A stretch of DNA of 64,000 bases, taken from the NCBI RefSeq assembly GCF_000217935.1, contig NZ_AFHI01000008.1:62001-126000 (forward strand). Reading direction: 5' to 3'. The position numbers and the translations under genes were made by a program. Shown here piece after piece: positions 1-64,000 of the stretch. Position 1 is the first letter of the stretch; the number at the start of each line of letters is the position of its first letter. Under the pieces are notes generated by a model. That model saw only the letters and a program-made list of their open reading frames with translations, had not been told where the DNA came from and searched no databases. Origin of the DNA: Rheinheimera sp. A13L. Its GTDB lineage: Bacteria; Pseudomonadota; Gammaproteobacteria; Enterobacterales; Alteromonadaceae.

Positions 1-481
1 GAGCCAGCTCGCCACTTTGCGACACGATAACGCAACCTTGTTGTTTCACTAACTGCTGAATTTTATCCAGCGGTTGCTGGCACTGATAACCCGGAATAGC
101 TTCCAGTTTGTCGATAGTACCACCGGTATGGCCTAAGCCACGACCTGCAATCATAGGCACATAAGCGCCACAGGCTGCAATCATAGGTGCCAGCATTAAA
201 CTGACTTTATCACCCACACCGCCTGTACTGTGTTTATCCACCACTGGGCCATCCAGCATCTCTGTCCAGTTCATCACTGCACCTGAATGCTGCATAGCAC
301 GGGTTAAAGCCACAGTTTCCGCTGTGCTCATGCCGTTCAGATAAATCGCCATAGCCAATGCTGCGGTCTGGCCTTCACTGAAGCTCTGGTCCGTTAGGCC
401 ACGGACAAATTGCTGTATAGCCGCTTCTGTCAAAGCGCCACCATTACGTTTTTGTTTAATAATTTCCTGAGGTAATAACAC
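1..481 (-). CDS. deoA: Thymidine phosphorylase, N-terminal part (cut by window edge)
   Basis: Cleaves thymidine to thymine and deoxyribose-1-phosphate in cytosolic nucleoside salvage. Only the first ~160 codons are in the window; the rest lies beyond position 1. The protein opens VLLPQEIIKQKRNGGALTEA, matching the DeoA N-terminus, and continues with the phosphate-binding region KHSTGGVGDK and the GRGLGHTGGTLDKLE stretch typical of pyrimidine phosphorylases. I chose the GTG at 481 because a GGAG lies six bases upstream and the family starts here. It follows cdd by 14 bp on the same strand, so the two are probably one nucleoside-salvage operon. Confidence 0.93.
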   Translation of the reverse strand, partial: MLLPQEIIKQKRNGGALTEAAIQQFVRGLTDQSFSEGQTAALAMAIYLNGMSTAETVALTRAMQHSGAVMNWTEMLDGPVVDKHSTGGVGDKVSLMLAPMIAACGAYVPMIAGRGLGHTGGTIDKLEAIPGYQCQQPLDKIQQLVKQQGCVIVSQSGELA

Positions 482-495
482 TATGCACTCCAGAG

Positions 496-918
496 TCAGA
501 TTTTTTTGCTATTGGCCAGAAACAAAGGGGTAAAAGCGCTGGGTAACAATTGTTCCAGCGTCCATTCCTGCTGTTGTTCTAAATGATTGCAGCTGCGTAC
601 CGGACTGTCCGGCGTAAAAAACTCAGCGATCACCTGACGACAAATGCCACAAGGCGGGGTGAGCTGATCTTGTGGTGTGTAGACCATCAGGCCAACAAAC
701 TGACGCTCACCGGCCACTACAGCAGCAGCTATAGCATTACGTTCGGCACAAATAGTGCCGCCATAAGACGCGTTTTCAACATTACAACCAGAATAGATTT
801 TGCCACTGCTGGCTTGTACTGCGACACCTACCGGAAATTTGCTGTAAGGCGCATAGGCCTGTTCGGATGCTGCTTTGGCAGCGAGGGCTAATTCAGCCCA
901 TTGAATACTTGTAGTCAT
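496..918 (-). CDS. cdd: Cytidine deaminase, short tetrameric type
   Basis: Deaminates cytidine and deoxycytidine to uridine and deoxyuridine in the cytosol. The 140-residue length and motifs fit the homotetrameric (Bacillus/human type) enzyme rather than the ~290-residue E. coli dimer. The zinc site is visible as GCNVENASYGGTICAERNAI (Cys and catalytic Glu of CAE) and PPCGICRQV (two Cys ligands). It sits directly upstream of deoA, so deoxycytidine could be converted to deoxyuridine, which a pyrimidine phosphorylase can then use. About 100 bp with no obvious gene separates it from the MFS gene upstream on the same strand. Confidence 0.95.
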   Translation of the reverse strand: MTTSIQWAELALAAKAASEQAYAPYSKFPVGVAVQASSGKIYSGCNVENASYGGTICAERNAIAAAVVAGERQFVGLMVYTPQDQLTPPCGICRQVIAEFFTPDSPVRSCNHLEQQQEWTLEQLLPSAFTPLFLANSKKI

Positions 919-1019
919 AGTTTAAATTTTTGCAGGTCATACGGCCTTAGGTTATGCGCCTAAAGCCGCTCAGAATCAAGAGCCAGCTGGTGATAAAACC
1001 AACAAATGCAGCAAAAAAG

Positions 1020-2201
1020 TTAAACTTGTACTGCTTGCGTATGTTTTTTATGCAACAAATAGCTGAAATAACTGACAGTGCCCAAAAGCCAGACGGCCAG
1101 TATAGGGATCAGCCAATAGGCTGTGGCGATGCCCACTTGCTGAGCCGCTAAACCTGTGCCCAAAGCTGCCGCCTGATAACCAATGGCACCGCCAATATTG
1201 GCAAGACCAGACAATACAGGACCGTTGTCACTGTCCAGATCCATAGCGGCCGTTAACATCAGCGGGAATATTGCGCCTAAACCAAAACCCAAAGCAAAGT
1301 TACCTAATTGCAATAAAGCGGGTACAGCGGTGATTTTTACTAAAACAGCACCACAAAAGGCACAAATCACCAGCATCATCAGCAACTGCGCGCTGCTAAA
1401 CCAACGTAAAAATAATGAAAAACTTAACCGGCTCAGCACCATACCGCCGGTAAAAAAGGCAAAAATTAAGCGCGACTGCTCAGTACTTAAAGCTAAACCC
1501 TGGCTGGCATAAGTGACAAACCAATTGCCATGGCCCCACTCCACTGCACCATAACCAAACATCATTAAAGCCAAAGCAAAAAATACCGGTTTTTTCATCA
1601 CCTGACGGTACGACAAACTGCCTTTGGTGTACGTCATATGAGCAGGACTTTGATGGGTACGGCCCAGATACCAGGCATAAGCTGCTGTACCTGCCAGCAT
1701 CAGGGCTAATAAACGCAGCGGCCAGCGCCAGTCTTCAATACCCCAATACAACACCACCACATACAAAGGTGCAGCTAAAGTGCCTAAGCTGAACATAAAA
1801 TCCATAAAACCCATCATACGAGCGCGTTTTGCCACATAAAGCCGGGCGATCAGGGTATGACCTATAGTAAAGAGGCCTGAACAGGTCAAACCCAAAGCAA
1901 AGACAAAAACCAATAACAAAGGCCAGAACTGCACCAGAGACGCACCGATAATCAGCACCACCAGCGTCAGTAACAACACGGCAAACAAGGGCACAAATTC
2001 AAATTTTTGCACATATTTTCCGCCTAAAAAGGCACCGGTAATAGAACCCATCGACAGACAGGCAAAAAACAACCCACTGGCAGCGGGCGACATCTGCAGT
2101 TGCTTCATCATATCGGGCAACAAAATGCCCCATAAAATACTGAGTAAACCCAATAACATAAAACTTAAATACACCAGTACCGTCACCTGCCGCTGATACA
2201 T
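1020..2201 (-). CDS. MFS transporter, 393 aa
   Basis: Inner-membrane protein with about twelve hydrophobic segments and the length of a standard major facilitator. The first half has a GKYVQKFEF loop where the MFS motif A loop would sit, and ALGLTCSGLFTIGHTLIARLY resembles helix 4-5 of FHS/TsgA-like carriers. The substrate cannot be read from the sequence. The ATG at 2201 follows AGGGAGAACCC, a clear ribosome binding site, and lies 9 bp after the omega-amidase stop, so it is probably cotranscribed with the aminotransferase and omega-amidase genes upstream. A role in moving an amino acid, 2-oxo acid or nucleoside is inference from context only. Confidence 0.8.
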   Translation of the reverse strand: MYQRQVTVLVYLSFMLLGLLSILWGILLPDMMKQLQMSPAASGLFFACLSMGSITGAFLGGKYVQKFEFVPLFAVLLLTLVVLIIGASLVQFWPLLLVFVFALGLTCSGLFTIGHTLIARLYVAKRARMMGFMDFMFSLGTLAAPLYVVVLYWGIEDWRWPLRLLALMLAGTAAYAWYLGRTHQSPAHMTYTKGSLSYRQVMKKPVFFALALMMFGYGAVEWGHGNWFVTYASQGLALSTEQSRLIFAFFTGGMVLSRLSFSLFLRWFSSAQLLMMLVICAFCGAVLVKITAVPALLQLGNFALGFGLGAIFPLMLTAAMDLDSDNGPVLSGLANIGGAIGYQAAALGTGLAAQQVGIATAYWLIPILAVWLLGTVSYFSYLLHKKHTQAVQV

Positions 2202-2210
2202 GGGTTCTCC

Positions 2211-2993
2211 CTAAAATGAAGGCGTGAATACAAAAGAGTCTGCGTCCAGATAAGCTGGAAATTTCTGTTTAAATTGCTGCAAGGCGGTTAAATCCAGTTG
2301 TGCAAGCACTACACCATTTTGGCTGATGGGCAGCTCAGCCTGAATTTGACCAAAATAATCCACCACCATGCTGTCACCGCTGTAACTTAAGCCGTTGTCA
2401 TCTGAACCAATACGGTTACAACCCAATACATAAGCCTGATTTTCAATAGCCCGGGCTTGCAATAAAGTGCGCCAGACCTGACGCCGTGGTTCGGGCCAGT
2501 TCGCCACATAAATCAGCACATCGTAATCCTGCTGATTACGGGCAAAAACCGGAAAACGTAAGTCGTAACAAACCTGCAAACAAAACCGAAAGCCAAGGTA
2601 AGAGACGATCACCCGCTCTGTACCCGCCTGATAATGTTGTGGCTCGCCCCCCATCCGGAATAAATGGCGTTTATCGTAAAACTGCACTGCGCCGTCAGGG
2701 CTAACAAACAAAAATCTGTTAAAAATCTGGCCTTGTGCAGCAATAGCCACAGAACCACAAATAGCAGCAGCTGATAACTTAGCTTGCTGCTGCATCCATT
2801 GCACTGTAAGCCCTTCCATAGCTTCAGCAATAAGAGTTGAATCCATGCTAAAACCTGAATTAAACATCTCTGGCAGGATAAAAAGCTGCACATCTTTATG
2901 CTTTTGGATCTGCTGCTCAAAGTACTTTTGGTTTGCAGCACTGTTCTGCCAAACCAGTTCGGACTGAATTAACGCAACCTGGATAACTGACAT
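2211..2993 (-). CDS. yafV: Omega-amidase, carbon-nitrogen hydrolase YafV type
   Basis: Nitrilase-superfamily enzyme expected to hydrolyse 2-oxoglutaramate or 2-oxosuccinamate to the oxo acid and ammonia. The Glu-Lys-Cys triad is visible: E42 in LPEMF, K108 in YDKRHLF and C142 in CYDLRFP. YVANWPEPRR and ARAIENQAYVLGCNRIGSD match YafV closely. I chose the ATG at 2993 (261 aa) because GGAG lies five bases upstream; a longer frame to 3041 adds an unrelated N-terminus. The start lies inside the 3' end of the aminotransferase gene (25-bp overlap), suggesting translational coupling. The pairing makes sense: a glutamine-using transaminase yields 2-oxoglutaramate, which this enzyme removes. Confidence 0.9.
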   Translation of the reverse strand: MSVIQVALIQSELVWQNSAANQKYFEQQIQKHKDVQLFILPEMFNSGFSMDSTLIAEAMEGLTVQWMQQQAKLSAAAICGSVAIAAQGQIFNRFLFVSPDGAVQFYDKRHLFRMGGEPQHYQAGTERVIVSYLGFRFCLQVCYDLRFPVFARNQQDYDVLIYVANWPEPRRQVWRTLLQARAIENQAYVLGCNRIGSDDNGLSYSGDSMVVDYFGQIQAELPISQNGVVLAQLDLTALQQFKQKFPAYLDADSFVFTPSF

Positions 2994-4126
2994 AAAATCT
3001 CCGTCGCCAAAGTTAAAGTCTGAGGCTCTTTGGCAAAACAAAAACGAATTATACGCTGACTGGGTGGTTGTCGGTAAAACACCGACAACGGAATAGCGGC
3101 CACTTTATGCTCGCGGGTTAACCAGTGACAAAATGCCACATCATCTAAATCGCTGAATGCACTGTAATCCGCCAGTTGAAAATAACTGCCACGACAAGGT
3201 AATAAACTCCAGGCCGAATTCGCTAAGCCCAGCCGGAACTGATCACGTTTTTGTTGATAAAAAGCGGCCAGCCCTTTCACCTCATCTGGCTGTTCAGTCA
3301 GTAATTGGGCTATCGCATGCTGAGCTGGTGTAAAGCTGGAGAAAGTGACGTACTGATGAATTTTACGAAATTCCGTAGTCAGCTCAACCGGAGCTACGGC
3401 ATAACCTAGCTTCCAGCCGGTGACATGAAAGGTTTTACCAAAAGACGAAACTATCACTGTGCGATCAGCCAGTTCAGGGTACTGATTGGCACTGTGTTGC
3501 GGCTGACCATCAAATACCAGATGCTCATACACTTCGTCGCTGATGCAATACAAACGGTGTTTTAACACCAGCGCCTGCAACGCTAACCAATCCTGATGAC
3601 TGAATACCGCCCCTGTTGGGTTATGCGGGCTGTTGACTATAATCAACCGAGTTTTTTTGCTGATTTGTTTTTCCAGCTGAGCCCAATCCACCTGGTACAA
3701 AGGCGGCAGCAAAGGCACATGCACAGTAAAACCGCCCGCCAGCTCCACAGCAGGTTGATAACTGTCATATGCAGGATCAAAGACGATCACTTCATCACCG
3801 GCACGAACCAAAGCCTGAATAGCCACAAATAAAGCTTCAGTGGCACCACTGGTGACTGTAATTTGCTGCTCAGCACAAAGCTCCCGTTGATAACAGCTTT
3901 GCACCAAAGCAGCGATTTGTTGTCGCAGCGCCAGAACACCGGGCATGGGCGCATACTGATTCAGGCCTGCCTGAGCTGATGCCGTCAATAACTCGATCAG
4001 TCGAGGGTTGGATGGAAAATCAGGAAAACCCTGAGATAAATTAATAGCCTGATGCTCTGCTGCCAACTGCGACATTTGGCTGAAAATAGTGGTACCTAAG
4101 GCGGGTAATTTACTTTGTAACTTCAT
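2969..4126 (-). CDS. ybdL: Methionine aminotransferase, YbdL type (class I PLP)
   Basis: Fold-type I PLP aminotransferase that interconverts methionine (and glutamine or aromatic amino acids) with the 2-oxo acids, including 4-methylthio-2-oxobutanoate at the end of methionine salvage. NLSQGFPDFP near the N-terminus, NSPHNPTG, the SDEVYEHLVFDG segment and the PLP-binding lysine in SSFGKTFHVTGWKLGY are all present over 385 residues, the normal length. It overlaps the omega-amidase gene by 25 bp. It diverges from the MtnB-like gene, and the shared 107-bp gap carries met-box-like repeats, so methionine-dependent repression is plausible. Confidence 0.92.
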   Translation of the reverse strand: MKLQSKLPALGTTIFSQMSQLAAEHQAINLSQGFPDFPSNPRLIELLTASAQAGLNQYAPMPGVLALRQQIAALVQSCYQRELCAEQQITVTSGATEALFVAIQALVRAGDEVIVFDPAYDSYQPAVELAGGFTVHVPLLPPLYQVDWAQLEKQISKKTRLIIVNSPHNPTGAVFSHQDWLALQALVLKHRLYCISDEVYEHLVFDGQPQHSANQYPELADRTVIVSSFGKTFHVTGWKLGYAVAPVELTTEFRKIHQYVTFSSFTPAQHAIAQLLTEQPDEVKGLAAFYQQKRDQFRLGLANSAWSLLPCRGSYFQLADYSAFSDLDDVAFCHWLTREHKVAAIPLSVFYRQPPSQRIIRFCFAKEPQTLTLATEILCQLSRLR

Positions 4127-4198
4127 AAGTTAATCTCAAAACAGCACAAAAACAGTACAAAACTGACTGGCCTGACAATGGAACGAATGCTATCATCC

Positions 4199-4238
4199 AG
4201 ACAGTTTCATGTGTAGACGTCTAAACATCAAGATGAAT
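4199..4238. promoter_or_regulatory. MetJ operator-like tandem met boxes
   Basis: A perfect met box AGACGTCT lies at 4215-4222. Neighbouring octamers in the same register are partial matches: 4199-4206 AGACAGTT (5/8), 4207-4214 TCATGTGT (4/8), 4223-4230 AAACATCA (5/8) and 4231-4238 AGATGAAT (5/8). MetJ binds tandem 8-bp met boxes cooperatively, so this array between ybdL and the MtnB-like gene is a credible S-adenosylmethionine-responsive operator. The last box overlaps the start codon chosen for the downstream gene, so its boundary is uncertain. Confidence 0.6.
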
Positions 4239-4856
4239 CAATCTCTGCAAACACATCAATTAAACCCTTATGCGATCCAGCTTTGTACTTTAGGCCGCTG
4301 GATAACACAGCGCCAATGGTTGCCTTGTGGCAGCGGACTTTTTTCTGTTCGCACCTCAGAGCATAGCGCGCTTTTCACTGCGGCTGATAAAGATAAAAGC
4401 GAGTTAAGCCCTGCTGATTTAGTGTCGTACCATTGGGCAAACCCAAACGAAAGGGATACCGCAACAGCTATCCATCAGTTTTTGTATCAGTTAAAGCCTC
4501 AACATAAAGTAGTGCTGCAAACTCATGATCTGCAAGCGACGGTGTTCTCCCGCTTAATCAAAGCAGACCAGCATCTGTTTGTAGGCTACGAATTGCAGCA
4601 GCAAGTAGCGGCCACTGCAGCACAACGCAGCTGTTGCCCTCTGGCTATTTTGGATCCACAAAGTACCGAGCTTACTTTGCAGGAATTGCACCAACGCTTT
4701 GAGCGCGAAACTTTAGCTTATGCCTTTTTGATCCGTGGCCATGGCCTTTATGTCTGGGGAGACAGTATTGACAGCGCGAAGCGGCATCTGGAAACATGGC
4801 AATTTTTAATTGCCTGCGAATTGGAACGCATTAAAGCGAGCGCTTTGTTGAATTAA
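4233..4856 (+). CDS. MtnB-like class II aldolase-fold protein, altered zinc site
   Basis: Resembles methylthioribulose-1-phosphate dehydratase (MtnB), a zinc enzyme of the methionine salvage pathway. Over 207 residues the C-terminal half matches well: YAFLIRGHGLYVWG (His170), GYELQQQVA (Glu120) and the RHLETWQFLIACELE helix. The family's HTH zinc motif reads Gln96-Thr-His98, so one of three zinc ligands is missing. The phosphate-binding loop (usually SAGNFS-like) reads PCGSGLFSVR. It may therefore be inactive, use an altered metal site, or have a new role. The ATG at 4233 is preferred over 4209 because the met boxes lie between them, but neither has a strong ribosome binding site. Confidence 0.75.
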   Translation: MNQSLQTHQLNPYAIQLCTLGRWITQRQWLPCGSGLFSVRTSEHSALFTAADKDKSELSPADLVSYHWANPNERDTATAIHQFLYQLKPQHKVVLQTHDLQATVFSRLIKADQHLFVGYELQQQVAATAAQRSCCPLAILDPQSTELTLQELHQRFERETLAYAFLIRGHGLYVWGDSIDSAKRHLETWQFLIACELERIKASALLN

Positions 4857-5043
4857 TCACCACCACAAGCTGCCGGCAATTTATAGCTGCACTGACTACA
4901 TTGCTTCATTTTGGTGCACCACTGACCGCAGCAGGGTCAGCCCCTGCGCGACAGGGTAAAAAACTTATTGGTAATCAAAGGTATGCACTTGTGGTTCCAT
5001 TTTTGCTTAAGTTCTGCGTCTTTGGTAACAATTGTGAATCCCT

Positions 5044-5928
5044 ATGGCCATCCATAGCTCGATGCGCGGCCTGCGCTGTTTTTGTGTCGCCGCCGACTGT
5101 TTAAGTTTTAAAGAAACCGCCCGCCAGCTGTATCTGACCCCTTCTGCGGTCAGCCATCAAATTAAACAGCTGGAATCTGAGCTTGGGCTGGACTTGTTTT
5201 TGCGGCAAACCCGGTCAGTAGAGCTGACAGCTCAAGGTAAAGCCTTTTATCAGGCATTGCTGCCTTTGATGCGGGAGCTGGAACAAACCTTACGTACTTT
5301 TAGCCAGCAGAAAAACCCGACTGAAATCAGCATTTCGATGCCGGAGTTTTTTGCCAGTGAGCTGTTTGTGCCACGTTTAGTCGGCTGGTCAGAACAACAT
5401 CCGGATATCAACCTGAAAGTTGAAACCATTAAATCGCGGCAGGATCCGGCTAAACATACCGATCTGCAAATTTTATTGGCCAGCAGTAAACCCAGCGACA
5501 AAATAGCCTACGAGTTATTTCCGATAAGCTATGTCCCGGCCTGTAACCCGGCTTTATATCAGCAACTCAGCAGTTTGGGTTTTGAGGCTTTAACCAAAGT
5601 GCCTTGTCTGGTGCACCAGGCCAGACCCTGGTCCTGGCATCAATGGGCTGAACAGTTGGAAATGGAAGTATTTACCCCTAAACAGGTGATCCAGCTCGAC
5701 AGTATGTTCAGCGTAGCGCGGGCAGCTCAGCAAGGATTAGGTATAGCTCTGGTGCCCTGGCCTATCAGTCATTCCTGGTTTGCCAGCGGCAGCTTAAAGC
5801 GTTTGTTTAGTGAAGAACTGGAAAGCCGCGATAAATATTATCTGGTGCAACACGAAACCGATCCAAATAAACCACAAATCCAGTTGCTGGTGGATTGGAT
5901 TTTACAAAGTTTCCAGCGCACTGGCTGA
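5044..5928 (+). CDS. LysR-family transcriptional regulator, GcvA-like
   Basis: DNA-binding regulator of 294 residues. Residues ~6-65 form the winged helix-turn-helix (RQLYLTPSAVSHQIKQLESEL), followed by the linker helix and a type-2 periplasmic-binding-like effector domain. MRGLRCFCVAADCLSFKETA recalls the GcvA subgroup. The neighbours do not reveal a target: the MtnB-like gene upstream has the same orientation but is separated by 187 bp, and the following gene is 272 bp away. Translation could begin at 5044 or at Met7 (5062); no strong ribosome binding site distinguishes them. Confidence 0.88.
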   Translation: MAIHSSMRGLRCFCVAADCLSFKETARQLYLTPSAVSHQIKQLESELGLDLFLRQTRSVELTAQGKAFYQALLPLMRELEQTLRTFSQQKNPTEISISMPEFFASELFVPRLVGWSEQHPDINLKVETIKSRQDPAKHTDLQILLASSKPSDKIAYELFPISYVPACNPALYQQLSSLGFEALTKVPCLVHQARPWSWHQWAEQLEMEVFTPKQVIQLDSMFSVARAAQQGLGIALVPWPISHSWFASGSLKRLFSEELESRDKYYLVQHETDPNKPQIQLLVDWILQSFQRTG

Positions 5929-6090
5929 GCCAGACTACTGCTAATCAGAGCTTTTGCGGCCTACAGGGATGTAAGCCTGCAGCAGCCCGTCTGTTGCTAA
6001 ATTTCAATTTTAATTCCTGTCCAACAGCTTGTTTTAACCACAGAGCCAACCCAATCATGCCTTCCGAAAACCGGACAGATGAATTTTGCT

Positions 6091-6103
6091 CACCTGTCAG
6101 GTG
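6091..6103. promoter_or_regulatory. Perfect palindrome upstream of small exported protein gene
   Basis: CACCTG-T-CAGGTG is a perfect 13-bp palindrome about 100 bp before the gene at 6201, followed shortly by an A/T-rich TTTATAT stretch that could be a -10 region. It is the only notable signal in the 272-bp gap after the LysR gene. It could be an operator half-site pair, but no known regulator consensus is recognised. Confidence 0.25.
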
Positions 6104-6200
6104 GATTTATATCCTTTGTCAGTTCGCCAGTAACTTTCTAAAGTAAGCACAGTGCAGTGAACAACCTGCACTTTAAAATGAAATTACTGGAGAGTGAATT

Positions 6201-6731
6201 ATGAAAGCGACATCCTTTAGCTTTGGCAAAAAAGTAGCAGTGATGCTGTTGGCCTCAAGTTCTTTTGTCGCCACAGCAACCACCGGCGGTTTCAAAATGG
6301 TGTTAATTGAAGACACCCCGGGCGTTAGCAAAATTAAAGCTGGTCTGTATCAGGAAGGTGTTGCAGAAGCAGCAGCAGCTACAGAAAAGCAGGCTGATGC
6401 ATTCAGCAAACATATGAGCTTATGTGTGGCATACACTCATATGGCGGAGTTTAAACAGGCAGAGCAAGCATGCAGTTCAGCCATTTATGCCGCCCGTCGC
6501 GCCGAAGGCACAGACAGCAGCTACAAACGCGAAATGCGCTCTTTTGCTCACACTAACCGTGGTGTGGCCCGTTTGATGGGTCAGGATCCTGTTGCAGCTT
6601 TAGCTGATTTTCAACAGGCCACCACATTAGAGCAAAGCGAAATCAATCAGCACAACCTGGCGCTTTTAAATGAAAAGATTAAAGCCGTCAGCCCTGTGTA
6701 CACAGCGTCAACCTTAAAAGTGACAGACTGA
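6201..6731 (+). CDS. Exported small TPR-like protein of unknown function
   Basis: A 176-residue protein with a cleavable signal peptide (KKVAVMLLASSSFVATATTG) and two TPR-like helical hairpins at residues ~65-100 (AYTHMAEFKQAEQACSSAIYAAR) and ~112-150 (AHTNRGVARLMGQDPVAALADFQQATTL). It is likely periplasmic and may mediate protein contacts. A GGAGAG lies before the ATG. The family is not recognised. The 43-codon ORF 73 bp downstream and the terminator after it suggest a two-gene transcription unit. Confidence 0.75.
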   Translation: MKATSFSFGKKVAVMLLASSSFVATATTGGFKMVLIEDTPGVSKIKAGLYQEGVAEAAAATEKQADAFSKHMSLCVAYTHMAEFKQAEQACSSAIYAARRAEGTDSSYKREMRSFAHTNRGVARLMGQDPVAALADFQQATTLEQSEINQHNLALLNEKIKAVSPVYTASTLKVTD

Positions 6732-6804
6732 AAAGGTATTGTCATCTAAAGACACTAAACTGGGCGCCGTTCACTTAAGCGCCCGGGTTTAGAAGGAGAC
6801 TGAT

Positions 6805-6936
6805 ATGTCATTCCATATACCGCAAGATCATGATGTTTATGAGCATTGGTTAAATTGGTTGTTACAGCACTGGTCTTTTTACCGACAGCTTTCGGTAAGC
6901 CAGTGGGATATCGAAAACGAAGATTTTCAGCAGTAA
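6805..6936 (+). CDS. 43-residue acidic/aromatic microprotein
   Basis: A short reading frame with an excellent ribosome binding site (AGAAGGAGAC, five bases before the ATG). The product begins MSFHIPQDHDVYEHWLNWLL and ends ENEDFQQ. It contains four Trp and several His residues and is acidic at the C-terminus, suggesting a small amphipathic helix. It lies between the exported TPR-like gene and a strong intrinsic terminator, so it is probably the last gene of that unit. No family is recognised; coding status rests on the ribosome binding site and position. Confidence 0.55.
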   Translation: MSFHIPQDHDVYEHWLNWLLQHWSFYRQLSVSQWDIENEDFQQ

Positions 6937-7002
6937 AAGACTGTGATTGCAATTCGCGTGGCTCCCCGGCCTGAATTGAAGTTGCTGTCTGAAATCACTG
7001 TG

Positions 7003-7045
7003 AGCAGACAAACCGCCCCCCTGTCAGGTTTGTCTGCTTTTTTAT
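7003..7045 (+). terminator. Intrinsic terminator after the 6.2-6.9 kb unit
   Basis: A perfect 12-bp stem (AGCAGACAAACC at 7003-7014 pairing with GGTTTGTCTGCT at 7027-7038), a 12-nt loop and a run of T. It ends transcription of the two genes upstream. Confidence 0.9.
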
Positions 7046-7172
7046 TATACCCGTCGTACTTGCAGCCGCAGCGTTGTTGACTGCGTGCTTTCGCCCAAGT
7101 CGCATAGTGGACTATGCTCCCCGGGTCTCAATCCCTTGTCGCCTAGCTGCAACAGCAATTACTTAGGGTTTA
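7046..7172. repeat. ERIC/IRU-like dispersed repeat, copy 1 (127 bp)
   Basis: Runs from TATACCCGTCGTACTTGCAGC to the ATTACTTAGGGTTTA end and is exactly 127 bp, the length of an enterobacterial ERIC element. The centre has the imperfect palindrome GCATAGTGGACTATGC flanked by CCC and GGG, and the ends are imperfect inverted repeats. A second copy with the same length and orientation lies at 58609-58735. It directly follows a terminator in a non-coding gap. Confidence 0.8.
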
Positions 7173-7291
7173 TCCCCGCCCGTACATTTGGCATTGGTTT
7201 GAACGCGCGACGGGCGGGGACAAGCCCGCGCCCTACAGCAGCCACACAGGCGAGATAAACCTGCGCCCCTACAATTGGCATTGGTTTGAAC
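7173..7291. repeat. Short REP-like repeat cluster
   Basis: The gap before the DUF3010 gene holds related short G/C-rich units: TATCCCCGCCCGTACA near 7171, the inverted form CGGGCGGGGACAAGCCCGCG near 7210-7230, and a diverged inverted form around 7240-7270 (GGCGAGATAAACCTGCGCCC). The 17-mer TTGGCATTGGTTTGAAC occurs exactly at 7188-7204 and 7275-7291. A similar unit lies at 28111-28133. These look like REP-type extragenic repeats. Nothing else is visible up to 7367 except a probable promoter region. Confidence 0.5.
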
Positions 7292-7367
7292 CCCAAACAT
7301 TTGGCTATAGTTTTTCCTTATTAAGCTGTCATAATATCCCCAACTTGAGTTAGTCAGAGAAATCCTT

Positions 7368-7790
7368 ATGCGCGTTTGTGGTGTTGAAATGAAAGGCAGT
7401 GAAGCCATTTTGTGTTTATTGGCTGTAGATAGCGGTCTGTTTGATATTCCGGATTGCCGCACTGTGCGTTTGCCGCTGTTAAAAGATCAGGACAGCGAGC
7501 AGATGAAAAAATTTCAGTTTGTCTTTGCCAAGCTGGCAGAAGACTACAAAATCGACACTTTTGTGATCCGTGAACGGCCACAAAAAGGCAAGTTTGCCGG
7601 TGGTGCTATAGGCTTTAAAATGGAAGCAGCGCTGCAGTTGTTGCCTGATGTGAACACCGAAATTCTGACCAGCTCTTTTATTAAAGAGCAACTGGCGCGT
7701 CATCCTGTGCCTATCGTATTTAAAGAAACGGGTTTAAAAGGTTTTCAGGAAACGGCTTTTATTACAGCCTACGCTTACCTCGCTAAGTAA
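7368..7790 (+). CDS. DUF3010 family protein
   Basis: A 140-residue cytosolic protein resembling the DUF3010 family, whose function is unknown. It starts RVCGVEMKGSEAILCLL, a small beta hairpin reminiscent of RNase H-like folds, and includes TFVIRERPQKGKFAGGAIGFKMEA. It carries no signal peptide or membrane segment. It stands alone between a repeat-rich gap and a terminator shared with the convergent AGCS gene. The fold suggestion is inference from the opening strand pattern only. Confidence 0.75.
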   Translation: MRVCGVEMKGSEAILCLLAVDSGLFDIPDCRTVRLPLLKDQDSEQMKKFQFVFAKLAEDYKIDTFVIRERPQKGKFAGGAIGFKMEAALQLLPDVNTEILTSSFIKEQLARHPVPIVFKETGLKGFQETAFITAYAYLAK

Positions 7791-7805
7791 GATCCGGCTT
7801 TAAAC

Positions 7806-7835
7806 AAAAAGGCAGCAATCTCTTGCTGCCTTTTT
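7806..7835. terminator. Bidirectional intrinsic terminator
   Basis: AAAAAGGCAGCAA, a TCTC loop, then TTGCTGCCTTTTT gives a 13-bp symmetric hairpin with U-runs on both strands. It lies between the DUF3010 gene (+) and the convergent symporter gene (-). Confidence 0.9.
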
Positions 7836-7868
7836 CGTTTTAGAGCTTTGTGCTTCAGCGCTTATGTT

Positions 7869-9266
7869 TTAACCCTTATGTTTTAAAAGGTAGGCTTTTA
7901 AATCCTGCTTCACTTCCGGCAATAACAAATACAAGGCCAGAATATTGGGCACTGCCATTAAAAAAATCATTGAGTCGATAAAATCAAACACGGCCAGCAT
8001 ATTAGGCACAGCGCCAATAGCCACGACTGAACAAAACAGCACTTTAAAACTGCGCTGGGTAAAATCGCTGTGACCAAAGAGGTAAGTCCAGGACTTTAAG
8101 CCATAAAAAGACCAGCTCACCACAGTGGAATAGCCAAATAACAATAGCGCCACCATCAGCACCAGCGGGAACCAGTCAAACACAGAGCCAAAAGCAGCGG
8201 AAGTCATTTGCACCCCATCTAAACCTGGCTGCAAATACACACCACTGACCACTATCACCAGTGCCGATATAGTACAAATCACCACTGTGTCGATAAAAGG
8301 CTCCAGCAAACCAACAAAACCTTCAGACACAGGATCTTTAGTACGGGCCGCCGAATGCGCTATAGGGGATGAACCTATACCGGCTTCGTTGGAATAAGCA
8401 GCACGACGAAAGCCCTGAATAATTACACCTATCACACCACCATAAGCAGCTTCGGGTGCAAAAGCACTGTGTAATATGGTCCAGACTGCAGCAGGAATAG
8501 CATCAAAGTGCAGCACCAAAAATACAAAAGCGGCCGACAAATAAATAGCGCACATCAAAGGCACTAATTTACTGGTAACACGGGCAATACTTTGAATACC
8601 ACCTACGATCACCAGCCCCACTAAAAACGAATACACCAGGCCAAACACCCAGGCATTGTTGAAACCTGTCACTAATTTAACCTGAGAAAAGCCCTGATTC
8701 ACATGGACAAAACCAGCAGAGCCAAAGACGCAGGCAATAGCAAAAAAAGCAGCTAAAAAACTGCCCAGCCGTGGCAGGCCATATTTATCCAACGCCGCTT
8801 TGATGTAATACATAGGGCCACCAGAGGTCGAACCATCAGCGTTATAAACCCTGTATTTCACCGCCAGCGTGCATTCCACAAACTTAGTGGTCATGCCCAA
8901 AAAGCCCGCCACTATCATCCAGAAGGTAGCGCCAGGTCCGCCCAAAGCAATGGCCACAGCCACGCCAGCAATATTGCCTGTGCCCACTGTGCCGGATAAA
9001 GCCGCTGACAACGCCTGAAACTGGGTGATCTCACCTTTAGCGGTTTTATCGGCGTAATCCCCCCGCAGTACACGGATGGCATGGCGAAAACCGCGGATAT
9101 TGATAAAACCTAAATAACAGGTAAAGACCACAGCGCCCAGCACCAGCCACAACACAGTGACAGGCAAAGCAGCACCATTAACAGGAATGGCATAAAACAC
9201 TAGTGAGGCTATGGCAGAACTCAGCCATTCAAAGGCCTGCTGAAAACTAAAATCGGACATACACAC
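7869..9266 (-). CDS. Alanine/glycine:cation symporter (AGCS family)
   Basis: Inner-membrane sodium-coupled amino-acid carrier of 465 residues with about eleven hydrophobic segments. Family hallmarks include FTCYLGFINIRGFRHA, the GTVGTGNIAGVAVAIALGGPGA segment and the RRAAYSNEAGIGSSPIAHSAA loop. Likely substrates are alanine or glycine with Na+. The first ATG (9266) is used; Met3 (9260) is an alternative. No glycine riboswitch could be recognised in the 216 bp upstream. Monocistronic by position. Confidence 0.92.
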   Translation of the reverse strand: MCMSDFSFQQAFEWLSSAIASLVFYAIPVNGAALPVTVLWLVLGAVVFTCYLGFINIRGFRHAIRVLRGDYADKTAKGEITQFQALSAALSGTVGTGNIAGVAVAIALGGPGATFWMIVAGFLGMTTKFVECTLAVKYRVYNADGSTSGGPMYYIKAALDKYGLPRLGSFLAAFFAIACVFGSAGFVHVNQGFSQVKLVTGFNNAWVFGLVYSFLVGLVIVGGIQSIARVTSKLVPLMCAIYLSAAFVFLVLHFDAIPAAVWTILHSAFAPEAAYGGVIGVIIQGFRRAAYSNEAGIGSSPIAHSAARTKDPVSEGFVGLLEPFIDTVVICTISALVIVVSGVYLQPGLDGVQMTSAAFGSVFDWFPLVLMVALLLFGYSTVVSWSFYGLKSWTYLFGHSDFTQRSFKVLFCSVVAIGAVPNMLAVFDFIDSMIFLMAVPNILALYLLLPEVKQDLKAYLLKHKG

Positions 9267-9450
9267 GCACCTTGGATAAAGGCCCTTCAGGGCTTATGAC
9301 CGCCTGATATACATCCAGACGGCTATTTTTATAGAGGACTATCTTCAGCGCTGAACAGAAGCAACGCAAGCTTTTTTAACCTCGCCAACCATCCTGTCAC
9401 CGAATTGCCATGGCTTTAAAGCTTTATTGTCATCTTCTGCTGGCAGTATC

Positions 9451-9477
9451 AGCCCCAATCCACTGCTGTTGGGGGCT
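9451..9477 (+). promoter_or_regulatory. Hairpin that buries the ribosome binding site of the 9483 gene
   Basis: AGCCCCAA (9451-9458) pairs with TTGGGG(G)CT (9469-9477) with one bulged G. The 3' arm contains the only Shine-Dalgarno-like run (GGGGG), seven bases before the ATG. No U-run follows, so this is not a terminator. It may limit translation of the phosphatase-superfamily gene. Confidence 0.4.
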
Positions 9478-9482
9478 TACTG

Positions 9483-10622
9483 ATGAAGTTAAACTGGCTT
9501 ATCGGCTTGTTGGTCCTGTTACCTCTTAGTGTAAAAGCAGAACCTAAAGTAGTACTGGTGAGTATAGATGGTGTGCGCTGGCAGGAAGTCTTTGCCGGAG
9601 CAGACCCAAAACTTTATCAGCAGCCAGAGTGGGTCAAAACACCAGAACTGATCCGCCCTTTTACACCAGGCAAAGCAGAGCTGTTAATGCCCTTCTTGCA
9701 TAACACAGTCAAGCAACAAGGCATTACAGTAGGCGACCGTACTCAGGGTTCACAGATCAATGTGAGCAACTCGTATCAGATTTCTTACCCTGGTTATCAG
9801 GAATTACTGGCCGGTTTTGCCGACCCCGCTATTCGCAGCAACCACAAAATAGCTAACCCCAATGTCACAGTGCTCGAATGGCTAAATCAACAGCCACAAC
9901 TACAGCATAAAGTGGCAGCTTTTGGTTCATGGGAGTTATTCCCTTATATTTTGAATACAGAGCGTTCAGGCCTGACGGTCAATGCCGGTTTTATGCCAGA
10001 GCAAGGCAAACTCAGCGAAAAACAACAGTACCTGAACCAGTTGCAGGCCAAAACGCCCAGCCCTTTTGCGACTGTGCGGCTGGATGTTTTTACTCAGGAA
10101 TTTGCACTGGAGCATATGCGCTTACATAAACCTAAATTGCTGTATATAGCCCTGGGCGAAGCCGACGATTTTGCCCATTTAGGCCAATACGATCAGTATC
10201 TGGCGGCTATTCACCGCAGCGATCAGTTTATTGCCGACTTATGGCAGGAATTACAAAACGACCCTTATTACCGTGACCAAACCACTTTATTGATCAGCAC
10301 TGATCATGGTCGTGGTGAAGCAGCCCAGTGGCGATCTCATGGTAAAGCTGCTGCAGTACCGGGTTACAAAGGCCCAAAACCTCAAATTGCAGGTTCAGAA
10401 CAGGTGTGGCTGGCGGCTATAGGGCCAGGCATTCCGGCCGCAGGTTTAATACGTACAACACAAAGCTGGCAACAAGGCCAGATGGCCGCAACTATGGCGG
10501 CGGCTCTGGGTTTTGATTATCAGGCAGTACAACCTAAAGCTGCACCTGCTTTTGAGTTTAACGCCTCAGCTCAGCTGGCAGTATCTGATATAACTCCAGC
10601 GGCAAACCGTCAGGGTCTTTAA
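9483..10622 (+). CDS. Secreted alkaline-phosphatase-superfamily hydrolase
   Basis: A 379-residue exported metalloenzyme. Residues 1-19 form a signal peptide ending VKAE. Superfamily metal-site motifs are VLVSIDGVRWQEVF (Asp29), NSYQISYPGYQELLAG (probable Ser nucleophile region), LGEADDFAHLGQYDQYL and LLISTDHGRG. It could be a periplasmic phosphatase, phosphodiesterase or sulfatase-like enzyme; the substrate is not evident. The C-terminal ~20 codons overlap the convergent yaeR gene by 65 bp, which is unusually long, and the ribosome binding site lies in a hairpin. Confidence 0.82.
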   Translation: MKLNWLIGLLVLLPLSVKAEPKVVLVSIDGVRWQEVFAGADPKLYQQPEWVKTPELIRPFTPGKAELLMPFLHNTVKQQGITVGDRTQGSQINVSNSYQISYPGYQELLAGFADPAIRSNHKIANPNVTVLEWLNQQPQLQHKVAAFGSWELFPYILNTERSGLTVNAGFMPEQGKLSEKQQYLNQLQAKTPSPFATVRLDVFTQEFALEHMRLHKPKLLYIALGEADDFAHLGQYDQYLAAIHRSDQFIADLWQELQNDPYYRDQTTLLISTDHGRGEAAQWRSHGKAAAVPGYKGPKPQIAGSEQVWLAAIGPGIPAAGLIRTTQSWQQGQMAATMAAALGFDYQAVQPKAAPAFEFNASAQLAVSDITPAANRQGL

Positions 10623-10980
10623 AAAAGGTATAAGCACGCTCTGTGTAAGGGTCTATCCGTACTGGCTCTACTGCAATGCCATGCTGTTCTAAATACGTGA
10701 CCACCTGAGCTACATCCAGCACCTGAAAGGCCAGATGGCGTAAACCCTGAGCTTCAGGTGTGCTGGGCCGAGGCTGTGGATTGGGAAAAGAAAATAACTC
10801 GAGCTGACAACCATCAGGCAGCTGCAAGTCCAATTTGTAAGACAAACGTTCAGCCCTGTAGTGTTCAGCCAAAACTGTCAGACCCAGAATTTCAGTGTAA
10901 AAATGTTTTGAGCGCTGATAGTCACTACAAATCAGCGCCACATGGTGAATACCGGCCAGCATGCTTTTAGTCTCTGGCAA
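10558..10980 (-). CDS. yaeR: VOC/glyoxalase-like protein YaeR (GloA2)
   Basis: A single-domain vicinal-oxygen-chelate protein of 140 residues, closely resembling E. coli YaeR: IHHVALICSDYQRSKHFY, LELFSFPNPQPRPS, GLRHLAFQV and FFKDPDGLPLELYQ. The metal ligands of the fold (His near the N-terminus, Glu of LELF, His of RHLAF, Glu of LELY) are present. Its reaction is not established, so a role in aldehyde or small-molecule detoxification is only family-level inference. It is 45 bp downstream of folE on the same strand and overlaps the convergent phosphatase gene. Confidence 0.88.
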   Translation of the reverse strand: MPETKSMLAGIHHVALICSDYQRSKHFYTEILGLTVLAEHYRAERLSYKLDLQLPDGCQLELFSFPNPQPRPSTPEAQGLRHLAFQVLDVAQVVTYLEQHGIAVEPVRIDPYTERAYTFFKDPDGLPLELYQILPAELRR

Positions 10981-11025
10981 TAATACTACTTGCCAGTGTG
11001 CCAGTTGAAGAAGGGATCAGCCAGC

Positions 11026-11670
11026 TTAAAACTTCGATAAAAACTCAGAACGTGTTCCGGCATTGGTTTTAAAGGTTCCACCCAAAGCCATAGTTTTAGT
11101 GCTGGAACTGGTATCCATAACACCACGGGATTTCACACAATAATGCACAGCATCAATACTGACAGCCACATCCTTCACACCCAACAAAGCTTGTAACGAC
11201 ACCTGAATTTGCTGAGTTAAACGCTCCTGCACCTGCGGCCGCTGCGCAAAAAACCGCACTATACGGTTCAGCTTCGACAAACCAATAATTTTCTGGCCCG
11301 GTATATAAGCCACAGTAGCAGTGCCATCTATAGTGACAAAATGATGCTCGCAGGTGCTGGTAAAACTAATGTTTTGCACCTTCACCATTTCTTCAGTGCG
11401 CATCTTATTGTCGATCATCGAAATCTTCGGAAAAGTGCTGTAATCCAAACCAGAAAACACTTCATCCACATACATTTTGGCAATACGGGCAGGCGTTTCC
11501 GCCAGACTATCATCTGTTAAATCCAGCCCAAGGGTATGCACCACCTGCGTCATCAATTCAGTTAAACGCTGTTTTTTCTGATCATTCGACAGACCATTAT
11601 CCAGCATAGGCGTTTCCAGCCCAGCAGCTTCCAGAGCGCTGCGCACCACTAAAGCAGATTCAGTTAACAT
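11026..11670 (-). CDS. folE: GTP cyclohydrolase I
   Basis: Converts GTP to 7,8-dihydroneopterin triphosphate, the first step of tetrahydrofolate synthesis. The 214-residue protein has the zinc site [12 protein letters not shown] plus the later cysteine in [11 protein letters not shown], and the QERLTQQI helix of the toroidal decamer. Length and motifs match FolE of Enterobacteria. yaeR follows on the same strand with a 45-bp gap. The upstream region is the 518-bp non-coding edge of an A/T-rich island. Confidence 0.96.
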
Positions 11671-12188
11671 AAAAGCTCTCGCCGCTTGTTATCAATAGTC
11701 AATATTATACGCAGACCACAGAGTATTGGTTTAGTTTGGTGAATAAGTTGTTAAAGCGGGATGATGTGCCGCCTCTGATATCTGGAAAACAGGGCTTCAG
11801 TCGTCTAAAACCTTAGACAATAACTGGTTAAATCTTCAGCTGTGGCGCTTGAGTGAATTGAAGCACAACTTGCGTATGGCCTTTATAAACTTTGTCAGAA
11901 TCCATTTAGCGGGGTTTAGAAAAAAACATTGAACAACAGGTACATTGGCGCTAGTTTGATATAAGTAAAAATCAGGAAAGAAGGCAAATAAATGTTCGGC
12001 TTGTGGGCGCGGAGCCTTCCGGTAAGCATTATTCCTACAACCCATTAAATCGAGATAACTGAATGGATAGTAGCAAGTTCCCCCAAGACTACCGACCAGC
12101 GGGATGCCTTAGGTTTTGGGAGGAGGATTACAGGCAAAATATAGCTCATTCAACATTACTACAATTGACTATGTGATGAGGTCGTAAC
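11671..12188. other. Non-coding edge of accessory island
   Basis: No convincing gene. It holds the folE promoter side, a perfect inverted repeat GTCTAA-AACC-TTAGAC at 11803-11818, and a 69-codon minus-strand frame at 11836-12045 with no plausible start signal. GAGG lies seven bases before the next gene's ATG. Composition becomes more A/T-rich toward 12.2 kb. Confidence 0.5.
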
Positions 12189-14147
12189 ATGAGTGATTCT
12201 TTTGATAAGCTTCCCAAACGCCCGCAACAACACAAAACGGAAAGCAGAGCGGTCAACGCGTTACGATTACAATTAAGCGATCAATTGTTTTTGGAGCAAA
12301 GTTGTTCCGATGAAAAAGATTACGGTACAGATATTCACATTGAAGCCATGACCTCGGACAGTGCAACCAATATCCGCATTCACACCCAAGTAAAAGGAAC
12401 AGAAAGTAACTTAAATAATGATGGATCTCTCAGTATCTCGGATATTGATATCGCTAACGTTAATTACTTATTCCGGCAACCGCATTCTTTATACATTGGC
12501 TACCATGTTCCTTCGGGACAATTATTTTTTAAGGTGGTTGAAGATCTTATTCGAGATTTGGAGCACACTAATCCTGCATGGCGTCAGCAGGACACCATTA
12601 CGGTTCGGTTTCGGGACCTGTTTACACCAGAGGCACAAACCTGTTTTCACAAACGCGTCATTGCTAGCGCAAAAATACGGGACCAAGACAGGCTGAATTT
12701 ACTCAATACGCCCCCAGAACATTTATTGAGGGTTATGGAAGAATATGTTCCTAACATTGACGTTCCAAACGATAAACAGCTAGCTCTTACCTATCTTCGC
12801 GAATTATATGATAAAGGGCACGATGCCATCATAAGTAAGGCACATAATCAATTTTCAGCGATATTAGATTCAGGAGATATCCAAGAATTTGGTTTAGTCT
12901 ATTTAGCAGAAATCAACTTGGCGGTATGCCACCGGCCGTATTCTAACGACATTATTCGACAAGCAATTCCCGTTCTTGAGTCAAACAATACCAACCCCAA
13001 AATAAATCTTGCAGGCAATTATTACAATTTAGGTAATGCCTACTTAGGATTGAAAGACTACCCAAAAGCCCGACGTAATTTTATTATCTCACTTAGGAAA
13101 TTTGGTGAAAGAAAAGCTTTTAAAGCACAGTGCCACAAAAACCTTGGTGGCTGTTATCAGGAAATGGGCAGACCAAAAAAAGCCTTTCGGCACTACCAGC
13201 AAGCAATAGCTTTATCACCTCAGTTAGTTGAAGCTCATTTTTCTCTTGGTATGTGGCATCTTCGCGAAAATAATTTTGCTGAAGCGCTCGATCATCTGGA
13301 CAGAGTCACGATCTCTGATAACAAACACGTTAAAACTGCGACCCTTCAAGGTTGGCGAGCTGACGTACTGTTCAATCTAGGAGAATATAGATCGGCTTTC
13401 CGTGAGGTCAACGCACTATTGCTCGAAGCGGATAAAGAGCAATGGATTTGGCCTTGGTGTTACCAGCTAATTCTAAAACATCGATCCGAAGACACATACT
13501 ATTATCAATACGCGCTGACGTTTTGGGAAAAATTTATCGAATGCTTCCCTAGCAGATTTCAAGGTCATTATTACAAAATACTTACTATCTTTCGTCTGAA
13601 GCAGCTAGGTGTTTCCAATCAATATACCTTTGATTCTTTTAAAGAATTGATAACGGTATATGCTTCAGAACATATGGAAAATGTGAGCTTCCTGTGGGAT
13701 CGTGCTGGCCATTGGGCTCAGTATGACGGTGATTGGCTCAATGCTTTAAAGTGCTATCAAAAGGCCTATGAAAAAGAGCCCAGCAAATACGGTTATTGCC
13801 TTGCCGTGTCCCTAATTAATACCGAAAAATATCAGGAGGCTATTGATATCCTTGAAAATCCAAGTCTGGATCACGAAATAGATGGTTTATATTTCAATCA
13901 GCTAGCCTCCGCTAAAATACAAATCGGTGACCTTGAAGGTGCAATAGGGAATTATCGCCAAAGTATTGAGATTGAGTCAGACTATCACTTGCCTTGGTTT
14001 GAGCTAGCAGGTTGTTATTGTAATGCTAGACAATACCCGGAGGCTAAGCACTACTTTGAATACGCCATAACCAACTTCCCTAATGAAACTGAATATGTAG
14101 ATCGCGCAAATATGGCTTTAGAATTTATAGCGTCAATGGGCTACTAG
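12189..14147 (+). CDS. DUF4365 nuclease-like domain with TPR array
   Basis: A 652-residue cytosolic protein. Residues ~8-170 resemble DUF4365, a PD-(D/E)XK-like domain: an early Glu in KTESRAVNAL, the acidic strand KDYGTDIHIEA and the catalytic-type HTQVKGTES (QxK). From ~230 onward it carries TPR-like repeats, clearest at YYNLGNAYLGLKDYPKARRN, HKNLGGCYQEMGRPKKAFRH and FELAGCYCNARQYPEAKHYF. The architecture fits a DNA- or RNA-targeting effector with a protein-sensing array and may be anti-phage. The gene is richer in A/T than its neighbours and sits in a gap between conserved blocks, suggesting horizontal acquisition. Nuclease activity and defence role are inference. Confidence 0.75.
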   Translation: MSDSFDKLPKRPQQHKTESRAVNALRLQLSDQLFLEQSCSDEKDYGTDIHIEAMTSDSATNIRIHTQVKGTESNLNNDGSLSISDIDIANVNYLFRQPHSLYIGYHVPSGQLFFKVVEDLIRDLEHTNPAWRQQDTITVRFRDLFTPEAQTCFHKRVIASAKIRDQDRLNLLNTPPEHLLRVMEEYVPNIDVPNDKQLALTYLRELYDKGHDAIISKAHNQFSAILDSGDIQEFGLVYLAEINLAVCHRPYSNDIIRQAIPVLESNNTNPKINLAGNYYNLGNAYLGLKDYPKARRNFIISLRKFGERKAFKAQCHKNLGGCYQEMGRPKKAFRHYQQAIALSPQLVEAHFSLGMWHLRENNFAEALDHLDRVTISDNKHVKTATLQGWRADVLFNLGEYRSAFREVNALLLEADKEQWIWPWCYQLILKHRSEDTYYYQYALTFWEKFIECFPSRFQGHYYKILTIFRLKQLGVSNQYTFDSFKELITVYASEHMENVSFLWDRAGHWAQYDGDWLNALKCYQKAYEKEPSKYGYCLAVSLINTEKYQEAIDILENPSLDHEIDGLYFNQLASAKIQIGDLEGAIGNYRQSIEIESDYHLPWFELAGCYCNARQYPEAKHYFEYAITNFPNETEYVDRANMALEFIASMGY

Positions 14148-14276
14148 AAACCTTCATGGTCTAGTATTTTCCCGTACCCTGAATTTAAAGTGATTTAGTT
14201 TTTTACTATAAATGTCTGTTTAAGCGTATGCTTTTTAAGTAGTTACAACGTTAGCAACGTCTCTTACTGAGATGAA

Positions 14277-14369
14277 TTACATACTCAAATCTCGAGCGTA
14301 TTTCGGGCATTTGCCATGTTGACGTTTCTTAGGGCAAGGGCACGACTTGACCCTATGGGGTGAGCCCAT
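14277..14369 (-). CDS. Possible 30-residue Cys-rich microprotein
   Basis: A minus-strand frame inside the 232-bp gap between the two island genes. It reads MGSPHRVKS, then CPCPKKRQHGKCPKYA, then RDLSM. Three Cys, a His and a basic stretch resemble a small zinc knuckle or the tail of a larger zinc-binding protein. No good ribosome binding site is visible, so it may be a gene remnant or chance. Confidence 0.2.
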   Translation of the reverse strand: MGSPHRVKSCPCPKKRQHGKCPKYARDLSM

Positions 14370-14379
14370 TAGGCAAACA

Positions 14380-15177
14380 ATGGAGAGTATATTGAAAATC
14401 GTAATTTTTATTATGGCAATTTGTCTATTTTGCTGTGGAGCGTATTTTAGTTTGATTGATCAAGTCGCCGCAGCCACTGCTACATACGGCGCTGCGATAT
14501 TAGCTTTAATATTCGCATTTTTGACGGAATTCAAAACTTTTAAAGGGCTTGGTATTGAGGCAGAGCTTTTAGATAGAAAAATAGAAGAAGCAGATGACCT
14601 AATTAGTCGACTGAGAGGCATAACAATCCCAATTGCTGAAATGTTGCTTTCATCAACAGCAAGGATGGGGCGTTTAGGAACCATAATGCCTCGCAGACAA
14701 CGATACGGATTGCTGAATCAAATTGAACGTGAACTTCAGAAGTGTGGTGTCTCTTTAGAACAACTTGAAGCGGCTAAAGTTGACTGGCATTTTTTCAATA
14801 CTTTTGATTTAGCTACACCGATCTTTCAGCAATTAATCAAAGTACTCAAAAATCGTCAAAGCGAGCATCAAGAAAAATTCAAAGGTTTTGGCACAATCAC
14901 CCCAGACAAATATGAAGCACATGAGGCATTGTGTAAAAGAAATGGAGAGATCCATAAAGAAATAGAATTTATCAAAGACATGTGGCAACAAAGAGACCAA
15001 ACCAAAATGGTCGAATCAGTTAAAAACTTTATAGTTAGCTCCACTGTACTGCTAGATAGTGACAGGGCTGAACTTAGTGGGGCGCTTAAAGAAGAGCTTT
15101 TAGATCTCGAACATTACATCCAGTCGAAACAGTTTCGTCGTCCAGATGTTTGGTTTGAAAGTGACGATTCACTTTAA
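14380..15177 (+). CDS. Membrane-anchored helical protein of unknown function
   Basis: A 265-residue protein with two N-terminal membrane segments (residues ~5-24 and ~30-50) and a long, largely helical, charged cytosolic part (ELLDRKIEEADDLISRLRG, then a coiled region to the C-terminus). The family is not recognised. The ATG at 14380 is preferred over an upstream in-frame TTG at 14347 because the family-like hydrophobic segment begins right after it and an AGG precedes it. It follows the DUF4365-TPR gene by 232 bp on the same strand with similar A/T-rich composition, so the two may have arrived together. Confidence 0.65.
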   Translation: MESILKIVIFIMAICLFCCGAYFSLIDQVAAATATYGAAILALIFAFLTEFKTFKGLGIEAELLDRKIEEADDLISRLRGITIPIAEMLLSSTARMGRLGTIMPRRQRYGLLNQIERELQKCGVSLEQLEAAKVDWHFFNTFDLATPIFQQLIKVLKNRQSEHQEKFKGFGTITPDKYEAHEALCKRNGEIHKEIEFIKDMWQQRDQTKMVESVKNFIVSSTVLLDSDRAELSGALKEELLDLEHYIQSKQFRRPDVWFESDDSL

Positions 15178-15627
15178 ATAAGTATGTATAACAAGCAGTT
15201 AAAATGGGATTGGCAACGCGTTTTTTTTCCAAATGAGAAATTGTGCTTAAGATTGTTATGGTTGAGTTTAGCTAGTTTACGTTGTCGGATCCCGTTAATA
15301 TCGGGAAATATTTGACAGCAACGTTTGCGACCAATTATTTCCAACTACTGGCACCAAATCCCCATTGGGTCGCGTTTTATGAATTGCATCCCTGCAATTC
15401 ACCCTGCGGGCCAGCCTTCGGCTGTTAGAAAGTGCTTCCTGCACTTTCTTGCTTTGGATACTTTCTTTTGGCTACGCAAAAGAAAGCGGCTCGCCAAAGG
15501 CGAAAGCTTTGAAGTCAATGCTTTATCTGAATTGTTGCTGCACGTTGCCCTGTTGTACTGCCGCTTCGCGTCGAGTACAACCTACAGCTTCGAGGCGATT
15601 AGAACCTACGCCGTTCAACACAAGCCT
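15178..15627. other. Non-coding trailing edge of island with hairpins
   Basis: No supported gene. It includes several hairpins: CCCGTTAATATCGGG near 15290, GAAAGTGCTTCCTGCACTTTC near 15428 and CTTTCTTTTGGCTACGCAAAAGAAAG near 15461. The short plus-strand frames here have no start signals. The hairpins look like extragenic repeat material rather than coding sequence. Confidence 0.5.
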
Positions 15628-16416
15628 TTATGCTTTCCCCAGCTTCTCCTGCCTCTTCACCCTCTCCCACAACCCATCCATTTCTACCAGATTACTCTGC
15701 GCCGGACTAGAGCCTTGATCCACTAAAGCCTGCTCCACCTGCCGGAAACGTCGTTCAAACTTCTGATTGGCCTGACGCATTACTTTTTCCGGATCAAAAC
15801 CTTGTTTACGCACTACATTCACCAGCGCAAACATCAAATCACCCAACTCTTCTTCCAGTTCAGCTGCTCCTGCAGGTAATTCAGCCACTTCCTGAATTTC
15901 TTCCTGCACTTTATCCCATGCACCTTGTACATCAGGCCAGTCAAAACCCACCTGGGCACAACGTTTTTGCAGTTTGTAAGCACGGCTTAAAGCAGGCATG
16001 GCGAGTGGAATATTATCCAGCACAGAGGTTTTGCCAGAGGCAGTGCGTTCTGTGGTTTTGATGGCCTCCCAGTTTTGCAGCACAGCTTTGCTGCTGTCTA
16101 AATTCATATCGGCAAAGACATGAGGGTGGCGGCGGATCAGCTTGTCGTTAATGGCGGCAGCGCAATCGTCAAACTCAAAACGACCTTCTTCTTTGGCTAT
16201 CTGAGCGTAAAACACCACCTGGAATAATAAGTCGCCCAGCTCGTCTTTAAGCTCAGCATAGTCTTCACGGGCTATAGCGTCAGCCACTTCATAGGCTTCT
16301 TCCAGCGTATAAGGCACTATGGTCTGGTAGCTTTGTTCTTTGTCCCATGGGCAGCCGTTTTGTGGGTCCCGAAGTCTGGCCATGATGGTTAATAATTGCT
16401 GAAGTGGTTGTGACAC
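15628..16416 (-). CDS. mazG: Nucleoside triphosphate pyrophosphohydrolase MazG
   Basis: Hydrolyses NTPs to NMP and pyrophosphate and can affect the alarmone response. The 262-residue protein has two MazG domains. The N-terminal one shows CPWDKEQSYQTIVPYTLEEAYEV and DELGDLLFQVVFYAQ, and the C-terminal one shows KVQEEIQEV and ELEEELGDLMFALVN, giving the ExxE...ExxD magnesium sites. It lies 66 bp downstream of relA on the same strand, the same pairing as in E. coli. Confidence 0.95.
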   Translation of the reverse strand: MSQPLQQLLTIMARLRDPQNGCPWDKEQSYQTIVPYTLEEAYEVADAIAREDYAELKDELGDLLFQVVFYAQIAKEEGRFEFDDCAAAINDKLIRRHPHVFADMNLDSSKAVLQNWEAIKTTERTASGKTSVLDNIPLAMPALSRAYKLQKRCAQVGFDWPDVQGAWDKVQEEIQEVAELPAGAAELEEELGDLMFALVNVVRKQGFDPEKVMRQANQKFERRFRQVEQALVDQGSSPAQSNLVEMDGLWERVKRQEKLGKA

Positions 16417-16482
16417 AGTTTGTCCTGCAGAAGAAGCAACCGGAGCTAAAACTCCGGTGCTGTTGGTTGTTCAATTCATCAG

Positions 16483-18675
16483 TTAATGGAAACGTTTGGC
16501 TTCTATTACATCATCAATCTGGCTGACTTTGGTCAGCAGTTTGTTCAGTGAATCCAGGTTATACAGCTCCATCGTCATAATGATAGTGGCGGTTTGCTGA
16601 GAGATATCCGAGTTACTGCTCATACGCAGCACGTTGGCTTTTTCATTGGCCAGAATGCTGGTGATATCCCGTAATAAGCCGTTGCGGTCATGCGCCACAA
16701 TGCGAATAGTCACTTCATACCCTGAAGCGTATTTATCGCCCCAGGTGGCTTCAACCACACGCTCACGATGCGCTTCCTGCAAGGTTTTAAACTGGTCGCA
16801 GTCGTCGCGGTGCACAGCTATACCACGGCCCTGAGTGATATAACCCACTATGGCATCACCAGGCAAAGGCTGACAGCAACCGGCCATATGAGTCAATAAG
16901 TTACCTACGCCCTGCACCACCACATGGCTTTTCGGCTGAGTGGAAATAGGCTTGCTGATCAGGCGTGGATCAATCTCTGGTTGTTGCAATTTACCCGACT
17001 GACTTTGCACATAATGCACCACTTGCGTGACTTTAATTTCACCGCCACCAATACCGGCTAGCAACTCTTCCATGCTGTTGACGTTAAAACGCGCCAGCAC
17101 TTTAGGCAGGCTGTCGATGCTCAAATTCAGCCGGTTTAATTCGGTATCCAGCAGATCTTTACCTGCCGCTATGTTTTTATCTCTGTCCTGCAGGCGGAAC
17201 CAGTACTGCACCTTGGAGCGGGCACGGCTGGATTTTAAATAACCTGAGTTTGGGTTTAACCAGTCGCGGCTTGGGTTAGGTTCGCGGCCTGTTAATATTT
17301 CAATTTGATCGCCGGTTTTCAGCTGATAGGTAAAAGGCACTATACGGCCGGAAATTTTAGCGCCTATGCAGCGGTGGCCTACGTTGGAATGCACATAATA
17401 TGCAAAATCCAGTGGCGTGGAGCCGACTGGCAAGTCAACAATATCGCCTTTAGGGGTAAAGACATAAACCCTGTCTTCGGTGACCTGATTTTTTAACTCT
17501 TCGGCTAAATCAGAGCCATCCACCAGCTCTTCCTGCCAGGCCAGCAGTTTACGTAACCAGCTGATTTTTTCATCCAGTTGGCCTTCTTTAGCCGCATGGC
17601 CGGCCCCTTCTTTATAACGCCAGTGTGCAGCAACCCCGAGTTCGGCATCGTCGTGCATCTGATGAGTACGAATTTGAATTTCCACAGGGCGTCCGGCAGG
17701 GCCAAGTACCACTGTATGAATAGACTGATAGCCATTTTGTTTTGGCGTGGCTATATAGTCGTCGAATTCTTTGGGCAGATGGCGCCAGGAGGTATGCACT
17801 ATACCCAAAGCGGCATAGCAGTCCTGCACTTTGGTGGTAACAATACGCACGGCACGAATGTCGTACAGTTGATCAAAAGCCAGCTGTTTTTTCTGCATCT
17901 TTTTCCAGATACTGAAAATATGTTTAGGCCTGCCGTACACTTCCACCGAAATAGCAGCGTCCTGCATTTTTTGCCGCACTGAGCCGACAAAATCCTGCAT
18001 ATATTGTTCACGGTCTAAACGTTTTTCTTCCAGCAAACTGGCAATTTGTTTATAGGTTTGTGGGTGCAGATAACGAAAAGCTAAATCTTCCAGCTCCCAT
18101 TTGATCTGGCCTATGCCCAGGCGGTTAGCGAGTGGGCCAAAAATAGCATTGGTTTCTTTGGCCGCCAAAACCCGGGTTTCTTCGTCGGCGTTTTTTACGC
18201 CCCGCAGGTAACAAATTTGTGCCGCGAGCTTTAACACCACAGCGCGCACATCTTCCACCATGGCCAATAACATACGACGCAGGTTATCGGCTTGTTGTGG
18301 GTTACTGCTTTGATTTGGCCCTACAGGAATAGAACGAATGGCTTCCATCTGGCGCACTGCATTTAACATCGTCAGCACTGCAGGGCAAAATTGTGCTTCC
18401 ACCTGCTCTAAATCCAGCAACTTTGCTTCGACCAAAGGGAATAACAAGGCAGCAGTTAAGGCATCTTTGTCCATACGCAAATCAGCCAGAATTTCGACCA
18501 TTTCCCAGCCCGTTTGTACTTCGGGTTCCTGGTCGGTTAAATTCTGTTGATGTAACCAGAGCTCAGCATCCAGCAGCGCATTAATTTTTGCTTCTGGCAA
18601 ACCTAATGCACTTAACCAGCTTTGAGTGCCGCCTGGGTGGTATTCGGCGCTATGTGATTGCCTTACCGTTACCAT
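16483..18675 (-). CDS. relA: GTP pyrophosphokinase (stringent response)
   Basis: Ribosome-associated (p)ppGpp synthetase of 730 residues. Domains in order: a degenerate HD hydrolase domain, the synthetase domain (YDIRAVRIVTT and YQSIHTVVLGPAGRPVEIQI), TGS (RVYVFTPKGDIVDLPVGSTP), a Cys/His zinc-finger-like region (AGCCQPLPGDAIVGY) and a C-terminal ACT/RRM domain (DRNGLLRDITSILANEKANV). It starts 3 bp after the rlmD stop and precedes mazG. Confidence 0.96.
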   Translation of the reverse strand: MVTVRQSHSAEYHPGGTQSWLSALGLPEAKINALLDAELWLHQQNLTDQEPEVQTGWEMVEILADLRMDKDALTAALLFPLVEAKLLDLEQVEAQFCPAVLTMLNAVRQMEAIRSIPVGPNQSSNPQQADNLRRMLLAMVEDVRAVVLKLAAQICYLRGVKNADEETRVLAAKETNAIFGPLANRLGIGQIKWELEDLAFRYLHPQTYKQIASLLEEKRLDREQYMQDFVGSVRQKMQDAAISVEVYGRPKHIFSIWKKMQKKQLAFDQLYDIRAVRIVTTKVQDCYAALGIVHTSWRHLPKEFDDYIATPKQNGYQSIHTVVLGPAGRPVEIQIRTHQMHDDAELGVAAHWRYKEGAGHAAKEGQLDEKISWLRKLLAWQEELVDGSDLAEELKNQVTEDRVYVFTPKGDIVDLPVGSTPLDFAYYVHSNVGHRCIGAKISGRIVPFTYQLKTGDQIEILTGREPNPSRDWLNPNSGYLKSSRARSKVQYWFRLQDRDKNIAAGKDLLDTELNRLNLSIDSLPKVLARFNVNSMEELLAGIGGGEIKVTQVVHYVQSQSGKLQQPEIDPRLISKPISTQPKSHVVVQGVGNLLTHMAGCCQPLPGDAIVGYITQGRGIAVHRDDCDQFKTLQEAHRERVVEATWGDKYASGYEVTIRIVAHDRNGLLRDITSILANEKANVLRMSSNSDISQQTATIIMTMELYNLDSLNKLLTKVSQIDDVIEAKRFH

Positions 18676-18678
18676 TCG

Positions 18679-20019
18679 CTACTTTCTCCTTTGAAACAAC
18701 GCCATCAACTCCAGATGGCTGGTTTGTGGAAACATGTCCATCACACTGATTTTATCCAGCTGATAACCACAAGCCAGTAAAACTTTTGCATCACGGGCAA
18801 AAGTGACCGGATAGCAGGACACGTACAATATCTGTGCCGGACTTAAAGCCGCTATTTGCTCTACTGCCCCCACAGCACCGGCCCGGGCTGGATCGAGCAG
18901 TACTTTTTGATACTGCGGCTTATTCCAGTCGGCTTTGGGCCAGGGCAAATGCAAATCTGCCTGACTAAAACTCAGGTTGGTCAGGCCATTCAATACCGCA
19001 TTGCTTTCTGCCCTTTGCACCATAGTGGTGACACCTTCCAGCGCATGCACCCATTTGGCGCGCTGCGCTAAAGCCAGACTGAAATTGCCTATACCGGAAT
19101 AAAGCTCCAGCACCTGATCCTGAGGTTGCGGATTGAGCCAATCCAGTGCCTGCTGCACCATTTGCTGATTGATACCCTGATTCACCTGAATAAAATCAGC
19201 GGCAGAAAACTTCAGCTTTAAACCCAATGCTGGCAACTCATAACAAGGTTCTGCTGTTCCGACTTGCCAATGCTGATAAAGTTCAGGCTCTGCTTCGCCT
19301 ATCCATATGGCTTCAGGCCAGGCCTGGATCAGTGCTTGTTGATCAGATTCTGGCAAGGGCCGGATATGCCGCACTATTAAATACACCTGCCCATCGGCAT
19401 CCAGCGCTTCCACATGAGTAATAGCAGAGCCTTGTTGCAGTTTTGGCAGTTGCTGTTGTAACAGAGTAAAGACTGAAGCCAAAGCCGGGCTTAGCACTAA
19501 ACAGTGCTCAATAGAGGTAATGACTTTGTCGTTAGCTTTGCGAAAACCTACAGTAAACTGCTGCGTTTTTTTGTCAAACCAGACGCCAATACGGGCTTTA
19601 CGGCGGTAACCTTCACCAGCGCTTTTTAGCGCTGCCTGCCAGGGTAAACTGGTTAAGCCGGTTTGATGGCGGATCAACTGATCCACACCCTGCTGTTTTA
19701 ATTCCAGCTGGTGTTCAACCGACAGATACTGCAGCTGACAACCACCGCAGTCGGCAAAATGCTTACATAGCGGAGCCTGACGCAATGGCGAAGCCTGCAG
19801 CACTTTCACCACTTTGGCTTTGGCCGATTTATCTTTTTGTTCAGTAAGCTGCACTTTCACCCGCTCTCCGGGTAAAGCGCCGCTGACAAACACAATACGC
19901 TTTTGCTCAAAGCCAATGCCCTGAGCTTCGTGATCCAGACGTTCGATCTGTATTTCGATTTGTTTTAACTGTTGAGGTTTATCTCTGGTGCCTTTGGCAG
20001 CCTGATAAATTTTGACCAT
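18679..20019 (-). CDS. rlmD: 23S rRNA m5U1939 methyltransferase
   Basis: SAM-dependent methylation of U1939 in 23S rRNA. The 446-residue protein has an N-terminal TRAM domain, the 4Fe-4S cysteine cluster CKHFADCGGCQLQY (Cys85, Cys91, Cys94 plus a later Cys in SIEHCLVL), the SAM motif VLELYSGIGNFSLALAQ and the catalytic loop YVSCYPVTFARD. It heads the rlmD-relA-mazG strand and diverges from barA, as in E. coli. Confidence 0.95.
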   Translation of the reverse strand: MVKIYQAAKGTRDKPQQLKQIEIQIERLDHEAQGIGFEQKRIVFVSGALPGERVKVQLTEQKDKSAKAKVVKVLQASPLRQAPLCKHFADCGGCQLQYLSVEHQLELKQQGVDQLIRHQTGLTSLPWQAALKSAGEGYRRKARIGVWFDKKTQQFTVGFRKANDKVITSIEHCLVLSPALASVFTLLQQQLPKLQQGSAITHVEALDADGQVYLIVRHIRPLPESDQQALIQAWPEAIWIGEAEPELYQHWQVGTAEPCYELPALGLKLKFSAADFIQVNQGINQQMVQQALDWLNPQPQDQVLELYSGIGNFSLALAQRAKWVHALEGVTTMVQRAESNAVLNGLTNLSFSQADLHLPWPKADWNKPQYQKVLLDPARAGAVGAVEQIAALSPAQILYVSCYPVTFARDAKVLLACGYQLDKISVMDMFPQTSHLELMALFQRRK

Positions 20020-20105
20020 CTGGACTTAGTACCTGTGGTGGGCTTTTGGTAAGCCTTGTGTCATTATAAATTCGCTCCGGACTATTCTATCAAGCAGCGC
20101 TACAG

Positions 20106-22880
20106 ATGACGAAAATTGGTTTAAGAGATTGGGTCTTATTGACCACCCTGGTACCGACCTTGTTGGTCAGTTTATTCCTTGGGGGTTATTTTAGCTATGC
20201 CCGCCATCATGATTTGGCCCAGTATCTGGAAGATCAGGCTGAAAACATTGCTGTGCCTTTAGCTATTGCCAGTGAACATGCCTTATTACACAACAGCAGA
20301 CAAGACGTCAAACGTTTGCTGGATGTCAGCCACAGAAAAAACTCAGCGCTGGTAAAAAGTATCGCCATTTTTAACGCCGACCACGAGCTCTTTGTCACCA
20401 CCAATTATCATAAAGATTTTGCCATGCTGAAATATGCGCCAGACAGCGCTATTCCACAGCAAAGTACCATCACCGATCTTGGCGACTGGCTGGTGATCCG
20501 CACTCCTATTTTGCCGGAACAGGCGGATTTCAGCACAGATCCGGCCGACCAGCCTTTGGGTTATATCTCAGTGCAGGTAGCCAAAGACAAAGTCATGCTG
20601 GCGCAACAAACCTCTTTACTGAGCAGCCTGCTGATTATTTTGGCAGGGCTTGGCGCTTGTGTGTATTTCAGCTTGCGCCTGATCAAAAGAGTCAGCCAGC
20701 CTTTGCAGCAAATGGGTGATGTGATTGATCAACTACGCGAAGGTCAGTATCAAAGCCAATTGCAGCAACCTTTTTTAGGTGAGCTGGAACAATTACGTTC
20801 TGGTATTAATGCACTGGCGACAGCACTGAAAACCCATGACGAAGAAATGCAGCAAAGCATTGAACAGGCCACCAGCGACTTGCAACAAAGTATGGAACAG
20901 CTGGAGATGCAGAATATCGAGCTGGATCTGTCCCGTAAAAAAGCCATGGAAGATAACCGCAGCAAATCTGACTTCCTCGCCAAAATGAGCCACGAATTAC
21001 GCACACCGCTGAATGCCGTTATTGGTTTTGCCCGCCAGTTGCTGAAAACCAATCTGACCCATAACCAGCAGGATTATCTGGCCACTATTCAAAAATCAGC
21101 CAACAGTTTACTCAGCCTGGTCAATGACGTGTTGGATTACGCCAAACTGGAAGAAGGCCGGATGCCAATTAACCCAGAGCCTTTTTCATTACGCGATTTA
21201 TTAAACGATTCGGTGGAATTGCTGGCGTCCAATGCCTTTGATAAACAGCTGGAATTAGTTTTGCTGATTGAAAACAGCTGTCCGGACGATTTAATAGCAG
21301 ACCCTATGCGGATTAACCAAATTCTGACCAATATTGCCGGCAATGCGATTAAATTTACCGAACAAGGCAGTGTAGTGATCCGTGTTAGTTGTCGCCCTAT
21401 GCCGGATGAACAATGGCAACTGCGTTTTTCAGTGCAGGATACCGGCATTGGTATTCATGAAGATCAGCAAAAAAGTTTATTTGGCGGTTTTGCTCAGGCC
21501 GACAACAGCATAGGCCGCCGTTATGGGGGCACAGGCTTAGGTTTAGTGATTTCACAGCGTTTAGTTTCGGCTATGGGCGGCAAAATTGGCTTTGACAGTA
21601 AAGCAGGTGAAGGTTCAACCTTCTGGTTTACCCTGATGTGCAAACGCCACCATTTATCCATAGCTGAGCCTTTGCCTCTGGCCGAGCTGAAACAAAAAAC
21701 TGTGTTGTATTTTGAACCTCAACAGTATTCCCGCGAGGCCATGCTGGCCCAGCTGGATCATTGGGGGCTCAATATTATCAGTTGCAGCAATATGAGCCAG
21801 CTTAGCCAAACCCTGGCTTTACAGCCACAAATTGATATGGCCTTGATTGGCCGCTCTATTTCACTGAATCAGGTGAATCAGGTGATTGAATTGCTGCAGC
21901 AGTTACAGCTGCACAGCGAACAGCTGTATTTACTGGTCAACACTTTATCGCCGAATTTACGTGAAGTATTACAGGCCTCAGGCGCCAAAGCTGTGTTATC
22001 CAAACCCGCGCATTACCGCAAACTGGCGATGACGCTGGCTCAGCCTTATTTAGATTTCCCTGAACAAAACCCATTGCAGGACAAACCCAAAGCCCGCTTA
22101 CGGGTGTTGTCAGTGGACGATAACGAAGCCAACTTAAAACTGATTAATACCTTGTTGTCTGAAATGGTCGAGCAGGTCGATTCAGCCCGTAATGGTGCTG
22201 AAGCATGGCAAAAAGCCAATCAGCAACATTACGATCTGATTTTTATGGATATTAATATGCCGGTGATGGACGGCATTCAGGCTTGTCAGCGTATTCAGCA
22301 AAGTTCGTTAAACGAAGCTACCCCTATTATTGCTGTAACAGCTCATGCCTTAGACGGCGAAAGAGACCGGCTGTTAGCTTTAGGTTTTTGTGAGTTTTTA
22401 ACCAAACCTCTGGATGAAAAACTACTGCATTACACTTTGCGTGAATGCTGCCCGGATTTTCAGCAGGCTTTAGCTGCTTCTGTTGGCGAAAACCAACTGC
22501 CCCAAAGCAAACAACTGGACTGGACCTTGGCCTTGCAAAGAGCAGGCGGCAAACTGGATTTAGCCAAAGAGATGTTATGGATGCTGGTGCAGTCTTTACC
22601 TGAAAGCCTGGCCTTAATTCAGCAGGCCATGCAACAACAGGATGCAGAACAGCTGCTGCAACATATCCATAAATTACATGGTGCCAGCTGCTACACCGGC
22701 TTGCCCGTACTCAAACAACTGACAGAACTGATTGAAACTGAACTGAAAAAAGGCAAACAACCGCTGCAACTGGAGCCTGAGTTATTTGAATTACAAGACA
22801 GGGTTCAGTCCTTGCTGCAGGACGCTAAAAGCTGGCCTGTGTTGGTGACAGAGCAAGCAGAGACAAAAGTGCCGGGCTAA
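20106..22880 (+). CDS. barA: Hybrid sensor histidine kinase BarA
   Basis: Tripartite sensor kinase of 924 residues of the BarA/GacS class, which signals to the UvrY/GacA response regulator. In order: TM1 (~8-30), periplasmic sensor, TM2 (~171-191), HAMP and coiled coil (to ~285), HisKA with His296 in LAKMSHELRTPLN, HATPase (NQILTNIAGNAIKFT, DTGIGI, GGTGLGL), a degenerate receiver (~530-645), a receiver with Asp715 in FMDINMPVMDG, and an Hpt domain with His858 in HKLHGAS. It is divergent from rlmD. The likely regulon (CsrB-type sRNAs) is family knowledge. Confidence 0.93.
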   Translation: MTKIGLRDWVLLTTLVPTLLVSLFLGGYFSYARHHDLAQYLEDQAENIAVPLAIASEHALLHNSRQDVKRLLDVSHRKNSALVKSIAIFNADHELFVTTNYHKDFAMLKYAPDSAIPQQSTITDLGDWLVIRTPILPEQADFSTDPADQPLGYISVQVAKDKVMLAQQTSLLSSLLIILAGLGACVYFSLRLIKRVSQPLQQMGDVIDQLREGQYQSQLQQPFLGELEQLRSGINALATALKTHDEEMQQSIEQATSDLQQSMEQLEMQNIELDLSRKKAMEDNRSKSDFLAKMSHELRTPLNAVIGFARQLLKTNLTHNQQDYLATIQKSANSLLSLVNDVLDYAKLEEGRMPINPEPFSLRDLLNDSVELLASNAFDKQLELVLLIENSCPDDLIADPMRINQILTNIAGNAIKFTEQGSVVIRVSCRPMPDEQWQLRFSVQDTGIGIHEDQQKSLFGGFAQADNSIGRRYGGTGLGLVISQRLVSAMGGKIGFDSKAGEGSTFWFTLMCKRHHLSIAEPLPLAELKQKTVLYFEPQQYSREAMLAQLDHWGLNIISCSNMSQLSQTLALQPQIDMALIGRSISLNQVNQVIELLQQLQLHSEQLYLLVNTLSPNLREVLQASGAKAVLSKPAHYRKLAMTLAQPYLDFPEQNPLQDKPKARLRVLSVDDNEANLKLINTLLSEMVEQVDSARNGAEAWQKANQQHYDLIFMDINMPVMDGIQACQRIQQSSLNEATPIIAVTAHALDGERDRLLALGFCEFLTKPLDEKLLHYTLRECCPDFQQALAASVGENQLPQSKQLDWTLALQRAGGKLDLAKEMLWMLVQSLPESLALIQQAMQQQDAEQLLQHIHKLHGASCYTGLPVLKQLTELIETELKKGKQPLQLEPELFELQDRVQSLLQDAKSWPVLVTEQAETKVPG

Positions 22881-22892
22881 TCCTGCTGCAGT

Positions 22893-24119
22893 TTAATCTC
22901 TGCGGTAACTGCGGCGTTTTTCCAGAATAGCCTCTATTTGTTCCACTGTGGTATCTGGTTTACAAGGGATGCCGGTATGTAACCAGATAGCGTCTTTACG
23001 CGATTCAGGCGGAGGTACTTTCCAGCAACCTGGATTGGTATCAATTAATGCACTGCCGTCGGCAAAAGTTTTTACTTTTCTACCCACCTCTGGTTTTTGT
23101 TCGCTTTTTGTTGCAGTAATTTCCAGCGCCAGCTGTTTTTGTTTTTCTTTCCAGGTTGCAGAACCTGAAGCGTCTCCTTGTCTGGCCGCTCGTAGCGCGC
23201 TGTTTGCCATGCTTTTGCGTTGATCCAGGCTGGCAGCAACTGCATTTGACGCCGCTTTCTGTTCCACTGTATTGATATCAGCAGCAGTGCTTGCTACCCC
23301 GGCTGACCTGGGTTCAGGGATCACAGCTGCTGGTTTAGGCGCAGGCAACGGCTTAGCCGCTACCACTTCAACGGGTAGGGGTGCAGGCAAAGGCTTAGCC
23401 GCTACTACTTCAACTGGTTTTGGCACAGGTGCAGGCAAAGCCTTGGCTGCTACTACTTCAACTGGTTTGGGCACAGGTGCAGGCAAAGGCTTAGCTGCTA
23501 CTACTTCAGCTGGTTTGGGCACAGGCGCAGGCAAAGGCTTAGCTGCAACTACTTCAACGGGTTTGGGCACAGGTGCAGGCTTAGCTGCTACTACTTCAGC
23601 TGGTAGGGGTGCGGGCAAAGGCTTAGCCGCTATTACTTCAGCTGGTTTTGGCATGGGCTTGGGCGCTGGTACAGGTTTTGCTGCTACAGGCATAGGCTTG
23701 ACCATAGCAGGCTTACGCACAGGCACAAAAGGTTTACGTGGCGGCGGCTGAACAACTGCTGTTTTGGCTTTGGCTGGGGCAGGTTTTGTTTTGGCTTGAG
23801 GTTTAGCCTTTACAGCTGGCTTTTTCTCCGGTGGTTTTTTCGCTGGCGGCTTCTTAACTACAGCCTTTTTAACGGCTGCTTTTGCTGGTGTTTTTTGCAC
23901 GGGCTTCACAGCGGGTTTTGCTGCAGTTACTTTGGCAGGAACAGCTACAGGCGTTGCTACTACAGGAGCAGGTTTGGCTTTCACTGGCTGATAAGCGTAA
24001 GCCAGAATAGGAGGTTCTGCTGTTACTTTTGCGGCATCATCCGGCGCAAAATGATGATAGGTCAGCAAACCTAACAGCACTATGTGCAAACACAATGACC
24101 ACAAAAATGCTTTCAACAC
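22893..24119 (-). CDS. TonB/TolA-like membrane protein with Pro/Ala repeat
   Basis: A 408-residue protein with an N-terminal membrane anchor (LWSLCLHIVLLGLLTY, residues ~6-21) of the TonB/TolA kind. A long Pro/Ala/Lys/Val linker follows, with tandem units near 16 residues (AAKPLPAPVPKPVEVV) at ~148-264. The C-terminal ~120 residues contain two cysteines (NPGCWKVPP, GIPCKPD). The repeats would span the periplasm as an extended rod, leaving a small globular tip. It is not close enough to known TonB or TolA to name. It is convergent with barA, 12 bp apart. Confidence 0.7.
   Translation of the reverse strand: MLKAFLWSLCLHIVLLGLLTYHHFAPDDAAKVTAEPPILAYAYQPVKAKPAPVVATPVAVPAKVTAAKPAVKPVQKTPAKAAVKKAVVKKPPAKKPPEKKPAVKAKPQAKTKPAPAKAKTAVVQPPPRKPFVPVRKPAMVKPMPVAAKPVPAPKPMPKPAEVIAAKPLPAPLPAEVVAAKPAPVPKPVEVVAAKPLPAPVPKPAEVVAAKPLPAPVPKPVEVVAAKALPAPVPKPVEVVAAKPLPAPLPVEVVAAKPLPAPKPAAVIPEPRSAGVASTAADINTVEQKAASNAVAASLDQRKSMANSALRAARQGDASGSATWKEKQKQLALEITATKSEQKPEVGRKVKTFADGSALIDTNPGCWKVPPPESRKDAIWLHTGIPCKPDTTVEQIEAILEKRRSYRRD
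23328..23681. repeat. Tandem coding repeat, ~48-bp units
   Basis: About eight imperfect units encode AAKPLPAPVPKPVEVV variants. Some units are 39-42 bp, indicating past slippage. It is the likeliest length-variable site in the window. Confidence 0.75.
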
Positions 24120-24204
24120 ATCTCCCTATTCATTCAGCAGGATTTTTGCCGATCCAAAGTAGCCAGCCCCCAAACTGCACAAAAGTCACCATAAACAGAC
24201 AAAC

Positions 24205-25932
24205 TTAGCCCTGGAAAAAATGCACCCTGTTGCGACCCAACTGCTTAGCCTGATACATGGCGGTGTCTGCATCCTCAATCAGTTTGGTTAAATGGTAACC
24301 GGAGATCTCTGCCGAAGTAACACCAAAACTGGCGCTTAACTTAAACTCATAACCCGAAGCTGCAGTATCGATACTGTAAATAGCATCCCGACAAATATCG
24401 GCCAGTAAGTGGGCTTTATCGCTTTGGCAACCAGGCAACAAAATGGAAAACTCTTCACCACCAATACGGCCAAATACGTCGTTATTCCGCATAAAATTGC
24501 GACAGGTATCCACAGTCTGGCGCAAAGCCCAGTCGCCTGCCGCATGACCATACTGGTCGTTAATTTGCTTAAAATGGTCTAAATCAAACACTATAAGGGC
24601 GGCAGGTAATTGGCCCTTTTCGCATAAAGTCAGCGCTTCTTTGGCCGAAGCTGAAAAGTGATATCTGTTGCTGATAGCGGTTAAATCGTCGTACTCAGCC
24701 AAAGCTTTAAAACGCTGACGGGCAATAAAACTGCGATAAGCCAAAAAGGCCAGCCCCAGCACCAGCGCCACTAAAGCTGCGATCATCAGCTTATTAAAAG
24801 CAGCCTGATGCTTAAGCGCTTCCTGCTCCAGTTGCAACAGTCGATTGTCTTTATCCAGCAAAGATATTTTTTGATTTTGCGCCAGAATTTCCGAGTGAGC
24901 CGTATGGTAAGCCATCTGTTGCGCCGATTTATCATCCATATAAGCGGTAAAAGCGGCCATATAGTGCTCGTGGTACTCCAGAGCTTGTTGGTAGTTTTTT
25001 TCGGTTTTGGCTATTTGATGCAATACCGCAAATGTTTCCACTGCGACCAAGCTAACTCTGTCTTGTTTTGCAGCACCTATAACTTTCAAAGCATTTTCTT
25101 TTGCTAAAGAAAAGTCACCAAGACCGTAGTAGCTTTGTGCAAGAATACTATTAAATTTCAGTATCAATGAGTTATAGCGAGTAGATTCAACTTGATTATT
25201 ATGAGACTGCAGCAAACTGACCGCACCTTGGTAATCCTTCTCGTCCATCATATTCTGAGCGATAAGCGACACTATTATATTAGCCCACAAAGGCTCATTA
25301 TGTTGTGTGCAGTAGCCCAGTCCTTCAACAGACTTCAATTTAAAATCATCTGTCCGACCAGATAAATAAAGCGCTTCTGCTCTGAGTTGATGTGCAGCAC
25401 ACACAGCATTTGAACTTGGACTTTCATCAATTAACTGTTCAATAAAACTTAATGAAAAATCATATTTACCAATCAGATTATACATCAGCGCAATGACTCG
25501 CAGCCCTTGCTCACGCGCTTCTGGCTGAGACACCTTGTTTAACTGAGTGATCAGTTGTTCAAGATAAACAAAGGCATCAAGATATCGGCGAGCTACCACC
25601 AGGCTGTTGATCGCCAAAGCTTTTGCTCTGAATGAAATCACAAGATCGGAGTTTTCAATTAATGGGGTTAAAATCGAAAGTGTTGATTGGGTATTGCCTC
25701 TATATGCTTCCCTATAGGCTTTCATAAGGGTTAAGTAGTCTTGCTCAAAGTCTGACAACTTATTTTCTTCGGCTATCAGCTCATCTAGTTTTATCGAAAA
25801 GCTATTGAAGTCACTGCTCTTCAATTTATCTAAATGCAAGAGGCTATCGACCCAAACTGTAGCAAAGGCATTTACGGGAGACAGCATAAAAATGAGCGGA
25901 ATCAAAATGACCCGCCCAACTTTAATCAACAC
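24205..25932 (-). CDS. Membrane diguanylate cyclase with TPR sensor
   Basis: Makes cyclic di-GMP. A signal peptide (ILIPLIFMLSPVNAFA) precedes a periplasmic TPR-rich region, a membrane segment (~LMIAALVALVLGLAFLAY) and a C-terminal GGDEF domain with an active GGEEF site. An RNND inhibitory I-site lies five residues before GGEEF. I prefer the GTG at 25932, which has AGGG eight bases upstream. An in-frame TTG at 25953 sits 3 bp after the borosin precursor B stop. A link to the RiPP cluster is possible but unproven. Confidence 0.85.
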   Translation of the reverse strand: MLIKVGRVILIPLIFMLSPVNAFATVWVDSLLHLDKLKSSDFNSFSIKLDELIAEENKLSDFEQDYLTLMKAYREAYRGNTQSTLSILTPLIENSDLVISFRAKALAINSLVVARRYLDAFVYLEQLITQLNKVSQPEAREQGLRVIALMYNLIGKYDFSLSFIEQLIDESPSSNAVCAAHQLRAEALYLSGRTDDFKLKSVEGLGYCTQHNEPLWANIIVSLIAQNMMDEKDYQGAVSLLQSHNNQVESTRYNSLILKFNSILAQSYYGLGDFSLAKENALKVIGAAKQDRVSLVAVETFAVLHQIAKTEKNYQQALEYHEHYMAAFTAYMDDKSAQQMAYHTAHSEILAQNQKISLLDKDNRLLQLEQEALKHQAAFNKLMIAALVALVLGLAFLAYRSFIARQRFKALAEYDDLTAISNRYHFSASAKEALTLCEKGQLPAALIVFDLDHFKQINDQYGHAAGDWALRQTVDTCRNFMRNNDVFGRIGGEEFSILLPGCQSDKAHLLADICRDAIYSIDTAASGYEFKLSASFGVTSAEISGYHLTKLIEDADTAMYQAKQLGRNRVHFFQG

Positions 25933-25956
25933 TGTATTTGCCCTTGCAAACAAAGT

Positions 25957-26232
25957 TTAGCCCACATTCAAAAAGCTGATTTTTTCTTGCTCTGGCTCTT
26001 GCTCAGGTTCAGCAGGTTCATCCTGCTCAGGCTGATCAGCCGGATGAATTCCACACACCACATTAGTTCTGGCTCCTAACAGCGTTTCAATAGCATGCTG
26101 ATCGCCTGCACTAACAGCTGCAATTAATGCAGGATCTGTATCCGCCATTAGCTTTGCTAATTGCTCTGCATCGGCATAACGCAACTCTGAACTCTGACCC
26201 ATTTTTTCTAATAACTGAATAATAACAGACAT
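25957..26232 (-). CDS. Borosin-type RiPP precursor B (91 aa)
   Basis: Small acidic protein homologous to precursor A. Residues 1-54 form a helical leader (MSVIIQLLEKMGQSSELRYA, then DPALIAAVSAGDQ) with the look of a borosin-binding domain. An identical LGARTNVVCG segment (52-61) follows, then a Pro/Glu-rich linker and a C-terminal ISFLNVG. I chose the ATG at 26232 because GGGGAG lies five bases upstream and the N-terminus then aligns with precursor A. It lies 142 bp after the acetyltransferase stop. That gap may carry its own promoter (weak TTGTAC/TACAGT). The modified core is either the NVVCG region or the C-terminal tail. Confidence 0.75.
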   Translation of the reverse strand: MSVIIQLLEKMGQSSELRYADAEQLAKLMADTDPALIAAVSAGDQHAIETLLGARTNVVCGIHPADQPEQDEPAEPEQEPEQEKISFLNVG

Positions 26233-26374
26233 AGGTACTCCCCTGAATTTAAGCAAAACATCTGCGACTTACCGCAGACAGGCTCAACAACTGAAACCAC
26301 TGTAAAACGATAAAATTAAAAGTACAAGAGCGGAAGATTATCCTGGTTCATTTATCGCTACATTCAAAGCTAAT

Positions 26375-26893
26375 TTAGTCTGGCTTAAACCAAAATATAC
26401 CGGATTGAATGGGATCAGCCTGATAACCTGCTGTGATATTCGACTGAACTGCGGCTTTGTTATTTGGGTTGGTTTGAGTCCAGACTTGCCCCCCGCTAAA
26501 GAGCTGTTGCACTTTTTGACTTAATGCCAGCTTGGCTTCTGTACCGTAACCCTGACCTTGCCAGGCGGGCAATAACATCAACCCCACTTCAACAGTGGCC
26601 AACTGGGCACTCCATTGGTTAATAGCACACAACCCTATGGGCTGGTTATCACGGCATATCGCCAAAAATAAGCGCTTAAAAGGTACTTTGGCATTGAGGC
26701 GCAACGCAATCTGAAAGCTGTTTTTGGCTTTTTCCAACTGCAGCGGCGGGCCAATAAAGGCCATCACAGCTGTGCTGGTGTATAAATCCAGATAGAGTTG
26801 CTGGTCCTGCGTAGTTAAAGGCCTGATCAGTAAACGGCTGGTCTGGATCATAAAGTGATCTGCAACAGCAACTTTGGTCCAGTCCGCTGTCAT
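26375..26893 (-). CDS. GNAT acetyltransferase, RimJ/RimL-like, in borosin cluster
   Basis: A 172-residue N-acetyltransferase of the RimJ/RimL branch. TSRLLIRPLTTQDQQLYLDL opens the fold and the acetyl-CoA loop reads LPAWQGQGYGTEAKLAL, followed by a conserved TNPNNKAAVQSNITAGY. Its ATG overlaps the methyltransferase stop by 4 bp (ATGA), a sign of translational coupling. This makes it a candidate tailoring enzyme for the peptide, possibly acting on an amino terminus or Lys side chain. It could also be an unrelated housekeeping acetyltransferase. Confidence 0.85.
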   Translation of the reverse strand: MTADWTKVAVADHFMIQTSRLLIRPLTTQDQQLYLDLYTSTAVMAFIGPPLQLEKAKNSFQIALRLNAKVPFKRLFLAICRDNQPIGLCAINQWSAQLATVEVGLMLLPAWQGQGYGTEAKLALSQKVQQLFSGGQVWTQTNPNNKAAVQSNITAGYQADPIQSGIFWFKPD

Positions 26894-27684
26894 AGCTGGC
26901 CTTCTTGCGCCACCACAGCTTTTAGTTTATCCAAAACCAGCTGATTGGCTTTAGCTACAGTGGCCGGCGGTATAACTAAGGTAGTTTTTAAATCCATTTG
27001 TGCTTTAGGTAAGTCAGATAAAGCCAACCGCTCAATCCGGGGTTGCTGAATAGGTAAAGTCACGGCTTCGTATAAAATCACCTGATGATCCAGCGGATAC
27101 CATTGGCTTAACAACTCTACCAAGACGTCGCGATAGGCGCTGCCTGTAGTGAATTTAGCCAGCGACTTATCACCAGCTACTCCTATTTGCCATAAAATCA
27201 GATAAGCGGCAGTGTCTATAGTACGCTGATAAAACATCAGGTTGCTGGCTTCATAATGCTGGCAACCATAAGTGCCGGGGTCTAACCCCAAATCGGCATA
27301 TAAACAGTCTTCAGCTGAAATACCTGGTTCCATATGAGCCATATAACCTTCAGCTACCGCTTCTTTAATAGCCTGATGCGGCACCCAGGCAAAGACGCCG
27401 GGATGGCCATAAAAAGCACCACAAACTTTTTTGCCTGCATGCACTTCAGCCAGCATAGCAGCCACCATTTGTTTATAGGTGATCATACGGGATTGGCCTT
27501 CAGAATAATAAGGCTGCAAGCTACGCACATCGGCATTCATGCCCTGGATCCACAGCTCAGTAGTGCCATCTGCCATTAATACAAAAACCACATCGGCTTG
27601 TTCTATATAACTGCGGGATAAAGGGCTGATATGAGAACCCAAAGTCATACCAGTGCCTACACACACCAAACTACCTTTTTGCAT
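26890..27684 (-). CDS. Borosin alpha-N-methyltransferase (split, SonM/OphMA type)
   Basis: A 264-residue SAM-dependent enzyme of the tetrapyrrole methylase fold that, in borosins, iteratively N-methylates backbone amides of a precursor peptide. Family motifs are present: GSLVCVGTGMTLGSHISPLS, FYGHPGVFAWVPHQAI, EPGISAEDCLYADLGLDPG, YGCQHYEAS and LILWQIGV. Arg66 and Tyr70 in QSRMITYKQM and Tyr92 in FYGHPG match the catalytic trio of OphMA. Unlike fungal OphMA, no precursor is fused. Two stand-alone precursors flank it. ATG follows AGGAG by six bases. Confidence 0.9.
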   Translation of the reverse strand: MQKGSLVCVGTGMTLGSHISPLSRSYIEQADVVFVLMADGTTELWIQGMNADVRSLQPYYSEGQSRMITYKQMVAAMLAEVHAGKKVCGAFYGHPGVFAWVPHQAIKEAVAEGYMAHMEPGISAEDCLYADLGLDPGTYGCQHYEASNLMFYQRTIDTAAYLILWQIGVAGDKSLAKFTTGSAYRDVLVELLSQWYPLDHQVILYEAVTLPIQQPRIERLALSDLPKAQMDLKTTLVIPPATVAKANQLVLDKLKAVVAQEGQL

Positions 27685-27708
27685 TAATTTCTCCTGCTGC
27701 CACAGTTG

Positions 27709-27734
27709 CGAAAAAGCTGCCCGCAGGCAGCTTT
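27709..27734 (-). terminator. Intrinsic terminator between precursor A and methyltransferase
   Basis: On the minus strand AAAGCTGCC, a TGCG loop, and GGCAGCTTT followed by further T (27711-27715) form a 9-bp stem. It begins 10 nt after the precursor A stop and ends 25 nt before the methyltransferase start. Partial read-through would give many precursor transcripts per enzyme transcript, a common RiPP arrangement. Confidence 0.8.
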
Positions 27735-27743
27735 GATACCAGA

Positions 27744-27980
27744 TTAGCCAACTTTGGCCAATGATGTAATTTCTTCCTGCTCGTCAGTTTCTTCTGCTGC
27801 ATATACACCGCAGACTACGTTAGTGCGGGCGCCTAAAACTGCAGCCAGTTGCTCCTGAGAGCCAGCCAGAATAGCAGCGGCTAAAGCCGGGTCTAACTCT
27901 GCTGTCACTGTGGTTTTATCGGCATAACGTAAATTGGCGTCCTGGCCCATTTTTTCCAATAAGCTGATCACTGTAGACAT
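27744..27980 (-). CDS. Borosin-type RiPP precursor A (78 aa)
   Basis: Small protein at the head of the cluster. It has a helical leader (MSTVISLLEKMGQDANLRYA, DPALAAAILAGSQEQLAAV), then LGARTNVVCGVY (49-60), an acidic linker (AAEETDEQEE, 61-70) and the tail ITSLAKVG. Segments identical to precursor B are LLEKMGQ, LRYAD, DPAL and LGARTNVVCG. The ATG at 27980 has AGGA seven bases upstream; a longer frame to 28007 lacks a match in precursor B. No catalytic residues are present, consistent with a substrate. The link to the methyltransferase is by position and leader resemblance to split-borosin precursors. Confidence 0.78.
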   Translation of the reverse strand: MSTVISLLEKMGQDANLRYADKTTVTAELDPALAAAILAGSQEQLAAVLGARTNVVCGVYAAEETDEQEEITSLAKVG

Positions 27981-28110
27981 TTGAATTTCCTTAATAAATA
28001 AGCTCATTACGGGGCATAAATAATATAGCCCGTTCAGGCAACTCTAATGTGCCCGTTTCGATACTAACGCTGAGTCTGTACTTTTGACCAGTTTTATTAT
28101 GTCTGGTTGG

Positions 28111-28133
28111 GCCGCGGCTTTATCCCCGCCCGC
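28111..28133. repeat. REP-like unit
   Basis: GCCGCGGCTTTATCCCCGCCCGC resembles the units at 7171-7270. It lies in the 158-bp gap between acpS and precursor A, at the end of the acpS operon. Confidence 0.4.
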
Positions 28134-28138
28134 AAAAA

Positions 28139-28516
28139 TCAGGATTCGAGAATAACGGTAGCACAGGCATAAGCCTGTTCGTCGCTGATGGAGAGCCAGA
28201 CCGAACGCACTTGCATTGAGTCAGCCAGCTCTTTGGCCGGGCCTGTCAATTCAAGTTGAGGGCGACCTGAAGGGTCGTTGCTGACAATAAAATGCTGGAA
28301 GGAGATACCACGGCCTATGCCAGTACCAAGGGCTTTAGCCGCTGCTTCTTTGGCGGCAAAACGTTTGGCGAAATAACGGGCTGGCTGGCCATGAACAGCT
28401 AAAATTTGCTGCTCCGATTCAGTCAATACCCTTTGTACTAAACGGGGTGAACGCGCCAGGCTTTGCTCTATGCGCGCAATTTCGATGATGTCGGTGCCTA
28501 AACCAACAATAGCCAT
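28139..28516 (-). CDS. acpS: Holo-[acyl-carrier-protein] synthase
   Basis: Transfers 4'-phosphopantetheine from CoA to apo-ACP. The 125-residue protein has the magnesium-binding Asp in GLGTDIIEIARIE and the catalytic Glu in KRFAAKEAAAKALGTG. It shares one base with the pdxJ stop (TAATG) and ends the lepA-lepB-rnc-era-recO-pdxJ-acpS operon. The RiPP cluster lies immediately downstream but starts after a 158-bp gap, so it is probably separate. Confidence 0.96.
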   Translation of the reverse strand: MAIVGLGTDIIEIARIEQSLARSPRLVQRVLTESEQQILAVHGQPARYFAKRFAAKEAAAKALGTGIGRGISFQHFIVSNDPSGRPQLELTGPAKELADSMQVRSVWLSISDEQAYACATVILES

Positions 28517-29247
28517 TAACGGCGTGCCTCCACCATCAGGCGTTTCATTTCAGCCACAGCAGGGCCTAAGCCAGAGAAAATGGCGCGGGCCACAATAGCA
28601 TGACCAATATTCAGCTCGTACATTTGAGGAATAGCGGCTATAGGCTGCACATTATGGTAATGCAGGCCATGACCAGCATTCACTGTTAAACCCAAAGAGG
28701 CGGCATAAGCAGCGGCTTCAGTAATGCGATCCAGCTCTACTTTTTGCTTTTTCGGATCCGTCGCTTCTGCATACTGGCCTGTATGAATTTCAATATAAGG
28801 AGCACCAGCTTTAGCTGCTGCTGCTATTTGTTTTTCATCGGCGTCGATAAACAACGAGACTAAAATATTGTCCTGCTGCAGGCGTAACACAGCATCCTGA
28901 ATTTTATCGAACTGGCCTGCCACTTCTAAGCCACCTTCTGTGGTCAGTTCCTGGCGTTTTTCCGGCACTAAACAGCAGAATTCAGGTTTTAACTGAGCGG
29001 CAATACCTAACATTTCTTCAGTCACTGCCATTTCAAAATTTAAGCGGGTGGCAATAGTTTCGCGCAATACAAATAAATCGCGGTCCTGAATATGGCGGCG
29101 GTCTTCGCGTAAATGCACAGTAATACCATCAGCGCCAAATTGCTCAGCCAATAAAGCCGCATGCACAGGTTCAGGGTAATAAGTGCCACGGGCCTGACGT
29201 AAAGTGGCGACGTGATCGATATTGATACCTAAATAAATGGCGCTCAT
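28516..29247 (-). CDS. pdxJ: Pyridoxine 5'-phosphate synthase
   Basis: Condenses 1-deoxyxylulose-5-phosphate with aminoacetone phosphate to give pyridoxine phosphate. The 243-residue TIM barrel starts [20 protein letters not shown], with [14 protein letters not shown] and the [15 protein letters not shown] phosphate-binding turn. The ATG at 29247 (AGGAA upstream) is used; the frame remains open to 29445 inside recO but that extension is not conserved. It begins 2 bp after the recO stop. Confidence 0.96.
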
Positions 29248-29249
29248 AA

Positions 29250-29930
29250 CTAGTTCCTGATCGGTTGAAATAATGCTCTGCTGGTTAAAGGTTTGCTGCC
29301 AAGCAAAGGGGCTAATAATAAGCGGCTTAACTGTTTGGCGGTTTTTAATACGTCGTGCTGTTGCCAGTGCTGTTGGCCTATGGCTTTGAGCACCTCGCCT
29401 TTCCAACCTTTGCCAGCAATTTGCCAGCCTTGCTCGGGCCACCACTGATACAAAGCGCCGTCCTGTAAAGCTTCACCTTGTGAATCGTAATCCCAGTCCA
29501 CCGGCTGCCCTAATTCGGTCAGTAATGAAAACTCAAACTGACGTAAACAAGGCTCCAGATCGTTAGTTAACAGTTGCTGCAAGGTCTGCTGGTAAAACTC
29601 AAATAAAGCGTCGGAACCAACGTTTTCTGGCCACAAGCGGCAAATCAGCTCGTTTAAGTACATGGCACCAAACAGCTTTTCACCTTGCAGCAAAAAGGCT
29701 GGGCCTGCTTCTTCAGCTTTACTGACAGTTTTTAATTCAGAACGACCCAGCAGTTCCAGCTGCAATAACTGGAAAGGCTGCAATGACAAACGTTGTTGTT
29801 TTTTACTGCTGGATTTGCGGATCACAGCGCTGACCCGACCCAGTTCAGGTACCAGCAGCTGCAATAACAACTGCTGTTCCTTAAAAGCGCGGCTGTGCAG
29901 AATAAAAGCTGGCCAGCTGCGATTGTCCAT
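29250..29930 (-). CDS. recO: DNA repair protein RecO
   Basis: Mediator of RecF-pathway recombinational repair and RecA loading. The 226-residue protein has an N-terminal OB fold ([35 protein letters not shown]) and a helical domain ([14 protein letters not shown]). The zinc cysteines found in some RecO proteins are absent, as in E. coli. It lies 1 bp after era and 2 bp before pdxJ. Confidence 0.92.
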
Positions 29931-29931
29931 T

Positions 29932-30828
29932 TTAGTCTTCGCCGTAACCTAAGCTGCGTAAAGCGCGCTCGTCATCAGCCCAACCTGATTTCACTTTCAC
30001 CCATACCTGCAAAAATACCGGCTGTTCAAACAGGGTTTCCATATCTTTACGGGCTTCCGTAGCTATGGTTTTTATCCGTTCGCCTTTTTTACCTATCACC
30101 ATCTGCTTTTGTGTGTCACGTTCAACCAGCACTAAAGCGGCGATATGGTAATGTTTTTCTTCCCATTTAAAGCGTTCAATTTCAACTGTCACTGCATAAG
30201 GCAATTCATCGCCAAGGAAACGCATCAGCTTTTCGCGCACTATTTCCGAGGCCATAAAGCGGCTGCTGCGGTCAGTCACATATTCTTCAGGGAAGAAAAA
30301 TTCACAAGGGGGTAATTGTTTTTGCACCAGTTCGCGTAATGTCTGCACATTGGTGCCCTTCTCCGCGGATAAAGGGATGATTTGTTGAAACTCAAGCTGA
30401 CTGCCAAGCCACTGTAAATGGGGCAGCAAGTCTTCTTTGTCTTTGTATAAATCGACTTTATTCACCACCAACAGCACTGGTTTTTTTGCCGCGATCAAAC
30501 GGTTTAATACCATCTGATCGTCGTCCGTCCAGCGTGTGCCTTCAACGACAAAAATAATCAGCTCTACATCCAGTATGGTGCTGGCGGCAGCTTTATTCAT
30601 CAGACGGTTAATGGCGCGCTTTTCTTCGATATGTAAACCTGGGGTGTCGACATACACAGTCTGGTAATTATCCTGTGTGTCTATACCAACAATACGGTGG
30701 CGGGTGGTCTGTGGTTTACGCGATGTAATACTGACCTTCTGACCCACCAACTGGTTTAATAGAGTGGATTTACCCACGTTCGGACGGCCAACTATGGCAA
30801 CCAATCCTGCAAAAGTCTCAGAGGTCAT
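29932..30828 (-). CDS. era: GTPase Era
   Basis: Essential GTPase for 16S rRNA maturation and 30S assembly. It has 298 residues with G1 [14 protein letters not shown]3 DTPGLH, G4 NKVD and a C-terminal KH domain ([19 protein letters not shown]). It overlaps the rnc 3' end by 11 bp, as is common for the rnc-era pair. Confidence 0.97.
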
Positions 30829-31492
30829 TTTTTACTTGTTCCAACAAAATCCGCGCTGAATCCTGTTCAGCTTTACGTCTGGAGTTGCCAGACGCGGTAA
30901 CAGGCGCTCTGCCCTGCACAGTACAACGCACGGTAAATATTTGATCGTGATCGTCGCCTTGCGTATCTATCACTTCATACAAAGGTAAAGGCAAACGACG
31001 CCCTTGCAGATATTCCTGCAACTGGGTTTTACTGTCCTTATGCACACCGGGCTGAATCACAGTTAAACGGCTGCCATACCAGCTTAATATCCGCTCTTTA
31101 CAGGCTTCAATGCCAGCATCTAAAAAGATAGCACCTAAAATGGCTTCCACTGCGTCGGCCTGAATGGATTCACGGCGTAAGCCACCGCTTTTCATTTCAC
31201 CAGGGCCTAAGCGCAGGAATTCGGCCAGCTCCAGTTCTTTGGCAATTTCAGCCAGAGTCACGCCTTTCACTAAAGACGAACGCATGCGGGTTAAGTCGCC
31301 TTCGCGGGCTTTCGGAAAATGGATATACAAGGCTTCGGCAATCACCATACTTAATATGGCGTCGCCTAAAAATTCCAGCCGCTCGTTGTGCTCACCTTTG
31401 CAGCTGCGGTGAGTCAGGGCTTGTTCGAGTAACGCGACCTGCTGAAACTGGTAACCCAGTTTTTTCATCAGGCCGCTAACAGGTTTTTGCAT
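30818..31492 (-). CDS. rnc: Ribonuclease III
   Basis: Double-strand-specific endoribonuclease for rRNA and mRNA processing. The 224-residue protein has the signature [20 protein letters not shown], the second acidic site [12 protein letters not shown], and a C-terminal dsRNA-binding domain ([20 protein letters not shown]). It overlaps lepB by one base. Confidence 0.97.
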
Positions 31493-32415
31493 TAATTAAT
31501 TTTGCCTAAACGTTCAAAACGCACGCCAACAGGCACCCATGAAGGCAACCAGTTGTCCGGGTCTTCACTAAATTCAAAACTCATCCAGATAAATACAGCT
31601 TTACCCACCAGATTTTCTTCAGGCACAAAACCCCAGGCACGGCTGTCACGGCTGTTATCGCGGTTATCGCCCATCGCAAAATAGTGGCCTTCAGGCACAA
31701 TAAACTCTTCGATGGCAGTCCCTGGCTGTTTGTAGTACTGCATTAAATCTTCGGCTTTAAACGGATGCTGCAGTATGTGGTGTGTATGCTCGCCAAATTG
31801 CTCAGAGTAGCGTTTGGTTGGCAGTTCGCCATCCATAAACTCGCCTTCGGCCTGCAAGGTTAAAGGCACTGCTTCTAAACCAGGGCAGGTACTTTTGTCA
31901 GCTGCGGTACAAGCAGGCTGAATAAACAGCTGCTTGTTTTTGTAGATAATGCGATCACCAGGTAAACCTACAGTACGCTTGATAAAATCAATAGTAGGTT
32001 GTTCCGGGTATTTAAATACAATCACATCACCCCGTTCTGGCCGGCCTGTGGTGATCAGCGGCTTACGCCAGACTGGATCCTTCACGTCGTAGGAGTACTT
32101 TTCCACCAGAATAAAGTCGCCGACCAATAAGGTAGGCATCATAGAACCTGATGGGATCTGGAAGGGCTCGTATAAAAACGAACGGATAATGGTAATGGCT
32201 AAAATCAGCGGGAAAATTTCTTTGGCAGTTTCTGCCAGATAAGAAGGTTTTTCCAGCTCTTCAATAGCGCTTAATGGCAGGCCACCCGCTGCAGCCGCCT
32301 GAGCGGTCGCAACTTTAACTTTACGTTTTGGAGCAAATACCAGTATATCAATCAGCCAGATCAAACCACTGACTAAGGTCAATACTACGAGGAAAATTGC
32401 AAAATAACCTGCCAT
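31492..32415 (-). CDS. lepB: Signal peptidase I
   Basis: Inner-membrane leader peptidase that cleaves Sec and Tat signal peptides. The 307-residue protein has two N-terminal membrane segments, the catalytic Ser91 in [14 protein letters not shown], the general-base Lys146 in [12 protein letters not shown], and the box E sequence [16 protein letters not shown]. It lies 14 bp downstream of lepA. Confidence 0.97.
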
Positions 32416-32429
32416 AACTACCCTTGTTG

Positions 32430-34229
32430 TTATTTACCGACTTTCAGAATGGCAAGGAAGGCTTCCTGTGGAACTTCCACATTACCTACCTGCTTCATAC
32501 GTTTTTTACCGTCTTTCTGTTTCTGCAACAGCTTTTTCTTCCGGCTGATATCGCCGCCATAACATTTGGCTAATACGTTTTTACGTAATTGTTTTACCGT
32601 AGTACGGGCAATCACGTGTGCACCTATAGCAGCCTGAATAGCGATATCAAACATCTGACGAGGGATCAGCTCTTTCAGTTTTTCAGCCAGCTCACGACCA
32701 CGGCCCTGAGCAAAGTCTTTATGGCTGATAATAGCCAAAGCATCTACCCGCTCACCGTTGATCAGAATATCAACCCGTGACATTTCTGAGGTCTGGAAAC
32801 GTTTAAAGGCATAATCCAGCGACGCATAACCGCGGCTGGTCGACTTTAAGCGGTCGAAGAAGTCCATCACCACTTCAGCCATTGGCAGTTCATAGACCAC
32901 TGCCACCTGACGACCATGGTAGGTCATATTCATCTGCACACCACGTTTTTCAATACAAAGGTTAATGACGTTACCTAAGTATTCTTGTGGCACCAGAATA
33001 TGAGCTTCAACTATAGGCTCACGAATTTCATCAATATTACCCACTGGCGGTAATGCACTTGGGTTATCGACCATCACTGTTTCACCATTTTTGGTGATCA
33101 CTTCATACACTACGGTCGGCGCTGTAGTGATTAAATCCAGATCGTATTCACGCTCTAAACGTTCCTGAATGATTTCCATATGTAACATACCAAGGAAACC
33201 AATACGGAAACCAAAACCTAAAGCGCCTGAGCTTTCTGGTTCATAAAACAGTGAAGAGTCGTTTAAGCTGAGTTTTTCCAGCGCATCACGGAAATCTTCG
33301 TAGTCGTCTGAAGAGACAGGGAATACACCTGCATATACCTGAGGCTTAATACGTTTAAAACCAGGTAAAGGCTCAGTGGCTGAGTTTTTCGACAGCGTTA
33401 ACGTATCGCCAACTGGCGCGCCTTTAATTTCTTTAATACCACAGATGACAAAACCTACTTCACCTGTATTTAAAATACCTGTGTTGTTGGCTTTAGGGGT
33501 AAATACACCCACTTTGTCCACTTCGTAGACCATGCCAGTCGACATGACTTTGATTTTGTCTTTTAACTGAATTTTGCCGTGTTTTACACGTACCAGCGAC
33601 ACAACGCCCTGGTAAGGGTCAAACCAGGAATCGATAATCAGCGCCTGAGTTGGGCCATCCGGATTACCTTCAGGGCATGGAATATTGGCGACTATAGTCT
33701 CCAGTACATCTTCGATACCTAAACCGGTTTTGGCAGAACACTGCACTGCGCCTATGGCTTCGATACCAATAATGTCTTCAATTTCTTCGGCAACACGATC
33801 CGGATCGGCTTGAGGTAAGTCGATTTTATTCAGAATTGGCAAGACTTCGAGGTTCATTTCCAAGGCTGTGTAGCAGTTGGCTACGGTTTGAGCTTCAACG
33901 CCCTGCCCCGCATCAACTACCAATAAAGCACCTTCGCAGGCAGCTAAAGAACGACTGACTTCATAGGTAAAGTCAACGTGGCCCGGCGTATCGATAAAGT
34001 TCAGCTGGTAAGTTTCACCGTCTTTGGCTTTGTAATGCAAAGTTACGCTTTGCGCTTTAATGGTGATACCACGCTCACGTTCCAGATCCATTGAATCTAA
34101 AACCTGCGCCTGCATTTCACGATCGGTTAAACCACCACAAAACTGGATCAGACGATCCGACAGCGTAGATTTGCCGTGGTCTATGTGGGCTATGACTGAA
34201 AAGTTACGAATATGAGTAATTTTTGGCAT
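32430..34229 (-). CDS. lepA: Elongation factor 4 (back-translocating GTPase)
   Basis: Ribosome-dependent GTPase of 599 residues. G1 [15 protein letters not shown]3 DTPGHVDF and G4 NKIDLPQ are present, followed by EF-G-like domains and the LepA-specific C-terminal domain ([19 protein letters not shown]). It is the first gene of the lepA-to-acpS block. 160 bp separate it from rseC upstream. Confidence 0.97.
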
Positions 34230-34389
34230 TTTTTCCGCTAAAGCTGCTATCAGGTGGCCCCACTCTGACCCTTATGGTCACAAACCGGGCGAACACCAAA
34301 GTTGATTCAGATAAATTTGCCGCGAATTGTACTCGATCTCGGCATTGGTTGCTATGTGTTCAGATGTTACAGCGGATTTCAGCAGAGGA

Positions 34390-34848
34390 TTAATCTGTAA
34401 TGCGGACATGTTGCACAGCCAGTTCTGGCAATACCGCAAGGATCTCAATCTGTTCCTGCTGTGCTGATGGGCCACTTATCAGTCGCGCCACGGCAAAACC
34501 AGCAGCTAAAGCAGTGAAAGAACCCAGTACTATAGCCGTCTCAGCCAGCTGCAGCCGGCTTAATAAAGCAGCCACAGCAATCAGGCAAAACAAGGGGAAT
34601 AAATACAATAAAGCCGCAGCAGACAACAGATGTTGTTCGCTGACGGCAATTTTAACTTTTTGCCCTTCCAGCAACTGCAATGGGCTTTTGACAAAAAACA
34701 GATTTTCACGTGGGGTTAAAGCTTTAGCCACCACACCGGTACCACAGTCGTTATTCGACTGACAGGCGTTGCAGCTGCTGACACTTTGAGTTTTCAGCCA
34801 GACACCATCGCTTTGGCTTTTCATCACAGTGGCTATTTCTTCCAGCAT
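34390..34848 (-). CDS. rseC: SoxR-reducing system/sigma-E factor RseC
   Basis: A 152-residue inner-membrane protein with a Cys-rich N-terminal region (SSCNACQSNNDCGTGVV) typical of RseC, followed by two membrane segments (~AAALLYLFPLFCLIAVAALL and ~IVLGSFTALAAGFAVARL). It modulates sigma-E signalling and has been linked to SoxR reduction. It starts directly after the rseB stop. Confidence 0.92.
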   Translation of the reverse strand: MLEEIATVMKSQSDGVWLKTQSVSSCNACQSNNDCGTGVVAKALTPRENLFFVKSPLQLLEGQKVKIAVSEQHLLSAAALLYLFPLFCLIAVAALLSRLQLAETAIVLGSFTALAAGFAVARLISGPSAQQEQIEILAVLPELAVQHVRITD

Positions 34849-35772
34849 TTAACGCACCGATTCAGCTATTTGTCTGGCCGTCTCAATAGACACAGGGCCT
34901 ATGACTGTGACATCAAACTGGTTGTTTGGCATAACAAAAATAGTGGTCGCGCCATCGCGGAAGGCCTGAGCCGGCAAACTGGCACTGTGCTGCACAAAAA
35001 CGGACACCTGATGCAACCCATCGGACAACAACCATTGCTCCAACACCTGCTGTGGCACCATGGCAGAAGTTACAGAAACCTCCTGATAACCTTCCGGCAA
35101 CCAGGACAATTCCAGCGGAGTTTCAGGCAAAGCTACTGCCGGCATTGTTTCTGCAGCTGCTGGCAATTCAGCGCTCGCTGCAACATTTAATGCTTCAGGT
35201 AAAGTGGCATGGGGCAAAATATGGGTGATAACCCAACGCTCCAGCACTTCATTCTGAACCGTTAAGGTATCTATTTTCAGCGGAAAACCTGTCTGGCTGT
35301 CTAACCACAACCAATAACCTGGCCGGCCATTTTGCAGTGGCGTTAAACGCAACAATTGCGCAGACCGACCCGATAGTTGCGTCGCTCCACCTGGCACTGC
35401 ATCGTACAAGCTTTTGATCGACTCAATATCACGGTACAACAGCGCTGGTAATTCTTTGATGGTACTGCTGCTGGTCGCCAAGGGTGTTTTTTCAGGTGCT
35501 ATGTAATACACCATCTGATCACGACGCAAAATTTCGACGCCACTTTGCTCCAGCGGCATCAGTTGTTCTATTTCTGAATCATCCTGTACACCATGGATCC
35601 AACGGTAGCTATCCACCTGATTGGGTTTAATAACAACAAAAGAGGCTTCGAAATTATATTGACGAACTGAACTCTGACTTCGCTCAAACCACTCCCACCC
35701 CGAGACTTCGGCGAAGCTCAGGCTGGAGTAACACAAGATGATCAAGGCACTGCTTAAGCCTTTCCAACCCAT
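34849..35772 (-). CDS. rseB: Sigma-E regulator RseB (MucB)
   Basis: Periplasmic protein that protects RseA from proteolysis until lipopolysaccharide or porin signals release it. The 307-residue protein has a signal peptide (SSALIILCYSSLSFAEV) and the two-domain MucB/RseB layout with GWEWFERSQSSVRQYNFEASFV and a C-terminal domain. It starts 2 bp after rseA. Confidence 0.93.
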   Translation of the reverse strand: MGWKGLSSALIILCYSSLSFAEVSGWEWFERSQSSVRQYNFEASFVVIKPNQVDSYRWIHGVQDDSEIEQLMPLEQSGVEILRRDQMVYYIAPEKTPLATSSSTIKELPALLYRDIESIKSLYDAVPGGATQLSGRSAQLLRLTPLQNGRPGYWLWLDSQTGFPLKIDTLTVQNEVLERWVITHILPHATLPEALNVAASAELPAAAETMPAVALPETPLELSWLPEGYQEVSVTSAMVPQQVLEQWLLSDGLHQVSVFVQHSASLPAQAFRDGATTIFVMPNNQFDVTVIGPVSIETARQIAESVR

Positions 35773-35774
35773 AT

Positions 35775-36413
35775 TTATTGCTCTTGTCTTGGTTTCTCAG
35801 CTGGGGTTTCCGGGGCTTTCTGCTGTGCAGTGTCCATCACCCTGATTTGCTGACGATGTGCCTGCAGTAATTGCTGCAAACGTTGTTGCTGTTCCAGCAT
35901 AGCCTGACGTTGTTCCTGTTCAAAACGGGAATTTACCGAAGTCTGGCTTAAGCTGACCGGAGTGGCAAAACCAGCCACTGGCTGAGTTTGTAACACAGGT
36001 AAAGGTGAATTCAGATCTGCATCCTGACCAGCACCCTGGAACTGTTGCACACCCAACACAGCAACTAATGCCACGCTGGCCGCGACAGTGCCCTGAAAAC
36101 CTGTTTTAAACCAGCCCGTATTGGCTGCTTCGCCCAGTTTTGTCCAGAACGACACTGGCGCTTTTTGATGGTGCACTACAGGGCTGCTTTCTAACTGATA
36201 AGCAGGCTCCTGATCCAACAGGCTGGCAAAGTTATCTGCAAACTGCATATCAAGCTTGGCCGGTAACTCATTGCGAATGGCAGCGCCAATCAAATGATAA
36301 CGCGCAAAACTTTGCTGTACTTCAGCATCTTGCAGTAATCTGTCTAATTGTTCAGGGCTAATTGCTTGGTTATCACTAGCAGCCGAGATCCAATCTGATT
36401 TTTCTGACGACAT
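35775..36413 (-). CDS. rseA: Anti-sigma-E factor RseA
   Basis: Single-pass anti-sigma factor of 212 residues. The N-terminal cytoplasmic domain (EKSDWISAASDNQAISPEQL, ARYHLIGAAIRNELP) binds RpoE, the membrane segment is near 108-125 (VAASVALVAVLGVQQFQG), and the periplasmic part is Gln-rich. It lies 23 bp after rpoE, the conserved arrangement. Confidence 0.93.
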   Translation of the reverse strand: MSSEKSDWISAASDNQAISPEQLDRLLQDAEVQQSFARYHLIGAAIRNELPAKLDMQFADNFASLLDQEPAYQLESSPVVHHQKAPVSFWTKLGEAANTGWFKTGFQGTVAASVALVAVLGVQQFQGAGQDADLNSPLPVLQTQPVAGFATPVSLSQTSVNSRFEQEQRQAMLEQQQRLQQLLQAHRQQIRVMDTAQQKAPETPAEKPRQEQ

Positions 36414-36436
36414 ACCGATTCCTGTATAGTAGAGGT

Positions 36437-37012
36437 TCAGCTAATGAGCGGTTTTAACTGCGCATCAATAGCTTCACGTGCACGGAAAATCCGACTTCTT
36501 ACTGTCCCTATAGGACAGCCCATCACTTCCGCAATCTCTTCGTAACTTAAGCCATCCAATTCACGCAAAGTAATAGCAGTGCGTAATTCGTCCGGCAACT
36601 TTTCAATGGTATCGAACACTACGTTACGGATTTCATCGGATAACAAAAGTTTCTCCGGAGAATCCTGCTCTTTTAACGCATCGCTACCGTCATAAAACTC
36701 GGCATCGTCCGCATCTACGTCTGTAGATGGCGGCTTGCGTCCTGTCGCTACCAGGTAATTTTTAGCGCTGTTCACAGCTATACGGTACAACCAGGTGTAA
36801 AATGCACTCTCGCCACGAAAGCCGGGAATAGCACGGTAAGCTTTAATAAAGGCTTCCTGAGCTACATCCGCCACATCGCCATGGTTAGAGACATAACGCG
36901 AGATTAAGTTCGCAATACGATGCTGGTATTTTTTTACCAACACATTAAAGGCTGCTTTATCCCCTTGTTGTACCCGCTGGACAATTTGCCAATCCAATTC
37001 TTGCTCGCTCAT
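36437..37012 (-). CDS. rpoE: RNA polymerase sigma-E factor
   Basis: Envelope-stress ECF sigma factor of 191 residues. Region 2 (DVAQEAFIKAYRAIPGFRGESAFYTWLYRIAVNSAKN) and region 4 (LRELDGLSYEEIAEVMGCPIGTVRSRIFRAREA) are intact. The ATG at 37012 follows AAAGG and gives the standard MSEQELDWQIVQR start; an upstream in-frame ATG at 37069 is not conserved. Divergent from nadB as in E. coli. Confidence 0.97.
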   Translation of the reverse strand: MSEQELDWQIVQRVQQGDKAAFNVLVKKYQHRIANLISRYVSNHGDVADVAQEAFIKAYRAIPGFRGESAFYTWLYRIAVNSAKNYLVATGRKPPSTDVDADDAEFYDGSDALKEQDSPEKLLLSDEIRNVVFDTIEKLPDELRTAITLRELDGLSYEEIAEVMGCPIGTVRSRIFRAREAIDAQLKPLIS

Positions 37013-37078
37013 CCGAGCCTTTCCCCTAATGCTAAATACTACTTTCTTTTTGCAACTGGCGCTCGTCAAGCGTACCCT

Positions 37079-37107
37079 TATGACTGGAAGCTATATGAAT
37101 AGTTCTT
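37079..37107 (-). promoter_or_regulatory. Candidate sigma-E-type promoter for rpoE
   Basis: On the minus strand a GAACT (37105-37101) is followed after about 17 bases by TCATA (37083-37079). This resembles the sigma-E GGAACTT / TCAAA pair. It lies ~70 bp upstream of the rpoE start, where autoregulation is usual. The -10 match is weak. Confidence 0.35.
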
Positions 37108-37224
37108 GGAATAAGTAAAAAAAGTTACAATTTGCCGCAAATAGCACGGCCAGCTGCCAGAAAGTAGCGTATAAAGACCCAAATTACAGACATTTATGTG
37201 TTTTTGACTGAATAAGTGTATCCC

Positions 37225-38823
37225 ATGCAACAACAAAAAAAACATCTTTGTGACGTATTAATTATAGGCAGTGGCGCTGCAGGTTTATCGCTGGCTTTAC
37301 ATCTGGCGGACAGTGCTAAAGTGATAGTGCTGAGCAAAGGTCCTTTGCGTGAAGGCTCTACCCTATATGCTCAGGGTGGCATAGCTGCCGTATTTGATGA
37401 AAACGACAGTATTGCCTCTCATGTCGACGACACTTTAATTGCAGGTGCTGGCTTATGTGAAGCCGCAGCAGTGCAGTTTACCGCTGAACATGCCAAAGAC
37501 GCGATGGAATGGTTAATTGCTCAGGGTGTGCCTTTTGATCAGTACAAAGACGAAGACGGTGTACTGAAATATCACCTGACCCGGGAAGGCGGTCATAGCC
37601 ACAGACGTATTTTGCATGCAGCTGATGCGACAGGCCGGGCTGTGCAAATAACCTTGGTAGAACAAGTCAAAGGCCACCCGAATATTCAATTGTTGGAAAA
37701 CTACAACGCTATTGATTTGATCACCTCCAGCAAGCTGGGCTTAGCTGAACAAAAATGCCATGGCGCTTATGTCTGGAACCGTGAAGAAGAACATGTGGAA
37801 GTGATAGGTGCTAAATGTATTGCACTTGCCACAGGCGGAGCCAGTAAAGTTTATCTCTATACCAGCAATCCTGATGTCGCCAGCGGTGACGGTATTGCTA
37901 TGGCGTGGCGCGCAGGTTGTAGTGTGGCCAATATGGAATTTAATCAATTCCACCCCACCAGTTTGTATCACCCTGAAGCGCAGAATTACCTGATCACTGA
38001 GGCCATGCGGGGTGAAGGTGCTTATTTAAAACGGCCGGATGGCAGCCGTTTTATGCCGGATTTTGACGAGCGCGCCGAATTAGCACCGCGCGACATAGTC
38101 GCCCGTGCTATCGACTATGAAATGAAAAAGCTCGGCGCTCAGTGTGTGTATCTGGACATCAGCCACAAACCAAAAGACTTTATCATCGAGCATTTCCCCA
38201 CCATTTATGCCAAATGTTTAAGTGTGGGTATCGACATCACCAGACAACCTATTCCAGTGGTGCCAGCTGCGCATTACACTTGTGGTGGCGTGGTGACCAA
38301 TTTAAATGGCCAAACCGATATTTCTAATCTTTATGCTATTGGTGAAGTGGCTTATACAGGACTGCATGGCGCTAACCGTATGGCCAGCAATTCCTTGTTA
38401 GAATGTGTGGTTTTTGCTCAATCGGCAGCCCGGCATATTAAACAGCAACTGGAGTCAGCCCGCTTAGTCACTGAACTGCCTTGCTGGGATGAAAGCCGTG
38501 TCATTGATTCAGATGAAGAGGTAGTGATTACTCACAACTGGCACGAATTACGGCTTTTTATGTGGGATTATGTCGGTATAGTTCGCACTGAAAAACGCTT
38601 AGAGCGCGCTTTACACAGAGTAGAATTATTGCAACGTGAAATTCAGGATTATTACCGCAACTTCCGTGTCAGCAATAATTTGCTGGAACTGCGCAATTTA
38701 ACCATGGTGGCTGAACTGATTATCCGCAGTGCCATGGAGCGTAAAGAAAGCCGTGGTCTGCATTATAATCTGGATTATCCGGATCAACTGGCAGAGCCTA
38801 CGCCAACCATATTGAAGCCCTAA
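37225..38823 (+). CDS. nadB: L-aspartate oxidase
   Basis: FAD enzyme oxidising L-aspartate to iminoaspartate, the first step of de novo NAD synthesis. The 532-residue protein has the dinucleotide-binding [66 protein letters not shown] and [19 protein letters not shown]. The ATG at 37225 is chosen over a GTG at 37216. Convergent with ygfX, with 4-bp overlapping stops. Confidence 0.96.
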
Positions 38824-39266
38824 CGCCGGTTGACAGAACCGGCTTGCTGCTGCCATTTTACGGTCTGGCATACCCGTGCCAGACTGCGAAAATGCTCTTC
38901 AGATAAATTATCCCGGTAGACCCATAATTGCCTGGGTTGTTGTGTTGTATCCTGCCAGCGTAACCAAATTCCCAGTTGTGACACCAAAGATCCTGCCGAC
39001 AACTGCCCTGCCGGCAGTTCATCCTGCCACCATTTCAGCTGGCCTTTTTCAGTTAAAAACAATAAACGCGCTTTGACAGGTTGTTGCCACTGTCGTAACA
39101 GCTGATAAAAGCAGAAAAACAGCCAGGGCCAAAGCAACAGCCACCACAGCGCATAAAAAGGCTGAAGTAAAAAAATAAGCAGGATCAATAAGCTTTGCGC
39201 CAGATAGACAATCCGGCGCATGCGGGATGGCACAAAACTAAGGTTATACCCGTACTCTGTTAACAA
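38820..39266 (-). CDS. ygfX: YgfX-like inner-membrane protein
   Basis: A 148-residue protein with two adjacent membrane segments (residues ~18-50) and a C-terminal cytosolic part. It resembles E. coli YgfX (CptA), encoded next to SdhE and reported to affect cytoskeletal proteins. It overlaps sdhE by 23 bp, so translation is coupled. Sequence similarity is modest; gene order is the stronger argument. Confidence 0.8.
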
Positions 39267-39495
39267 TGATATTCACCATTGCCTGCAGCTCTGGATCAGT
39301 TGACTTACCATGCCCCATAAACCATGCGAACAAATCCGGGTCGTCACAGGCTAATAAAGCTTCGAAGGTGTATTTTTGTGTATCTGTTAAAGCGTCATAG
39401 CCTTCTTCAACAAAAGGCGCCAACAAAACATCCAGCTCCAGCATGCCACGACGGCAGGCCCAACGCAGACGGGGTTTGCCCATTAATTCAGTCAT
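39244..39495 (-). CDS. sdhE: FAD assembly factor SdhE
   Basis: Small cytosolic helper (83 aa) for covalent flavinylation of succinate dehydrogenase and fumarate reductase. The hallmark RGMLELD (RGxxE) motif follows RLRWACR, and the PDLFAWFMGHGKSTDPEL region is typical. It is followed by overlapping ygfX and is divergent from ygfZ, the classic Enterobacterial context. Confidence 0.95.
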   Translation of the reverse strand: MTELMGKPRLRWACRRGMLELDVLLAPFVEEGYDALTDTQKYTFEALLACDDPDLFAWFMGHGKSTDPELQAMVNIIVNRVRV

Positions 39496-39610
39496 ATACT
39501 GCTTTCCTTTTGATGATACTGGCCGGATTCTAACAAAAAAACCATAGAGGGGTTGAGCTTTTGGCCAATTCCCCCAATGATCATCTTAGTATTCTAAGAG
39601 ACTTACCTAT

Positions 39611-40585
39611 ATGCAAGCATCCTGGATCAGTGCCGATCAACTCGCCGCTTTATCAACTTCAGTCCAAGGCGCCTTTATCAGCCCCTTACCCGGCTTTGAA
39701 AGCCTGATTATTGCGGGTCCGGACAGCCGTAAATACCTGCAGGGTCAGGTGACCGCAGATCTGAATACGTTGACAGCGGAAAATTTTCTGCGTGGCGCAC
39801 ATTGTGATGCCAAGGGTAAAATGTGGGCTCAGTTTCATTTATGTGCCGAAGGCGAAAACTTATGGTACATCGGCTTTCGTGACGAACTACAAGCCTCGGC
39901 CACTCAACTGAAAAAGTTTGGCGTCTTTTCCAAAGTCAGTTTTGAAGCAGGTCATGACAGTCTGGCGATTTTAGGTATCAGTGGTCCTGATACTGCAGCT
40001 TTACTGAATAAATTAGGTTATGCACAGCCTGCCTCTGTGGGTCAGTTAAGTTCAGTGCCCGGCGGTAAGCTGATGCGTTTGGCGGACGAGCATTACCTGT
40101 TAGTGCTGGATTTTGGCCACGCCCGACAACTTTTAGCGGAACAATCAGCGTTTTTGGCGGCTCCAACCTTATGGTTAGCCCGGCATATTCAGCAAGGCTT
40201 GTCCTGTTTAGAGCAGGCCGTGATTGGCGAATACGTACCACAGATGCTGAATTTACAGGCTCTGGATGCCATTAGTTTTACCAAAGGCTGTTACATAGGG
40301 CAGGAAACTGTGGCCCGAATGAAATATCTGGGTAAAAATAAAAGAGCTGCGTACATCCTTAAAGGTCAAACTGAGGAAACTCCGGCCAGCGGCACAGATA
40401 TTGAAGTACAATGGTCGGAAAACTGGCGTCGGGTTGGCCAGGTCATTAATGCGGTGAATATTCAGGGGCAACTTTGGGTGTTGGCGGTGTTACCGAACGA
40501 TATCAACCCAGCTGATCCACTGCGATTAGCAACTCCGGATGCATCGGTTGTAGTTATATCACCTTTGCCCTATTCACTCGCGTAA
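39611..40585 (+). CDS. ygfZ: Folate-binding Fe-S/tRNA-modification protein YgfZ
   Basis: A 324-residue GcvT-like protein needed for certain Fe-S enzymes such as MiaB. It carries the family signature FTKGCYIGQETVARMKY with its conserved Cys, and an N-terminal GcvT-like fold (GPDSRKYLQGQVTADLN). Divergent from sdhE. slyD follows 11 bp later on the same strand. Confidence 0.95.
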   Translation: MQASWISADQLAALSTSVQGAFISPLPGFESLIIAGPDSRKYLQGQVTADLNTLTAENFLRGAHCDAKGKMWAQFHLCAEGENLWYIGFRDELQASATQLKKFGVFSKVSFEAGHDSLAILGISGPDTAALLNKLGYAQPASVGQLSSVPGGKLMRLADEHYLLVLDFGHARQLLAEQSAFLAAPTLWLARHIQQGLSCLEQAVIGEYVPQMLNLQALDAISFTKGCYIGQETVARMKYLGKNKRAAYILKGQTEETPASGTDIEVQWSENWRRVGQVINAVNIQGQLWVLAVLPNDINPADPLRLATPDASVVVISPLPYSLA

Positions 40586-40596
40586 CTGAGGTTTGC

Positions 40597-41082
40597 ATGA
40601 GCATACAAGCAGAAAAAGTAGTCGCCATTCATTACACTGTGGCAGACAAAGCAGGCAACGAATTAGATAGTTCAGCTGGCGGAGAACCGCTGGTATTTAT
40701 TTTTGGTACGGGCGCTTTAATTCACGGTTTAGAGCAGGCTTTATTAGGTAAAGCTGTCGGCGACAAATTCAAAGCTGAAGTACCAGCAGCAGAAGCGTAC
40801 GGCGAGCGTCATGATGAATTAACTCAGGCGGTGCCACGTAATTTATTCGAAGGCATGGATGTACAGGTTGGCATGCGTTTTCGCGCTGCAGGCCCGGACG
40901 GCCGTGAGCAATCTGTAATTGTTTTAGACGTTACAGAAGACGAAGTAGTTGTAGACGGTAATCACCCACTGTCAGGTATTGATCTGACGTTTGATGTGGA
41001 AGTGATTTTAGTCCGCGATGCGACAGACGAAGAACTGGCCCATGGCCATGTGCATGGTTTAGACGGCCACGCTGGTCACTAA
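40597..41082 (+). CDS. slyD: FKBP-type peptidyl-prolyl isomerase SlyD-like
   Basis: A 161-residue cytosolic prolyl isomerase/chaperone. It has an FKBP domain (HYTVADKAGNELDSS, FIFGTGALIHGLEQALLG), the insert-in-flap chaperone region (YGERHDELTQAVPRNLF) and a short His-rich tail (HGHVHGLDGHAGH) suited to nickel binding, shorter than E. coli SlyD's tail. It lies 11 bp after ygfZ and is followed by a terminator. Confidence 0.92.
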   Translation: MSIQAEKVVAIHYTVADKAGNELDSSAGGEPLVFIFGTGALIHGLEQALLGKAVGDKFKAEVPAAEAYGERHDELTQAVPRNLFEGMDVQVGMRFRAAGPDGREQSVIVLDVTEDEVVVDGNHPLSGIDLTFDVEVILVRDATDEELAHGHVHGLDGHAGH

Positions 41083-41091
41083 ACAGAATCA

Positions 41092-41119
41092 AACGGAGTC
41101 GCAAGACTCCGTTTTGTTA
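41092..41119 (+). terminator. Intrinsic terminator after slyD
   Basis: AACGGAGTC (41092-41100), GCAA loop, GACTCCGTT (41105-41113), then TTTGTT. A 9-bp stem placed 10 bp after the slyD stop. Confidence 0.88.
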
Positions 41120-41139
41120 TCAAGGCTAAAAAGGATGAT

Positions 41140-41613
41140 ATGACTATGAAAAAATGGCTTTTGGTTTTTACCGCTTTGGGCCTGGTGGCCTGTTCTGACA
41201 AAGAAGTAGCAGATGTCAGTTTAGGTTTATTTACCACCAAAGACATTAAAGTACAGACCTTTGACGACCCGAAAATTCCCGGTGTCACTTGCCATATCAG
41301 CCATGTTGAAGCCAATCTGGATTTTGCAGACCCGTCCGATATGTCTATTGCCTGTCGTCAAACCGGTGAAATCACAGCAGCTATGCTGAAGGACATCGAT
41401 CGTTCTAAAAACGGCGAAGTGATTTTCAGCACATCCAAAAGCATTTTATTTAAGAACTTAAAAATTCGCCGTATTCTGGACAGCAGCAGTCAGACTTTGT
41501 TGTACTTGTCTTACTCCACCAAAGAAACGACTGGCAGCTACAAACATTCGCTGACCAGCGTGCCACTTTGGGGCACAGCGGCCTGGCAAGCTCCTGCAGT
41601 AAAAACACCTTAG
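41140..41613 (+). CDS. creA: CreA family lipoprotein
   Basis: A 157-residue periplasmic protein resembling E. coli CreA (function unknown), with EVADVSLGLFTTKDIKVQ, FDDPKIPGVTCHIS and NGEVIFSTSKSILFKNLKIRR. The N-terminus has a lipobox (GLVACSDK), so it is probably a lipoprotein, whereas E. coli CreA has a normal signal peptide. AAGGATGAT precedes the ATG. Its stop overlaps the convergent fusion-protein stop by 4 bp. Confidence 0.88.
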   Translation: MTMKKWLLVFTALGLVACSDKEVADVSLGLFTTKDIKVQTFDDPKIPGVTCHISHVEANLDFADPSDMSIACRQTGEITAAMLKDIDRSKNGEVIFSTSKSILFKNLKIRRILDSSSQTLLYLSYSTKETTGSYKHSLTSVPLWGTAAWQAPAVKTP

Positions 41614-42677
41614 GTTTTTACCGGAAACTCCTGATCGGTCAGCACCTTAACTTTGTCGCCCTGGGTTAAGGTGTCGCCACCTCGTATCACGATTTGTTCA
41701 CCAGCCGACAGCTCTGCATCTACAGCTATCAGTTTGCCCATGCCCTGTCCTAACAGCACAGCCTTTTGCTGAGCTTTTTGTTCGTTATCCACCACAAACA
41801 CAAACTGACCTTCACTTTTCACCACCACAGCATCCCGTGGCACTAACAACTGCTGACGGGCTAAAGCCGTGGGTACTGCGACAGAAACAAGTTGTCCAAC
41901 CTGAAAGTTCGCCAGTAATTGTTCCGGCACTTTAATCCGGGCTTCAAAGGTTTGCGAACGCATATCGGACACAGGGATCAGATTACGTACTGGCAACTGA
42001 CTTTCACCTCCACTGTGAAATACCTGCAGCAACTGATTGTGCTGTAAAAATGCGGCATATTTCAGCGGAGCAAACACCACAACTTCCAGATCATTTAAAT
42101 TCACCAACCGCACTAAAGCGTCGGTTCTGCTGATATCTTCTCCGTGCTGATGAAAACGTTGCGCCACCACTCCGGCAAAAGGTGCTTTGACTGAGCTGCG
42201 GTTGATTTGATCCTGCAGTTGCGCCAGTTGAGCCCGTAGTAATTTCAGTTCAGCTTCAGCGCTGTCGCGGTCAGCACTGATTTGATCCAGTTGAGTTAGA
42301 GCCACACTATTGTTTTTGCTCAGCTCTAACAGCCGGGCTGTGTCTTTTTGCAAACGCCGCCACTGAATATCAGCCCTGCTGATACGGGCATTCATTTCAT
42401 CAACCCGCAATTGCAAAGGGGTGATGTCCAGCCTGGCTATAACTTCATCCTGTTTAATCTGAGTGCCGGGTTCAGCCAACCACAATAAACGCCCCTCAAC
42501 CCCTGCAGTCACATCGGCCTGATAACGGCTTTGCACCTGAGCTGTCACCATAGTATGAGGCAACATCACCTGTTGTTGCACTTGCGCTACACTGACCACT
42601 TTTTCTGATGGCGTTTGCGCCACAAGAGCAGTGGAGTACAACAAAACTGCGGTTAAAACTAGTGTATTAAGCTGCAT
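41610..42677 (-). CDS. RND efflux membrane-fusion protein
   Basis: Periplasmic adaptor of 355 residues with a signal peptide (LVLTAVLLYSTALVAQ), split lipoyl halves (TAGVEGRLLWLAEPGTQIKQ and VKAPFAGVVAQRFHQHGE), a helical hairpin (~100-160) and beta-barrel/membrane-proximal domains. It pairs with the RND pump gene upstream, overlapping it by 11 bp. No outer-membrane channel gene is nearby. Confidence 0.92.
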   Translation of the reverse strand: MQLNTLVLTAVLLYSTALVAQTPSEKVVSVAQVQQQVMLPHTMVTAQVQSRYQADVTAGVEGRLLWLAEPGTQIKQDEVIARLDITPLQLRVDEMNARISRADIQWRRLQKDTARLLELSKNNSVALTQLDQISADRDSAEAELKLLRAQLAQLQDQINRSSVKAPFAGVVAQRFHQHGEDISRTDALVRLVNLNDLEVVVFAPLKYAAFLQHNQLLQVFHSGGESQLPVRNLIPVSDMRSQTFEARIKVPEQLLANFQVGQLVSVAVPTALARQQLLVPRDAVVVKSEGQFVFVVDNEQKAQQKAVLLGQGMGKLIAVDAELSAGEQIVIRGGDTLTQGDKVKVLTDQEFPVKT

Positions 42678-45600
42678 CAGAGATCTCCAAAGAAGGGGCT
42701 GTCCGTTCAGTGTGCTGAACTGTCGAGGTCAAACGTAACAACGCCGGGATCAACACCAGACTGAACAACATACTAAAAGTCATACCGCCCACTATGACCG
42801 CAGCTAAACCCCGGTAAATTTCGGAGCCAACACCTGGTACCAGTACCAGCGGTAGCATGCCAAAGATACTGGTTAAGGTGCTCATAAATATGGGCCTGGC
42901 TCGGGTTAAAATGGCCTGATACAAGGCTTGATCCACAGAGTATCCTTCCCTTTGGCTTTGCCGGCACTGGTCCACTAATAAAATAGCGTTGTTCACCACC
43001 AATCCAAGCAGAATGACAAAACCAATCATGGTCAGCAGGTCCAGCGACTGAAAAGTCACCAGATTTAATAAACGTAGCGCTACTACACCACCCAGAATGG
43101 CCATAGGCATAGCCAGAACCACCAGTAAACTGTCTTTGGCTGAGCGAAACAAAGCGGCCATCAGCAGGAACAGAATAAACACTGCCACCGCAAAGTTTTT
43201 GCCCATTTCTGTCATGGCATGAGACAACCGATCGGCATTACCACGGAATTGCACTGAACTCTGAGCTGGCATTGATTCACGTAATGCCGTCATCAAGTCG
43301 CGCTGCAGAATCTGCATTGCTTCATCCAATGCCATAGTCGCAGGTGGTGTCACTTGCAGACTGATGGTGCGCAGGCCATTGATCCGCTGCAAGGAAGTGG
43401 GGCCTGTGGTGTAAGTCAGCTCACTGAGCTGGCCCAGAGTCTGACCACCAGCACCAGGTGTATATAAAGGTGTTGCAGTTAATTGCTCAGGAGTCTGCCA
43501 GCCCTGACCTTTAAGAATAATGTCCATCCGTTCGTTGCCATCAAAGTATTCACCTATGTAAATACCGTCTGTGACTGCACGCACCATATTGGCTACAGTA
43601 AAACGATCCACGCCACTTTGAGCTATACGGTTTTCATCAGGAGTTAAACGTAATTCAGGCTGAGCTAATGCTAAATCAGGCACGGGCCGCACTGTAGCGC
43701 CAGGCAATAATTTTTCTATTTTTGGCATGGCGGCTGCGGCTTGTTCCATCAACTGCGGCACATCAGGCCCCTGGAAATCCAGATTTAACTCACGGCCACT
43801 GCCAAATCCAAAGTTAAACAACGACCCCTGCACACTAAAAGAACGGGTGTCAGGCAGCCCCACCAGGATCTCTTCGCGCAGCAGTTTAATCATATCGTCG
43901 ATACTGTCCGGATCTTCTGCATAAACAAACAAGACATTAAAACCTCTGTTGATCGACAAGTTATAGCCTTTGATTGCCGGGTATTTTTTGTCCTGATAAT
44001 AAGGCCGCAGACGAGCCACCAGCAGATCACCAATTTCTTGCTCCAATACCTGCATATTGGCACCTGGAGGTAAGGAGAAACCCGAAAATACCGTATCAAT
44101 AGAAGCCTGGGGCAAAAAGTCGGCTTTAGGTAACAATAAGGCTGCCAGTAACACAGCTCCGGGCACAAAAAAGAGCACCCAGCCTGATGCCAGCCTGCGA
44201 TTCTGAGTGAAACGGCAAAAACGTCTGGCTAGTTTTTGCCAGAAAAAAGCGGAGGTCACAGCGCTGGCTTGTGGTTTTAACCAGAATAATGAGGCAACAG
44301 GCAATACAGTTAAGGCCACCAGCAAAGAGGCCATCACAGCCACCGCCAGCGTAAGCGCCAAATCGTAAAACAGCTGACCTTCCACACCTTGCATAAACAG
44401 AACTGGTACAAAAATAGCGACTGTAGTGGCTGTGGAAGCCCAAAGTGCGCTGCTGACCTGAGCTGTGCCTTTTTTCACAGCGTGCTGCAGTGCCAGCCCC
44501 TGCTGTAACAACCGCACTATGTTTTCCTGCACTATGATGGCAGCGTCCAACACCATACCTACCGCAAAAGCCAGGCCAGCCAAAGATACTACATTCAGTG
44601 AACGGCCAAATAAATCCAGCGCCATAATGGACATCATCAGCGACACAGGGATGGTCAGGCCGATCAGCAAAGTGGCCTGCCAGCCGCGTAAAAACAGATA
44701 GAGAATAACCAGCGCCAGCACTATACCTAACACCAGATTGCCATTCACCAGCTCTATAGCTCTTTTGATATGTACTGAAGCATCAAAACTCAGCACTATT
44801 TCAATGCCTTTATTTTTCAGTTCATGTTGATTTAAATCAGCGATTTCTCTGTTCACACTGTCAAGAATTTCGACTGTATTGGAACCTGCTGCACGCTGTA
44901 ACGTCAGATAAAATGCCGGAAAACCATTACGTTTGGTAAAACCTGCCTGTTCGGCGTATTCAACCCGCACTTCGGCCACTTCATGCAAATACACTGGCCT
45001 GTCGTTCTGATAGGCCACCACCATTTGCTCGTATTGGGCAGGCTCGTACTGGCCGACAAAACGCACTGTGTATTCACGCCGCCCCACTTCTGCAAAGCCC
45101 CCTGTCACATTACCAGCCCTGCCAATGCGGGAACTTAATTGATCGACAGACAACCCCATAGCCGCCAGCCGATAAGGGTCAAATACTATATGTAGCTCTT
45201 TTGCCCTGCGGCTGGCTAAATCAACCTGTGATACACCAGCTATAGCTTTTAACCTCGGATAAACCACATCATCAATCACAGGTTGCAAGGCGGTAAAATC
45301 AGCATCAGCGTCTTCATTTAACTTACGGATCAACAAACTGGCGACAGGACCTGTACCACTGTTCAGCGAGACAACTGGTTCAGCAGCTTCCCTTGGACGA
45401 GGCGGTGCCTGATTCAGCGCATTGATCACATTCAGCATGGCCTGCTGCATATCCTGCCCCACATCAAAGGTCAGGGTAATAAAACCAAAACCAGCACCAA
45501 TAAAGCTGCTGCTTTCCGTTACACCAGGCACAGTGCGAAGCGCCGCTTCCTGCGGTTCAATAATAGTGGATTCCATTTCTTCAGGTGCTGCCGCACGCCA

Positions 45601-45750
45601 GCCATTCTGGATAAAAATTTGTGGTTGCTCTATGGAAGGCAAAAGCTGAACGGGCAATTTAGCCACAGCAAGCAAACCAAATAACACCATAATCAGGCTG
45701 ACCACTACAATGGCCGCAGGATTTTTTATACTGGCTCGGGTTAAGTTCAT
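42667..45750 (-). CDS. RND efflux pump permease
   Basis: A 1027-residue inner-membrane proton-driven exporter with twelve membrane segments and two large periplasmic loops, start MNLTRASIKNPAAIVVVSLI. In helix 4 the usual double Asp appears as GMVLDAAIIVQENIV, one Asp followed by Ala. GFVILLGLVVNNAILLVDQ marks helix 11. The ATG at 45750 is preferred over 45789. The pump gene precedes its fusion protein, the reverse of the common order. Substrate unknown. Confidence 0.92.
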   Translation of the reverse strand: MNLTRASIKNPAAIVVVSLIMVLFGLLAVAKLPVQLLPSIEQPQIFIQNGWRAAAPEEMESTIIEPQEAALRTVPGVTESSSFIGAGFGFITLTFDVGQDMQQAMLNVINALNQAPPRPREAAEPVVSLNSGTGPVASLLIRKLNEDADADFTALQPVIDDVVYPRLKAIAGVSQVDLASRRAKELHIVFDPYRLAAMGLSVDQLSSRIGRAGNVTGGFAEVGRREYTVRFVGQYEPAQYEQMVVAYQNDRPVYLHEVAEVRVEYAEQAGFTKRNGFPAFYLTLQRAAGSNTVEILDSVNREIADLNQHELKNKGIEIVLSFDASVHIKRAIELVNGNLVLGIVLALVILYLFLRGWQATLLIGLTIPVSLMMSIMALDLFGRSLNVVSLAGLAFAVGMVLDAAIIVQENIVRLLQQGLALQHAVKKGTAQVSSALWASTATTVAIFVPVLFMQGVEGQLFYDLALTLAVAVMASLLVALTVLPVASLFWLKPQASAVTSAFFWQKLARRFCRFTQNRRLASGWVLFFVPGAVLLAALLLPKADFLPQASIDTVFSGFSLPPGANMQVLEQEIGDLLVARLRPYYQDKKYPAIKGYNLSINRGFNVLFVYAEDPDSIDDMIKLLREEILVGLPDTRSFSVQGSLFNFGFGSGRELNLDFQGPDVPQLMEQAAAAMPKIEKLLPGATVRPVPDLALAQPELRLTPDENRIAQSGVDRFTVANMVRAVTDGIYIGEYFDGNERMDIILKGQGWQTPEQLTATPLYTPGAGGQTLGQLSELTYTTGPTSLQRINGLRTISLQVTPPATMALDEAMQILQRDLMTALRESMPAQSSVQFRGNADRLSHAMTEMGKNFAVAVFILFLLMAALFRSAKDSLLVVLAMPMAILGGVVALRLLNLVTFQSLDLLTMIGFVILLGLVVNNAILLVDQCRQSQREGYSVDQALYQAILTRARPIFMSTLTSIFGMLPLVLVPGVGSEIYRGLAAVIVGGMTFSMLFSLVLIPALLRLTSTVQHTERTAPSLEISDAA

Positions 45751-45956
45751 TCCGCTGCTCTGCTTTTTATGGATAAGATAGCAATTCACTAAAAGTCTAA
45801 CAGTGTCCTAAATGCACTCCAGCCTGCTGTGACCAGTGGTTGTGAATATAGGTTGAGGCTGCTTTTTTCCGGTTAATTCAGTTTTGGTAAAGCCCAACAC
45901 CTTTAAACTGCTGCGAAATGCAAAGATTTGTATCACCAGAAACAAGGAGATTTTTT

Positions 45957-46769
45957 ATGTCTAAACCCCTGATCTTGTGCCTGACCGCCTGGTTAGTATT
46001 AGCAGCGTGCGGACCTGCACCCACAGAGCAGTCAGCAACAACACCTGCTGAACCAGCAAAAACAGAAACTCAGGTCGATCAGCATAACAGCCAGAATTCT
46101 CTGGACTGGGCAGGAACATACAGAGGTGTAGTACCTTGTGCCGACTGCGAAGGTATCGACACCCTGTTAACACTGAATATGGATAACAGCTATCTGCTCA
46201 GTACTACTTATCTGGGTAAAGAAGGCGATGCTATACAGCAACAAGGTACCTTTGAATGGGATGCTAAGGGTTCAGTGATTCAGTTGCTGAACCAGAAAGA
46301 GGGTCCGGCTTTGTATAAAGTGGGAGAAAATCAGCTGTTTCAATTGGATATGGCTGGTCAGGTCATCACTGGTGATTTAGCGGAAAATTACAAACTGAAC
46401 AAGCAAGCTCAGCAAGCGCAAGTCCAACTGACAGGAGTTCGCTGGAAACTCACCGAATTAATGGGGCAACCGGTTCCGGCGACAGAACCCGATATGACGC
46501 CTTATCTGGAGTTTACAGCAGATAACAGAGTCAGTGGTTTTGCAGGCTGTAACCAGTTTACTGGTGCTTACGAGACTGAAGGTTTAGGTTTACAGTTTAA
46601 ACCTATGGCCACCACACAAAAAGCCTGTCTGAATGGCTCTGTAGAAGATCAATTTCTCAGCACCATTCAGGGCATAGACAATTACAGTCTGAGTGACTCA
46701 GGTTTGGCGTTTTATAAAGCCCGTACAGCAGCTTTGGCACGTTTTACTGCAGTACAAGTGCAGCCTTAA
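45957..46769 (+). CDS. NlpE-META fusion lipoprotein
   Basis: A 270-residue outer-membrane or periplasmic lipoprotein. The lipobox is LVLAACGP (Cys19). Residues ~50-150 form an NlpE-like domain with its CxxC (TYRGVVPCADCEGIDTLLTL). Residues ~163-266 form a META/HslJ domain (RWKLTELMGQPVPATEPDM, SGFAGCNQFTGAYE). The first domain type is tied to surface and copper sensing, the second to heat-shock protein HslJ. ATG has AAGGAG seven bases upstream. It is divergent from the RND pump. Confidence 0.88.
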   Translation: MSKPLILCLTAWLVLAACGPAPTEQSATTPAEPAKTETQVDQHNSQNSLDWAGTYRGVVPCADCEGIDTLLTLNMDNSYLLSTTYLGKEGDAIQQQGTFEWDAKGSVIQLLNQKEGPALYKVGENQLFQLDMAGQVITGDLAENYKLNKQAQQAQVQLTGVRWKLTELMGQPVPATEPDMTPYLEFTADNRVSGFAGCNQFTGAYETEGLGLQFKPMATTQKACLNGSVEDQFLSTIQGIDNYSLSDSGLAFYKARTAALARFTAVQVQP

Positions 46770-46803
46770 ACCCCATCGCCATAAACTGACGTTCAGCAGT
46801 ACA

Positions 46804-46857
46804 AAAAGGCCATTGTGCTACCCAAAGGGGTTTGCGATGATGGCCTTTTGCTTTTTT
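46804..46857 (+). terminator. Intrinsic terminator after the META lipoprotein
   Basis: AAAAGGCCAT (46804-46813) pairs with ATGGCCTTTT (46840-46849). An inner CCC-AAA-GGG mini-stem lies in the loop, and a T-run follows (GCTTTTTT). Confidence 0.7.
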
Positions 46858-46873
46858 ATGGATCTTTTATCTG

Positions 46874-48046
46874 ATGCCTTACCACGTATTAACCCCAAAA
46901 GAAGCTGCATTATTCGCTGACAAATACAGCGATTTGTTTGGTGACCATAGTCAATTAACCACTGAGCTACTGAAAAACGATGGCCTGAATCAGGTGTTCA
47001 GGGTAAAAAATAACAGAGGCACCAGCCTTATTGTTAAACAGGCTTTACCTGAACCTTCAGATTTGACCCAACACTGGCTTGTCAGCTTAGACAGGGCAAA
47101 AATTGAAGCGGACGTATTAAAACACCATGCCAAAGTATGTCCGGATTATCTGGTGGAAGTCTTATTTTATGATGCAGAGTTGTGTGCATTATTACTGGAA
47201 GATTTATCTGATTGCATGAGTTTGAGAGATGCCATCAGGACAGGGGTATTACCACAGGATACCGGACTGCATCTGGGTCGTTATCTGGCCAATACCAGTT
47301 TTTACAGTAGTGACTTTGTCTTAACAGGCCCAGTGAAAAAATCCAGGCAGCTGCAGTTTAATAATCCGGAACTGTGTTTAGTGCTTGAGGATTTGGTATT
47401 TACCGACCCCTACTGTAACCATGAGCGTAACAGCCTGAGTTTAGCGCAACTGCCACAAGTCCGGGATTTATGGCGCAATGAAGCCCTGCAAGCCGAAGTG
47501 GCCCAGCTGAAAGCCGGTTTTCTGACAAAACCTCAGGCCTTGCTGCATGGAGATTTGCAGTGTGGCAATGTGTTAGTGAATCATCAGCAGCATAAAATAA
47601 TAGGCGCCGAATTCGGCTGCTACGGCCCTATAGGTTTTGATACCGGAACTTTTTTGGCAAGTGTTATTTTAAACCTGCTGACTCAGGAGCAAACCGAAGC
47701 AAGCTCCCGGCGCCACTACTTATTAAGCCAAATCGAAGTGTTCTGGCATGAATTCTCCACTGTTTTCAGCAACCTGATGCAAAAGCAAACCACAGATCAG
47801 AGCTTTCAGAATGAATCATACCAAGACTGGTACCTGCAGCAATTGTGGCAGGATACCTTAGGCTACGCAGGCTGTGAACTGATCCGCCGCACTATCGGCT
47901 GGGCAGCAGCAGAAGAATTAACACAGCTAAAAGACGGCCCTTTTAAACAGCAGGCTCAGCAGCAAATACTGGCATTAGGCCAATCTTTAATCACAGAGCG
48001 TAAGCATATGACTTTGCAGGATTTATTATCAAAAACTGCAGAATAA
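46874..48046 (+). CDS. MtnK-like kinase-fold protein with altered metal site
   Basis: Resembles 5-methylthioribose kinase over its full 390 residues: LIVKQALP, ALLLEDLSD, ALLHGDLQCGNVLV (Asp227) and GCYGPIGFDTGTFL, plus ELIRRTIGW near the end. The metal-binding DxE motif reads Gly244-Ala-Glu246, losing its Asp, and the glycine loop (normally DGNLN) is shortened to DGLN. It is therefore likely inactive as the classic kinase or works on another substrate. The VOC gene follows 12 bp later, probably in the same transcript. Confidence 0.78.
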   Translation: MPYHVLTPKEAALFADKYSDLFGDHSQLTTELLKNDGLNQVFRVKNNRGTSLIVKQALPEPSDLTQHWLVSLDRAKIEADVLKHHAKVCPDYLVEVLFYDAELCALLLEDLSDCMSLRDAIRTGVLPQDTGLHLGRYLANTSFYSSDFVLTGPVKKSRQLQFNNPELCLVLEDLVFTDPYCNHERNSLSLAQLPQVRDLWRNEALQAEVAQLKAGFLTKPQALLHGDLQCGNVLVNHQQHKIIGAEFGCYGPIGFDTGTFLASVILNLLTQEQTEASSRRHYLLSQIEVFWHEFSTVFSNLMQKQTTDQSFQNESYQDWYLQQLWQDTLGYAGCELIRRTIGWAAAEELTQLKDGPFKQQAQQQILALGQSLITERKHMTLQDLLSKTAE

Positions 48047-48058
48047 CAGAGGTGATTT

Positions 48059-48424
48059 ATGCAAAAAGTAACAGGCATTGGCGGAGTCTTTATCCGGGCC
48101 AAAGACCCGCAGGCGCTGGCACTTTGGTATCAGCAGCATTTAGGCATTCCACTTTGCCCTGAGGCTCCTTATGGCAGTTTTATAGCTAAAACTGGAGATG
48201 AAACTGTCTGGTCGGCCTTTGCTGCCGACACTGCTTATTTTGGCTCAGCGAACCAGCAAAGTATGATCAATTACAGGGTGACTGATTTAGAGGCTATGTT
48301 AAAGCAACTCAAGGCAGCTGATGTCTGGGTTGATGATCAGATTGAAGATGGCGATTATGGAAAATTTGGCTGGGCTATGGACCCAGAAGGCAACAGATTT
48401 GAACTCTGGCAACCCAAAACCTAA
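48059..48424 (+). CDS. VOC (glyoxalase-like) protein
   Basis: A 121-residue single-domain VOC protein: GIGGVFIRAKDPQALALWYQ, then MINYRVTDLEAMLKQLKAA and FGWAMDPEGNRFELWQP. It lacks features that would name a substrate. AGAGGTGATTT precedes the ATG. It follows the MtnK-like gene closely and its stop overlaps the convergent ABC transporter stop by 4 bp. Confidence 0.82.
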   Translation: MQKVTGIGGVFIRAKDPQALALWYQQHLGIPLCPEAPYGSFIAKTGDETVWSAFAADTAYFGSANQQSMINYRVTDLEAMLKQLKAADVWVDDQIEDGDYGKFGWAMDPEGNRFELWQPKT

Positions 48425-50535
48425 AGCTCCTGTCCATGGAGAATCGGCTTCGCTGACCTATGCAGCTGACGAAACTCGCAGCTGATATCAGTCAGTTGCC
48501 CTTGCTGCAACAACAGGATCCGATCTGCAGTTAAAATACTGTCAGGCCTATGCGCCACTATAATGCGGGCTATCTGTAGCTGCCGGATAGCCTGATTAAC
48601 CCTGACTTCCAGCGCCAGATCCAGATGACTGGTCGCTTCGTCCAACAGCAATACCCTGGGCTTGTGGTATAAAGCTCTGGCGATCAGTAAACGTTGTTTT
48701 TGCCCGCCAGACAAGGCCGATCCCATATCTCCAATTAAGGTGTTGTAGCCCATAGGCATGGCAATAATATCCTGATGAATGGCTGCAAGCTCTGCACAAT
48801 GCATCAGATGCTGCACATCAGGTTTAGGACTAAAAAAACTGATATTGTCCATCACAGAACCGGATAACAACTGATCATTTTGCATCACTGCGGCAATCTG
48901 ACTGCGATAATGCTGCAGACCAAAGCTGCTCAGTTCCATACCATCTATCAGTACTTTGCCTTGTTGTGCTGTTGCCAGTCCAAGCATAATTTTTAACAGG
49001 CTGGTTTTGCCACAACCGGATGGCCCTACAATAGCCACGCTTTCACCGGGAGATAATCTGAAACTCAGTTGATGAAACAGCCAGGGGTCCTGTGCTGTCT
49101 GCTGAAAGCTCAGATCACGTAATTCAATATGACCTTGCAGCTGTAAATAAGTCTGACTTTCTCCTAAGTTCTCTGTATCGGTCAGAGCAATATCCGCCAG
49201 ACGTTGCAGGTGTAGCTCAAGCATGCGGAATTCAATCCAGTGATCAATAAAAGCGGCAGCTCTTTGGGTAAACTGGCTTTTGTAACTGGCAAAAGCAAAT
49301 AACATTCCGACACTAAAGGCATTATCTATTACGGCCAAAGCCGCCAGATAAATCACTACTATATGCTCAATACCAAATAACAGTTGATGCACAGCCTGCA
49401 ATGATAAGTGCCAGCGTCCCAGCCTGAACTGCTGATCCACAGCATCTGAGTACTGATTTTGCCACAGGCTTAACCTTTGGCTTTGTTTTGAGAACAGCTG
49501 CAAACATTGGATGGCACGAACACTTTCCATAAAACCGGATTGTTCTTTAGCCTGAGCCACTATGCCTTGCTCAGTACATTGCTTCAGTGGTGAGTAAAAA
49601 ATATATCGTAGCAGCGCGTAAAGCAGTACAGCCGCCAGCACAACAGCGGCTAACACCGGATGATAAACAAATAACAGCACCAGCACAGTACAAGCCATAA
49701 GACCATCGATCAGCGCTTCAATCAGGCTATTGGTCAACAAGTCCCGCAACTGCTGCAAAGAACCAAAACGCGACACAATATCGCCCATATGACGTTTCTC
49801 AAAAAAACTCATAGGCAAATGCAATAAATGCCGGAACAGATTAGTAGCCAACTGCAGATTTAATACCGACCCTAAATGCAGTACCAGCCAGCTGCGCAGA
49901 ATATTGGTCAGAATTTGCAACAACAGCAATAAGGCAAAACCTATGGCCAGCACATGCAATAAATCCAGGTCTCTGCTTACCAGCACTTCATCAACCACCA
50001 ATTGCATGTAATAAGGTGCCACCAGTAAGAAAAACTGCAGCACCAGCGACATCAACAGTATTCTGAATAATGCAGACCATAAACCTGACGCCGAAGACCA
50101 AAACTGCCGCACACTTAACTTTTGCCGTTGATCTTGTTTTTTAAACTCAGTGGTAGGACTCAGCTCAAGGGCAATACCGGTAAAACACTGATCAACGTCG
50201 GCAAAGCTCAGCTCTCGTTTACCAAAAGCAGGGTCATGGATCTGAATTTTTTGCCCTTTCACTTTAACCAGCACAACAAAGTGGCTCATTTGCCAATGCA
50301 AAATACAGGGTAACTTCAACTGAGCCAGCTCTTCAGGCTCCAGTCGTAAAGCCCGGCCCGCCAGCCCCAGATTATCAGCCAGTTGCATCAGATGTTGCAA
50401 AGTTAAGCCTTTAAGCGACAAAGGATAACGTTGACGCAAATTGGCCATATCGGTTTTATAACCATAAGCACCAGCCACCATAGCCAGACAGGCTAATCCG
50501 CATTCAGCAGCTTCGGATTGGTAGATAGTTTGCAT
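48421..50535 (-). CDS. Peptidase-containing ABC exporter (C39, PCAT type)
   Basis: A 704-residue bacteriocin-type exporter. Residues 1-125 are a C39 peptidase with Gln6, Cys12, His85 and Asp101 (QSEAAECGLACLAM, MSHFVVL, IHDPAFG), so it should cleave double-glycine leaders. Six membrane segments follow, then the ATPase (GPSGCGKTSLLKIML, LSGGQKQRLLIARALY, VLLLDEATSHLD). The ATG at 50535 gives the family start; a longer frame to 50607 overlaps the upstream gene. Partner HlyD-like gene is at 50980. No double-glycine precursor was found nearby. Confidence 0.92.
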   Translation of the reverse strand: MQTIYQSEAAECGLACLAMVAGAYGYKTDMANLRQRYPLSLKGLTLQHLMQLADNLGLAGRALRLEPEELAQLKLPCILHWQMSHFVVLVKVKGQKIQIHDPAFGKRELSFADVDQCFTGIALELSPTTEFKKQDQRQKLSVRQFWSSASGLWSALFRILLMSLVLQFFLLVAPYYMQLVVDEVLVSRDLDLLHVLAIGFALLLLLQILTNILRSWLVLHLGSVLNLQLATNLFRHLLHLPMSFFEKRHMGDIVSRFGSLQQLRDLLTNSLIEALIDGLMACTVLVLLFVYHPVLAAVVLAAVLLYALLRYIFYSPLKQCTEQGIVAQAKEQSGFMESVRAIQCLQLFSKQSQRLSLWQNQYSDAVDQQFRLGRWHLSLQAVHQLLFGIEHIVVIYLAALAVIDNAFSVGMLFAFASYKSQFTQRAAAFIDHWIEFRMLELHLQRLADIALTDTENLGESQTYLQLQGHIELRDLSFQQTAQDPWLFHQLSFRLSPGESVAIVGPSGCGKTSLLKIMLGLATAQQGKVLIDGMELSSFGLQHYRSQIAAVMQNDQLLSGSVMDNISFFSPKPDVQHLMHCAELAAIHQDIIAMPMGYNTLIGDMGSALSGGQKQRLLIARALYHKPRVLLLDEATSHLDLALEVRVNQAIRQLQIARIIVAHRPDSILTADRILLLQQGQLTDISCEFRQLHRSAKPILHGQEL

Positions 50536-50549
50536 CGCAGCATTCCCGC

Positions 50550-50840
50550 TTATACAAAATAAACCGGGCCCAACAGCCCGGCAATCCATAGCAGCTGACC
50601 GATCCACAGCAACAATGCAGGAATAACTTCCAATTCAAACCTGAGTTGCAACAGTTGCTTAAGTGACGAAACCGGAGCGTCCATCAAATCACTGTGAAAA
50701 TAGCTGGTGGTAAAAAACAGCAGCATCCCGCTCCACGACAGAAAGCCCCACAGATCATCAACAAAGATTGAATGAACAAATCCAAGCATGGAGACAAACA
50801 CAAAAACGCTCAGCCCCTGCCGTCCGCTAATCCTTTTCAT
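50550..50840 (-). CDS. Small membrane protein in exporter operon
   Basis: A 96-residue protein with three or four hydrophobic segments (LSVFVFVSMLGFVHSIFVDD, FLSWSGMLLFFTTSYF, VIPALLLWIGQLLWIAGLL). A strong AAGGAGGGCC ribosome binding site precedes the ATG. It lies between the fusion-protein gene and the C39 exporter on the same strand and may be an accessory or immunity-like subunit. The family is not recognised. Confidence 0.7.
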   Translation of the reverse strand: MKRISGRQGLSVFVFVSMLGFVHSIFVDDLWGFLSWSGMLLFFTTSYFHSDLMDAPVSSLKQLLQLRFELEVIPALLLWIGQLLWIAGLLGPVYFV

Positions 50841-50979
50841 TGGCCCTCCTTCATCGCTATAGCTATCTAATTTAAACCCTGATGGTCAGCGACTTTAGTT
50901 CCATCGGTGATCACTACTAAGCTGAGATTCTCGCCCGGCAGCCACCCGAAGTAATGTATCTGTTGCTACAGAGCCTGAT

Positions 50980-52239
50980 TCAAATCTGAAAACGCCCTCT
51001 TAGGCTAACTAAAGGTTCCAGCAACCAACTCAGCACCGATCTTTGTTCCAGCACTATGTCTGCACTTAGCAGCATGCCAGCCTGCAGCGGCATTTGCTCA
51101 CCATAAGCCTCTATAAATTGCTGATTTAGCTGCACTTGTACCTGATACACAGGTTCCTGAATTTGCACTGGGCTGTCGGGGTCTTGTGCCATTAATACAG
51201 CTTTTGAAAGCTGGCTGATTTCGCCCTGATACAAACCAAAGCGCTGGTAAGGAAAAGCATCAAAACGCAGCCAGGTCGTCTGGCCTGGCTGAATAAAACC
51301 AAAAGCCCGGGTCGGAACTAATAATTGAGCGTATAAAAATCCTGATTCGGGCAGCAATTGCATCAAGACCTGGCTGCCCTGCAGATGCTGGCCTGTGCTC
51401 ACCACTAAATTTGTCACTCTGCCTGCAACAGGAGCTGTCAGTACAACCTCTTTACGAGCCAGCAGTTCAGTTTTTTGTTGCTCAAAACTAAGCCGCTCGG
51501 CCTGTAATTGCTGCAGCTGACGTTGCTGTTCAAGGGGTAACGCCTGAAGTTGATTGTCCCACTGGATCTGTTGCTGAAGGATGGATTGAGCCAGAGTTTG
51601 CACCTCAGCTAACTGTTGCAGCAACATCAGGTGCTGATCTTGCTGCTGCTCCAGTTGTAGTTTTGGCACATGGCCTTTTAGTGCCAGTTCCTGCTGAGAC
51701 AACAGGCGTTGATTTTGTATATCAATACGCTGAGACAATAGCTGCTGCTGGCGTTGATTCTCTGCCAGTTGTCGTTTGACATTAGTAATTTGCGCTGACA
51801 ATTGTTCACGCTGCTGAGCAAAACTCTGTAAAAGTTCATGCTGTTTCTGAGAGTTTAATGCCAATTGAAGTGCAAGGCTGCTTTGCAGGTGATCGGTCAG
51901 ACTTTCGCCTGCAGCAAGATATTCGTCACTGCTGAGTAAAGCCAGCTTTTGACCCGCCTGAACCAAAGTGCCATCCTGAATATAAAGTTGTTTAAGCACA
52001 GCCGGACGCTGGCTATGGATACGAACTACGCCGCTGGAAGGTTTCAGGTAACCTGACACTGTTTCTTTACGGGAAAAACTGGCCTGATGCAGAAGCAGCA
52101 GTAAACTGAAGAGGATGAAGACTAAACAAAAGCACAACACTGAGCTGCTGACAGGCTGAACAATACTAACCTGCCCTTCCAGGCGTTGTTGTTGTGCCTG
52201 CAATGCTTTAGGTCTGAATAAACTCTGCTCTGTCGTCAT
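50980..52239 (-). CDS. HlyD-family fusion protein of C39 exporter
   Basis: A 419-residue adaptor with one membrane segment (~VSSSVLCFCLVFILFSLLLL), split lipoyl halves (RIHSQRPAVLKQLYIQDGTL and VVLTAPVAGRVTNLVVSTGQ), a long Gln-rich coiled coil (~120-270) and a beta-barrel domain. The ATG at 52239 has GGAG seven bases upstream; the frame extends to 52314 without conservation. It is the first gene of the exporter operon. Confidence 0.9.
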   Translation of the reverse strand: MTTEQSLFRPKALQAQQQRLEGQVSIVQPVSSSVLCFCLVFILFSLLLLLHQASFSRKETVSGYLKPSSGVVRIHSQRPAVLKQLYIQDGTLVQAGQKLALLSSDEYLAAGESLTDHLQSSLALQLALNSQKQHELLQSFAQQREQLSAQITNVKRQLAENQRQQQLLSQRIDIQNQRLLSQQELALKGHVPKLQLEQQQDQHLMLLQQLAEVQTLAQSILQQQIQWDNQLQALPLEQQRQLQQLQAERLSFEQQKTELLARKEVVLTAPVAGRVTNLVVSTGQHLQGSQVLMQLLPESGFLYAQLLVPTRAFGFIQPGQTTWLRFDAFPYQRFGLYQGEISQLSKAVLMAQDPDSPVQIQEPVYQVQVQLNQQFIEAYGEQMPLQAGMLLSADIVLEQRSVLSWLLEPLVSLRGRFQI

Positions 52240-52407
52240 AGTGAAACTCCATGCAGTTTTGTACACTGCAAAAAGACTTTCCACTTTGTGCCGACAGGCA
52301 TAAACCCGACACACTTAAAAAAGTTGTTGCTGAAGTAACAACAAGTGTAGTTCAAACATAAAAACACACAAATAATTAACAATAAAAACACAAACTGGCG
52401 CAGCTCT

Positions 52408-53373
52408 ATGTCCAATCTAACGACAGAACAAACCACAACAGCCATAGAACTGCTTTGGGTTCAGCGGGCATGGAAAGCAGGAAAACATAATGCTTTTACT
52501 GACTTATGTTACTTCCACCAGCGCTATTATCTGGTGTTCCGTCAGGCATCCACGCACCACTCCAAAGATGGGGTGCTGAGGATCATGAGTTCAGTGCAGG
52601 GCAAAAAATGGCGCACTGTGGCTGTACTGCACAACCCTGTTGCTGATTTAAGAGATGGTAAGCTAAGTGTAACTCCATGTGGAAAACTGCAACTACTGGC
52701 TGCTGCAGCTTTTCACGACAAAACAAAGCAGGCCTATCAATCTTATCTTTGGTCTTCCACAGATGGTAAAAACTGGTCTGAACCTCAGGCTGTGGGTGAA
52801 GCTGATTATTGGTTATGGCGTTTAAGCTGGCTAGGCAATCAGGCTTATGCTGTTGCCTATAAATGTGGTGCCGATCGGCATATTCGTTTGTATCAGCAAA
52901 ATGCTGCAGGCCAGTTTGACGTTGCGGCTGCCAGAATCTATGCGGAAGGTTATGCCAATGAAACTGCCTTGTTGTTTGATCATAAAGACACAGCCTGGTG
53001 TTTATTGCGCAAAGATCCAGACCATGGCCAACTAGGCTACGCCTTTGCGCCTTATCATCACTGGAACTGGCTGGATATTGGCTGTCGCATAGGAGGCCCG
53101 CAAGCCCTATTTACCCCATCAGGTCAAATGCTGGCCGTGGTACGGCTTTATGATCAAAAAGTGCGCACCAGTCTGGTTTCATTAGATCAGTCCACAGGCA
53201 AGCTGACAGAGATACTGGTTCTGCCCTCAGGCGGAGATTGCAGTTACGCCGGTATGGTATTGCAGCAAAACAGATTGTTGATCAGCTACTACTCGTCTCA
53301 CCAGGGCCGCACTTCAATTTATACAGCGCTGGTGAGCATTAGTACCCCAGCTACAGTAATCTGCGACAGATAG
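52408..53373 (+). CDS. Sialidase-like beta-propeller protein
   Basis: A 321-residue protein without a signal peptide. It has repeated strand/turn units of a six-bladed propeller and Asp-box-like turns (SSTDGKNWSEPQ and the related SSVQGKKWRTV). LRKDPDHGQLGYAF and IGGPQALFTPSG are other blade edges. It resembles the sialidase/neuraminidase superfamily, but no complete arginine triad could be assigned. Divergent from the exporter operon; function unknown. Confidence 0.65.
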   Translation: MSNLTTEQTTTAIELLWVQRAWKAGKHNAFTDLCYFHQRYYLVFRQASTHHSKDGVLRIMSSVQGKKWRTVAVLHNPVADLRDGKLSVTPCGKLQLLAAAAFHDKTKQAYQSYLWSSTDGKNWSEPQAVGEADYWLWRLSWLGNQAYAVAYKCGADRHIRLYQQNAAGQFDVAAARIYAEGYANETALLFDHKDTAWCLLRKDPDHGQLGYAFAPYHHWNWLDIGCRIGGPQALFTPSGQMLAVVRLYDQKVRTSLVSLDQSTGKLTEILVLPSGGDCSYAGMVLQQNRLLISYYSSHQGRTSIYTALVSISTPATVICDR

Positions 53374-53600
53374 AATAAATTTCACTTAAGTAGAAGTTGC
53401 TCATATAAACATCAGCAAGCTGGCTATTTTTAGCTCTTTTATCCACCAGATCGGCAAAAGTAGCTGCAAAATGCTATAGTAGCCACAAGTTATCAGAGCA
53501 AACGCTGTGGTCACTCCAGAGTTTGTAGGGTTCGCTTTGATAATAGATCCGCAGGACGCACCAGAATATATAACAGCCTAAAAAATAAGGTAAAAAATTG

Positions 53601-55859
53601 ATGAAAACATGCAAAAAGTCTGTTCTGGCATTGAGCATTCAGGCCAGTCTGCTCGCTGCAGCCATGGGTCTTTCTCCTGCTTTATTCGCGCAGGAAAGTG
53701 ACAAAGATCAGGCTGCTGAAGAGACAAAATTGGAACGCATTATGGTGACTGCGCAAAAACGTGTGCAAAGTACCCAGGAAGTTCCTATCTCTATTGCAAC
53801 CTTAAGCGGTGAAAAATTCGACGCTTTATTTGCAGGTGGCGAGGATATCCAGGCTTTATCTGGCAAAATTCCAGGTTTATACGCTGAATCATCAAACGGC
53901 CGTGCTGCACCACGTTTTTATATTCGTGGTTTAGGCAACACAGACTTTGATCTGGCCGCATCTCAGCCAGTTTCTGTGATTATGGATGAGGTGGTGATGG
54001 AAAACGTGATCCTCAAAAGCTTCCCGTTATTTGACGTGGCGCAAGCAGAAGTGATCCGTGGCCCACAAGGTACCTTGTTTGGCCGTAACACCACAGCAGG
54101 TATAGTTAAATTTACCTCTGTAAAGCCAACTCAGGACTTTGAAGCCTACACCAAAGCAACAGTAGGCAGCTTCGGTACCATTAATGTGGAAGGTGCGGCA
54201 GGTGGTGGTTTAACTGATGAATTATCAGCCCGTATTTCCTTGATGAACCAGAACCGTGACGATTATGTTGACAACGGTTTTACCGATGAAAAAGATTTTA
54301 CCGGTGGTCATGATGAGAAGGCAGGTCGTCTGCAGTTTTTGTACGACACAGATAGTTTCTCAGCTTTGTTAAATGTACATGGCCGCAAACTGGATGGCAC
54401 CTCCTCTCTGTTTCGCCGTAACATTCTGACTGCTGGCAGTAACGAGCTGAATGAGAACTACGACCGCGATACAGTTTATTACGATGCTGGTGATGGTAAC
54501 TTCCAGAAATATGACAACTTTGGTGCTTCGTTAACACTGGAATTTGATCTGGATGGTATGACGTTCACTTCTATTACTGCTCAGGAAAATGCTGATGGTA
54601 ATGGTAAAGGTGATATCGACGGCGGCAGCGAAGCTGGTCCTGGACCATCCAACCCAAATTTTGCAGTCACTGAAGATCAGCTGAATGATTTGGAACAGTT
54701 TACTCAGGAAATCCGTTTAGCCAGCGATACTAATGAAGCTATAGAGTGGCAAGTTGGTGCTTTCTACTTTGATTCGTCATTTGGTGTGACCAGTGTTGAT
54801 GGTTTTTTCGGTAAAACAGATGTTTATCATGAAAATACCAGCTGGGCTGTGTTTGGACAAAGCACTTATAACCTGAATGACCGCTGGGATATCACTGGCG
54901 GTATTCGTTACACTTACGATGAAAAGTACTTCTGGGTCGGTCAACAAAACGTTGAGGCTTTCGCATTAACTATTGGTGCTGCCAGTATTCAGGACTATGA
55001 CCCGATCGATGTAGATGATGGTCAGGTGAGTTGGGAATTAAGCACAAACTACCGCTTAACGGATAAAACCAGTGTATTTGGTCGTATTGCGAATGGTTTC
55101 AGAGCTCAATCTATTCAAGGCCGTAATGTGGCATTTGAAGAAGATCCAACCACAGCAGAATCAGAAACTATTCAATCTATTGAAGTTGGAGCCAAGTCTG
55201 ATCTGTTAGACGATTCTTTACGCTTGAACGGTGCTCTGTTTTATTACCAGATTGATGACATTCAGCTGTCAGCGATTGGCGGTGCGAACAACGGTAATAC
55301 ATTAGTGAATGCCGACAAAGGTACAGGCTACGGCTTTGAAGTGGATGCTGAATGGCGTGCCACAAAAAGCTTAGTCATAGGTGGTGGTTTCAGTTACAAC
55401 AATACTGAACTGAAGGACAGCAACTTACTGGTCGGCACTTGTGCCGCCTGTACTGTCACAAGCCCAACTGTTACCTTACCTACAGCAACAGGTCCAAAGA
55501 AATTTGCTTATGTTGATGGTAATCCTTTCCCACAAGCTCCTGAAACTATTCTGACGATCAATGCTCGTTACGATATTCCAGTCAGCACAGGTGAGATTTA
55601 TCTTTATGGCGATGTAGCACGTCAGGGTAAAACAAATCTGTTCCTGTACGAATCTATGGAATACAACACGAACGGTAATTTCGAGGCTGGCTTACGTATT
55701 GGTTATCTGAACTTTGAGAACGACTACGAAGTAGCTTTATTTGGCCGTAATATCACAGACGAAGACAACCTGAAAGGCGCGATAGACTTTGCCAACCTGA
55801 CTGGTTTTGTTAACGAACCTCGTATTATTGGTGTTGAGTTTAAGAAAAGCTTTTTCTAA
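53601..55859 (+). CDS. TonB-dependent outer-membrane receptor
   Basis: A 752-residue ligand-gated channel. Signal peptide (ALSIQASLLAAAMGLSPALF), TonB box region (LERIMVTAQKR), plug domain (FYIRGLGNTDFDLA, VIRGPQGTLFGRNTTAGIVK) and a 22-strand barrel ending in Phe (KKSFF). It belongs to the FyuA/catecholate-like branch of TonB receptors common in Alteromonadales. The ligand is unknown. The ATG at 53601 is chosen over an adjacent TTG. A strong terminator follows. Confidence 0.93.
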   Translation: MKTCKKSVLALSIQASLLAAAMGLSPALFAQESDKDQAAEETKLERIMVTAQKRVQSTQEVPISIATLSGEKFDALFAGGEDIQALSGKIPGLYAESSNGRAAPRFYIRGLGNTDFDLAASQPVSVIMDEVVMENVILKSFPLFDVAQAEVIRGPQGTLFGRNTTAGIVKFTSVKPTQDFEAYTKATVGSFGTINVEGAAGGGLTDELSARISLMNQNRDDYVDNGFTDEKDFTGGHDEKAGRLQFLYDTDSFSALLNVHGRKLDGTSSLFRRNILTAGSNELNENYDRDTVYYDAGDGNFQKYDNFGASLTLEFDLDGMTFTSITAQENADGNGKGDIDGGSEAGPGPSNPNFAVTEDQLNDLEQFTQEIRLASDTNEAIEWQVGAFYFDSSFGVTSVDGFFGKTDVYHENTSWAVFGQSTYNLNDRWDITGGIRYTYDEKYFWVGQQNVEAFALTIGAASIQDYDPIDVDDGQVSWELSTNYRLTDKTSVFGRIANGFRAQSIQGRNVAFEEDPTTAESETIQSIEVGAKSDLLDDSLRLNGALFYYQIDDIQLSAIGGANNGNTLVNADKGTGYGFEVDAEWRATKSLVIGGGFSYNNTELKDSNLLVGTCAACTVTSPTVTLPTATGPKKFAYVDGNPFPQAPETILTINARYDIPVSTGEIYLYGDVARQGKTNLFLYESMEYNTNGNFEAGLRIGYLNFENDYEVALFGRNITDEDNLKGAIDFANLTGFVNEPRIIGVEFKKSFF

Positions 55860-55876
55860 GTATTAACTCTTGAAGC

Positions 55877-55911
55877 AAAAAGAGGGCTCATTATTTTGAG
55901 CCCTCTTTTTT
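55877..55911. terminator. Bidirectional intrinsic terminator
   Basis: AAAAAGAGGGCTCA, TTATTT loop, TGAGCCCTCTTTTT. A 14-bp perfect stem with U-runs either way, between the TonB receptor (+) and ppc (-). Confidence 0.93.
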
Positions 55912-55931
55912 ATCCACGTAAAATAAGCCGC

Positions 55932-58562
55932 TTAACCCGAGTTACGCATACCAGCAGCAATACCTGCGATAGTCACCATCAAAGCACGTTTAATGCTGTC
56001 ATTGACCGTTTCAGGCTCATGCCTGACCCGATTTAACAACTCCACCTGCAGTATATGCAGCGGATCGACATAGGTATTACGCAGCATAATAGATTCACGG
56101 ATCCAGGCCTCTTTCGCCATCAGCGTATCACTTTGGATCAGCTTTAACAGCAAAGCTGTATCTGCGGCCAGTTGATCACGTAATTGCTGACCTAAAGGCA
56201 ACAAAGCCTCTGGCACCAGCTTTTCATCGTAGTAGGCCGCTATTTCAGCATCGGCTTTTAAATACACCATTTCCAGCATCGACAAGCGGGTCGCGAAAAA
56301 CGGCCACTTCGCCCGCATTTGCGCCAGCAGTTCTGTTTTGCCCTGTTCCACAACAACAGCCAAAGCGCTGCCAGCACCTAACCAGGCTGGTAACATCAAC
56401 CGATTTTGTGACCAGGCAAAAATCCATGGAATAGCGCGTAAACTCTCCACGCCACCATTTGGATTACGTTTTGGTGGACGACTGCCCAGTGGTAACTGCC
56501 CCAGTTCAAGCTCAGGAGTAGCAGCGCGGAAATAAGGCACAAAATCAGGATGATGCCGTACTACAGCCCTATAAGCTTCGCAGGAAACCGTAGCCAGTTG
56601 CTGCATTAGCTCACGCCAGCTTTGTTCCGGCACAGGCGGTGGCAATAACACACCTTCTAAAACCGCACTGGCATACAAAGCCAGACTGCGCTGTGCTAAA
56701 CCATTTAAACCAAATTTAAAGCGGATCATCTCGCCTTGTTCTGTCACTCGCAAACCACCAGCAAGCGATCCTGGCGGCTGAGATAAAATAGCGGCGTGAG
56801 CAGGACCGCCGCCACGGCCTATAGTGCCGCCACGACCGTGGAATAAGGTCAACTGCACTTTAGCCTGCTGACAAATAGCCACTAAAGCTTCCTGCGCACT
56901 GTACTGAGCCCAGGCAGCGGCAAAAGCGCCAGCATCTTTGGCAGAATCCGAATAACCAATCATCACTTCCTGGCGACCATTGATATAGCCTCTGTACCAG
57001 TCAATGGCCAGCAGCTTGCTGATACATTCTGGTGCATTGGTTAAATCGGCCAGGGTTTCAAACAAAGGCGCGACAGGCATAGGGAAGCTAATGCCGGCGT
57101 CTTTCAGCAATAACTGCACGGCCAGCACATCTGAGGGTTTGCCTGCCATTGAAATCACATAAGTGGATAAAGCTTCTGCGCCATGACGAGCCACTATGTC
57201 GCAGGTATCCAGCACTTCTTTGACTTCAGGGCTGGGTTGCCAATTACGTGGGAACAATGGCCGCTTACTGCTCAGTTCATTCAGTAAAAAGGCCTGCCGG
57301 GCTGGTTCATCCCAATCGGCATAATCACCTATACCCAGATAACGGGTAAATTCGCTGAACACTGCGGTGTGGCGACCCGATTCCTGACGCACATCCAGCT
57401 TCAGCAAGGTTAAGCCAAAAGCATAAGCACGACGGATGGTGTCTTTCAGCAAACCTTCTGCCACCACCTGCATTTTGCAGTCGAGTAAGGACTGATAACA
57501 CAGCAGCAAAGGTTCCAGCAGTTGCTCATTATGCCAAATCAGATCGTCAGGCCGTTGTAACCTGTCGTGTTTTAAGGCCTCCGTCAGCCAATCTCTGGTA
57601 TGCAACAATTTATGGCGGAAGTCTTTTAGTAACTTACGATATGGCTCGGATGCATCTCCTACTACTGCACGCAAGGCATCATTGACCTGAACCATCGACA
57701 GTTCGTTGGCCAATACATCCAAATCACGACTGAATAAATCTGCCGCTTTCCAACGACTTAACAGCAAAACCTGACGAGTGACTTTGGCCGTAACAAAAGG
57801 ATTACCGTCTCTGTCGCCTCCCATCCAGGATGAAAAACGAATAGGTGTGGCATCTAAAGCCAAACCATGGCCCAACACAGGGATCAGCGCCGTATCAAGT
57901 TCACGGATAAATTCTGGTACAGCGTCCCACAGTGAAGTTTCAATCACGGCAAAACCAGATTTAGCTTCATCCACTGGTGTAGGCCGCTGCTCACGGATTT
58001 CGTTGGTGTGCCAGGCCTGAGTGATCAGTTGATACAGCCGGTTTTCTGTTTTTTGCTGCTGTGAAGGTAATAAATCCTGCTCCAGCTCTGCTAAACAGGC
58101 GGCGATTTCCGTTAGTTTATGAATAAGGGTACGGCGGGTGACTTCGGTTGGGTGTGCAGTCAGCACCAGCTCTATGGATAAATCAGCAACGGCCTGCTCA
58201 ATCTTCGCCTGGCTGACCTCTTTATCCTGCAAGAGTTGCAGTAATTCGGCCACTGGTTCTGGTTTTTCAATAGAAGCCCGGCCTGCTTTACTAATGGTAT
58301 GGTGCTGCTCAGCTAAATTGGCCAGATTTAAAAACTGAGCAAAAGCACGGGCGACGGGCAGAATTTCCTGATCGGTTAAACTGGCCAGCACTTGTTTTAA
58401 TTGCTGATCCTGCAGCTCTGTGCCCTGCCTTGCTTCTTTGGCTAAAGCCCGAATTTGTTCAATACGTTCTAAAACTGCATCACCTAACTGATTGCGTATG
58501 GTGTCACCCAGCTGGGTGCCCAACAATCCGACATTTGCCCTCAAGGCAGCATATTGCGACAT
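55932..58562 (-). CDS. ppc: Phosphoenolpyruvate carboxylase
   Basis: Anaplerotic enzyme forming oxaloacetate from PEP and bicarbonate. It has 876 residues, the usual length, with [35 protein letters not shown], the catalytic loop [20 protein letters not shown] and a C-terminus ending MRNSG. The ATG at 58562 (AGGAG eight bases upstream) gives the [15 protein letters not shown] start; the open frame to 58604 is not conserved. An ERIC-like repeat sits 46 bp upstream. Confidence 0.97.
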
Positions 58563-58608
58563 CACCCACTCTCCTCGTTGCACTGCCTGCAGTTTGTTCT
58601 GCACTTTC

Positions 58609-58735
58609 TATACCCTTCGTACTTGAAGCTGCAGCTTTGTTGACTGCATGCTCTCGCCCCAGTCACATAGGTTAACTATGCTCCTGGGGTCTCACGCACT
58701 TGTCGCCTCTCTGCAACTCCAATTACTTTGGGTAT
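58609..58735. repeat. ERIC/IRU-like dispersed repeat, copy 2 (127 bp)
   Basis: Same length, orientation and plan as 7046-7172: TATACCCTTCGTACTTGAAG end, central CCCCAGTCACATAGG ... CTATGCTCCTGGGG palindrome, and AATTACTTTGGGTATA end. It is closer to the enterobacterial ERIC consensus core than copy 1. It lies between ppc and its probable promoter, so it is likely transcribed into the ppc leader. The remaining ~200 bp to 58940 hold only promoter-like A/T-rich sequence. Confidence 0.85.
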
Positions 58736-58940
58736 ATATGTAGTCTTCTGATCCACCCTAACGGGTATTTGTTTGGTGCTCAAGCCTGACAGATTACAAA
58801 ACGACCAACAAAATAGAAAGCCAGAAGTGTAGAAGTCTGAAATATTTATGCAAAACTTTGTCACAAACCACAAAGCCCAAGGTACTTGGTAGAAGTGCTG
58901 CATAAATACGCAGCTTTACTAAACTTCAGGAGTGACCCTT

Positions 58941-59828
58941 ATGTTTAAAAAGTACCTGTTTATTCTGCTGTGTTCCACAGCATTTATAGTCACAAGTCAA
59001 AGCCTTAAGGCTGATGAAATGCCTGAGCCAAGCTTTCAGGTTCAGGTAGAAGGCCAGGGCAAAGCTATTATTTTGATCCCGGGCCTGATGTCTGATCAGC
59101 GGGTATGGCATCAACTGGTTACAGAGCTTAAAGCGGATCACCAGTTACATCAAATCAACCTCGCAGGTTTTGCCGGAACTAAGGCTTTGACCAGCCCACT
59201 GAAACTAACACAAGTGACTCAGCAACTGGCAGCTTACATTCAGCAGCATCAGTTACAGAAACCTGTATTGATTGGCCATAGCATGGGAGCTTTTTTGGCC
59301 TTTCAACTCGCCAGCTCTTACCCACAACTTACGGGTAAGGTAATTGCAGTAGATGGCTTGCCTTATCTGGCGCCGGTTTTTAGCCGCGACAGCAACACCA
59401 CTGTGGCGCAAATGCTGCCACAAGCTAAGATGATGCAGCAGTATTATCAGCAAATGACGGCGGCCCAACTGGCTGAAAGCACCAAACAAGGCATAGCAGT
59501 TCAGGTCAGCAGTACAGAACACGCCAAAATAATCACAGAAATGGCGGGGCAGTCCGATCCAGCCACAGTAGGTGCGGTCATAGCAGAACTACTCACCACA
59601 GATTTACGCGACGAAGTGCATAAAATTCAACAACCTGTGCTGCTGTTAGGAGCTGGTGGAGCTTTACCTTCGGAGGCTATGCGTCCTGCGGTTCAGGCCT
59701 TATATCAACAACAAATTAACACTATTGCACAGGCGAAGCTGGACTTTAACTGGCAGGCGCGGCATTTTATTATGTGGGATCAGCCGGAGTGGCTGTTGGC
59801 ACAAATCACTGATTTTATAAAGGAATAA
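58941..59828 (+). CDS. Exported alpha/beta hydrolase
   Basis: A 295-residue enzyme with a signal peptide (FILLCSTAFIVTSQSLKADE). The fold is visible from ILIPGLMSDQRVWHQL (oxyanion region), the nucleophile elbow VLIGHSMGAFLA (Ser of GHSMG), the acid region and a late His in WQARHFIMWDQ. The substrate is unknown. The ATG at 58941 has AGGAG eight bases upstream. The sigma-factor gene starts 6 bp after its stop, so the two are co-expressed. Confidence 0.85.
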   Translation: MFKKYLFILLCSTAFIVTSQSLKADEMPEPSFQVQVEGQGKAIILIPGLMSDQRVWHQLVTELKADHQLHQINLAGFAGTKALTSPLKLTQVTQQLAAYIQQHQLQKPVLIGHSMGAFLAFQLASSYPQLTGKVIAVDGLPYLAPVFSRDSNTTVAQMLPQAKMMQQYYQQMTAAQLAESTKQGIAVQVSSTEHAKIITEMAGQSDPATVGAVIAELLTTDLRDEVHKIQQPVLLLGAGGALPSEAMRPAVQALYQQQINTIAQAKLDFNWQARHFIMWDQPEWLLAQITDFIKE

Positions 59829-59834
59829 TAAAAA

Positions 59835-60971
59835 ATGTTAACTACAGTGGAACAGAAATTGTTACCTGATGTGATTGCAGCCACAGCAGGCGATCACATC
59901 GCCTTTGAACGCCTGATCAGCCAGTGTCGTCATACGGTCACAGGCATAGCTTTGGCGATAGTGAAAGATTTAGATGCCAGCGAAGAAGTAGCGCAAGAGG
60001 TGTTTATTTATATCTGGCACCAGTTAGCAACGCTACGTGAACCCGCCAGTTTTTTGCCCTGGGTTCGCCAAATGACCAGACACCGCAGTTACAACTACCT
60101 GCGGGATAACAAAGTAAAACAAAAAGTGCTGGGAGAAGAAGCGGAAAGCCTGTTGGAAAATTTCGCCGACCCGGCAGCTTCGATGCAAGATTTGCTGGAG
60201 CGAGAGCAGCAGCAAATTATTATGCAGGACTTTATCAGCCAGTTACCGGAAGACAGCCGTGAAATCGTTTTATTGTATTACCGTGAAGAACAATCCAGTC
60301 AGCAAGTGGCTGATTTATTGGGGTTAAGTGACGCCAACGTACGGAAAAAACTATCCAGAGTTCGTGAACAATTAAAAGACAGCTTACTGGCACGTTACGG
60401 CCAGTTGGTGCTCAGCACTGCACCAGGCTTAGGCTTCAGCACTATGATAGCCGCAGCTTTGACCAGCGTTGCACCTCCTGCAGCAGCAGCGACTTCTGTT
60501 TCTGTTGCAGCACAACAAAGTGGCTGGCTTGCCAAAATTGCAGTGCTGCTGGGTGGTGCCATGATCGGAGCTTTGGCCGCAGTGGCTGGCGTGATATTTG
60601 GTATGAGAGCTGTACTGAACAAAGCGGACAACGAGGATGAAAAAGCTGCATTAAAAGCGTTGCGGAACAAAACCATTGTTTGGGTATTGTTATCAGGACT
60701 GCTACTAACAGCGGCTTACGAGCTGACCAGCGGCGCCTGGGCTCCGGTCTCCGCTTTTGTGCTGTTGATAGCCGGACTGATCTATAGCCAACTGCGTTTA
60801 CAGCAAATTATCAATCCACGGCTGCAGCGGCAGTACCCGGATGCAGCAGAGCATGCCAGAGTAAAACGAAAAAATGCACTTTGGTGTGTACTGGGCATGA
60901 CTGCAGGTTTTAGTGCAGGTTTATTTGGTTTGATTTATGGGCTGATGCAAAGCGGCCGCTGGCACTGGTGA
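59835..60971 (+). CDS. ECF sigma factor fused to a membrane domain
   Basis: Residues ~20-185 form an ECF sigma-70: region 2 (DASEEVAQEVFIYIWHQLA) and region 4 (EIVLLYYREEQSSQQVADLLGLSDANVRKKLSRVREQL). Residues ~230-371 contain about four membrane segments (WLAKIAVLLGGAMIGALAAV, IVWVLLSGLLLTAAYEL, APVSAFVLLIAGLIY, LWCVLGMTAGFSAGLFGLIY). No separate anti-sigma gene is adjacent, so the membrane part may serve as the built-in control. Its only operon partner is the hydrolase upstream. Confidence 0.85.
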   Translation: MLTTVEQKLLPDVIAATAGDHIAFERLISQCRHTVTGIALAIVKDLDASEEVAQEVFIYIWHQLATLREPASFLPWVRQMTRHRSYNYLRDNKVKQKVLGEEAESLLENFADPAASMQDLLEREQQQIIMQDFISQLPEDSREIVLLYYREEQSSQQVADLLGLSDANVRKKLSRVREQLKDSLLARYGQLVLSTAPGLGFSTMIAAALTSVAPPAAAATSVSVAAQQSGWLAKIAVLLGGAMIGALAAVAGVIFGMRAVLNKADNEDEKAALKALRNKTIVWVLLSGLLLTAAYELTSGAWAPVSAFVLLIAGLIYSQLRLQQIINPRLQRQYPDAAEHARVKRKNALWCVLGMTAGFSAGLFGLIYGLMQSGRWHW

Positions 60972-62318
60972 TCACCAGCGCCAGAACTTAAATCTTTTTG
61001 GTTCGGCCTGCACCAGAGGTACAGCATCCTCTGGTTCGGGCGCATACAAAGCAGAAAGATCCACATCCACAGTGCCTTGCGCTTGCCATGGATGCTGTGG
61101 CTGGTTGCTTGCCAAAGCAGCCGATGCCTGAGCTTCTGTTTCTCCGGCCAACCGGAACGCATAAGACGCAATAGGCGGCCCTATGGTTTCAAACACAGTC
61201 ACAGCCCCCAGCACTATGGCGCTGATCACAGCTGCATGTTCAGGCACTAATTGACTGGAGCTTTGCACTAAACCTATGGCAAGCCCCGCCATCGGAATAA
61301 GTAACAAACCGGAAGAGGCTCCGGTTCGCACTGTTTGACCTAATAATACGGAGCTGACACTGACACCAAACCATTTCGCCATACTGCGCGCCACGACCAG
61401 CACCATAATGACAGGAGCAAAGGCCACCAATTCAGCAAAATGTAAGTTGGCACCAGCAAACACAAACAATACAATAAAAAATAACTCAAAGGCGCTGCCA
61501 AATTCCAGCGCTGAGACCACTTCATCGCGCTCCATACTACGAACCACTATGCCGACAACCAAAGGTGCAAACAGCGCAGATAGTTTTAATTGTTGCGCCA
61601 ACCCCAGACACAACATCAAAGCCCCCACAACCAGAGCCATTTTGTACTGCGCGGCCGTTTGAGTCCTGCTGGTTAAAAAATGCAGACCGTAAGCAATAGC
61701 CCCACCTAACAAAGCCGAACCCAACAGTAAGTACAAAGGCTGCAGCAAAATTTGTTGCCAGCTGGCATCCTGCTCCGCCAATAACACAGGCACTACAAAA
61801 GCAAAAGCGAGGAAAGACAGCAGATTATTCAGTGCAACTAAAGACTTAGCCGTTTCAGTCACAGGCCCTTTGGCTCCAACTTCATGAGCCACGTGCAATA
61901 ACACGGCAGGAGAAGACGACACTAAAATAGCGGCAATTAAAGCGGCCAGTGCTAATGGGATCTGGAATAACCACAAGACGGTAAACACAGCACTGAAAGT
62001 TAAACTACTTTCCACCAGAGCAATCACCACCAAACGGGGTGACTGGCGTAAAAAACGCAAATCCAGTGAAGAACCCAGCCGGTATAAAATCAAAGCCAGG
62101 GTGATATCAATCAGGATCCGTGAGTCTTTTAATACTGACTCTGTCAGTAAACCTAAGCCGCTGGGCCCTACTAAAAAACCCACCAACATAAAACCTGTGA
62201 TACTTGGCAACCAGGAAATACGATGTGCCAGATAGCCACCTAAACTACCAATCAATAGCAGCAAGCCGAAGGATGACAGTGGCGTAATAGTCAGTGGCCA
62301 GGCCGGTAAAAACTCCAT
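60972..62318 (-). CDS. Monovalent cation:proton antiporter (CPA2 family)
   Basis: A 448-residue Kef/YbaL-type transporter with about twelve membrane segments (SFGLLLLIGSLGGYLAHRI, TGFMLVGFLVGPSGLGLLTE). It ends with a ~60-residue hydrophilic tail and lacks the TrkA-N nucleotide-binding domain of Kef proteins, so it is not KefB/KefC. It probably exchanges Na+ or K+ for H+. Its stop abuts the sigma-gene stop (TGATCA). Confidence 0.88.
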   Translation of the reverse strand: MEFLPAWPLTITPLSSFGLLLLIGSLGGYLAHRISWLPSITGFMLVGFLVGPSGLGLLTESVLKDSRILIDITLALILYRLGSSLDLRFLRQSPRLVVIALVESSLTFSAVFTVLWLFQIPLALAALIAAILVSSSPAVLLHVAHEVGAKGPVTETAKSLVALNNLLSFLAFAFVVPVLLAEQDASWQQILLQPLYLLLGSALLGGAIAYGLHFLTSRTQTAAQYKMALVVGALMLCLGLAQQLKLSALFAPLVVGIVVRSMERDEVVSALEFGSAFELFFIVLFVFAGANLHFAELVAFAPVIMVLVVARSMAKWFGVSVSSVLLGQTVRTGASSGLLLIPMAGLAIGLVQSSSQLVPEHAAVISAIVLGAVTVFETIGPPIASYAFRLAGETEAQASAALASNQPQHPWQAQGTVDVDLSALYAPEPEDAVPLVQAEPKRFKFWRW

Positions 62319-62359
62319 CCAGAACTCTCCGTGGCAAAATAAAAAACCAAATCAGCCGA

Positions 62360-63121
62360 TTAGCTTATCACAGCATTGTGACTACATTGAGTACTGATTT
62401 GGCCAAAAGCACCAAACTCAAGTTTGACTAAGGTATCAGCTGGTACCTGCATTACGCCAGCGTAAGAGCCAGTGATCACCCATTGACCTTGTTTTAAACC
62501 AATACCCTGCTGACTTAAATGGTTCACCAGCCAATACAGCGGCAATAAAGGGTCCAGATTTGGATGCTGAGCATCAAACTTCTGCTGCAGGCCTGAATAC
62601 TCCAGCACCAGTTCAAACTTTTCTGATAAAGATTCTTCAGCTAAAGCCGGGCCTATATACAAACCCTGATTAAATAAACCAGCCGCCAGTTGGTCAAAAA
62701 ATTCTGCACCAGCATCAGCTTTATAAGGCCGGATTATTAACTCCAGCGCCAGATGAGTGGCAGCAATGGCTGCTTTGATTTCAGCTTCGCTATAAGCTTC
62801 ATTAAGGGCAGGTAAATCGGTCGACAGCAAAAATGCCAGTTCAGGCTCAATACTGTACTGCTCTGACTTTTGCTCAAACAGACAAAGTTCACCTTGTTGC
62901 ACACTAGCTATAGGTGCCAACACCCATTTATCAGGCCCGGGCAGGCCGGCTTTCCAACCCACAACCGGCAAGTCCAATTCAATAAATAGCCATTGCTGGA
63001 TAGCAAAAGCTTCAGCCAATGAACCAGGACGCAGCTCTGCCGGTAATAAAGGCGCGGCTTCACCACGGCGGCGATAATCCGCCAGCCAGGCCGCAGCCTG
63101 CTGAATTTGTTCTGGAGTCAC
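62360..63121 (-). CDS. FAH-family hydratase/decarboxylase (MhpD-like)
   Basis: A 253-residue protein resembling 2-oxopent-4-enoate hydratase or related decarboxylases: AFAIQQWLFIELDLPVVGWK, YSIEPELAFLLSTDLPALN with metal-binding Glu, LALELIIRPYKADAGAEF and GQWVITGSYAGVMQVPAD. No aromatic-degradation genes are nearby, so the substrate is unresolved. Confidence 0.8.
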   Translation of the reverse strand: MTPEQIQQAAAWLADYRRRGEAAPLLPAELRPGSLAEAFAIQQWLFIELDLPVVGWKAGLPGPDKWVLAPIASVQQGELCLFEQKSEQYSIEPELAFLLSTDLPALNEAYSEAEIKAAIAATHLALELIIRPYKADAGAEFFDQLAAGLFNQGLYIGPALAEESLSEKFELVLEYSGLQQKFDAQHPNLDPLLPLYWLVNHLSQQGIGLKQGQWVITGSYAGVMQVPADTLVKLEFGAFGQISTQCSHNAVIS

Positions 63122-63183
63122 AACATAAGTCCTTCAAGCATTGATACACAGCATCCACATGACTTTGTACTTTAAGCTGCAAC

Positions 63184-63233
63184 GCGGCTGTAGTTCAATG
63201 GCAGAATGAAAGTTCGATTCCAGCCCCTCTCCA
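63184..63233 (+). pseudogene. tRNA-Gly remnant lacking the anticodon arm
   Basis: GCGGCTGTAGTTCAATGGCA begins like a tRNA-Gly acceptor and D-arm, runs AGAATGAAAG, then jumps to a T-loop TTCGATTCC and CAGCCCC-TCTCCA. The acceptor GCGGCTG pairs with CAGCCCC with one mismatch and CCA is present. About 23-25 nt including the anticodon arm are missing, so it cannot decode. Confidence 0.5.
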
Positions 63234-63254
63234 GCTTCGAGCCGCTTTAAACAG

Positions 63255-63279
63255 AAAAAGCACCCTAAGGTGCTTTTTT
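63255..63279. terminator. Intrinsic terminator downstream of bacterioferritin genes
   Basis: AAAAAGCACC, CTAA loop, GGTGCTTTTTT. It functions for the minus-strand bfr genes and could also end plus-strand transcription. Confidence 0.88.
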
Positions 63280-63296
63280 GCTGACAGACAACAGTA

Positions 63297-63764
63297 TTAA
63301 ATTTGCGACTGAATGTAGTTAGGTAAACCAATCAGCTTGATCAGGCGCAGCTGCTGTTCCAGCCAATGGGCATGATCGTTTTCAGTGTCGTCAAGCAAGG
63401 TCATCAGTAAATCGCGGGTGACGTAGTCCTGCACTGATTCACATAAGGCTATGGTCTTTTTCAGTAAGGCACCAACTGCATATTCAACATTTAAGTCATT
63501 CTGCAACATAGAAGGTACATCAGTACCAACCTGCAACGGATCACGTTTGGATAAATCCGGTGTGCCTTCTAAAAACAAAATACGTTCTATCAGTGCAGCA
63601 GCATGAGCTTTTTCGTCCGTCACTTCGTGGTCGATGCGCTCAAACAGTTTGTGTAATCCCCAGTCGTGATACATACGGGAATGAATAAAATACTGATCCA
63701 TGGCGCTGAGTTCATTCGACAACAGCTCGTTTAAGGCTGCAATAACCTGTGTATTACCTTTCAT
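63297..63764 (-). CDS. bfr: Bacterioferritin, ferroxidase-type subunit without heme ligand
   Basis: A 155-residue iron-storage four-helix protein. Ferroxidase ligands are intact: Glu18, Glu51, His54, Glu94, and ExxH (Glu128/His131, shifted by a one-residue insertion). The heme-ligating Met52 of canonical Bfr is Lys (EVTDEKAHA). Tyr25 is present. It lies 2 bp after the companion subunit gene, so the two form an operon. Confidence 0.92.
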   Translation of the reverse strand: MKGNTQVIAALNELLSNELSAMDQYFIHSRMYHDWGLHKLFERIDHEVTDEKAHAAALIERILFLEGTPDLSKRDPLQVGTDVPSMLQNDLNVEYAVGALLKKTIALCESVQDYVTRDLLMTLLDDTENDHAHWLEQQLRLIKLIGLPNYIQSQI

Positions 63765-63766
63765 TC

Positions 63767-64000
63767 TTAGTCTCCTGAACCCATTTGGCTTTGCAGGTAA
63801 TTTTCCAGACCTACAAGCGTAATTTGTTGCTGTTGAGTGTCAATCCAGTCGACATGCTCTTCTTCGTGCTCCAGAATTTCCTGCAGCAATTCACGGCTGA
63901 TGTAATCCTGATGCTGTTCGCATAATTTGATCGCGTCACGCAATAAAGGCAGCTGGTCGTACTGGAAATCCAGATCACACTGCAGCATCTCTTCGGTGTC
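63767..64000 (-). CDS. bfr: Bacterioferritin second subunit, C-terminal part (cut by window edge)
   Basis: The gene continues past 64000; the visible 77 codons cover helices C-D. The position of Glu94 is Gln here (CDLDFQYDQLP versus ELDG), while ExxH is kept (HEEEHVDW). It therefore seems to be the partner with an incomplete ferroxidase centre. The N-terminal half with the expected heme Met52 lies outside the window. Confidence 0.9.
   Translation of the reverse strand, partial: DTEEMLQCDLDFQYDQLPLLRDAIKLCEQHQDYISRELLQEILEHEEEHVDWIDTQQQQITLVGLENYLQSQMGSGD

Follow-up and report, generated by a model that had tools for sequence, protein, structure and literature searches.

What is the peptide of a bacterial split-borosin locus for? 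The locus considered here lies on the minus strand of a 64,000-nucleotide stretch of DNA, which was analysed as a whole (the window), and a sequence-only reading had described it as a distinct natural-product locus. We find this description incomplete: given that the most constant partner of the borosin genes is a sensor diguanylate cyclase, the locus points to signalling. The enzyme and its precursor are a new example of the already known split-borosin type, and it is the coupling of precursor and sensor that appears to be new at the locus. Gene identity, linkage, reciprocal co-occurrence, predicted topology, and co-diversification with controls were all computed directly. We consider it probable, if well short of certain, that the N-methylated peptide acts as a signal, which its own TPR receptor detects and passes on as c-di-GMP.

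Sequence comparison supports the gene at 26890-27684 (minus strand; 264 aa) as a split-borosin alpha-N-methyltransferase. The protein is 54% identical to SonM over 254 aa and keeps all four catalytic residues, with Y60, R66, Y70, and Y92 corresponding to SonM Y58, R67, Y71, and Y93; the earlier reading had called it a stand-alone borosin-type enzyme with Arg66, Tyr70, and Tyr92 conserved, and both statements hold, with Y60 as the fourth residue. When the PDB was searched with this protein, all 25 distinct sequences listed at E<=0.01 were borosin methyltransferases by name, including SonM (6e-85) and fungal borosin enzymes (8e-50 to 1e-44). A phylogenetic check against cobalamin and siroheme enzymes had also been proposed, and the methyltransferase stays with the borosins: two other PF00590 proteins of the same genome fall outside the borosin group on long branches and have near-absent BLAST matches to it (E 0.07 and 0.49; SonM, 2e-100), which rules out a cobalamin or siroheme methylase. 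In an even, class-wide draw of genomes, a methyltransferase at E<=1e-15 was present in 5 of 274, our own included. The genome had been called Rheinheimera-like, in agreement with its nearest match from a named isolate, Rheinheimera sp. 1928-s (97%).

The same reading had placed a precursor on each side of the enzyme, and both A1 and A2 look like real genes, although they are unequal in standing. Precursor A2 (25957-26232, minus strand; 91 aa, ATG at 26232), downstream of the methyltransferase, is recognised by the family profile and by its adjoining sensor gene, and comprises an N-terminal borosin-binding domain (about aa 1-53), a predicted core, NVVCGIHPAD (aa 57-66; 26035-26064, minus strand), read from the translation and the conserved Cys60, and an acidic tail. 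Precursor A1 (27744-27980, minus strand; 78 aa, ATG at 27980) lies upstream of the methyltransferase with no receptor gene adjoining it, and its predicted core, NVVCGVYAAE (27792-27821, minus strand), follows from the translation and from alignment with A2 and relatives. The resemblance between the two is not due to chance, since 37 of 77 aligned positions are identical (48%, E 3e-25), which makes them paralogs, and a Shine-Dalgarno-like stretch can be read by eye before the ATG of each. The downstream kind of precursor, to which A2 belongs, adjoins the receptor gene in 76/76 untruncated loci, whereas A1 is present in four of the ten closest loci (L002, L006, L007, and our own) and looks like an accessory paralog. 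Scans for inverted repeats and promoters gave nothing useful.

Searched against the PDB, a profile of 60 precursors found SonA (E 7.7e-6 to 2.4e-5; seven of nine matches, the next at 0.95), while searches with single precursor sequences returned chance-like matches only. The AlphaFold precursor model has helices over aa 3-52 (pLDDT 73), and its Foldseek matches to OphA and SonA were not significant (best E 2.9). A core cysteine, Cys60 of A2, is present in 88/104 precursor rows; within the window clade the predicted core is fairly conserved (NVVCG/A-I/V/L-H/Y-P-A), and much of the precursor variation falls in leader and tail. The methylation sites described for SonA, L63 and I65, lie just after the binding domain (PMC8429565), and we would expect N-methylation of A2 on the hydrophobic stretch NVVCGIHPAD.

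The acetyltransferase gene (26375-26893, minus strand; 172 aa, GNAT family, Pfam Acetyltransf_3, 1.7e-17) overlaps the methyltransferase gene by 4 bases. It had been read as coupled to the methyltransferase, which is borne out by this overlap and by the fusion of the two proteins in three relative loci (L045, L053, and L060); a GNAT gene is present somewhere in 65/76 untruncated loci. In some relatives the locus also includes a gene for a pepsin-like protease (PF00026), and a shewasin is reported to cleave a borosin precursor. PF00026 had no match in our own genome. Among the window ORFs between 22000 and 32000, five of which were scanned with Pfam, no exporter was noticed.

The gene after A2 had been overlooked in the earlier reading. 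It encodes a membrane sensor diguanylate cyclase (24205-25953, minus strand; 582 aa) and begins at a TTG 3 bp beyond the A2 stop. Pfam (GGDEF, 7.5e-41), hydropathy, and an AlphaFold model (pLDDT 89) give a signal or anchor segment at about aa 7-33, a TPR domain at about 36-378 (24820-25848, minus strand), a transmembrane segment at 388-406, and then the GGDEF domain with a GGEEF motif and an RNND I-site. The active site is intact: besides GGEEF, D457, N465, and D466 are invariant in 49 sequences, and R489 and D492 nearly so. The TPR domain is predicted to be periplasmic, as hydrophobic segments (7-33 and 388-406) precede the GGDEF domain; 176/176 sensors have a hydrophobic stretch that separates the TPR from the output domain, and 153 of them have the N-terminal one as well. 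The best 50 Foldseek matches listed for the cyclase model all contain GGDEF and do not inform the TPR groove. A cysteine pair in the TPR domain, Cys185/Cys215, is found in 160/160 GGDEF-type and 0/14 kinase-type sensors. Dependence of this pair on the precursor cysteine is ruled out by the six SonM-ortholog loci among the 160, which keep the pair while their precursors have no core cysteine; the pair is therefore probably a structural disulphide, and its strictness suggests a periplasmic one.

How constant is this partnership? A first set of relatives comprised 80 fetched loci, 76 of them untruncated, with 82 precursor-sensor pairs, and a sensor cyclase stands directly after a precursor in 76/76 untruncated loci. 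The first in-frame start codon of the sensor lies a median of 9 bp beyond the stop of the precursor (at most 40 bp in 80/82 pairs), and six loci carry tandem precursor-sensor pairs with one methyltransferase. In a second set, 67 of 68 further borosin loci have an adjacent TPR sensor, with a GGDEF output in 53 and a hybrid histidine kinase in 14; the kinase-output loci keep a related TPR part, and the SonM-ortholog loci, counted within the 68, have the sensor in 6/6 cases. Locus L125 has no such TPR sensor, nor do four more distant methyltransferases of other families (L188-L191; 27-40% identity). With the precursor profile, no precursor was recognised in 13/14 kinase-type and 9/53 cyclase-type loci of this second set.

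The association also holds in the reverse direction. Among 79 genomes of the family, 26 of 29 sensor-domain matches have a borosin methyltransferase no more than about 3 kb away, and three (L132-L134) have no adjoining borosin gene. Twenty genomes contain both genes, one the sensor only, ten the methyltransferase only, and 48 neither (Fisher p 2e-10, not corrected for ancestry). Regional synteny as the cause of the cyclase's presence is ruled out: among L001-L081, acpS stands beside the module only in the window clade (L001-L008, L034, and our own), and the module is thus also found without this neighbour, in Shewanella, Lysobacter, Rhodanobacter, Dyella, and others.

Peptide and sensing domain are hypervariable and the output domain conserved in the window clade and its relatives, and only in part in the second set. 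We compared 82 locus pairs, not independent of one another, drawn from 44 chosen loci with methyltransferases at least 88% identical. Median identities were 94 for the methyltransferase, 94 for GGDEF, 54 for GNAT, 66 for the precursor, and 55 for the TPR domain, and GGDEF identity exceeded that of the TPR domain by at least 20 points in 65/82 pairs. Between L009 and L010, pair 1 has identities of 46 (precursor), 33 (TPR), and 96 (GGDEF), and pair 2 of 82, 83, and 95; DNA identity is about 90% on one side, 43-49% in between, and 88-90% on the other, a mosaic with sharp borders. As controls served two other predicted periplasmic-sensor cyclases in the window genome and ten relatives; for the second control in genome G470, where a stop codon lies within the match, the best open frame alone was used. 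The gap between sensor and GGDEF identities had medians of 3.2 and 2.7 points (maxima 8.5 and 10.6) and reached 20 points in 0/45 and 0/45 control pairs, against 44/55 for the borosin-locus sensor (median 42.9). Generally fast evolution of sensor domains is thereby ruled out for the window clade as the cause of TPR variability.

Precursor and TPR distances remain correlated after removal of the methyltransferase and GGDEF distances (0.215 across 49 dereplicated loci, reached in 0/500 permutations). This co-variation is imperfect: L065 and L067 have precursors at 52 and TPR domains at 83, and L070 and L072 have GNAT at 92, precursor at 52, and TPR at 68. In the second set, output identity is higher than TPR identity by at least 20 points in 16/36 pairs. 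Pairs of SonM-ortholog loci mostly do not carry the variability signature, with TPR and output at 45 and 49 (L117/L120), 43 and 44 (L118/L121), 90 and 93 (L117/L118), and 78 and 84 (L120/L121); among them only L119, compared with L117 and L118, shows the gap.

Might the locus nevertheless make an ordinary split-borosin natural product, such as an antibiotic or metal binder, beside a co-regulated or regulatory cyclase that senses another cue? Work on split borosins treats them as natural-product pathways, and the acetyltransferase gene, like the pepsin-like protease gene of some relatives, is of a usual tailoring kind. A 2023 paper by Crone et al. reportedly announces, in its title, a final product for a split borosin. 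In 2021, no type IV pathway was described as tied to a final product in the SonM-SonA report (PMC8429565). We regard this explanation as unlikely: it does not account for a TPR sensor adjoining the precursor in every untruncated locus and even in tandem pairs, for a TPR part that varies along with precursor and GNAT far beyond the control sensors, or for the retention of a related TPR part where the output is a kinase. Mosaic replacement with sharp borders is also typical of phage and toxin targets, so that the TPR domain and the peptide might diversify under attack by phages, bacteriocins, or competitors rather than for signalling specificity. We give such an arms race little credence, as the GNAT, presumably a cytoplasmic protein, matches the sensor in variability (median 54 versus 55) and the TPR domain, predicted to be periplasmic and not on the cell surface, is likewise no obvious target. 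That the methylated precursor or peptide stays in the cell as an internal cyclase regulator, reporting for example SAM or methylation status, would suit the lack of a hydrophobic, signal-peptide-like N-terminal segment on A1 and A2, the lack of a noticed exporter, and the described cytoplasmic accumulation of a Shewanella pepsin homolog (PMC4814920), but it is very doubtful in view of the membrane topology predicted across the sensors and the cysteine pair that suggests a periplasmic disulphide, and it does not need lineage-specific variation.

We therefore return to a peptide signal with a dedicated receptor, for which we infer the methylation sites, acetylation, cleavage, export, binding, and the sign of the c-di-GMP response. 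Borosin methyltransferases bind the leader and N-methylate the backbone of the core; here, the enzyme would bind the helical precursor leader and methylate around the NVVCG-I-x-P core, the GNAT would probably acetylate the product, and a protease would trim it. The methylated peptide, which would be protease-resistant and membrane-permeable, may then enter the periplasm of the producing cell and of neighbouring cells and bind the TPR domain of the sensor whose gene immediately follows that of its precursor, changing cyclase activity and c-di-GMP. Joint diversification of peptide, acetyltransferase, and TPR domain would yield lineage-specific peptide-receptor pairs. Whether these loci constitute a new class of Gram-negative cell-cell signalling, with borosin N-methylated pheromones of lineage-specific types, periplasmic TPR receptors, and c-di-GMP or phosphorelay output, seems to us evenly balanced. 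Among the matches listed in our search of a limited literature collection, none joined borosins with a diguanylate cyclase.

Linkage and co-diversification together provide a testable proposal for the role of split borosins, namely signalling by a peptide through a dedicated receptor with c-di-GMP (or kinase) output. If true, it would give a biological function to this bacterial branch and, by gene linkage, to the SonM/SonA type too, explain the N-methylation of the peptide (stability, membrane passage), name a ligand for an orphan family of sensor cyclases, and make many naturally occurring peptide-receptor pairs available for specificity studies.

The closest known system is the type IV split borosin SonM-SonA of Shewanella oneidensis, the main text of whose report contains neither 'GGDEF' nor 'diguanylate' (PMC8429565). 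Both systems have a discrete methyltransferase with the same catalytic residues and a separate precursor, in which a homologous borosin-binding leader is followed by a short hydrophobic stretch. The window locus differs in a core built on a cysteine and a Pro-Ala-acidic motif, in its acidic tail, in the coupled GNAT, and in having two precursors. A TPR-GGDEF gene follows the precursor of the SonM-ortholog loci in 6/6 Shewanella genomes, S. oneidensis not being among them.

By analogy, the locus resembles a pheromone-receptor cassette. In the Gram-positive agr and comQXP systems, a modifying enzyme, a peptide, and a membrane sensor are likewise encoded together, and the enzyme, the peptide, and the sensing half of the receptor are variable while the output half is conserved. 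In contrast, the window system is Gram-negative, with predicted backbone N-methylation, a TPR sensor, and a diguanylate cyclase (in relatives, a hybrid kinase) as output; its methyltransferase is conserved, the GNAT being the variable enzyme, and no exporter is seen. The RRNPP receptors (Rap, Rgg, NprR, PlcR, PrgX) offer a second parallel, as their genes also stand beside the peptide gene and as we propose here, too, a TPR domain that binds a short processed peptide. However, RRNPP receptors are described as working inside Gram-positive cells on re-imported peptide (PMC7564271), whereas the TPR domain of the window sensor is predicted to be periplasmic and joined to GGDEF by a transmembrane segment.

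The borosin locus lies on the minus strand and contains, in gene order, the upstream precursor A1 (27744-27980), the methyltransferase (26890-27684), a GNAT acetyltransferase (26375-26893), the downstream precursor A2 (25957-26232), and a TPR-GGDEF protein of 582 aa (24205-25953), which has a TTG start 3 bp past the A2 stop. The sequence-only reading had the genes from A1 to A2 right, yet ended the cluster there and missed the TPR-GGDEF gene, which changes the meaning of the locus. A terminator-like hairpin between GNAT and A2 (26259-26280, minus strand) possibly splits off expression of A2 and the cyclase; it is weak evidence, given that the region holds 8 such sites versus 5.0 (sd 2.5) expected. 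Directly past the cyclase gene, a 408-aa Lys/Pro/Ala-rich protein (22893-24119, minus strand) with repeated KPLPAP-type units and an apparent N-terminal membrane segment is perhaps a spacer or TonB-like protein.

All 25 distinct sequences retrieved with the methyltransferase at E<=0.01 in a PDB sequence search are borosin methyltransferases by name, including SonM of the type IV split borosin from Shewanella oneidensis (6e-85; 54% identity across 254 aa) and the fungal fused enzymes (8e-50 to 1e-44), in agreement with the stand-alone borosin enzyme read from the sequence. Arg66, Tyr70, and Tyr92, noted there as conserved, match SonM R67, Y71, and Y93, and Y60 matches Y58; mutation of these four SonM residues reduces catalytic efficiency (PMC8429565). 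Pfam returned a superfamily name and nothing finer, and NCBIfam matches lay far under their cut-offs. When clustering with cobalamin/siroheme-type enzymes was checked, the two other PF00590 proteins found in the genome (BLAST E 0.07 and 0.49 against the methyltransferase) were placed outside the borosin group.

The suspected precursors on both sides of the enzyme are 48% identical to each other. Searched singly against the PDB, neither A1 nor A2 gave a convincing match; a profile of 60 precursors (two from the window and 58 of 92 listed relatives) bore out their assignment, with the Shewanella precursor SonA accounting for 7 of 9 matches (E 7.7e-6 to 2.4e-5; next match 0.95), confined to the borosin-binding domain. 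An AlphaFold precursor model (pLDDT 73) has four helices across aa 3-52 and an extended remainder; its Foldseek matches, including OphA enzymes and SonA, were weak and none was significant. Past the leader follow a conserved stretch, roughly hydrophobic-V-C-x-hydrophobic-x-P-A-E/D-E, and an acidic tail; the core Cys is conserved in 88/104 precursor rows and 55/60 members of the profile. By position, this stretch corresponds to the core of SonA, methylated at L63 and I65 (PMC8429565), and would hold the putative methylation sites. Judged by sequence, enzyme and precursor are a further, not previously described member of the split borosins. A1, found in four of the ten closest loci and adjoined by no receptor gene, may represent an additional signal, a decoy, or a backup copy. 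In the precursors of L049, L054, L060, and L069, which are 67-88 aa long overall, the borosin-binding leader is shortened and core and acidic tail are retained, and Rhodanobacter loci (L032:6265-6625, L042:5838-9909, L040:5944-8938) carry up to five precursor matches, some apparently fragments, with one or two sensors.

Pfam recognised GGDEF in the cyclase (7.5e-41) and, weakly, TPR (E 0.17 and 0.68), with TPR repeats detected in the sensors of several relatives. The AlphaFold model (pLDDT 89) consists of a TPR-like helical solenoid (29-317), a single long helix (321-420), and the GGDEF domain, which has a GGEEF motif and an RxxD I-site; key catalytic residues are invariant across 49 relatives. 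Given hydrophobic segments at 7-33 and 388-406, the TPR part is predicted to be periplasmic; among 176 sensors, the middle segment occurs in all and the N-terminal one in 153. Cys185 and Cys215 are both kept in 160/160 GGDEF-type sensors and in the two without a recognised output domain, both are missing in 14/14 kinase-type sensors, and a single Cys was never seen, as a disulphide would give. The cyclase matches 53 other places in its own genome, none ahead of residue 352. Orphan TPR-cyclases of this family, in whose neighbourhood no borosin gene was detected, occur at L132:5675-7462, L133:5228-6997, and L134:5470-7278.

Linkage of precursor and sensor is conserved. In the best 80 of 102 relatives, from Rheinheimera, Arsukibacterium, Alkalimonas, Rhodanobacter, Lysobacter, Dyella, and Shewanella among others, four loci break off at the end of a contig (L033, L037, L059, L079); in all 76 others (82 pairs) the sensor cyclase directly follows a precursor, the first in-frame sensor start codon lying a median 9 bp from the precursor stop (<=40 bp in 80/82 pairs). 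Six of the 76 have tandem precursor-sensor pairs with one methyltransferase, and 19 have at least two precursor matches (some fragments). The acetyltransferase was rightly read as coupled: its gene overlaps that of the methyltransferase by 4 bases, GNAT occurs anywhere in the locus in 65/76, and three loci encode a GNAT-methyltransferase fusion in one ORF (L045:4905-6362, L053:4995-6353, L060:4923-6338). In Rheinheimera nanhaiensis, a second partial methyltransferase with precursor and GNAT lies upstream of the full locus (L038:2220-3798).

A second set of 68 loci comprised the SonM-ortholog loci L117-L122, eleven chosen loci (L123-L131, L135, L136), and L137-L187, that is, all methyltransferases of <=56% identity outside the first fetch among the matches listed. 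A TPR sensor adjoins in 67/68, <=1050 bp from the methyltransferase (exception L125), with GGDEF output in 53 (including the decayed L187) and hybrid histidine kinase output in 14; the profile recognised a precursor in 44/53 cyclase-type and 1/14 kinase-type loci. In the more distant kinase-type loci (L124, L126-L130, L177, L179-L185), a TPR-hybrid histidine kinase replaces the TPR-cyclase, sometimes with a separate GGDEF gene adjoining; Pfam found TPR, HisKA, HATPase, and receiver domains in 7/7 scanned. All six Shewanella genomes examined have two borosin methyltransferases, one window-type and one SonM ortholog (67-78% to SonM), the latter with a SonA-like precursor and then a TPR-GGDEF gene in 6/6. 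Across 79 host-family genomes, the sensor domain occurs in 21, the methyltransferase in 30, and both in 20 (Fisher p 2e-10, uncorrected for shared ancestry), with 26/29 sensor matches no more than about 3 kb from the methyltransferase by hand count from coordinates; of the ten methyltransferase-only genomes, 7/7 looked at have a kinase-type sensor (L124, L126-L130, L179). None of four methyltransferases from other families (27-40% identity) has such a sensor beside it, and linkage is thus a property of this branch and not necessarily of all split borosins. Gene order is precursor-sensor-methyltransferase in L172, L173, L175, L176, L178, and L186, the methyltransferase is divergent to precursor and sensor in L131, L137, and L143, and both methyltransferase and sensor genes are broken in L187, as if lost jointly.

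Our comparison covered 44 loci, namely the window plus 43 from among the 76 (picked from Rheinheimera, kin, and Shewanella); where a locus had two precursor-sensor pairs, the first was taken. In 82 close pairs (methyltransferase >=88% identical; not mutually independent), median identity was 94% for methyltransferase and GGDEF part, 54% for GNAT, 66% for precursor, and 55% for TPR part, and GGDEF exceeded TPR by at least 20 points in 65. For L009 versus L010, identities in the first pair are 46% (precursor), 33% (TPR), and 96% (GGDEF), and in the second pair of these two loci 82%, 83%, and 95%; DNA identity is about 86-93% ahead, 43-49% across precursor and TPR, and 86-90% in the GGDEF part. 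The second set repeats the pattern partly (output at least 20 points above TPR in 16/36 pairs), as in L140/L144 (methyltransferase 89, precursor 55, TPR 35, output 96), L173/L176 (89, 71, 49, 93), and the kinase-type L181/L183 (methyltransferase 86, TPR 60, output 96); among SonM-ortholog pairs such gaps are confined to those with L119. Two other predicted periplasmic-sensor cyclases of the window genome and ten relatives, of which eight are apparently common to the 44-locus comparison, served as control: sensor and GGDEF differ by medians of 3.2 and 2.7 points (maxima 8.5 and 10.6; at least 20 in 0/45 and 0/45), versus 42.9 for the borosin-linked cyclase in the same genomes (at least 20 in 44/55). 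The precursor-TPR partial rank correlation, with methyltransferase and GGDEF distances removed, is 0.215 in 49 dereplicated loci and was reached in 0/500 permutations. Co-variation is imperfect (L065/L067: precursor 52% but TPR 83%), and the predicted core, little changed within the clade of the window, counts against co-diversification.

A pepsin-like protease of the PF00026 type reportedly cleaves a borosin precursor. Such proteases (one Pfam-checked) occur in 8/79 genomes, all with a borosin methyltransferase, and lie <=4 kb from it in seven (L135:6258-7697 and the loci of G061, G013, G003, G037, G014, and G009); there were none in 14 control genomes, and a search of the window's own genome found none. 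A Shewanella pepsin homolog has been described as cytoplasmic (PMC4814920).

In the literature searched, which did not extend to the principal papers on bacterial borosins, we found no description of borosins coupled to a TPR sensor cyclase; neither 'GGDEF' nor 'diguanylate' occurs in the main text of PMC8429565. The natural-product locus initially proposed stands as a split borosin, while the TPR-GGDEF cyclase adds a putative receptor and suggests a role in signalling. Linkage, topology prediction, and co-diversification were computed, and we infer methylation, acetylation, cleavage, export, and binding. Taking the pheromone-cassette-like variation as our guide, we think that the borosin probably acts as a signal to its own TPR receptor, whose output would be c-di-GMP. 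In the peptide-pheromone cassettes agr and comQXP, the peptide, its modifying enzyme, and the receptor's sensing half vary jointly and the output half is fixed. Here, likewise, the peptide, a single modifying enzyme, and the receptor's sensing half co-vary, while the output half remains constant.
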